Source: a virus
IMG/VR virus record: IMGVR_UViG_3300035698_012127
Span: 1 to 35,277 of that record
Reading direction: 5' to 3' (one strand)
DNA: 35,277 nucleotides
This document shows positions 1 to 35,277 of the stretch, piece by piece. Positions within the stretch are counted from its first letter, which is position 1. Every line of letters starts with the position of its first letter. The notes under the pieces are model-generated. The model was given only the letters and a program-made list of their open reading frames with translations, was not told the origin of the DNA and searched no databases. The position numbers and the translations under genes were made by a program.

Positions 1-335
1 GCTAAAACTTGTGCGTCTTGTGGGATTCTTGTTGATAGTTCTAGTATGCCGGAACGTAAAGCATCGACTTGCATTTTTGTTGCGCCGAACAAGTTGCCAA
101 CGTCGACCACTTTGCTTTCAAGTTTCGAGAATGCAGATAATGCGTTCTTAACCATTACGCCAACGGTGCCAAGTATAGCAAGCTTAAGCAGCCCAAATCC
201 TTTGGTTAATGTTTTTAATGAACCATCAGTTTTCTTAGCTTTTTTATCTACAGCTTCGAGGGAATTGCCCATCTTCTTAGCATTCTTGCTAACAAGGTCT
301 TTAAGCTTCGCAATAATATTTAGTTCTTTAGCCAC
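1..335 (-). CDS. tail tape measure protein, N-terminal part
   Basis: The gene runs off the left edge, so only about 111 N-terminal codons are present. A Lys-rich start is followed by a hydrophobic stretch (about residues 48-62, LLKLAILGTVGVMVKNAL) and then LSTRIPQDAQVLA, a sequence typical of the N-terminal region of phage tape measure proteins, which set tail length and are threaded inside the tail tube. I chose the GTG at 335 because GGAAAGAAG lies just upstream. The stop of the -1-frame extension of the preceding gene lies 3 nt before this start, so translation is probably coupled. Tail-tube genes upstream fit the assignment. Confidence 0.8.
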   Translation of the reverse strand, partial: MAKELNIIAKLKDLVSKNAKKMGNSLEAVDKKAKKTDGSLKTLTKGFGLLKLAILGTVGVMVKNALSAFSKLESKVVDVGNLFGATKMQVDALRSGILELSTRIPQDAQVL

Positions 336-338
336 TAT

Positions 339-484
339 TTATTTCTTCTTTCCAAACCGATGCTCATACATATCAAGCATCTGTTTTCTGTCTTCAGGGC
401 TAAGTTTTAATCCACTTGTCCTTTTGCTAGGTTCACATGCTGCTGGACTAACTTGTAATCGTTCGCTTGAAGGGCTTTTTTTTT
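339..484 (-). other. open -1 frame after a nine-A slippery run
   Basis: In the -1 frame of the 74-residue gene, TAG and TAA lie immediately before the A run. From the run onward that frame is open for 45 further codons, ending KFxxR-type basic text (EHRFGKKK) at TAA 339-341, 3 nt before the tape measure start. A -1 slip on AAA AAA AAA would give a 97-residue product sharing residues 1-52. The arrangement resembles the lambda G/GT frameshift. An indel in the homopolymer, making one 97-residue gene, is the main alternative. Confidence 0.5.
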
Positions 485-631
485 ACTAAAGTCGGCGACC
501 CATCTAATTAGTTTAAATATGTTTATGATGCCTACCCCACAAACCAAAATAGCCCAAACCCACCATTTATTAGCGAGCGCGTACTGATCCAACAAGTAAT
601 AAATTCCTAACCCATAAAATATTTGTTTCAT
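407..631 (-). CDS. small membrane-like protein in the tail-chaperone position
   Basis: This 74-residue protein has a good ribosome binding site (AAGGAG, 6 nt before ATG). The middle is hydrophobic (about residues 23-40, WWVWAILVCGVGIINIFK), so a single membrane segment is likely. It sits between the tail tube and tape measure genes, the place where tailed phages usually encode frameshifted tail assembly chaperones, but the sequence does not look like a known chaperone. Codons 50-52 lie on a run of nine A (complement of 476-484), from which a -1 frame stays open to 339. The function is unknown. Confidence 0.6.
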   Translation of the reverse strand: MKQIFYGLGIYYLLDQYALANKWWVWAILVCGVGIINIFKLIRWVADFSKKKALQANDYKLVQQHVNLAKGQVD

Positions 632-653
632 AACGTTTCTCCTTTTTTTCTTT

Positions 654-1661
654 TTAGTTCTTAGGCGGTGTTGCGTCTTCGATCACTACCTCGATTTTAC
701 ACATATAGCCTGACACAGAATCGTATATCGCAGAAAACTCTATCGGCTGCACGATCTCCTCCGTCGTGTCGTTAGGCGGTGTTGTCCCATTAAAATATGT
801 CCGTGGCAATTTGATCTCAATAGAATGCGCGGTGCCAGAAGTCGAGTCGACTGATTGAAGCAATAAAGATATCGCTGTATAGGTCTCATTAACAAAATTG
901 TTATACTGACCCAATGTTTCAAAGGTGAGGTTCATTGTGCCGTTGATTTCCCTTGTATGGAACAGATGGTTAGCTATCGTTGACTTTGAATTCAATTCAC
1001 GGTTCTCGACAGGGACATTGTTATAATTGAGCGTGATATCTTTACAAGCCACAACAGAGACAGCCGTAATAGTTGCACCAAACCGGACAGACACGTTATT
1101 AAAATTTATTGGCGGTGTGTTCGTGTATGCGTATGTCGGGCTAGTATCTAATGCCGCGCCATGATTACCAAACTTGAAATTCCATGTCTCTTTAGGTGGT
1201 GTGCCTACAGTCGCATTTAGTGAATAAGATTCCACAATCCCGTTATACCAGTTAAGAGCGAGCGAAGAATCGGCCCCGTATACTGTCATGAACTGCAATC
1301 TTGTGCTGCTTGGAACATCGTCACCTTCGGAGAAGTTATGGCGCTTCACAACGGTATCACCAACCGCAGGGATGGAGCTTGTAACTGACCCGCATTGCAA
1401 ATACTGATAAAGTGCAATCCCGTTATTAGGATCGACAGATTTCGTTAAAGAGCCGTTAGCGGATATGTTTCCTGTTAATCTGCGCTGTGGGGATCTGTTT
1501 CCTATCCCTAATTCCTGTGCTTGGATTTGCTCTTCTTTTGTTCTGACAAAACTAAAACTGTCTACCAACATGAATTCGGCTGGGCCTGTCCCTGCATGTT
1601 CTGCTGTTGTAGAAACTTCTGTAAATCCGACGAAACCTTTATATCCCATTACTATTGTCAT
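654..1661 (-). CDS. major tail tube protein, copy A
   Basis: A 335-residue protein starting MTIVMGYKG with AGGAGGACATAAA before the ATG. The C-terminal half resembles siphovirus tail tube proteins: a HTREINGTMNLTFE segment, then IEIKLPRTYFNGTTPP, then VQPIEFSAIYD and a closing beta strand. It should polymerise into the hollow tail tube. It is a clear paralogue of the next gene upstream; both share MTIVMGYK, RTKEEQIQ, PVENR and NDTTEEIVQP. No sheath gene is seen nearby, which favours a non-contractile tail. Family assignment is by motif recall only. Confidence 0.72.
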   Translation of the reverse strand: MTIVMGYKGFVGFTEVSTTAEHAGTGPAEFMLVDSFSFVRTKEEQIQAQELGIGNRSPQRRLTGNISANGSLTKSVDPNNGIALYQYLQCGSVTSSIPAVGDTVVKRHNFSEGDDVPSSTRLQFMTVYGADSSLALNWYNGIVESYSLNATVGTPPKETWNFKFGNHGAALDTSPTYAYTNTPPINFNNVSVRFGATITAVSVVACKDITLNYNNVPVENRELNSKSTIANHLFHTREINGTMNLTFETLGQYNNFVNETYTAISLLLQSVDSTSGTAHSIEIKLPRTYFNGTTPPNDTTEEIVQPIEFSAIYDSVSGYMCKIEVVIEDATPPKN

Positions 1662-1685
1662 TTTATGTCCTCCTTATTTAAATAA

Positions 1686-2696
1686 TTATTTTACTAACGC
1701 GGCTTGCGTGTTATATACGACTATTTGGCACATATACCCGACAGTCGAGTCATAGACCGCAGAAAACTCTAACGGTTGAACGATTTCTTCTGTTGTATCA
1801 TTTGGTGGTGTTACCCCATTAAAATAGACTTGCGGCAATTTAAGCTCTATTGAATGCAATGTCCCTGAAGTTGAGTTAGCAGTATTTAACAATAAAGAAA
1901 CAGCCATCGCCGTCTCGTTAACGAATAGATTGTATGCGCCTAGATCTTCAAAGGTGAGGTTCATTGTGCCGTTAATCTCTCGTGTATGGAACAAATGATC
2001 TACAATCGTCGATTGCGAGTTAAGCCATCTGTTTTCTACAGGCACATTGTTTATGTTTACGGTTATATCCTTACAAGCGACTTGAGATACAGAGCCTATA
2101 ACAGTACCCATCCGAACAGACGCGTTATTGTAATTAATTGGCTGTAAAGCATCATAAGCGAATGCGGGTGCGGTTGTACGTGGTGCGCCATGGTCAGAAA
2201 ACTTGAAATTCCATGTCTCTTTAACAGGGCTATTAACTGTGGCATTAATAGAATAAGATTCGACTACCCCATTAAACCAATTAAGCGTGTTCGCGACAGA
2301 TGAATCGCATCCAAATGTCGTCATAAACTGTAATCGAGTAGATGTCGGAACATCGTCACCCTCATAAAATGTATGCTTTTTGAATGTGGTGTCCGCAGCC
2401 GTTGGCGCTGAGCTTGTCGTCGAACCACATAAAAGCCACTGATATAGACTTACCCCATTATTCTCGTCTATGTTCCTGGTCAAGGTTCCGTTAGCGGCTA
2501 TGTTGCCTGTAACCCTTCGATGTGGTGCCCTATCGCAGATACCTATCTCCTGTGTTTGGATCTGTTCCTCTTTCGTGCGTGTAAAGCTAAAGCTGTCTAC
2601 GAGTATAAACTCGTTAGCGTCTACACCCGTTTTTTCTGTTGTTTGCGATGATGCAGAATAACCGATAGCACTTTTATAGCCCATTACTATTGTCAT
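1686..2696 (-). CDS. major tail tube protein, copy B
   Basis: A 336-residue paralogue of the downstream tail tube gene. I placed the start at 2696, where AAGGAGGACACTA precedes ATG and the protein begins MTIVMGYK like its twin; an in-frame ATG at 2732 would add 12 residues but lies deep in the upstream gene and has no better site. The two copies diverge mostly in the N-terminal third and agree over the HTREINGTMNLTFE and NDTTEEIVQP regions. Either both build a mixed tube, or one is a specialised tail-tip or decoration variant. The start overlaps the end of the 95-residue gene by 23 nt. Confidence 0.72.
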   Translation of the reverse strand: MTIVMGYKSAIGYSASSQTTEKTGVDANEFILVDSFSFTRTKEEQIQTQEIGICDRAPHRRVTGNIAANGTLTRNIDENNGVSLYQWLLCGSTTSSAPTAADTTFKKHTFYEGDDVPTSTRLQFMTTFGCDSSVANTLNWFNGVVESYSINATVNSPVKETWNFKFSDHGAPRTTAPAFAYDALQPINYNNASVRMGTVIGSVSQVACKDITVNINNVPVENRWLNSQSTIVDHLFHTREINGTMNLTFEDLGAYNLFVNETAMAVSLLLNTANSTSGTLHSIELKLPQVYFNGVTPPNDTTEEIVQPLEFSAVYDSTVGYMCQIVVYNTQAALVK

Positions 2697-2961
2697 TAGT
2701 GTCCTCCTTCTTAATAGGTTTGGTTTCTGCAATTTCTATCTTTTTTATTCGGGTATCATTATCATCAACAACCATTTTCTTTGTTTTCTTAGTTGTGTTC
2801 TTATCGATTACTTTAAATTTTCCTGTAGCTAAAAGTGCCGCTTCTACGTCGAGTGATAATCCGTCTAAAACCTTGCCTGGCACCACGCTAATAGCAGGGC
2901 ACATTTGCTTCCCCAATATCCGTGGATATGTCTCTCTTGAAATACCTGTATATTCAATCAT
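2674..2961 (-). CDS. hypothetical protein with Lys-rich tail
   Basis: A 95-residue protein with TAGGAGGG upstream of its ATG. The first 55 residues look folded (PAISVVPGKVLDGLSLDVEAALL), while the rest is charged and low in hydrophobics, probably disordered. The start overlaps the end of the DUF115-like gene by 8 nt and its end overlaps the start of tail tube copy B, so the three are translated as one unit. I do not recognise a family. Its place just before the tube genes suggests a tail-assembly role, by inference only. Confidence 0.6.
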   Translation of the reverse strand: MIEYTGISRETYPRILGKQMCPAISVVPGKVLDGLSLDVEAALLATGKFKVIDKNTTKKTKKMVVDDNDTRIKKIEIAETKPIKKEDTNDNSNGL

Positions 2962-3835
2962 TGATTTTTACCCTCCTACCATTTTTTAAGATTCCAGCCC
3001 CAGTACAATTATAGAATTTTGCGCCATAACGTTGGCCCGCATAATGGATATACATATCCAGCCAATTAGAAGAGAATTCCATGTTGGTCGATGCGAAGAC
3101 TATTTTATTGTTATTATTAACAGGCCTTAAATGCGCATAAAGCTCTTTTTTCCTGTTTGAATGAGCATCGTCTTCACCGTAATAAGCGTCCCTAGTCCAG
3201 CTATAGTCATAGCCAAAGAAATAGATTTCTTTAGACCCGAATATCTTTACAGCAATAACAGCTAATGAGTTCCCGACATTACTTGCTGCCTCGATAATCT
3301 CATAATAATCTACGAACGGCCCAAAATATTCAGCGGTGCCTATCTTAGAGTCAGGTGTTAATTGGATGTTGTCTTTGTTTAGATACCAAAAGATGCGGTC
3401 TTTACCTGCATGCTTAACCCATAGGTCAGACCAGCCAGGCGAACCATATACATTCGCAATTAATATCGAATGCTTTATCGCTTCAGGATCTACGCCCTCG
3501 ATATATGATGTATCAACAGAGCCATCAGCTATGAGACAGAAATCGACCTTAATGCCTCTATTAGCAAGCGGCCTAAACGCCTTATCTACACAACCCACAA
3601 CAACATCTTCTCGCCCAAAATACTCTGATGTTTTGAACTCTAATACGTTCTTATCAAAAGATGGCCCAAACGCGAACAACATAATCTTTTTCCCGTGGTA
3701 CATATTCAATATATCTTTCAAACTAGTCGTGATTTTATCTTTGTTTGCCTTACAGTTATCAATCCATAAGTCATGCCACTTATCGAACGCTATCTTGCTG
3801 TGTTTCATTATCTCGCCTTTATTCATTTCTGCCAT
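2954..3835 (-). CDS. DUF115 / MptE-like or Maf-like enzyme
   Basis: A 293-residue protein that resembles the DUF115 family (6-hydroxymethylpterin diphosphokinase MptE-like and motility-associated glycosyltransferase-like proteins). The family pattern seen is FAFGPSFDKN near residue 55 (glycine/serine loop after a beta strand), DFCLIADGS (about 97-105), a GNSLAVIAVKIFG helix (about 187-199), then IYFFGYDYSWT (about 203-213). Members transfer a diphosphate or nucleotide-sugar moiety. Here the gene lies inside a tail cluster with a good GGAGAAATATT site, so it may modify a virion protein or a cell-surface sugar. Substrate is unknown. Confidence 0.65.
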   Translation of the reverse strand: MAEMNKGEIMKHSKIAFDKWHDLWIDNCKANKDKITTSLKDILNMYHGKKIMLFAFGPSFDKNVLEFKTSEYFGREDVVVGCVDKAFRPLANRGIKVDFCLIADGSVDTSYIEGVDPEAIKHSILIANVYGSPGWSDLWVKHAGKDRIFWYLNKDNIQLTPDSKIGTAEYFGPFVDYYEIIEAASNVGNSLAVIAVKIFGSKEIYFFGYDYSWTRDAYYGEDDAHSNRKKELYAHLRPVNNNNKIVFASTNMEFSSNWLDMYIHYAGQRYGAKFYNCTGAGILKNGRRVKIND

Positions 3836-3968
3836 AATATTTCTCCTTTATTTTAAAAACTCGGCTATCCCCTATTTTATCAGACTTCGATTGAAAGTAT
3901 GTAAAAACGAAAAAGCCAAAGCACTGGCAGATCATAAATAAAAATAAACTTAACTTTCCGTATGTCAT
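3819..3968 (-). CDS. small membrane protein, 49 residues
   Basis: A short gene filling the gap between the tail terminator candidate and the DUF115-like gene. Its ATG overlaps the TGA of the upstream gene in an ATGA, the usual sign of translational coupling, and its TAA overlaps the first codons of the next gene by 17 nt. Residues 5-24 are strongly hydrophobic (KLSLFLFMICQCFGFFVFTY), followed by a basic tail ending KEKYYGRNE. It is probably a single-pass membrane protein. Function unknown. Confidence 0.55.
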   Translation of the reverse strand: MTYGKLSLFLFMICQCFGFFVFTYFQSKSDKIGDSRVFKIKEKYYGRNE

Positions 3969-4441
3969 GTATTCACCAAAAAGTTTAATGTTTCCACTGC
4001 TATTAACGAGTTTTTCTGATATTTACCTTCTTTTTTAACCACGTTATTAAAGACAACGCCCTTTATATCTACATTAATAAATGTACCGGACAACGTATCA
4101 TCGGCCCGAATCGCTTGCTCTACGTTAGCTGTAAGCAGTCTAGTATCTTGCCGCAACGCGGTATAAGAAGTGAAAGCGCGTGAATGACAGCCGATTTCCC
4201 ATACACATACAACCGATATCCGCGATTGGTTGCCTATCCCAAGCTCTTCACGTTCCTGTTCGTTTTGTCTTAAGTTGATAGATATAGCTGGGTATTGTCT
4301 TGCGTCCAGCGTGTATTCGTCTGGTGTGAAATCTTTTATTATAGTTACATTAGAAACACCGTTATTTAATGTGGATGAATTAGCCTTCAAATAATTGAGG
4401 ATGCCTGTAGTTAGCGAGTTATAATCTAGTATTAATGCCAT
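3965..4441 (-). CDS. putative tail terminator / tail completion protein
   Basis: A 158-residue protein with a GGGAGGG site before ATG. It has the size and layout of tail completion proteins: an N-terminal helix (SLTTGILNYLKAN), a strand reading YPAISINLR, RISVVCVWEIGCHS, a long helix (TRLLTANVEQAIR) and a last strand ending ETLNFLVNT. It lies between the virion morphogenesis gene and the tail tube genes, the normal place for a tail terminator that caps the tube and docks it to the head. Assignment rests on position plus general pattern. Confidence 0.5.
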   Translation of the reverse strand: MALILDYNSLTTGILNYLKANSSTLNNGVSNVTIIKDFTPDEYTLDARQYPAISINLRQNEQEREELGIGNQSRISVVCVWEIGCHSRAFTSYTALRQDTRLLTANVEQAIRADDTLSGTFINVDIKGVVFNNVVKKEGKYQKNSLIAVETLNFLVNT

Positions 4442-4933
4442 CTAGCCCTCCCACGCTTTCCCAATAGCTTCTTCTATTATTTTCACAATATCGTCTTCTG
4501 ATTTTTTGGATAGCCACATAAATTCTCGTTGTGGCATAGTTACTGAATGACCACGGCCTGTCTTACCACCGAAGTTATGGATAGCTGCATATTTAACGGT
4601 CGTCCCAACTTGGGCTAGCTCTTTTGTTGTTTTATTAGTTGTTTTCGCGTTAGTACCCATAAGCGAATTAAATAATCTGGAGGTATCTCTTAACGTGCTT
4701 CCTGCTCTGCCTGCCTTCTTTTGTTTGGAAGACGCTTGGCTCACCGCACGGCCAGATTCTTTCCAGCCTGATGCAGGCCCAGTCTCTTTTTTGAAATGGT
4801 CAAACACGTCAGACATCATTCGAGCCTGCACACCTTGCATAACCGCGCGAGTTTCGGAAGTGAATGCCACTAATCGTTTTAGCGCGTCAGTGACTTCTTT
4901 ATCATCTATTATAAGCTGGATGCCTTTAGCCAT
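4442..4933 (-). CDS. virion morphogenesis protein (Mu gpG / P2 gpS type)
   Basis: A 163-residue protein of the phage virion morphogenesis family (head-tail joining, tail completion). Visible marks are a long N-terminal helix (ALKRLVAFTSETRAVM), WKESGRAVSQ, SRLFNSL, then the family signature VGTTVKYAAIHNFGG (about residues 109-123) and MPQREFMWLSKK, which matches the usual PxRxFLG region. AGGAGATACC precedes the ATG. The start overlaps the stop of the gp36-like gene at one base, and the gene abuts the tail terminator candidate, as in other phage connector clusters. Confidence 0.8.
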   Translation of the reverse strand: MAKGIQLIIDDKEVTDALKRLVAFTSETRAVMQGVQARMMSDVFDHFKKETGPASGWKESGRAVSQASSKQKKAGRAGSTLRDTSRLFNSLMGTNAKTTNKTTKELAQVGTTVKYAAIHNFGGKTGRGHSVTMPQREFMWLSKKSEDDIVKIIEEAIGKAWEG

Positions 4934-5439
4934 TAGGTATCTCCTGATTTAGCTGACATATCATCTTGAAGTCTGCCATGCGATACTCTCCAGTTTAATG
5001 GGTTACCTACATCAAAAGTTTGGACATAGCCTTTTGTTGATATTTGGAATTTTCTGGACACGTCACGTTCATCAATGATGTTGCCTTCACCATCATAAAG
5101 AACCGCTTTCCCGTCACGCAGATCCGTGAGGATATTTAGGGCAAGATTATAATCATTTGTTATATTTGGTCTATCCTGAAGGCCGCCATCGGCGTTATAT
5201 AGAGCGTCATAGACATCGTAGGTAACAAATGCCTGCCCGATCATTAACACAGTAGGTGAAGTGGCGTATGTTGATGGAGTCCACCTATTACCACAATAAG
5301 CGTCTATCATCCCCTCACGGCGGGTTATGTAGTTAACTATTGTGGCAGTGTTAATAGAGGTGGTGCTTAATCCTGGGATTAACTGAGCATCGGTTGTTGC
5401 TGTTGGCAGCCATGATGTATGTGTAACATATCTTCCCAT
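4933..5439 (-). CDS. Gp36-like head-tail joining protein (DUF1320)
   Basis: A 168-residue protein with the layout of the DUF1320 / Mu gp36 family: a start reading RYVTHTSWLP, a segment of small helices containing REGMIDAYCGNRW (about residues 42-54), a helical middle (FVTYDVYDALYN) and LALNILTDLRDGKAVL. Members are adaptor proteins between portal and tail. Neighbours fit: the morphogenesis gene follows directly. The upstream GAGG site is modest. The last 45 residues are less conserved-looking. Confidence 0.7.
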   Translation of the reverse strand: MGRYVTHTSWLPTATTDAQLIPGLSTTSINTATIVNYITRREGMIDAYCGNRWTPSTYATSPTVLMIGQAFVTYDVYDALYNADGGLQDRPNITNDYNLALNILTDLRDGKAVLYDGEGNIIDERDVSRKFQISTKGYVQTFDVGNPLNWRVSHGRLQDDMSAKSGDT

Positions 5440-5450
5440 ATAAACCTCAT

Positions 5451-5966
5451 TTACTTTTTAGTTCGTCGTCTACGTCTTTGCTTAGTAATAACTGGGATTC
5501 CATCATCTAAAACAGGTGTTGTTTCTGGTTCATTAACTTCTGGATTCTCAGAAATAACGTCCTCAACAGTAACGGAATCCTTGCGTTTAGATGCGCGAAG
5601 TTCAGCTATTTGCTGGTCTTGGAGATCCATGCGTTCTTGCTGTTCTTTAATGATAAAAGATAACGCCTCAGCAGCATCTCGCGCTTCGTCTTTATCTTTA
5701 TCTGTTTTAGCGTTTAGGTCAGTTAAAATCTTTTTCTTTTTTAGTTTGGTTTTCAGTAAGTGCAAGCTCTTATGGCTTCCACGTTGGATCAATGTTTCAA
5801 GATCTTCCTTTGGCTTAGCCGCACTCATCTCAGCACGGTTATAACGCAACAACCCTTCCGCATCTTCTTTCGGTAGTTCGTATACGTGTGATTTAGCTAA
5901 CATGCCGAACTTGTCGGTCTTAAACCCACATCTCATCTTTATTACTAAAGTTTCTAGTTCTTCCAT
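5451..5966 (-). CDS. hypothetical connector-region protein with coiled coil
   Basis: A 171-residue protein with an AGAGGAG site. Residues 1-50 may be folded (FGMLAKSHVYELPKEDAEGLL resembles a small domain seen next to capsid genes). Residues 70-130 are highly charged with heptad-like spacing and probably form a coiled coil. The C-terminus is acidic and then ends in RRRRRTKK, suggesting a nucleic-acid- or capsid-binding tail. It lies between the major capsid and gp36-like genes, so a head-connector role is likely. I do not recognise the family. Confidence 0.55.
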   Translation of the reverse strand: MEELETLVIKMRCGFKTDKFGMLAKSHVYELPKEDAEGLLRYNRAEMSAAKPKEDLETLIQRGSHKSLHLLKTKLKKKKILTDLNAKTDKDKDEARDAAEALSFIIKEQQERMDLQDQQIAELRASKRKDSVTVEDVISENPEVNEPETTPVLDDGIPVITKQRRRRRTKK

Positions 5967-6098
5967 TTTTATACTCCTCTATATTTCTTCCATTTTTATT
6001 TGGTTTCTCCGATTTTTATTTCATCCCATTTGAGGGAGGGAATGGAGAAACTACCGTTAGGCAAAAAGATCGAACCCCTCCCGCAAACAGGTTAGGTT
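5967..6098 (-). other. gene-free 132-nt spacer after the capsid gene, with an inverted repeat
   Basis: No coding frame with a start is seen here. GGGAGGG at 6034-6040 is complementary to CCCTCCC at 6076-6082, giving a 7-bp stem with a 35-nt loop. No run of T follows on the minus strand, so it is not a typical intrinsic terminator. It might slow or process the transcript after the abundant capsid message. Confidence 0.3.
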
Positions 6099-7037
6099 TT
6101 ATGTATGAATCCCATCAAGAAAATAACCAGTTAAACTCATTACGCACTTAATGTCGTACATCCAGTCTAACTCGTAGTAATCTCCATTGATTGATTCATC
6201 ACGATATTTTCTAAGCAACGGTTTTTGGTCACCAAACAATCCTGCAAAAGTGATGCCTAAGTTAGCACTTTTCTTTTTAGGGCTTGTCTCGTTATGATAC
6301 CAGATTGCTTTTTGGTTCATGATGTAATCGGTTGTCGCGCTAATACCTTCATCAGTTGTTCTGTAGATAGCATCAGTAACATCAACCTTTTTCACGTCCA
6401 TAACAGATGCGAGAATATCAGTTGTGATAATGCCTCTTTCAGACCATTTTACGCGATCCAATATATCAGCATGGTCTTTTAAAACGTTGAACGTTTCTTC
6501 GCCCATCATCAAACCATTAACACGCTGTCCAGAATATTTAAGGATATTATTTCGAGCAGTGTCGGAATCGTCGATAGGTGCAGATGTTGCAGTGTCTTTA
6601 TCCCACGCGTTAGAACTCAAATGTGCATGATTCACACTAAACGTAGTATGAGTTAAAAATACTTTGGCTGCTTCTATTTCTCTTTGACGAGCGATAGCTA
6701 ACGAAAGTTCTTCAACAGCATCTTCGTCAGGGTTAACCGCAGGGTCAGAACCCATTCGGTCTTGCTCTGTAACAGGTTGTCTTAACGAATGGCGTTTAAG
6801 TACAAATGTTCCAGTAGTAAGTGGCGTTGCCTCCAAAATATTAGCAGCAGTTTTATTCGCTCTAATATCGTTAACTGTTCTAAACTGAGAAGCCACGTCA
6901 TATACATAATATTGGTCTGAAATTTTCCCTACCCGTTTGATAGGTGCAAGTGCAGATGCAATCTTGTATGAGCTAGGATCTTGCAAAGTTTTGATTGATA
7001 AGTCTTCCAGTGCCTTTGGCACATGTCTTGTATCCAT
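6099..7037 (-). CDS. major capsid protein (HK97-fold type)
   Basis: A 312-residue protein with AAGGAG before ATG. Position and size fit the shell protein: it follows the protease/scaffold and decoration-like genes and precedes the connector genes. Text typical of HK97-fold coat proteins includes an N-arm, RHSLRQPVTEQDR (about 83-95), a helix AVEELSLAIARQREIEAAKVF (spine-helix-like, about 109-129), NGLMMGEETFNVLKDH (A-domain helix) and a C-terminal strand region YYELDWMYDIKCVMSLTGYF. Family assignment comes from context plus this pattern, without a database match. Confidence 0.75.
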   Translation of the reverse strand: MDTRHVPKALEDLSIKTLQDPSSYKIASALAPIKRVGKISDQYYVYDVASQFRTVNDIRANKTAANILEATPLTTGTFVLKRHSLRQPVTEQDRMGSDPAVNPDEDAVEELSLAIARQREIEAAKVFLTHTTFSVNHAHLSSNAWDKDTATSAPIDDSDTARNNILKYSGQRVNGLMMGEETFNVLKDHADILDRVKWSERGIITTDILASVMDVKKVDVTDAIYRTTDEGISATTDYIMNQKAIWYHNETSPKKKSANLGITFAGLFGDQKPLLRKYRDESINGDYYELDWMYDIKCVMSLTGYFLDGIHT

Positions 7038-7058
7038 TATTTAACTCCTTTCAAATCT

Positions 7059-7493
7059 TTAAACTAATGTTGAATAAGGCCGTAGAAAAACATTAACAAC
7101 TTGGCTTTCTACGCCTGCTTCTAGCGTATAGCCAGAAACCCAATAAACGCCTACTGAAGCGGCAAACGTCGCACAACTTGATACAGGTTCCAAGAGCCCT
7201 GGGTTCGCGTTGTTGACGGCCATGCAAAACGGTTCGCCAGCATATAAAGAAGTCGAATCAACGACCCCTTTCGTAACGCCGAAAATACACACCCTACATT
7301 GTTCGCCCGCTTGGGAAGGAGCTGTTTCTAGGATGCCCGCTAAACCTGTCAATCCGTCCGTGCCCGAAAACGGTGCCTTTACAGTAAAACTTCCTGTGAT
7401 TTGAACACCTTTCCAAAGATACGCCGAAAGGTCAGTGTTTGCAGTGCAGTTAATAACTGTGCTTTTCCCTTCTAAAATCGGTGCATTTCCCAT
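7059..7493 (-). CDS. capsid decoration-like protein, copy 1
   Basis: A 144-residue, beta-rich protein with AAAGGAGG before its ATG. It is the first of three tandem paralogues next to the capsid gene, sharing NCTANTDLSA, GLTGLAGILE, APSQAGE, RVCIFGVTK and a YWVSGY strand. Size, beta content and location match small head decoration or stabilisation proteins (DUF2190-like), which bind the outer capsid surface. The copy ends SQVVNVFLRPYSTLV. Assignment is by position and composition. This copy is slightly more divergent near residue 20 (YLWKGVQITGSF). Confidence 0.55.
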   Translation of the reverse strand: MGNAPILEGKSTVINCTANTDLSAYLWKGVQITGSFTVKAPFSGTDGLTGLAGILETAPSQAGEQCRVCIFGVTKGVVDSTSLYAGEPFCMAVNNANPGLLEPVSSCATFAASVGVYWVSGYTLEAGVESQVVNVFLRPYSTLV

Positions 7494-7508
7494 TATTATC
7501 CTCCTTTC

Positions 7509-7946
7509 CTAAACGCGGTCAGTATGTGGACACATAAAGACGCTAATTATTTGGCTTTCCGCAGTAGAATCATCTAAACAGTAACCAGAAACCCAATAAA
7601 TTCCTTGTGATGCCTGATACGTTGCCGAGCTATCCACCTGTTGAAGTGTGCCTGGGTTGGTGTTGTTAACCGCTAATAGAAACGGATCTCCTCCAGCCAT
7701 AGTTGTCGTATCAGCGACACATTTTGTAATCCCGAAAATACAAACACGAGCATCGTCGCCAGCTTGTGACGGCGCGTTCTCTAAGATGCCTGCCATTCCA
7801 GTTAGCCCATCCGTGCCCGTATGCGGTGCCACGGCAGTGAAGCTATCAAGAATAGTCACGCCCTTCCACTGGTATGAAGAAAGGTCAGTATTCGCGGTGC
7901 AATTCAACAATATCCTATTTCCATCTAATATTGGTGTAAGTGCCAT
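7509..7946 (-). CDS. capsid decoration-like protein, copy 2
   Basis: A 145-residue paralogue of the flanking genes, preceded by GGGAGGCGATAGCTA. It keeps NCTANTDLSSYQWKGV, GTDGLTGMAGILE, APSQAGD, RVCIFGITK and IYWVSGY. The 15-20 nt spacers between the three copies each carry a fresh ribosome binding site, so each is expressed on its own, probably in large amounts. The copies likely arose by local duplication, then drifted, so they may form mixed decoration or different sites on the capsid. Confidence 0.55.
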   Translation of the reverse strand: MALTPILDGNRILLNCTANTDLSSYQWKGVTILDSFTAVAPHTGTDGLTGMAGILENAPSQAGDDARVCIFGITKCVADTTTMAGGDPFLLAVNNTNPGTLQQVDSSATYQASQGIYWVSGYCLDDSTAESQIISVFMCPHTDRV

Positions 7947-7965
7947 TAGCTATCGCCTCCCTTCA

Positions 7966-15757: not shown

Positions 15758-16276
15758 TTAACCTATCGCGATATAATGGATATAATTAGTGCTAGACGCG
15801 AACCCATAAAAGCTCGTAGCGTTACCATCAAAATCAAATGAAACACTATCACCCGCAAATAATGGCCAATCAGATGCAGATGCAGATGTAGAACCTATAT
15901 ACGCAGTCATAGTATTATTTATATCCGCTTTGAGAATTAAGGAAGAAATAGAGCCTAATATGATAGCCAGCTCTGTGGGGTCAGGCCCGATAGTGAACCT
16001 GCCCATCTCACGACGTGTTAACTGCCGCGAAGATTGCAAATTCACATTAACTTCTGTTCCAGACTGAGCTAACGGGATAGCGTAATAAGCGCCATTAGTA
16101 TCCACGCCATAAGCTATTGCGCTAACAGAACCAAATACCTCTAATGGTTGGCCGTGCAGATTAACATTAACTGCGGTGCCTGACTGGGCTAGATGTAACG
16201 GATAATACGCGGCGTTAGTATCAACACCCCACACCGCTTGTCTTTGTAATCCTGAATCTGGGCCACGTCGTCCCAT
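15758..16276 (-). CDS. small structural protein with internal repeat
   Basis: A 172-residue protein. A 25-residue unit occurs twice near the N-terminus: WGVDTNAAYYPLHLAQSGT and YGVDTNGAYYAIPLAQSGT, each followed by VNVNL. The C-terminal half is beta-rich with many small residues and Ser/Thr, ending FASSTNYIHYIAIG. Such composition suggests a virion fibre or appendage part. No ribosome binding site is seen; the ATG lies 3 nt after the stop of the upstream gene, so translation is probably coupled. Its TAA is 1 nt before the large fibre start. Confidence 0.6.
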   Translation of the reverse strand: MGRRGPDSGLQRQAVWGVDTNAAYYPLHLAQSGTAVNVNLHGQPLEVFGSVSAIAYGVDTNGAYYAIPLAQSGTEVNVNLQSSRQLTRREMGRFTIGPDPTELAIILGSISSLILKADINNTMTAYIGSTSASASDWPLFAGDSVSFDFDGNATSFYGFASSTNYIHYIAIG

Positions 16277-16279
16277 AGC

Positions 16280-16627
16280 TTATTTTGTGCCTGTCTGCAT
16301 AACGATTATAGATACTGGGCCTGTAGTATAACCATTGCTTGTCTTTACTCTAACACCTGTAACAGGGAAATCTATAACTGCAATCGCAGATGTAAGTTGA
16401 TTAGTTAAGCTCGGTATATCCCATACTAAATCCACAGGCTTTGCAGCATAAGATAATGTCACGTCAGTTAAGTCGCGAGCTAACGTATATTGTACTGTAT
16501 AAGTATTCGTTGAGCCTGTAGTCAACTGTGCAGCCACAGTCAATTTGAATGGGTTTACATTCTCTCTCGTGCTAATCCACCCTGATGCTGTATCTGCTGC
16601 ATTCAAGGCTGTCGTTTGTGTCCACAT
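16280..16627 (-). CDS. small structural protein, beta-rich
   Basis: A 115-residue protein with GGAGGGTAAC before ATG. It starts MWTQTTALNAADT and is almost wholly beta and Thr/Ser-rich, with YTVQYTLARDLTDVTLSY and VTGVRVKTSNGYTTG. This looks like a jelly-roll or Ig-like virion component. It sits in the fibre cluster between a Gln-rich small gene and the internal-repeat gene. I do not recognise a family. Confidence 0.6.
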   Translation of the reverse strand: MWTQTTALNAADTASGWISTRENVNPFKLTVAAQLTTGSTNTYTVQYTLARDLTDVTLSYAAKPVDLVWDIPSLTNQLTSAIAVIDFPVTGVRVKTSNGYTTGPVSIIVMQTGTK

Positions 16628-16640
16628 GTTACCCTCCTAT

Positions 16641-16862
16641 TTATTTTGTTGTTGGAGGCAATACGTCATGTTCTACAAATTTGTCTTTAGTGATAGAAGG
16701 TGAAGCTTGTTTAGCTGATTGATGTTGCTGTTGTTGTTGATTAATCATCATTACCATAACATCTTTCACCATCTTCAATCCGTCATTTAACTTAATTTGC
16801 AAATCATTGACCATTGCTATCGGGTTGATTTCGTTCGCATCGTTTCTCATTTGTCCATTCAT
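16641..16862 (-). CDS. small Gln-rich helical protein
   Basis: A 73-residue protein with GGAGAAACGAA before ATG. Residues 14-45 form a likely amphipathic helix (MVNDLQIKLNDGLKMVKDVM) with methionines, followed by INQQQQQHQ and a flexible Pro/Lys tail. It may be a coiled-coil linker or small chaperone for the fibre genes around it. Family unknown. Confidence 0.5.
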   Translation of the reverse strand: MNGQMRNDANEINPIAMVNDLQIKLNDGLKMVKDVMVMMINQQQQQHQSAKQASPSITKDKFVEHDVLPPTTK

Positions 16863-16929
16863 TTCGTTTCTCCTTTTTTTTCGGTCTTTACCATTAATTT
16901 TACTTCATAGCTGTTTGCATATCAAACTA

Positions 16930-17349
16930 TTATGCAAACGCAGTGGTATGCGATAACGCGACCCTTTGCCATTCACCTGCTGCATAACATGTATACAGAA
17001 AGTCACCTGCGGTAGGGATGATTATTTGGCCTGGTGTACCCATCCCTGAACTAGTATAGGTTGTTGGCGGTGCCTGGATGCCAATAGAAAAACTACCCGC
17101 ACCTGCAACAGCACCCTTCAATGATAGTGCGCCCGCTATTGATACGGTTGAACTGAACTCCGCTGCGCCAACACAAGATAAAGTGCCAAGCACTGTCACG
17201 GTAGAACTGAACTCGCCCGCACCTGTGCATGTTAATTTAGCTACATTCAACTTTGTCGTTGATACATTCGCTATAGTAACATCATCGTTTGATGTGAAAT
17301 TGGCTGTTCTTAGCCTATTTGGTGTAAAAATCATTTTTGGAGCTGGCAT
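16930..17349 (-). CDS. fibre-like protein, paralogue 1
   Basis: A 139-residue protein, AAAAGGAGGTATTAC before ATG. It begins MPAPKMIFTPNRLRT and continues with repeated GEFSSTV / AAEFSSTVSIAGALS units of about 18-20 residues, as in triple-stranded beta fibres. The end, GTPGQIIIPTAGDFLYTCYA...WQRVAL, matches the small C-terminal domain common in phage fibres. One of three tandem paralogues, so probably a trimeric virion fibre, either homo- or heteromeric. Confidence 0.65.
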   Translation of the reverse strand: MPAPKMIFTPNRLRTANFTSNDDVTIANVSTTKLNVAKLTCTGAGEFSSTVTVLGTLSCVGAAEFSSTVSIAGALSLKGAVAGAGSFSIGIQAPPTTYTSSGMGTPGQIIIPTAGDFLYTCYAAGEWQRVALSHTTAFA

Positions 17350-17369
17350 GTAATACCTCCTTTTCTATT

Positions 17370-17792
17370 TTATATAAAAGCTGTTGCTTGTGTTAAGGCT
17401 ACTCGTGACCAATTTTTAGCTGCATAACAAACATACAAAAAGTCACCTGCGGTAGGGATAATGAGCTGGCCTGGCGTGCCCTTTGATGAGCCAGTATGTG
17501 TATCTGGGTCGGCCTCTAATCCGATAGAGAAACTACCCGCGCCTGTTACGGCACCGCCTAATGTCAATGCGCCCGCTATAGCTACTGTAGAACTGAATTC
17601 TGCTGCGCCGGAACAAGAAAGCGGCCCTTTTATAGATACAGTTGAACTAAATTCAGCTACGCCCGTTACTGTTAAACCTGCTGTATCGACTTTAGTAGAT
17701 GCAGTTAAATTAGCAACTGAATATTGATCAGTAGTCGTAATACCTGCCACTCTTAATTGTTTTGAACTGAACCTTTGTCGTTTAAGTCCCAT
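17370..17792 (-). CDS. fibre-like protein, paralogue 2
   Basis: A 140-residue paralogue of its two neighbours with GGAGGTGAATTAAT before ATG. It shares the repeated AEFSSTVSI / AEFSSTVAIAGALTL units and the tail GTPGQLIIPTAGDFLYVCYA. It differs at the N-terminus (MGLKRQRFSSKQLRVAG), the part that usually attaches to the virion, so the copies may dock at different places or to each other. Confidence 0.65.
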   Translation of the reverse strand: MGLKRQRFSSKQLRVAGITTTDQYSVANLTASTKVDTAGLTVTGVAEFSSTVSIKGPLSCSGAAEFSSTVAIAGALTLGGAVTGAGSFSIGLEADPDTHTGSSKGTPGQLIIPTAGDFLYVCYAAKNWSRVALTQATAFI

Positions 17793-17808
17793 ATTAATTC
17801 ACCTCCAT

Positions 17809-18234
17809 TTATGGTGTAAAAGCTGTTGCTTGTGTTAAAGCTACTCGCGTCCAACTGTTAGCTGCAAAGCCGACATATAAAAAGTCGCCTGCGGTAGGAA
17901 CAATGAGCTGGCCTGCCGTACCCTTTGATGATCCGGTATGTGTATCTGGGTCTGCTTCTAATCCAATAGAGAAATTACCAGAACCAGTCACAGCACCGCC
18001 TAATGTCAATGCGCCCGCTATGGCTACTGTGGAGCTGAACTCCGCTACACCTGCACAAGATAATGCGCCTGTTATTGATACGTTCCCTTTGAATGTCGCC
18101 GCGCCTGTACACGTCAATTTTGCCGCGCTCAATTTCACTGTTGCTGCTATGTTTGTATACAGAAATTCATTTGTCGCTGTATATGCATTGATAGTCGTCA
18201 ACTTTGGACTTAATATTTGTTTTGGTGCTGGCAT
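17809..18234 (-). CDS. fibre-like protein, paralogue 3
   Basis: A 141-residue paralogue, first in transcription order, with GGAGGTAAAT before ATG. It has ATFKGNVSITGALS, AEFSSTVAIAGALTL and the C-terminal GTAGQLIVPTAGDFLYVGFA...WTRVAL. Paralogues 2 and 3 share a long C-terminal stretch (GLEADPDTHTGSSKGT), so they split most recently. Located just after the portal/MuF gene and a 163-nt gap. Confidence 0.65.
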   Translation of the reverse strand: MPAPKQILSPKLTTINAYTATNEFLYTNIAATVKLSAAKLTCTGAATFKGNVSITGALSCAGVAEFSSTVAIAGALTLGGAVTGSGNFSIGLEADPDTHTGSSKGTAGQLIVPTAGDFLYVGFAANSWTRVALTQATAFTP

Positions 18235-18397
18235 ATTTACCTCCTATGTCTAAAGTGAAGACGTGCTTATATAAAGCCGTCCATCGTCATGTCATCATTG
18301 TTTGTTTTGGAATATTAAGGAAATTTGTCCTAATAGTTGCTATGTTTCGCAACATCATCATTTACTATTTTAATAATATCATATAAATAGCAGCCAA
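18235..18397. other. 163-nt gene-free gap between portal and fibre genes
   Basis: No coding frame is supported. A hairpin with one bulge forms at 18256-18277 (GACG, GCTT / AAGC, CGTC, 5-nt loop), and GTTGC / GCAAC gives a second short stem near 18339-18356. Neither is followed by a T run on the minus strand. No convincing promoter is seen, though this is a natural place for one serving the fibre genes. Confidence 0.3.
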
Positions 18398-21124
18398 TCA
18401 CACACTTTGCTTTTTTTTCTTTGGATTAAAGCCGTCATACCACGCATCAGGTTTTTTTAACCCTGACTTCAATGTGCCATCCTCGATGCCTGACTGCATT
18501 TCGTCTTGCTGGAACTTAGTCACAGGCGATAATAGGCTGCGACAGTTATGAACAGCGATACTTTCACAAATATAGCTTTCGTCTTCTTCTACTGCTAAAT
18601 TGTATAATTTATCATCTTTTGTGGTCATGGCTATATTTATTGCACGCATCCTTACACCGCACTCCCATCCTGGGTCTCCTGGGCCTATCTCTATTAAATC
18701 ATCTATTAATTTTAATTCCCCTACAGGTATCCATCCGCGTTCAGTTAATACAGGATGTTCTTCTGTTATTTTCAATATATGACCGCAATCCGTCCTAATG
18801 ATGAAATAATATTTATCTTCAAATTTATCCATCACGTCATAAACTCTACGGAATCGCTGCTTATGTGTTTGCACCATATCCCCTATTTTTATGTTTTCAA
18901 TAGGGACTTCGCCTTTATCGGTTCTTATTAGGCTGCCTTTTAAAACAGAATTAAAATGCCGTGGTGGGGTTATTGTTGATAGTGCAGCCCCATCTTCTGC
19001 GGATACGATGGTGCCATGTAGCTCATTACATATATCGGATGTCCTATTATCAAGCGTTGCTATGAATTCCATGTGGGTTACTATCCCTGTTTTAATAGCG
19101 TCTTTCATTCCGACTAACCTAGCCTCGTTATAAAACGTGTTTGCGTTTGTTCTAACAATATTATCTAATCTATATGGCTCAATGACCTCGGTAGGAATAA
19201 CCGCACCTTCTACATACGGACTAAATACCTGTTCGATATCACTTATGATCTCTTTCGTTGTGTTGCCGTTCCTGAAACCCTCAGTTAAAACGATACCAGT
19301 ATCACGCTCTATCCGTGATTTTAGATCGCCCGCTAACTGAAACGCTTTAGTTTCACCAAACGCGACTAAAAAGCTCTTCGCTTCTTTAGCGCCCATATCA
19401 CCCGTCAAATAAAAGCTTTTAGGGGTTTGCGACTTTATCTCTTGCTTAACGTCACGCAGCCCCATATTAGACATAGATGCGAATAGGCGTTCATATTGGG
19501 TTTGGATATTACCTATATAAGGCACCTTGATATTATTAATATAATCTAAATCATGGTTCTCTAATGGAAGATCCTTTTTTAGGTCATCGATTATAGATTT
19601 CTCTATCTTCTTTATTAACGCGGATATCCGGCCTGTAGCTATCGCGGTCTTCTCATTGAATTCTGTGTCTATCCGTTGGAAGTTAATATTCTTTTCAATG
19701 AAATGTAGGTCTTGCCCTTTGTATTGTTCGGCGAACTGTTCCGCCTGTTTCTTTTCGTCTTCTAGTTCAGGGTTCAACTTCTTTTCTGGTTCCGGTGCAT
19801 CTTTTTCTGGGTTAGGTTTAACAGGTGCCTCTTGGTTAGGCGCAGAACCTTCAGGCGCTTCTTCTTTTGGCTGTAATATAGTGTCTTCTTCTGTAGGTGA
19901 GAACCCTAAAACTTCTCTTAAATGGTTCACGTCTTCTAGTGTTGGCAGAAACGATTTCGTTTTTAGTAGGTCAGTAAATAGTTTGGCTTTTTCTAGTGCG
20001 TCTTCTTCAACTAAATCTTTGAACTTAAATTTAGGGTATTTTTCCACGTTCGGGAAGTTGATATCGACTAACCGTTTAATGACTTGGCTATTAACAAGCT
20101 CTTCTATCGTTTTTCTGTAGCTGTTAAGTGTAAGCTCAAGTATATCGCCTTGCTGTTTCCCTAACGCGAAACTCCCACCAGATGAGCCTGCTGAGGTGAA
20201 GCCCATTAGGGTCGGTATCCGTAACGCACGCGATATCTGTTCATCTAATTTATCTATAGCTAACTTAAACGCGTCTGCACTAACTTTCCCTGATTTGGGT
20301 TCCATTAACTCAATAGTCACATCTTCAGGGATAATAGCTACTGCGGCGGCCTGTAGGTCTTTTAACACGGCCTGTAAATCATCTGTTTGGTTACGTTCTA
20401 TCTCAGGGTTATATCTGCCAATCAGTAATGGGAACCCATATCGCTCTAAGAACATAGCCCAGTATTTCTGGATTTGAGTCTTAATGAACCACGGGTTATA
20501 ACAAGCCCTGAGATCTGGCGTGCCATAATAGTTGCCTTCCCTTGGGTTCCAAGACCACACAACAAACTTTTTTATATTTAATAATATAGTGCCTCTATCG
20601 GTGAACTGCTTAAATCCGTCAGGTTTTAGAACGCCATATTCATCTGTCTCAAATTGGATGGAATCGTTAGGGATCTGTTGGAACCGATCTATGACTATTT
20701 GGTTTGTGGCTTCTTTGAATTTATATATTGTTTCATTTACTGAGAACCCGAACTCCATCGCTAACGAGAAATCCTTCATATAGGAGACGAAATCACTATC
20801 TAAGTCGTCTCGTAACGCAGAGTCAACGAACTCGGCTATCTCTTTAGCTTCTTCTATTGGATTGCCTTCACCATCAACAGGCAAATCTATATCCCAGCCT
20901 GTAGAGAAGATAAGCATTTTACGGAGGTCAACTAACGCTTTAACCTGATAATCATTGAACATCGAATCGTATTCTTTAAACGAGCCTTTCTTTACGATTA
21001 CGTCATCAGGGTTCCAAGGTGCCCATTGGGATTGGATACTATATGATGTTTTTACAACGGCTTGCGGTTCCGAAACGTTTTTAGGGGGTCTTATAGTCTT
21101 AGGTTTATTTTCTTTTTCAGCCAT
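18398..21124 (-). CDS. portal (DUF935-like) fused to MuF-like head protein, with intein
   Basis: A 908-residue open frame with AAAGGAC before ATG. Residues 25-430 resemble Mu gp29-like portals (FSTGWDIDLP, QQIPNDSIQFE, WSWNPREGNYYGTPDLR, RALRIPTLMG, SSGGSFALG). After a Pro/Glu linker (430-460), residues 465-880 form a MuF-like minor head domain. In most Mu-like phages these are two genes. The MuF motif PPRHFN/CRSLLSPV is split by a 135-residue intein (726-860), leaving a 773-residue spliced product. The portal is the DNA channel; MuF proteins act with it in head assembly. The terminase gene ends 11 nt upstream. Confidence 0.85.
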   Translation of the reverse strand: MAEKENKPKTIRPPKNVSEPQAVVKTSYSIQSQWAPWNPDDVIVKKGSFKEYDSMFNDYQVKALVDLRKMLIFSTGWDIDLPVDGEGNPIEEAKEIAEFVDSALRDDLDSDFVSYMKDFSLAMEFGFSVNETIYKFKEATNQIVIDRFQQIPNDSIQFETDEYGVLKPDGFKQFTDRGTILLNIKKFVVWSWNPREGNYYGTPDLRACYNPWFIKTQIQKYWAMFLERYGFPLLIGRYNPEIERNQTDDLQAVLKDLQAAAVAIIPEDVTIELMEPKSGKVSADAFKLAIDKLDEQISRALRIPTLMGFTSAGSSGGSFALGKQQGDILELTLNSYRKTIEELVNSQVIKRLVDINFPNVEKYPKFKFKDLVEEDALEKAKLFTDLLKTKSFLPTLEDVNHLREVLGFSPTEEDTILQPKEEAPEGSAPNQEAPVKPNPEKDAPEPEKKLNPELEDEKKQAEQFAEQYKGQDLHFIEKNINFQRIDTEFNEKTAIATGRISALIKKIEKSIIDDLKKDLPLENHDLDYINNIKVPYIGNIQTQYERLFASMSNMGLRDVKQEIKSQTPKSFYLTGDMGAKEAKSFLVAFGETKAFQLAGDLKSRIERDTGIVLTEGFRNGNTTKEIISDIEQVFSPYVEGAVIPTEVIEPYRLDNIVRTNANTFYNEARLVGMKDAIKTGIVTHMEFIATLDNRTSDICNELHGTIVSAEDGAALSTITPPRHFNSVLKGSLIRTDKGEVPIENIKIGDMVQTHKQRFRRVYDVMDKFEDKYYFIIRTDCGHILKITEEHPVLTERGWIPVGELKLIDDLIEIGPGDPGWECGVRMRAINIAMTTKDDKLYNLAVEEDESYICESIAVHNCRSLLSPVTKFQQDEMQSGIEDGTLKSGLKKPDAWYDGFNPKKKKQSV
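18545..18949 (-). other. mini-intein (135 residues) in the MuF domain
   Basis: Block A: SVLKGSLIRT...VPIENIKIGD, starting with Ser instead of the usual Cys. Block B: GHILKITEEHPVLTERGW, with the TxxH (Thr62, His65). Block F and G: LYNLAVEEDESYICES then IAVHN, with the His-Asn end and Cys as the +1 residue. There is no room for a homing endonuclease between the blocks. Removing it restores PPRHFNCRS, the core MuF motif. All residues expected for splicing are present. Confidence 0.9.
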
Positions 21125-21135
21125 GTGTGTGTCCT

Positions 21136-22482
21136 TTATAGCAAGTTATCAAATGTTCGAGGCCTATCGATTTTGATTTTTTGCAGGTCAATCGTTTTAC
21201 TTTTAGCGAAGCCGGATAAGGCGTTGCAAATAGAGAAAACATAGTCATCGTGTTTCCCTTCTTCGTGCTTGTAACGTACATTACCCGCAGCAGTAACTTC
21301 TCTTTGTATCGAATGTAACTGATCCATCAATATAGTATTTTCAGGGATTATAAGATCCCTTTTTTCAAGGTAAAGCTTAAGATCCATAATCAACTGTTCT
21401 TTAACGGAATTAGTATATGTAATCCCTTCAACAATCGAGCCTAAACTCTTTCTAAGTAGCTCGAAGATCGGGACACCTACACCTGTCGAATCGATGTACA
21501 ACTTAGCTATACGACAGCTTTTACATAGGTTTATTGCATATGCCATCTGTTCTGTATAATCTGTTTTCTTGAATTCTTTTAGGTGAAGCACCTTGATTTT
21601 GCCAGTTTTTGGGCATCTACCCAGCACGGAGAAGACACCGGAATCAACCATCTTGGCGGGGTCATAGCCTACTATTTTGAGGCCGTTAAAGTGTTTTATT
21701 CTATCAAAAGAATAATCGTCTAGTTCATAATCTATTGTATCAAGAATTAATTCGTAAGAAAAGAAAGACAGTAAATCGTCAACAAATTGACACATATAAT
21801 TCTGGGTAAACGATATATCGTCCATTTCCTCTTTGATGAATTCTATATCTATAGGGCAGCCCTCTTTTATCGCTGTGTAGATATCTGTTGTATGGAGTGA
21901 CCAGTTAGTAGGCTGTCCGGTATCTATGGCATCTTTTATCTTGGAATAGTAACCCCAGAACATGCCTTGCTTACCATAGGGCGTGGATACTAATGTGAAG
22001 TTGTAGCCTCTTGATATGAACGGTATTACAGCATCCAGTATTTCATCTGTGTTTCGGAACCTGGACGCTTCATCTATTACTAAGTTACCTGATTCACCTA
22101 CTGCTGTTTCAGGGTTATTAGCTATAGATATTATTTGGCCGCCACCCAAGTCAGGGCCAAGCCTGGCAAACTCTATCTCATCCTTATTATCTAATGTTAG
22201 CGGGAACTTAATACCCTGGATCTGTTCCATAACATATTTAGCAATTTTAACGTATCTAATCAATCGCCTGGCACCACGTAACGACGTAGACATAAACACT
22301 GTCTTTTTGCCTTTTAATGCGTTAAGTGTTGCATCATAGCCTAACGTGTATGACCCGCCTATCTGCCGCCCCTTAAGCCATAGCCTTAGCCGTGAATCAT
22401 CGTTAATAAACCTTTTTTGGTATGGGTATAACAGCGTTTGGATCTTTTTGCTTGGTTTAATTAGCATATTATCTATTTTCAC
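21136..22482 (-). CDS. terL: terminase large subunit
   Basis: About 448 residues. ATPase: GRQIGGSYT (Walker A of the terminase kind), LVIDEASRF (Walker B), LVSTPYG (coupling motif). Nuclease: GYDPAKMVDSGVF, LYIDSTGVG and EGKHDDYVFS give the three acidic sites. It packages DNA into the procapsid by ATP hydrolysis and cuts concatemers. The GTG at 22482 follows GGGG by 5 nt; an ATG at 22467 has no binding site, and longer in-frame starts fall in the divergent promoter. The small subunit gene is 12 kb away, beyond the rightward genes. Confidence 0.88.
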   Translation of the reverse strand: MKIDNMLIKPSKKIQTLLYPYQKRFINDDSRLRLWLKGRQIGGSYTLGYDATLNALKGKKTVFMSTSLRGARRLIRYVKIAKYVMEQIQGIKFPLTLDNKDEIEFARLGPDLGGGQIISIANNPETAVGESGNLVIDEASRFRNTDEILDAVIPFISRGYNFTLVSTPYGKQGMFWGYYSKIKDAIDTGQPTNWSLHTTDIYTAIKEGCPIDIEFIKEEMDDISFTQNYMCQFVDDLLSFFSYELILDTIDYELDDYSFDRIKHFNGLKIVGYDPAKMVDSGVFSVLGRCPKTGKIKVLHLKEFKKTDYTEQMAYAINLCKSCRIAKLYIDSTGVGVPIFELLRKSLGSIVEGITYTNSVKEQLIMDLKLYLEKRDLIIPENTILMDQLHSIQREVTAAGNVRYKHEEGKHDDYVFSICNALSGFAKSKTIDLQKIKIDRPRTFDNLL

Positions 22483-22503
22483 ATAAACCCCATAAAAATA
22501 ATA

Positions 22504-22562
22504 CTTGACATAATATAGTATATATGGTATTATATATACATACAGTAACAAAAGGAGTGGTT
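22504..22562 (+). repeat. 59-bp promoter-leader direct repeat, copy 2
   Basis: Matches 9851-9909 except for one C-to-T difference in the spacer. The downstream genes are unrelated, so only the control region has been copied. Confidence 0.85.
22505..22533 (+). promoter_or_regulatory. rightward promoter P2 of the long accessory operon
   Basis: TTGACA, 17-nt spacer ending TGG, TATTAT, nearly the same as P1. It starts the 12-kb rightward gene run and lies in the 80-nt gap that diverges from the terminase gene. Confidence 0.75.
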
Positions 22563-22565
22563 GAA

Positions 22566-22748
22566 ATGATAACAATGACAATAACACCTAAGCGAGCCAA
22601 AACAACTGAGACATTTACATGGGACTGGAAAGAACGGGCGCCGATTAAAGATATAGCGGAATTTGTAAACAGCCATAAGAACGTAAGGATGAAAGAGATT
22701 GAGACAGGCAGCGACTTTTACGAAGTGGAAATAACAGCGGATAAATAA
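22566..22748 (+). CDS. hypothetical protein, first gene of the long rightward run
   Basis: A 60-residue protein; ATG 22566 has AAAGGAG 8 nt upstream, the same leader as the first gene of the other cassette. Sequence: MITMTITPKRAKTTETFTW, a helix around PIKDIAEFVNSHKN, then a beta hairpin KEIETGSDFYEVEITA. No family recognised. Being first after a strong promoter, it is probably made early and in quantity. Confidence 0.6.
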   Translation: MITMTITPKRAKTTETFTWDWKERAPIKDIAEFVNSHKNVRMKEIETGSDFYEVEITADK

Positions 22749-22773
22749 AAACAAATTATATAGGAGCATGACT

Positions 22774-23103
22774 ATGACTAAAAACACTAAAGAGATACGT
22801 AAACTAAACGATTTATTAAGAACAACTTTTATTACAGGTAAAGTAATGCTTACAGAAGGGATTGGAAACCTTGAATCAAAGACCAGAGAGGAGCTAATAA
22901 CCAAGATAAGAGAGTTTAAAGTTTTTTATAAAGACAATGACCCGCACAAAGAACATGATTTTGGGGCCGTAACACACAACGGAACAAAAGCTTTTTGGAA
23001 GATCGATTATTATGACACGAACTATGAGTGGAGATCTGAAGATCCGGCAGACCAAAGAATAACACGACGCGTACTAACGATAATGCTAGCATCAGAATAT
23101 TAA
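22774..23103 (+). CDS. hypothetical protein
   Basis: About 109 residues. I chose ATG 22774 because AGGAG is 7 nt before it; the ATG at 22768 abuts that site. The first half is helical and charged (EIRKLNDLLRTTFITGKVM), the second reads FGAVTHNGTKAFWKIDYYD and ends in a short helix. This second part resembles small phage proteins of unknown function (DUF3768-like in feel: alkaline patches, FWKIDYYD followed by SEDPADQRITRRVLTIMLA). The FWKIDYYD...DPxDxxxTxRVLTIMLA pattern does fit DUF3768, a small uncharacterised family. Confidence 0.6.
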   Translation: MTKNTKEIRKLNDLLRTTFITGKVMLTEGIGNLESKTREELITKIREFKVFYKDNDPHKEHDFGAVTHNGTKAFWKIDYYDTNYEWRSEDPADQRITRRVLTIMLASEY

Positions 23104-23119
23104 ATTGGGGGCGGTTGAT

Positions 23120-23506
23120 ATGGACAAAAAGACAATAAACGGAATAAGCGATATGGCATACGAGATGCACGAAAAAAGGATGGGCGGGCTTATAAACGGC
23201 ATAAAATCTTTTGCTAAAGATACTGGTAAAGCCGCAGATAAAGAGGCCTTTGACAGTTACCTTGACCACGAAAAAGAGCAGATACAAGACGATGCAAGCT
23301 TAAGAATATTGCGAGAGATAAAGAAGAAAGAACGTAATTATATCTCAGAGACAGGTAGCGAACACTGGGCCGCAACAAATAAAGATTTACAATATATTTG
23401 CGGGCTTTACATAAAAGAAAGGGGCGATTTATTAGCAAATGGGATGTATAGACTAGATTTCAAGTTTTTTATTAAGTTTGAAATGAAAAGTAATTGGTTT
23501 AGCTGA
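23120..23506 (+). CDS. hypothetical charged helical protein
   Basis: A 128-residue protein. ATG 23120 follows GGGGGCGGTTGAT, a leader also seen before the gene at 24684. The protein is mostly helical and rich in Lys and Glu (EAFDSYLDHEKEQIQDD, ILREIKKKERNYI), with a C-terminal GLYIKERGDLLANG. No known domain is visible. It overlaps nothing and is followed by a good site for the next gene. Confidence 0.55.
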   Translation: MDKKTINGISDMAYEMHEKRMGGLINGIKSFAKDTGKAADKEAFDSYLDHEKEQIQDDASLRILREIKKKERNYISETGSEHWAATNKDLQYICGLYIKERGDLLANGMYRLDFKFFIKFEMKSNWFS

Positions 23507-23521
23507 AAGGAGCGATAAAAG

Positions 23522-24025
23522 TTGGAGAAAAGAGAATCAATGTTTACGTATAAAGGAATGGAATGCGTTGTTATGTTCTTAGGTATTGGCCATAGATGTG
23601 GATATGTGAAAATACCTAAAAAAAGTGTTTTTAATGGGATGGGATTTTCTGATAATTTAGGTACTGAATCCTCAAAAAAGATATTTAAATGGCTTGAAAA
23701 GCAGAAGGTTGGGAAAAGAGGTGTTATTTCTGTTCTTTGCTGGGATGGGAAAAGTGCTAGCCCTAGCATCGTTTTCGATGTGCATGGCGGGATAACCTTT
23801 TCAGCGGAAGCTAATGGATATCCTAAACGGAATGGCTGGTGGTGGGGCTTTGATTGTGCGCACTCAGGTGATGCAACAGATCAAGATGCTTTAAGGCTGT
23901 ATTTCGGGAAAGAAAACCCACTTAATAGTCTCGATTATGGGATAGTAAGATCAAAAGAGTACGTTGAGCAAGAATGTCGAAGTCTAGTTGACCAAATATT
24001 ATTGGTTGAGCAGCTTATAGCTTAA
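23522..24025 (+). CDS. conserved phage hypothetical protein (HGGITF / WWGFDCAHSGD type)
   Basis: About 167 residues. It shows the pattern of a widespread but uncharacterised phage family: GHRCGYVKIPKK (about 23-34), VHGGITFS (about 86-93), WWWGFDCAHSGDATD (about 105-119) and a C-terminal YVEQECRSLVDQIL helix. I used TTG 23522, 10 nt after GGAG; ATG 23540 is also possible and would remove six residues. Function unknown, usually among early accessory genes. Confidence 0.65.
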   Translation: MEKRESMFTYKGMECVVMFLGIGHRCGYVKIPKKSVFNGMGFSDNLGTESSKKIFKWLEKQKVGKRGVISVLCWDGKSASPSIVFDVHGGITFSAEANGYPKRNGWWWGFDCAHSGDATDQDALRLYFGKENPLNSLDYGIVRSKEYVEQECRSLVDQILLVEQLIA

Positions 24026-24041
24026 TTAAAGGAGGTGCGTG

Positions 24042-24431
24042 ATGAGATATAAATTATTGATGTTTTTTGGGTTGGCTTTGTTGATGAGTGGTTGTTTACC
24101 AATGTTAAGGCAGCAAGAGGCACGCATAGATATAGAGACTAAACATCTTATCCTATATAACACACTTGTCGCGGTTGATGTTTACATGGAGAACAAAGGG
24201 CCGAACGATATACTTTTAAGACGATGCAGCGTTAGCTTAATAAGTAGTGATAATGAGCCGCTAGGCGATGAGAAGGAATGTTTTATAGCTAGCAATGAAC
24301 CTAAGCTGGTATCGTTAGGAGACGTACTGTTTGAACATATTGTTTTTGATGTTGGTAAACCTGTATCCGCAAATCAGGTGAAGATAGTTATTAAGACAGA
24401 CTATATCAACATCCCATTAGAAAGGATTTAA
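24042..24431 (+). CDS. small lipoprotein
   Basis: A 129-residue protein with AAAGGAGG before ATG 24042. A short positive start (MRYK) is followed by a hydrophobic stretch and the lipobox LMSGC (Cys18), so it should be exported and lipid-anchored. The mature part is beta-rich (LILYNTLVAVDVYMENKG; an Ig-like or LEA14-like fold is possible). Phage lipoproteins of this size often block superinfection, but nothing here shows that directly. Confidence 0.65.
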   Translation: MRYKLLMFFGLALLMSGCLPMLRQQEARIDIETKHLILYNTLVAVDVYMENKGPNDILLRRCSVSLISSDNEPLGDEKECFIASNEPKLVSLGDVLFEHIVFDVGKPVSANQVKIVIKTDYINIPLERI

Positions 24432-24432
24432 G

Positions 24433-24636
24433 ATGAGAAAGATAGGCACGTTAGGCGAGTTACTTATATCAATTAATAAGCATCAAAATGTGGAAAGGGG
24501 CTGCAACGCAGTAGGCACGAACAGGCATAACCTATATCAACGGATACAGCGTGATGGATTTAAGCTGTTAAGAACGAAATCAGACATCCCAGGCAAGCGA
24601 TATAACTATATGTTTATTCCAGACACAAGGCCTTGA
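24433..24636 (+). CDS. small HTH-like protein
   Basis: A 67-residue protein, AAAGGATTTAAG before ATG. It looks like a helix-turn-helix: LGELLISINKHQNVERG, then CNAVGTNRHNLYQRIQRDGF as the likely recognition part, then a wing-like YNYMFIPD. It could bind DNA and regulate the neighbouring promoter: its TGA lies inside the -35 box of the next promoter at 24633. Start distance from the previous stop is 1 nt. Confidence 0.5.
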   Translation: MRKIGTLGELLISINKHQNVERGCNAVGTNRHNLYQRIQRDGFKLLRTKSDIPGKRYNYMFIPDTRP

Positions 24637-24661
24637 CGTTGTATAGTATTAATGGTACTAT
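24633..24661 (+). promoter_or_regulatory. internal rightward promoter P3
   Basis: TTGACG, 17-nt spacer ending TGG, TACTAT, in the same layout as P1 and P2; TATAAT overlaps 3 nt further on. The -35 overlaps the stop of the upstream HTH-like gene. The leader then carries GGAGGCGGTTGAT before the next ATG. Confidence 0.65.
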
Positions 24662-24683
24662 AATAGAGAAGGAGGCGGTTGAT

Positions 24684-24848
24684 ATGAGCAAGACATTTAG
24701 TTTTTTTAAGGGTGAAAAAGGGTACACGTTTATAGTTAATGGTTTCTCGCAAGATGAGGGTGGTAATGTATTTGTAGCTGACAGCTCATTTTGTTCAAGA
24801 TCATTAAGCAAAGGCATGGCAATTTTAAAGGGTAAGTTAAAGGAGTAA
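24684..24848 (+). CDS. hypothetical small protein
   Basis: A 54-residue protein from ATG 24684 with GAAGGAGG 8 nt upstream. It begins MSKTFSFFKGEKGYTFIVNG and has two beta strands and a C-terminal helix (SKGMAILKGKLKE). It is the first gene after promoter P3. Family unknown. Confidence 0.55.
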   Translation: MSKTFSFFKGEKGYTFIVNGFSQDEGGNVFVADSSFCSRSLSKGMAILKGKLKE

Positions 24849-24857
24849 TCATAATAG

Positions 24858-25187
24858 ATGGATAGCGTAATAAAGAAGATGCAGCATAACTATGACGATA
24901 AGCTACGATTATCACTAAACAAAACAGACAGGCCTTTACCTACAAAGAAGCGGACTGTGCCAGAAGATAAGCCGTTAATAAAAGAAGATTATGCGATACT
25001 TGATGTATTAAAAGAAAAAGATAACGGTACTATTATGAGTACGTTAATTAAGAAGACAGGCTTTACATGCCAGCAGATACGGACGCATCTTGGCCCACTG
25101 ATCCACCATAACAAAATAGAGCTGATTAATAGACGTTATCACGTCGTAAAACATAAGAAGAAAGGATGTGTATCAGATAATGGATAA
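24858..25187 (+). CDS. winged-helix-like protein
   Basis: A 109-residue protein. Residues 1-40 are basic and probably flexible. From about residue 44, DYAILDVLKEKDNG, IMSTLIKKTGFTCQQIRTHL and LIHHNKIELINRRYHV give the helix-helix-helix-wing order of a winged HTH. DNA binding is likely. GGAG lies 13 nt before ATG, a little far. Its C-terminus overlaps the start of the following membrane gene by 8 nt. Confidence 0.6.
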   Translation: MDSVIKKMQHNYDDKLRLSLNKTDRPLPTKKRTVPEDKPLIKEDYAILDVLKEKDNGTIMSTLIKKTGFTCQQIRTHLGPLIHHNKIELINRRYHVVKHKKKGCVSDNG

Positions 25188-25356
25188 TGAAAAATGCATC
25201 TTTGCCATGATTTTAACTCTTATTTTGGCAATAGCAGTGTGTATTCTCGCAGGATGTTTTTATACTTTTAAAATGGAATCGAAGTACATAGAAAACGGAT
25301 ATCAAAGAGTTATGCTGATTGGAAAATCGTACCCAGTATGGCAAAAGACCAAATAG
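25180..25356 (+). CDS. small membrane protein
   Basis: A 58-residue protein with one hydrophobic segment (CIFAMILTLILAIAVCILAG). ILAGC is lipobox-like, but the start is short of positive charge, so a plain membrane anchor is equally likely. The end, YIENGYQRVMLIGKSYPVWQK, resembles small phage membrane proteins of unknown function. It overlaps the winged-helix gene, implying co-translation. Confidence 0.55.
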   Translation: MDNEKCIFAMILTLILAIAVCILAGCFYTFKMESKYIENGYQRVMLIGKSYPVWQKTK

Positions 25357-25411
25357 AGGACATGCTCGGATTGACCATGTATAGAAACAATAAACGGAGG
25401 TGGAAAGCAAT

Positions 25412-25597
25412 ATGGGAAACAAAGAAGAAAAGTTCGTGGATGAAACTAAGTTCGTAAAGGAAAGCAGACAAGAAACGTTCTTAAAGAAAACGATAGTACA
25501 TAGTTTAGACAGTTTGAATTTGGATCATTTAGCAGAGATATATAACATGGTCTTTTATTATGTAAATAAAGACATCGACCAGCCACAGACCGGATAA
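25412..25597 (+). CDS. hypothetical small helical protein
   Basis: A 61-residue protein. ATG 25412 lies 11 nt after GGAGG. The first 25 residues are charged, the rest is helical (VHSLDSLNLDHLAEIYNMVF) and ends DIDQPQTG. Family unknown. A structured inverted-repeat element begins 7 nt after its stop. Confidence 0.5.
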   Translation: MGNKEEKFVDETKFVKESRQETFLKKTIVHSLDSLNLDHLAEIYNMVFYYVNKDIDQPQTG

Positions 25598-25603
25598 GTT
25601 ATG

Positions 25604-25719
25604 CGTATAATCTAGGCAGGGCTTGTTCCCATCAATGATAGGTGAACTTCCTGAGAGATAAGTTTTTGAAAAACAGCACTGTAGATTTGTTTGTTTGCAA
25701 GCCCTGCCACGATTATACG
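25604..25719 (+). ncRNA. 116-nt inverted-repeat element, candidate structured RNA
   Basis: CGTATAATC (25604-25612), 2 nt, GGCAGGGCTTG (25615-25625) pair with CAAGCCCTGCC (25698-25708), 2 nt, GATTATACG (25711-25719): 20 base pairs with one 2x2 internal loop. Within the 72-nt loop, CCCATCAATGATAGG and GAACTT/AAGTTT can form two further short stems. No coding frame fits. It may be a structured RNA, a leader element for the next gene, or a small mobile element with terminal inverted repeats. Strand is given as + because the surrounding transcript is rightward. Confidence 0.55.
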
Positions 25720-25736
25720 GTAGAAAGGAAAGAATT

Positions 25737-26024
25737 ATGTTAAAGATGATTAAAGTTGGAGATAAGCATATAACGGTTGTTAGATAGACAGTATTTAGCA
25801 GCATAGTAACTGATAGCTATACCTTCGCATTAATACTTGGATGCCAGTATATAAACTACAAGTATTTTGGTAGCGGTGTCGTTTTTGGTTTTATGATGGC
25901 ACTATTTGTTATCATTAAATTATTCTCAGGACGCGGGAAACAAGAGCTTACTAAAGAGCAGCTAGCCGCTGAATTAGTTAAACACGGCTTTATAGATAAA
26001 AAGGATATGGGACAAGAAAATTAA
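25737..26024 (+). pseudogene. small membrane protein gene interrupted by in-frame TAG
   Basis: ATG 25737 has AAAGGAAAG upstream. After 16 codons (MLKMIKVGDKHITVVR) a TAG at 25785-25787 interrupts the frame, which then stays open for 78 more codons with clear protein character: TVFSSIVTDSYTFALILG, a membrane segment GVVFGFMMALFVIIKLF, and KEQLAAELVKHGFIDKK. No start with a binding site lies after the TAG. A single C-to-T change from CAG (Gln) would explain it; readthrough is the alternative. Function unknown. Confidence 0.6.
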
Positions 26025-26143
26025 TAGTGGACTAGAGATAGCTAGATTCCTTAAAAGGATAGAGGACGGAATAAATAGACCTTGCTGGCTATCTATAGAG
26101 TCCAGAGAATTTGGGCTTATAAAGATATAAAAGGAGAGTGACA

Positions 26144-26713
26144 ATGGCTAAGAAAGAAATGGGTAAGGTAACTAAAGAAGCTATTAAGAAGACAATGCTG
26201 GGTATTTTCAGTGTAATTGAAAAGGAAATGGTGGAAGAACACAAACCATTAATAGACCATTTCAAGAAAAACATAGAATGGTTTGATTGCCCTAGCGATT
26301 TCAACTGTATGGTGATGCATCCTATAAAGAGTTCATTGCGTTATCTGTTGCAACATGACGGAATAGTTAAAAGCATCTTTATGGATTATAGTTTCTTTGA
26401 ACATCAAGTTAGACACATAATAGAAAAACATGAGGGTTTCACTTGCTGCGCAGATAAAAGCAGGCATCTAATAAGAGCGTTTATTGACTACAAAAATGGC
26501 GGAGATCTAAAAACATTCTCAAGAAATGAAGATGCATACTGGGAAACAAAAATAGGTGACTATAAAGAGTGGTTCGATTTTTTAGATGGGTGCGTATCAT
26601 TACGTAATCGTGGCGACAACTCTAAATATTTAGTTTCATATCTAAAATTAGTTTCACTTGCAAGAGGAAAAGAAATGCCTATAATTGAAGACCAAGAACC
26701 AGAAAAAGGATAG
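26144..26713 (+). CDS. hypothetical protein
   Basis: A 189-residue protein with AAAAGGAGAG before ATG 26144. It is helical, with a Lys-rich N-terminus and HKPLIDHFKKNIEWFDCPSD, FFEHQVRHIIEKHEGFTCC and WFDFLDGCVSLRNRG. Several His and Cys are spread through the middle, which might bind metal, but no known motif is seen. It ends with two stops in a row, TAG TAA. Family unknown. Confidence 0.6.
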   Translation: MAKKEMGKVTKEAIKKTMLGIFSVIEKEMVEEHKPLIDHFKKNIEWFDCPSDFNCMVMHPIKSSLRYLLQHDGIVKSIFMDYSFFEHQVRHIIEKHEGFTCCADKSRHLIRAFIDYKNGGDLKTFSRNEDAYWETKIGDYKEWFDFLDGCVSLRNRGDNSKYLVSYLKLVSLARGKEMPIIEDQEPEKG

Positions 26714-26718
26714 TAAAT

Positions 26719-26904
26719 ATGGCAAAATTAAATACAGAAGATATGCTTAATGATTTGAGAGATATGGTGGATAGAAAACGCGGTGTGAAAAAAGCTTATA
26801 ACCTAGGGCCTCGTGATGTATCTAAGCAATCAGGGGTAAGCAAATCCACGGTTAATAGGCTCTTAAACGGAAAGCCTATTGATTTAGAAAATTTGTTAAA
26901 TTAA
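26719..26904 (+). CDS. short HTH protein (XRE-like)
   Basis: A 61-residue protein. PRDVSKQSGVSKSTVNRLLN is a good helix-turn-helix of the Cro/XRE kind (helix, GVS turn, recognition helix), followed by GKPIDLENLLN. The usual later helices are missing, so it is shorter than standard XRE repressors. It may regulate the local promoters. A weak AAAGGATAG precedes ATG. Confidence 0.65.
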   Translation: MAKLNTEDMLNDLRDMVDRKRGVKKAYNLGPRDVSKQSGVSKSTVNRLLNGKPIDLENLLN

Positions 26905-26929
26905 TGAACTGGGCAAAGGAGTAATTAAG

Positions 26930-26992
26930 GTGAAAAGGTTCTTGGCTGCAATTTGCTGGTTTTTTGTTTCGATATTTATGATTACATCATGA
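26930..26992 (+). CDS. 20-residue membrane peptide
   Basis: A very short gene: GTG 26930 after AAAGGAGTAATTAAG, giving MKRFLAAICWFFVSIFMITS. Two positive residues then an uninterrupted hydrophobic run make it a possible membrane peptide. Its TGA overlaps the ATG of the next small gene in ATGA. It might serve mainly as a leader that couples translation to that gene. Confidence 0.4.
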   Translation: MKRFLAAICWFFVSIFMITS

Positions 26993-27105
26993 CAGGCAAT
27001 AAGCACGGGATATTAAGTGGCTGGTTTATATATCCAAGTTTATTCGATCCTGTATGGAAGACTAAGCTTTGCGATAATTTCGAGGACGAGGAAAAAGGAG
27101 ATTAG
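26989..27105 (+). CDS. 38-residue phage protein with GWFxYPxxFDPVW motif
   Basis: MTGNKHGILSGWFIYPSLFD then PVWKTKLCDNFEDEEKGD. The pattern GWF..P..FDPVW....C..F recurs in small phage proteins of unknown function that I recall from many genomes. The start overlaps the stop of the membrane peptide gene, and it ends just before the next gene, so it fills the gap fully. The motif with its single Cys may bind metal or a protein partner, but there is no evidence. Confidence 0.6.
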   Translation: MTGNKHGILSGWFIYPSLFDPVWKTKLCDNFEDEEKGD

Positions 27106-27109
27106 AAAT

Positions 27110-27415
27110 ATGGATAAAAAGGAAAAAATGGATTTTTTAGATACGGTGATTGACTGGGCGGTTGAAGAAGACGGTACAAAAGTTGATATGTGGCTAGGGT
27201 TTGCTGCTGAATACTTAAAAATGTGGGGCTGGAACGAAAAGGCTATTCAGGATTTTCTGGGTTGGGGTGAAGATGGGTTTAATAACGATATATTACATTT
27301 TGAGACAGATATTAGCGATTTATTCGATGAGGTACATTACGGTTCTGATCGGATGAGCTTAGATAGGCTTTTTAGATGCCACGTAAAATACCGGACGCTA
27401 AAGAAAGGGGGATAG
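27110..27415 (+). CDS. hypothetical acidic protein
   Basis: A 101-residue protein from ATG 27110, with AAAGGAG 9 nt upstream. It is acidic and Trp-rich (FLDTVIDWAVEEDGTKVDMW, WGWNEKAIQDFLGWGEDGF) and looks all-helical. The short basic end (VKYRTLKKGG) contrasts with the rest. Family unknown. Acidic small phage proteins can mimic DNA, an idea that rests here on composition alone. Confidence 0.55.
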   Translation: MDKKEKMDFLDTVIDWAVEEDGTKVDMWLGFAAEYLKMWGWNEKAIQDFLGWGEDGFNNDILHFETDISDLFDEVHYGSDRMSLDRLFRCHVKYRTLKKGG

Positions 27416-27419
27416 CTTT

Positions 27420-27668
27420 ATGTTTAGCTCAAACCAAAAAAAGGAAATTGCGGAGAAAATAGAGAAGCTGTTATTGAGTTTTGATCATCCTGAAATGCCG
27501 AAAGAAAAGCCAATGTTTCAGATTAGGATAGAGGGGGCAGAGTCATGGTCATTTGCTGACATTAGGCCAAACCATTGTTTTAATGATGGAAATAAGCCAT
27601 CTGTGAATACGTGGAATGAAGATCTAGTTGAATTTGCCAAAAAAAAAGAAAGCGAGGAAATAATATGA
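27420..27668 (+). CDS. hypothetical protein
   Basis: An 82-residue protein with AAAGGGGG before ATG. Helix at the start (KKEIAEKIEKLLLSF), then FQIRIEGAESWSFADIRPNH, then a charged end. Its TGA overlaps the next ATG (ATGA). Family unknown. Confidence 0.5.
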   Translation: MFSSNQKKEIAEKIEKLLLSFDHPEMPKEKPMFQIRIEGAESWSFADIRPNHCFNDGNKPSVNTWNEDLVEFAKKKESEEII

Positions 27669-27913
27669 ATGAATACATTAATTTTTTAATAACGGTTTAT
27701 TATGAAAAAGACGAATCAACGCTTGTGTGTGCGTTAAAAGTGCAAAGGGATAGTATTAGCTACGATTGTGTAGCGTACCCTATGGCACCCGAAAATAAAG
27801 CAACATTACACGCCTTGTTGCCCAAGCACGTAAACGAAGCGGGGCCGATTATTAATATCGAAACCATATTCGATATTTTGGAAATCAGTAATATGGAAAA
27901 GGGAGAAGATTAA
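27665..27913 (+). CDS. hypothetical protein
   Basis: An 82-residue protein coupled to the gene before it by a 4-nt overlap. A beta-hairpin start (NFLITVYYEKDESTLVCALK) is followed by YDCVAYPMAPENKATLHALL and a helix at IETIFDILEISN. Family unknown. The next gene starts directly after the stop. Confidence 0.5.
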   Translation: MNEYINFLITVYYEKDESTLVCALKVQRDSISYDCVAYPMAPENKATLHALLPKHVNEAGPIINIETIFDILEISNMEKGED

Positions 27914-28225
27914 ATGCAAAGTGTACCACCAATGAATTATATGCAAAGAGCTAGGATGGGAGGCGGGTCACCTAATATTGGGGTGACGATGAACGCGAAT
28001 GGGATCACACGCGAGTTTAATGTTAAAGGCAGCGAAGTGAATGGTGCGATAAGAGATTTTGCTGATGCGGCTGGGGTAGTTAGAGGTAGTATTACCAGGC
28101 TGGATTTACGTGTATCGGACAATATAAACCCTATGTACATAACAAGGCTTGAAAGTATCGCTTTGAATATGAGGAAATCCCAGATTTATAACGTGCGTTT
28201 TATTGTTGGAGGGATTGCTGTATGA
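27914..28225 (+). CDS. hypothetical protein
   Basis: A 103-residue protein. Met/Pro/Gly-rich flexible start (MQSVPPMNYMQRARMGGGSP), then a small alpha/beta unit: ITREFNVKGSEVNGAIRDF, SITRLDLRVSD and a closing strand YNVRFIVGGIAV. GGGAGAAG lies before ATG and inside the end of the previous gene. Its TGA overlaps the next start. Family unknown. Confidence 0.5.
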   Translation: MQSVPPMNYMQRARMGGGSPNIGVTMNANGITREFNVKGSEVNGAIRDFADAAGVVRGSITRLDLRVSDNINPMYITRLESIALNMRKSQIYNVRFIVGGIAV

Positions 28226-28419
28226 GTGATAATGAAAAAGATAGGTTAATAGCTGCCTTGAAACTCATCCAGGGTAAAGTAGATTCCCAATGTGAAGATG
28301 AAGGCATATGGTTCATGGCAGCAGCAGCGCCAGAAGCATATCTACAGAAAGCCATAAGAGATCTTCATAGTATCATTGAAAATGAAACGGATAGTTTAGC
28401 TAAAGAGGGTATTCTATGA
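28222..28419 (+). CDS. hypothetical small helical protein
   Basis: A 65-residue helical protein (RLIAALKLIQGKVDSQC, FMAAAAPEAYLQKAIRDLHS). It overlaps both neighbours in ATGA, so three or more genes here are translated as a chain. Family unknown. Confidence 0.5.
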   Translation: MSDNEKDRLIAALKLIQGKVDSQCEDEGIWFMAAAAPEAYLQKAIRDLHSIIENETDSLAKEGIL

Positions 28420-28802
28420 ATAAAATAATAGCGAATAATAATAGACCTATATTAGAGGTGTTTAGACATCAATACTTAAGGCAATAGATATTTAACCTTC
28501 TAAAGCCGTCAGGGATAGAACAGATTTGTACACAGCCTAAATATGACCGCGCAATGCCTACCCCCCAGCAGTCAATAGCTAGCTACACGCAGAACACGGA
28601 GCCGAGAGAAGACGATATAGAACGAATACTTGCGTCTTCTGATGCGGTGCAGGCTGCCGCAGTGAATATGTTCTACAACCATTTTTATGGTGGGATTATA
28701 TTACAGCAGACATTGGCGCTCTATCTTGGTGATCTAACAGATAATTATGGTGATGTAGTGATTAACGGTGAGATCCATACCGTTGTAGATACGTCGTTTT
28801 AA
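28416..28802 (+). pseudogene. gene interrupted by in-frame TAG, 129 codons in total
   Basis: ATG 28416 follows AGAGGG and overlaps the upstream stop. After 23 codons (MNKIIANNNRPILEVFRHQY, LRQ) a TAG at 28485-28487 interrupts. The same frame then runs 104 codons without a stop, including TEPREDDIERILASSDAVQA, FYNHFYGGIILQQTLALYLG and GDVVINGEIHTVVD. ATG 28554 in the same frame has no binding site. The N-terminal MNKIIA resembles the MKKVIA and MNKVIA starts of the next two genes. Nonsense mutation or TAG readthrough are the options. Confidence 0.6.
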
Positions 28803-28819
28803 GTAAAGGTGGTTGAATT

Positions 28820-29056
28820 ATGAAAAAAGTAATAGCAGTAAATGAAGGACGTGTTAGAGAACGGAATGATCTTGTCGATAAAGCGTTAGGGCTACTTAAT
28901 GTTATGATGGCGACGCATAGAATCCGCATCACGCAGATTATAGCCATATTAAATAACATGGACAGGGATGAACATAGGCAGCTATTGGCAGAGGTTGGGG
29001 GCCGTGAAAGCGTTATGAACGATGCTATCTCTATAATTGTAAGAAGAGAAACATAA
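28820..29056 (+). CDS. hypothetical protein, paralogue of the next gene
   Basis: A 78-residue protein with AAAGGTGG before ATG. It is helical: VDKALGLLNVMMATHRIRIT, ILNNMDRDEHRQLLAEVGG and SVMNDAISIIVRRE. The last part is shared with the next gene (SVVEDAISALIREQ), as is the MxKVIA start, so the two are diverged tandem copies. Function unknown. Confidence 0.55.
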   Translation: MKKVIAVNEGRVRERNDLVDKALGLLNVMMATHRIRITQIIAILNNMDRDEHRQLLAEVGGRESVMNDAISIIVRRET

Positions 29057-29073
29057 AAAAACAGGATAATAAA

Positions 29074-29418
29074 ATGAATAAAGTAATAGCGGCAAGCACG
29101 AACCATCAAAGTTTATTTGACGGTTCAGATAGTGATGAGTTTAGTTTTGACCTTGTATTTGGTGCTGATGATAGCGATTCAGACTCGCCGGATAGTCCGT
29201 TAGAAGAGTTGGACGCTACTGTTGAGGATAGAGCTGACATTTTAATAAGAGCAAAGACATCATTTAAAGGCCTAATGAAGAGCGAGGGCATGGATATAAG
29301 ACAGTTAATGGACACGCTCTACAAGCTGAACAAAAAGGGCAAAATAGATAACATATTCGGCGGGCACTGTAGTGTTGTCGAGGACGCGATCTCTGCCCTA
29401 ATCCGTGAACAACAATAA
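29074..29418 (+). CDS. hypothetical protein with acidic linker
   Basis: A 114-residue protein. After MNKVIAAS comes a Ser/Asp-rich stretch (DSDSDSPDSPLEELD) of about 35 residues that the paralogue lacks, then a C-terminal helical domain (MDIRQLMDTLYKLNKKGKID, SVVEDAISALIREQ). AGGATAATAAA precedes ATG. The acidic linker suggests charge-based binding to a basic partner. Function unknown. Confidence 0.55.
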   Translation: MNKVIAASTNHQSLFDGSDSDEFSFDLVFGADDSDSDSPDSPLEELDATVEDRADILIRAKTSFKGLMKSEGMDIRQLMDTLYKLNKKGKIDNIFGGHCSVVEDAISALIREQQ

Positions 29419-29428
29419 AGGATCAACA

Positions 29429-29698
29429 ATGACAAAATATAGAAGAAAACCGATTGTAGTAGACGCAGTATTATTTAAACCTGGCATGGAAGAGTCTAGC
29501 CACTGCGGATTCCTCAGGTGCGTAAGGGATGAAAAAGATTGCTTGAACTGCGATGATAGATTCTATTATATAAAAATGTTTACAGGCCGCTCAAAAGTAG
29601 ATAAAGGCGACTATGTACTCACAGACCAATATGGTAACCGATACCCTATAGCCCCGACCCGTTTCAAAGAAGACTATGAAAAGGTATCCCTAAACTAA
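29429..29698 (+). CDS. phage protein of the KYRRKPIVVDA type
   Basis: An 89-residue protein from ATG 29429, AAAGGATCAACA upstream. The start MTKYRRKPIVVDAVLF and the later VDKGDYVLTDQYGNRYPIAP with FKEDYEKV match a common small phage protein of unknown function (usual form: KYRKKPVxxEA...GDYIIxxxxGExYPxxxxxFxxxYE). Four Cys (CGFLRC, CLNC) are an addition and may bind zinc. It is the last gene before the long gap. Confidence 0.65.
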   Translation: MTKYRRKPIVVDAVLFKPGMEESSHCGFLRCVRDEKDCLNCDDRFYYIKMFTGRSKVDKGDYVLTDQYGNRYPIAPTRFKEDYEKVSLN

Positions 29699-29729
29699 CC
29701 ACTTTTTTGTCTTACCTAACAGCCATGCC

Positions 29730-29758
29730 TTGACGTTGTGTAGGTGCTGTGGTAATGT
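29730..29758 (+). promoter_or_regulatory. rightward promoter P4 before the long gap
   Basis: TTGACG, 17 nt ending TGG, TAATGT. The first 16 nt (CCTTGACGTTGT, one mismatch, TAG) match promoter P3. Transcription would begin near 29765, at the first base of a stable stem (GTAGCAG...CTGCTAC). The -10 is weaker than in P1 to P3. Confidence 0.5.
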
Positions 29759-30045
29759 GTATCTGTAGCAGTGACAGAAATGATTAGCTAATATGATATT
29801 CCACACCATCATATATGCTTTTCTGGAAATCCCTGCCTGCTACAAATATATGTGTCGAGGTGTCTGATAAGGTACGCGCAAGCACCCACTTAGTTAATAC
29901 CGAAGAGAAAACGCCAGATAGTATGTAGGAAGGCTGCATTAACGATTCTGGAACGCTAATAAGCAAGCATAAACTAGTCGCTCTAGCTATGCTGACCTCA
30001 TAAGGTTGGAAATTAACTGTCGCGTTATTCCTCGGCCTCTGCACC
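29743..30045 (+). ncRNA. candidate structured noncoding RNA, about 280-300 nt
   Basis: The gap 29699-30077 has no supported gene. Helices readable by eye: GTAGCAG/CTGCTAC (29765-29771 with the segment before 29842), enclosing CAGAAA/TTTCTG and ATATGAT/ATCATAT; CCAGA/TCTGG; AGCATA...CTAG/CTAG...TATGCT; GACC/GGTT; GGAA..TAAC/GTTA..TTCC; and an interleaved GGTG, GGTA, CACC, TACC set near 29859-29901 that could be a pseudoknot. GGTGC (29743) and GCACC (30041) could close the whole fold if transcribed from upstream. It does not match tmRNA, RNase P, group I or II introns that I can recall. Confidence 0.5.
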
Positions 30046-30077
30046 AAAAAAGAAAGGATTTGAATAGAGGATAACCA

Positions 30078-30599
30078 ATGAATAAATGTCCTATGTGTGT
30101 ATCTGAAAGTGTAGCAACAGAACGGAGAATGGACGGCGATTCTGTTTGTTTGGCTTGTGGTCACAAAGGCAAGACCGATACTTTCCATGCGCCAGTAGAA
30201 CCAAAGGAGAACGAGTTTAAATATGATCTATTCTCTGTATGTCCTGTATGCGGAACTGATCACGTCGTAACGGAAGCAAGGCTTAACAGTGATGTTACAT
30301 GCCTGGTATGCGGACATAATGGAAAGTCGTCCACGTTTAAAATGGAGTTAATAACGATAAAAGATGATGACCAACATAAAAGATATTTAGTATTAGCTAG
30401 ATCATTGATGGATCAAAATCCTGAGAGCGCACCATTTAAAGGCGAGACGCTTGGGCTTCTTATTGAATTAATAATGGATTATGAGAATAAGGTCTGCGGG
30501 AAAGAGCGTGATTTACGACCAGACGCAGATGAGATAGTTAGTAAAAGTGCCATCATGTTTAGCGAAACATACACGTCGCCAGATGTTAAGGATAAGTAA
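30078..30599 (+). CDS. double zinc-ribbon protein
   Basis: A 173-residue protein. Two copies of one zinc ribbon: CPMCVSESVATERRMDGDSV then CLACGHKGK (about residues 4-32), and CPVCGTDHVVTEARLNSDVT then CLVCGHNGK (about 55-83). The remaining half is helical and acidic. The ribbons arose by internal duplication and may bind nucleic acid or protein. It follows directly after the candidate structured RNA, with GAGGATAACC before ATG, so it might use that RNA as leader. Confidence 0.7.
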   Translation: MNKCPMCVSESVATERRMDGDSVCLACGHKGKTDTFHAPVEPKENEFKYDLFSVCPVCGTDHVVTEARLNSDVTCLVCGHNGKSSTFKMELITIKDDDQHKRYLVLARSLMDQNPESAPFKGETLGLLIELIMDYENKVCGKERDLRPDADEIVSKSAIMFSETYTSPDVKDK

Positions 30600-30797
30600 A
30601 TGAAAATGAAAAAGCTATATAATGAAGATGGAAAAGAAGCAGGTTTATTTGATGTTATAGGTTGGTTTCTACATCACTATGAAGGAATGGAACACTTGGC
30701 AGAGGGCGGGCTTGTTGCTCCTGAATATTGGTATACGATAACAAGTATTTTAAGAAGATGTTTAGATAAGTTCAGTGAAAAGGAAATAAGTAAATGA
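30600..30797 (+). CDS. hypothetical small protein
   Basis: A 65-residue protein starting on the base after the previous stop (TAA ATG). Mostly helical (LFDVIGWFLHHYEGMEHLAE, YWYTITSILRRCLDKFSEKE). Its TGA overlaps the start of the adenine phosphoribosyltransferase gene. Family unknown. Confidence 0.5.
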   Translation: MKMKKLYNEDGKEAGLFDVIGWFLHHYEGMEHLAEGGLVAPEYWYTITSILRRCLDKFSEKEISK

Positions 30798-31348
30798 GAT
30801 TTGAAATGAATAAAACGTTATATGATGCGATGGGTGAATATGAAAACTTCCCGAAGGATGGTGTTAAGTTTAGGGATATGAACCCTATATACAGACAACC
30901 TATCCTATTTGATATGTTAATAGACCAGTTATTCTATGGTGTGTTAGAGATGGGCTATTTTGAGTATATAGCAGGCATTGAAGCACGCGGCTTTATATTA
31001 GGGGCTGCGTTAGCTAGGAAGATGAACTTGGGGTTTATACCTATACGAAAGCCTGGGAAGTTGCCTGGCAATGTAGAGTGTGTTGAATATGACCTTGAAT
31101 ACGGCTCCGATTCACTTGAGATGCAAACAGGTTTCCATTTAAAAGAAAGTAATGTGCTAATCATAGATGATGTCTTTGCTACAGGCGGGACAATGAACGC
31201 AGCTATAAAACTATTAAAAGATAGAGTGGGCGGTCTTTCCTGTGGTGTTGTACTGGATATAGGGATAAGTGACATATCTAAGCTTGGCATCCCTTCATTC
31301 GTTGCAATCAAAGCACCATTTTCGTGGGGTCACGGAAATGGTTCATAA
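30794..31348 (+). CDS. apt: adenine phosphoribosyltransferase
   Basis: A 184-residue protein of normal length for Apt. Signatures: ENFPKDGVKFRDMNPI near residue 15, GIEARGFILGAALA (about 56-69), RKPGKLPG, YDLEYGSDSLEMQ and the PRPP-binding VLIIDDVFATGGTMNAA (about 119-135). It turns adenine and PRPP into AMP and diphosphate in the cytoplasm. All core motifs look intact. Two genes downstream lies an MTA/SAH nucleosidase, which releases adenine, so the two make a salvage pair. Confidence 0.9.
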   Translation: MRFEMNKTLYDAMGEYENFPKDGVKFRDMNPIYRQPILFDMLIDQLFYGVLEMGYFEYIAGIEARGFILGAALARKMNLGFIPIRKPGKLPGNVECVEYDLEYGSDSLEMQTGFHLKESNVLIIDDVFATGGTMNAAIKLLKDRVGGLSCGVVLDIGISDISKLGIPSFVAIKAPFSWGHGNGS

Positions 31349-31511
31349 CAATAAAAGCCATTCAACGGCTGTTCTTGTGTGTATGTTAATCGGTTTTCTT
31401 GTAGGCGTTATTATAGGCTTATTAAACGACCAGAGTGGAGTGATCCCAATATTTTTAGGTGTATGGGTTGCAACGATGATAGGGTTTTGTTCAGCCGTTA
31501 TAAAGCTATAA
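31338..31511 (+). CDS. small two-helix membrane protein
   Basis: About 57 residues from ATG 31338, overlapping the end of apt by 11 nt. Two hydrophobic segments: STAVLVCMLIGFLVGVIIGL and VIPIFLGVWVATMIGFCSAV, with a short polar loop. This layout occurs in small holin-like or transporter-like phage proteins, but no family is recognised. It lies between two nucleotide-salvage genes and is probably co-translated with them. Confidence 0.5.
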   Translation: MVHNNKSHSTAVLVCMLIGFLVGVIIGLLNDQSGVIPIFLGVWVATMIGFCSAVIKL

Positions 31512-31525
31512 ATGAGGAGTGTTAA

Positions 31526-32194
31526 ATGAATAAGATAGGGATATTAGCTGCATTAAAAGAAGAGATAGAAGATATCTTGAATGACCCATTCTTTAATTTA
31601 GAATGTAATAAGAATAATTCCATGTATATAGAGGTGACAGGGGTAGGCAAAGCAAACGCCGTTTATGGGCTATCTAAGATAATTGATAAGGTCGATACAG
31701 TTTTGGTACTTGGTACGGCAGGAAGCCTGCGAGATGCCCCTGTAGGGAGCCTTTGTATATGTAATGAGTTCGTGGAACATGATATGGACGCTTCTGGTCT
31801 TGGTATTGAAAGAGGTATAACACCATTTTCCAAAATGGAAACAACTGTAATAAAATCCTGTAATAAACTGGTCTTTAATTGGGTAAACCTATCCTGTGCT
31901 GAAGCACTGGGTGATGAACACCCTGTTTTTAATGGGCGCTGTATGAGTGGCGATCAATTTATAACAGATAAAGAGTTAGCAACAAAGAAACGTGATGAGT
32001 TCGATGCGGATATAGTGGATATGGAATCGGCTGCAATAGCTAAGATCTGTGCTAAAGAGGGCAAGAACGTGTTATCGTTGCGATACATAACAGATAATGC
32101 AGGTTGTGGCGCTAATACCGATTGGGAACAGAACGTTAAAGACGGCTCTAAACTATTCCATAAAATACTAAAAGAGATAATGATCCCGTTTTAG
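31526..32194 (+). CDS. mtnN: MTA/SAH nucleosidase-like protein
   Basis: A 222-residue protein of the nucleoside phosphorylase / MTAN family: MNKIGILAALKEE, VTGVGKANAVYG, LVLGTAGSLRDAPVGSLCI, FVEHDMDASG, SGDQFI, IVDMESAAIAKIC (the ribose-binding Met-Glu) and YITDNAGCGANTDW with the likely catalytic Asp. The enzyme splits S-adenosylhomocysteine or methylthioadenosine, releasing adenine. TGAGGAGTGTTAA precedes ATG. The neighbouring methyltransferase fusion makes SAH and apt uses adenine. Substrate choice is inferred. Confidence 0.8.
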   Translation: MNKIGILAALKEEIEDILNDPFFNLECNKNNSMYIEVTGVGKANAVYGLSKIIDKVDTVLVLGTAGSLRDAPVGSLCICNEFVEHDMDASGLGIERGITPFSKMETTVIKSCNKLVFNWVNLSCAEALGDEHPVFNGRCMSGDQFITDKELATKKRDEFDADIVDMESAAIAKICAKEGKNVLSLRYITDNAGCGANTDWEQNVKDGSKLFHKILKEIMIPF

Positions 32195-32223
32195 CAACAC
32201 TATGCAATGTTAAGGTATTGCCC

Positions 32224-32229
32224 TATAAT
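32224..32229 (+). promoter_or_regulatory. TATAAT box 6 nt before the helicase-methyltransferase start
   Basis: A perfect -10 box ends at 32229 and the ATG is at 32236, so transcription would begin on or next to the start codon. No ribosome binding site lies before this ATG. No good -35 is seen, though TG occurs a few bases upstream. This suggests a leaderless message. Confidence 0.4.
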
Positions 32230-32235
32230 ATATAG

Positions 32236-34395
32236 ATGGACTACAAACAATTCATAAAAAGCAAAGAAACAAAGAAGATCGAATCTGGGTTCGATATAGA
32301 TGAAGATCAACTCAATAAAAATCTGTTCGGTTTCCAGAAGTACCTAGTACGCAGTGCGTTATCACAAGGTAAGTATGCTATATTCGCGGATTGCGGGCTG
32401 GGCAAAACCATATGCCAGCTAGAATGGGCATACCAAATAACTAAAAAAGAGAATAAAAAGGTACTTATCCTCGCGCCTTTGGCTGTAGTTAAACAAACAA
32501 AGAACGAAGCTTTGAAGTTTGATATAGATATATCTATGATAGATATAACAAACTATGAACAGATAAACAATATAGATCTATCACAATACGTAGGTGTATG
32601 TCTAGACGAATCTAGCTGCCTAAAAAACTTCACGGGTGCTATGCGTAACGCATTGATAGATGTATTTTCAAAGTTAAAATATAAGCTTGCTTGCACTGCT
32701 ACCCCTAGCCCAAATGATATAGATGAGTTAGGTAACCATTCCGAGTTCTTAAACGTTATGGGCCATTCAGAGATGAGATCGATGTTTTTTGTTAATGATA
32801 TGCAAACCACCCAAAAATGGCGGTTAAAAAAGCACGCAGTATCTACCTTTTGGCAATGGGTTAGTAGCTGGTCTATTATGATAAACAAGCCATCCGATAT
32901 TGGATACCCTGACACTGGATACATATTACCTAAACTAGACATAAAAGAGTTAAAAGTAATCACCCCTAAAAAAGATGATGGTAGGTTGTTTAACGATAAC
33001 GCCGTTAATGCCACCGATTATAACCAGGCATTAAGGGATACTATGATCCAGCGTGTCGATGCTATAAAGGACATAGTTAATAACAGTGATGATATGTTCC
33101 TTATCTGGGTAAAGCAAAATGTTGAAGCAGACGCTATGAGAAAGGCTATCCCCGGATCGGTTGAGGTTCGTGGCGATGAATCGCAAGAATCAAAAGAGGA
33201 TAAGCTTATAGGATTTTCTAAAAGCGAGTTTAGGGTTCTAATAACGAAATCGAAGATAGCTCAGTTTGGGCTGAATTTCCAGAATTGTCATAACCAAATA
33301 TTCTTAAGTCCTGATTTCAGTTTTGAAAGCACATATCAATCGATAAGACGGTCGTGGCGGTTCGGCCAAAAGAAAGATGTAAATATAACACTAGTTATAC
33401 CTGACACTATGGAGAATATAGGGACAATAATAGATAGGAAACAAAAAGAATTTGTTAATATGCAAAAAATGATGATCAAATATTTCAAGAAAGGCGAGCA
33501 TATAAAGATGAAAACAATAAAGAAGAGTGAAGAAATAAAAGAAAAGACACATCATATTATTAATGGTGACTGTATAGATGAAATAAAAAGGATACCCGAC
33601 GATTCTGTAGGTCTTAGCATATTCTCGCCGCCTTTTTCAGATTTGTATACATATTCCGATAATGTAGAGGATATGGGGAATAGCGCAAACCACGCGCAAT
33701 TCATAGCCCATTTTAGTTTTCTTGTTAAGGAACTGAAGAGGGTCATAATGCCAGGCAGAAATATATGTGTGCATTGTATTGATATCCCATCAAAGAAAGG
33801 TGTTGATGGCTATATCGGCTTAAAAGACTTTTCAGGTGATTTAATAAAACTGTTTCAGGATTGCGGGCTCATCTATCATACACGTGTAACCATTTGGAAA
33901 GATCCTGTAGTCCAGATGCAACGGACAAAGGCTTTAGGGCTATTACATCGACAAGTAAAAAAGGATAGTGTGATGAGCAGGGTAGGTATCCCTGATTATA
34001 TGCTTGTGTTTCGAGACCCTAGAGAGAACATAGAACCAGTAACACACGGCGCAGATTTGCCAGTAGATCTATGGCAGAAATATGCAAGCCCGATATGGTA
34101 CGATATCAACCAATCAAATACATTACAGTATAGGGCCGCCAGGGAAGGCTCAGATGAGAAGCATGTGTGTCCCTTACAGTTAGATACCATAAAAAGATGT
34201 GTGCATTTATGGAGTAATAAAGGTGATACGGTATTTACACCGTTTATGGGCATTGGATCTGAAATATATCAGGCTATAAAGATGGATCGGTATGGTATAG
34301 GTATAGAACTAAAAGAAAGCTATTTCGAAGTAGCTAAAAACAACTGTATCCAAGCAGACTCTGAAAAACAGCAGATAAGTTTACTTGATATGTAG
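32236..34395 (+). CDS. SNF2-like helicase fused to DNA methyltransferase
   Basis: A 719-residue protein. Helicase part (about 1-420): FADCGLGKTI (50-59, motif I), LDESS (123-127, motif II), TATPSPND (154-161, motif III), IRRSWRFGQKKD (370-381, motif VI). Methyltransferase part (about 438-710): NGDCIDEI, SPPF (464-467, catalytic motif IV) and, near the end, FTPFMGIGSE (668-676, SAM-binding motif I). IV before I is the beta-class order, and SPPF favours N4-cytosine methylation. It may mark phage DNA against restriction while tracking along it. There is no recognisable nuclease domain. Confidence 0.85.
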   Translation: MDYKQFIKSKETKKIESGFDIDEDQLNKNLFGFQKYLVRSALSQGKYAIFADCGLGKTICQLEWAYQITKKENKKVLILAPLAVVKQTKNEALKFDIDISMIDITNYEQINNIDLSQYVGVCLDESSCLKNFTGAMRNALIDVFSKLKYKLACTATPSPNDIDELGNHSEFLNVMGHSEMRSMFFVNDMQTTQKWRLKKHAVSTFWQWVSSWSIMINKPSDIGYPDTGYILPKLDIKELKVITPKKDDGRLFNDNAVNATDYNQALRDTMIQRVDAIKDIVNNSDDMFLIWVKQNVEADAMRKAIPGSVEVRGDESQESKEDKLIGFSKSEFRVLITKSKIAQFGLNFQNCHNQIFLSPDFSFESTYQSIRRSWRFGQKKDVNITLVIPDTMENIGTIIDRKQKEFVNMQKMMIKYFKKGEHIKMKTIKKSEEIKEKTHHIINGDCIDEIKRIPDDSVGLSIFSPPFSDLYTYSDNVEDMGNSANHAQFIAHFSFLVKELKRVIMPGRNICVHCIDIPSKKGVDGYIGLKDFSGDLIKLFQDCGLIYHTRVTIWKDPVVQMQRTKALGLLHRQVKKDSVMSRVGIPDYMLVFRDPRENIEPVTHGADLPVDLWQKYASPIWYDINQSNTLQYRAAREGSDEKHVCPLQLDTIKRCVHLWSNKGDTVFTPFMGIGSEIYQAIKMDRYGIGIELKESYFEVAKNNCIQADSEKQQISLLDM

Positions 34396-34396
34396 A

Positions 34397-34780
34397 TTAC
34401 CCTTTAATCCCTAGATGTGACAGTATGTTCTCTACAACCGCCTCGCCTTTAAGGGTTAGATCTATTTGATGCGAGCCATCGACCCTATCTTTCCATCTAT
34501 CATGTGCCCGATTCTTTAACCAGAATATTTGGGCCACTGTATTACCACCCACCGCGTTTTTATATAGCGCGTCTTCTACGACGAGTGTTCTACTATCTAT
34601 TATCTGGTAATATTTAGCTGCGTTTTCTTCGGAGTTGTTTTTCCAGTTATAGAATGTTGACCGTTCTATATCTGCTTCTTTACACGCTTTATCTATTGAT
34701 GAACCTTTAGATAAACTTATTAAAATCTTATCTATTTTTATTAGTGTAGTATTTGTAGTAACCATTGGTTTCTTTGCCAT
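34397..34780 (-). CDS. terS: terminase small subunit
   Basis: A 127-residue protein. Residues 25-55 form a helix-turn-helix (SSIDKACKEADIERSTFYNW), then helical text ending ALYKNAVGGNTVAQIFWL, then NRAHDRWKDR, the pattern of small terminases that recognise the packaging site. It converges with the helicase-methyltransferase gene. There is no ribosome binding site; TGCTATAAT lies 7 nt before ATG, so the message may be leaderless. The large subunit is 12 kb to the left. Confidence 0.8.
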   Translation of the reverse strand: MAKKPMVTTNTTLIKIDKILISLSKGSSIDKACKEADIERSTFYNWKNNSEENAAKYYQIIDSRTLVVEDALYKNAVGGNTVAQIFWLKNRAHDRWKDRVDGSHQIDLTLKGEAVVENILSHLGIKG

Positions 34781-34787
34781 TAAGGAT

Positions 34788-34796
34788 ATTATAGCA
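34788..34796 (-). promoter_or_regulatory. extended -10 promoter just before terS
   Basis: TGCTATAAT on the minus strand, ending 7 nt before the terS ATG. The likely start site falls at 34781-34780, i.e. at the start codon. No -35 match is seen, which extended -10 promoters can do without. Confidence 0.45.
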
Positions 34797-34801
34797 CAAC
34801 G

Positions 34802-35077
34802 TTACTTTGTTTTTTTAGGTGACCAATATAGAGACCCATCATCTGATAAGGCTAACTTAAACTTTTCAGATAAGCCTTTTGCTTCCATTCTTGACCCAAA
34901 AATACCGCTGTGGATAGGTCTTGGATCTTCCTTGTTCTGTTTCTCTGTTATGATCGGTTTGCAAGGCGTGAACATATAACACGCTGATTTAGACGCTTCT
35001 ATATCACCACATTCATGTCTTGGTCTACGTCCCTTCTCCAGGAATCCCGATCTATGTTCACATCTAAAGCAAAGCAT
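34802..35077 (-). CDS. Cys-rich small phage protein
   Basis: A 91-residue protein with AAGGAGAAATAATA before ATG. The first 40 residues hold CFRCEHR, RHECGD, SACYMFTPC: five or six Cys that likely bind zinc. The usual form in other phages (MLCFRCEHRxxFLExGxxPRxECG...CYMFxPC) occurs next to terminase genes. Function unknown. The rest is basic and polar. terS starts 21 nt after its stop. Confidence 0.65.
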   Translation of the reverse strand: MLCFRCEHRSGFLEKGRRPRHECGDIEASKSACYMFTPCKPIITEKQNKEDPRPIHSGIFGSRMEAKGLSEKFKLALSDDGSLYWSPKKTK

Positions 35078-35164
35078 TATTATTTCTCCTTATTTATAAC
35101 TAGCCGCTCGAACTCTTTTTGCATATCATTATTGCAACTGCTTAACTCTATATATGTTCTGTCT

Positions 35165-35277
35165 TCATTTAGTTTCCTTTGTATCGATACAATTCTTTAT
35201 TACATTGTTAACAATTTCTTTATTAGTCTGTTTTGAGTTATATGAAAACTCAGTAAGCTCATCCAACGCTTCATTAA
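35165..35277 (-). CDS. hypothetical protein, C-terminal part
   Basis: Runs off the right edge. The visible 36 residues are NEALDELTEFSYNSKQTNKE and onward to a basic KETK before TGA at 35165. It looks like an all-helical C-terminus. Between its stop and the Cys-rich gene lie 87 nt; another frame there (ending at 35080) is open for about 34 codons but has no start. Confidence 0.4.
   Translation of the reverse strand, partial: NEALDELTEFSYNSKQTNKEIVNNVIKNCIDTKETK

What the first reader, a model, noticed from the sequence alone, without database searches (positions are those of the whole stretch)
18545..18949. Mini-intein splitting the core motif of the MuF domain
A 135-residue intein with Ser at position 1, TxxH, His-Asn end and Cys +1, cut between PPRHFN and CRSLLSPV. 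The MuF core is functional only after splicing, so splicing could time head assembly. No endonuclease is present. Ser1 paired with Cys+1 is a less common combination.
Basis: partly seen in the sequence, partly recalled or inferred. Interest (0 to 1): 0.7.

Follow-up and report, generated by a model that had tools for sequence, protein, structure and literature searches.

The report
Mini-intein in a phage head-assembly gene
A phage head-assembly gene carries a small self-splicing protein insert (an intein) at a known insertion spot; its closest relatives are unusual because most lack the usual first splicing residue and carry their DNA-cutting homing gene on the opposite DNA strand.

Summary
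A 135-residue intein (18545-18949, minus) interrupts a 908-aa portal + MuF protein exactly between PPRHFN and CRSLLSPV, leaving a 773-aa product. The site is empty in 66 of 73 scorable relatives. No endonuclease of the family's type was found in the window. MuF inteins, endonuclease-less ones included, are already known (Methylococcus Mu-like prophage, 2004), and that paper already proposed that splicing might regulate head assembly; nothing here supports that idea specifically. New is the lineage. Of 76 inteins at this site, 52 start with Cys and 24 do not (19 Ala, 4 Ser including the window, 1 Gln). The 24 are compatible with one clade, keep TxxH, a terminal Asn and Cys+1, and so probably splice by direct attack of Cys+1. 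Where a homing endonuclease is detected in that clade (20 of 20) it is antisense. In contiguous members it is in codon register with the intein frame and lacks every codon that would be a stop there; in split members it uses them. The window's intein is a contiguous, endonuclease-free member nested among split ones. Splicing itself is inferred, not shown.

The parts
18398..21124 (-). Portal-MuF fusion gene carrying the intein (908 aa precursor; 773 aa if spliced)
18950..21124 (-). N-extein: portal (PF06074) plus most of the MuF domain, ending ...TPPRHFN
   Evidence: empty-site relatives
18545..18949 (-). Mini-intein, 135 aa, SVLKGSLIRT...ESIAVHN
18947..18949 (-). Intein residue 1, Ser (TCT); one base from Ala GCT (most of the lineage) and from Cys TGT
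18911..18949 (-). Block A, SVLKGSLIRTDKG
18731..18778 (-). Block B with TEEHPVL (TxxH, T62 and H65 of the intein)
18635..18691 (-). Linker where kin carry the split point and the antisense endonuclease; here short and endonuclease-free
18557..18610 (-). Block F, KLYNLAVEEDESYICESI (Asn at the F:4 position, residue 117)
18545..18556 (-). Block G end AVHN, penultimate His134 and terminal Asn135
18542..18544 (-). Cys+1, first C-extein residue and also an invariant MuF residue (PPxHFNCRS)
18401..18544 (-). C-extein, 48 aa, CRSLLSPVTKF...

Best explanation
It is a contiguous, endonuclease-free mini-intein sitting at a recurrent insertion site, the H-x-N|C-R motif of phage MuF proteins. The precursor folds its HINT domain, the N-terminal bond is activated by the TxxH motif, the N-extein is passed to Cys+1, Asn135 cyclises, and the two parts join scarlessly to the 773-aa portal-MuF protein (inferred from motifs, fold and kin; about 0.9). 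[quoted passage not shown] Because position 1 is free to lose its nucleophile in that lineage, Cys+1 probably attacks the N-terminal bond directly, as in class 2 inteins; whether Ser1 contributes in this copy is open (about 0.5). The window's copy lost or never had the endonuclease. Its nesting among split inteins suggests loss and re-joining, but the tree support is modest. No regulatory role is needed to explain it.
For: Exact site and empty sites. Homologous inteins at the same junction in cultured phages of Vibrio, Salmonella, E. coli and Gordonia and in many viral contigs. HINT fold. Closest kin L006, L016, L019, L034, L037 are in a 98% SH-aLRT clade with the window; all are split, with an EDxHD-like endonuclease ORF between the halves on the other strand (profile hit to I-Bth0305I 3r3p, E 5e-8). 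Position 1 over 76 inteins is Cys 52, Ala 19, Ser 4, Gln 1. Non-Cys members as one clade are not rejected (AU p 0.79; the held-together tree had the higher likelihood). TxxH (SxxH in L034), the terminal Asn and Cys+1 are kept wherever the relevant part of the sequence is present. Intein identity is far above extein identity.
Against: No splicing was observed. Cys+1 is an invariant MuF residue anyway, so its conservation is not independent evidence for splicing. Ser1 is a legitimate class 1 nucleophile, so the window itself could be ordinary class 1. Pfam Intein_splicing is below its cut-off. Branch supports inside the window's group are only 80-90%, so derivation from a split ancestor is not established.
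Confidence: 0.85

Rival explanations
1. Ordinary class 1 mini-intein: Ser1 makes the first ester, then transfer to Cys+1. Ala1 kin are simply a different branch. (A rival on the mechanism only, not on its being an intein.)
For: Ser1, TxxH, HN and Cys+1 are all canonical. Ser1 also recurs in L034, L283 and L294.
Against: The nearest kin have Ala or Gln at position 1 with otherwise intact active sites, and Ser and Ala interchange several times on the tree, as expected if the side chain is not essential.
Confidence: 0.45
2. Bacterial intein-like (BIL) or Hint autoprocessing domain that mainly cleaves rather than splices.
For: Best PDB sequence hit is a BIL domain (2lwy); PT-HINT and Hint_2 are the best Pfam hits.
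Against: A +1 nucleophile is present, and the insert splits a motif that is intact in relatives; cleavage would cut off the conserved 48-aa C-terminus carrying CRS. The same site holds full-length inteins with endonucleases.
Confidence: 0.06
3. Splicing is a conditional switch that times head assembly (first reader; also proposed in 2004 for the Methylococcus MuF intein).
For: The insert interrupts the MuF core motif, so the precursor is probably inactive (inference). The Cys/Ser chemistry could be redox or temperature sensitive in principle (general knowledge of inteins). No tool result supports it specifically.
Against: 66 of 80 related proteins lack any intein there. Horizontal-transfer signature. 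No sign of a sensor or of conservation with a particular phage lifestyle.
Confidence: 0.05

Closest known systems
MuF (gp30) intein of the Mu-like prophage of Methylococcus capsulatus (PMC517821, 2004)
   Same: Intein in the Mu F head protein, no recognisable endonuclease, same suggestion that splicing could regulate head morphogenesis
   Different: Described as most similar to archaeal IF-2 inteins; its exact site and first residue were not compared here
Intein of the head morphogenesis protein of Escherichia phage Snoke and related Salmonella phages (MK931441, PQ488694)
   Same: Same junction, HPN|intein|CRS, already annotated as intein-containing in Snoke
   Different: Cys1, 272 aa, with an antisense ORF spanning the whole intein that is not annotated; the window has Ser1 and no endonuclease
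Class 2 inteins (Methanococcus jannaschii KlbA and orthologs; PMC4031507)
   Same: Cys+1; non-nucleophile Ala1 in 19 kin; Ser at the penultimate position plus Ala1 in four kin rows (L047, L053, L054, L067)
   Different: The window has Ser1 and His134; no sequence match to KlbA was returned; phage MuF host rather than archaeal KlbA
Fractured genes with split inteins and an EDxHD-type homing endonuclease between the halves (Dassa et al. 2009; paper not held, known from memory and citation)
   Same: Kin L006, L016, L019, L034, L037, L049, L112: split intein with EDxHD-like endonuclease between or overlapping the halves
   Different: MuF host gene, Ala1/Ser1 halves; the window's copy is contiguous and endonuclease-free
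Bacterial intein-like (BIL) domains (PDB 2lwy)
   Same: Best PDB sequence hit, HINT fold
   Different: BIL domains lack the +1 nucleophile; here Cys+1 is present and the insert sits in a conserved motif of a structural protein

Membership tests
Intein (protein-splicing element) | In-frame insert whose removal restores a conserved host protein | tested here: met
   66 of 80 relatives have the uninterrupted PPxHxxCRS-type motif at the exact junction
Intein (protein-splicing element) | HINT fold with blocks A, B (TxxH), F, G (HN) and a +1 nucleophile | tested here: met
Intein (protein-splicing element) | Ligated exteins produced | not testable with these tools
   needs expression
Class 1 intein | Nucleophile (Cys, Ser or Thr) at position 1 used in step 1 | tested here: inconclusive
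   Ser1 is present, but kin with Ala1 or Gln1 keep all else; use of Ser1 cannot be tested
Class 2 intein (KlbA type) | Ala1, penultimate Ser, Cys+1 | tested here: not met
   Window has Ser1 and His134; only Cys+1 is met. It may still work like class 2 (definition)
Class 3 intein | Trp-Cys-Thr motif (Trp B:12, Cys F:4) | tested here: not met
   B:12 position is Val67, F:4 position is Asn117 (read from the sequence)
Bacterial intein-like domain | No +1 nucleophile | tested here: not met
   Cys+1
Split intein with EDxHD homing endonuclease (fractured gene) | Two genes for the halves and an endonuclease gene | tested here: not met
   Window intein is one frame without endonuclease; its nearest kin do meet it
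Phage Mu F-like (MuF) protein | MuF profile match and H-x-N-C-R motif after removal of the insert | tested here: met
   PF04233 E 3e-10, motif split by the intein

The most novel reading that the evidence does not exclude
The window's intein belongs to a phage MuF intein lineage, outside the KlbA family, that splices without any N-terminal nucleophile (Ala, Ser or Gln at position 1) and whose homing endonuclease is encoded on the opposite strand, in codon register with the intein. Contiguous members survive because the endonuclease gene avoids TTA, CTA and TCA (which read as stops on the other strand); when it stops avoiding them the intein becomes split. This would be a direct route from a contiguous intein to a fractured gene, and the window would be the end state after endonuclease loss.
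Probability: 0.5. Interest if true: 0.82.

Novelty: new variant of a known kind. Interest (0 to 1): 0.6.

Why it matters
A 2014 review states that all class 2 inteins then known were KlbA orthologs (PMC4031507). A second, phage-borne lineage with Ala, Ser and Gln at position 1 in otherwise intact active sites would show that direct attack by Cys+1 is a stable strategy, and the window's Ser1 copy is a ready test of whether a Ser side chain is used or bypassed. The antisense, in-register endonuclease in its kin gives a concrete, testable model for how split inteins arise, and adds a clear case of two proteins read from both strands of the same DNA. Small contiguous members (window 135 aa, L041 133 aa) are practical for structural work and protein engineering.

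Tried and rejected
Class 3 was considered and rejected (no Trp B:12 or Cys F:4). BIL was considered and rejected as the main reading because Cys+1 is present. A free-standing endonuclease in the window was looked for with a profile of five kin endonucleases in six frames, none found; other endonuclease families were checked only through the Pfam and PHROGs scans of selected window proteins. An acidic residue before the block B His looked specific for non-Cys1 inteins (22 of 23) but is also common in Cys1 ones, so it is not diagnostic. The first genome-contig scan found nothing; the second found cellular inteins, and inspection of their junctions showed none at the MuF site. The plasmid search gave only distant portal hits. 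Shuffling of synonymous codons alone did not always separate real antisense ORFs from chance (e.g. L038 34 of 300, L021 26 of 300 as long), so the antisense claim rests on homology, conservation and codon avoidance, not on ORF length. For Gordonia L021 the codon-avoidance test is not significant (p 0.28). The Dassa 2009 and Taylor 2011 papers are not held. Searches for reports of antisense endonucleases in inteins found none in the held library; that is not proof of absence.

Full report
What is there. The minus-strand ORF 18398-21124 encodes 908 aa. Residues 51-389 match the Mu-type portal family (PF06074, E 4e-61) and residues 612-725 the MuF family (PF04233, E 3e-10); the MuF match stops exactly where the proposed insert begins. 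PHROGs agree: portal and head morphogenesis. The insert is residues 726-860, 135 aa, window 18545-18949, Ser first, Asn last, Cys next; removing it gives 773 aa.

Is it an intein? By sequence it matches Hint_2 and PT-HINT above their Pfam cut-offs and Intein_splicing below its cut-off, and a BIL domain and the Mtu RecA intein in the PDB. An AlphaFold2 model built with relatives (mean pLDDT 73; weak linker at model residues 100-107) matches gp41-1, Ssp DnaB, Npu DnaB and other inteins (Foldseek E 8e-8 and weaker). The active-site set is Ser1, T62-x-x-H65, Asn117 at the F:4 place, H134-N135 and Cys+1. Splicing is inferred from this, not shown.

Empty sites. A portal-profile scan of viral contigs returned 80 relatives. 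66 have an uninterrupted motif (for example L116, PPLHFNCRSLLIPITKY), 7 have an intein at exactly that junction, 7 could not be scored. Bacillus phage Riggi (TPPNHFNCRSQ) and Geobacillus phage GBK1 (TPPNHFQCRST) are cultured examples without the intein. So the borders are right, Cys+1 is the native MuF cysteine, and the intein is an optional element.

Same site elsewhere. Inteins at this junction occur in cultured phages: Vibrio 1.266.O, 1.265.O, 1.113.A and 1.197.A; Salmonella SaI_NFG_5577; E. coli phage Snoke, where the depositors annotated it; and, at a V-I-N|C junction, Gordonia Barsten and Lennon. [quoted passage not shown] So neither the MuF mini-intein nor the timing idea is new.

The lineage. 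After removing near-copies, 76 inteins at the site were tabulated. Residue 1 is Cys in 52, Ala in 19, Ser in 4 (window, L034, L283, L294) and Gln in 1 (L282). The contiguous Ala1 intein of L041 is only 133 aa. The window lies with L006, L016, L019, L034 and L037 in a group with 98% SH-aLRT support. On a tree made without residue 1, the 24 non-Cys1 rows are not rejected as one clade; the tree that holds them together even had a higher likelihood (AU p 0.79). The non-Cys1 members keep TxxH (SxxH in L034), a terminal Asn (His-Asn, or Ser-Asn in the L047/L053/L054/L067 group) and Cys+1 wherever that part of the sequence is present. Ser and Ala interchange on the tree, and their codons are one base apart (TCT/GCT). 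This fits splicing that does not depend on residue 1, i.e. direct attack by Cys+1 as in class 2 inteins, which a 2014 review knew only from KlbA orthologs (PMC4031507). It is an inference, and the window's own Ser1 could still be used.

Split kin and endonuclease. In L006, L016, L019, L034, L037, L112 and L049 the MuF gene stops after the N-terminal half of the intein and a second short gene starts with the C-terminal half and CRS or CKS; a long ORF lies on the opposite strand between or over the halves. L171 shows the same N-half and antisense ORF, but its C-half was not found within the short stretch that remains of the contig. A profile of five of these ORFs matches I-Bth0305I, an EDxHD homing endonuclease (PDB 3r3p, E 5e-8). 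In contiguous non-Cys1 inteins the apparent ~200-residue insert is the sense reading of an antisense ORF of the same family (hmmsearch E 4e-38 to 6e-18). In 18 of 18 pairs compared, the antisense protein is more conserved than the sense insert (e.g. L020/L023 52% against 39%; L047/L053 51% against 33%; in three distant pairs the sense insert gave no or only a trivial alignment). In 14 of 14 contiguous cases the antisense gene is in codon register with the intein and has no TTA, CTA or TCA codon, the three whose complements are stops in the intein frame, although other genes of the same loci use them for about 5-40% of Leu and Ser codons (p from 5e-9 to 0.04 in eleven of the twelve loci with a background estimate; 0.28 in Gordonia L021; two could not be tested). 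In the eight non-contiguous loci tested they are used 7-25 times. Zero use follows from the sense frame being open; the p values say the openness is not chance. All 20 non-Cys1 inteins with a detected endonuclease have it antisense; Cys1 ones have it sense in 26 and antisense in 5. The profile used for this count included antisense members, a possible detection bias.

Where the window fits. It has no trace of the endonuclease in any frame, and its linker between the two halves is short. Its nearest neighbours are split, so loss of the endonuclease with re-joining is the simplest reading, but support values there are 80-90% and repeated splitting is not excluded. Intein identity to these kin is 50-58%, while the N-exteins share only 22-32%, which points to horizontal movement of the element between distant phages.

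Verdict. The interpretation as a splicing mini-intein is very likely right; the timing role is unsupported and not new. The added value is that the element is the small, contiguous, Ser1 member of a MuF intein lineage with an apparently dispensable first residue and cross-strand homing endonucleases.

Noticed in passing
L020:2600-3622 (+) with antisense ORF 2753-3529; also L023, L039, L043, L044, L047, L053, L054, L038, L022, L024, L294: Homing endonuclease encoded antisense and codon-in-register within contiguous MuF inteins, with complete avoidance of TTA/CTA/TCA; not annotated in the deposited phage records that were read.
   Followed up: yes
L021 antisense ORF 2591-3268 (Gordonia phage Barsten): Antisense ORF across the intein looks LAGLIDADG-like (YVAAFIDGEGTVTV), a different endonuclease type with the same cross-strand arrangement.
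   Followed up: partly
L115:7017-7853: Ala1 MuF intein whose N-half is fused in frame to an HNH-type endonuclease, with the C-half in an overlapping second ORF.
   Followed up: no
L055, L076, L080, L100, L107, L108: Inteins inside P-loop-like motifs (probably large terminases) that appear to begin with Pro and end before Ser, Thr or Cys, another possible group without an N-terminal nucleophile.
   Followed up: no
L098 (junction DDRL|AVANRTPV ... VHN|CPIC): Ala1 intein at a different, upstream MuF site (the DDRxCxxC motif).
   Followed up: no
window 16930-18234 (-): Three consecutive paralogous 139-141 aa proteins with repeats such as AEFSSTV..AGAL just downstream of the portal-MuF gene, possibly fibre or decoration modules.
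   Followed up: no
window 32236-34395 (+): Helicase C-terminal domain and N6/N4 DNA methylase domain in one 719-aa protein.
   Followed up: no
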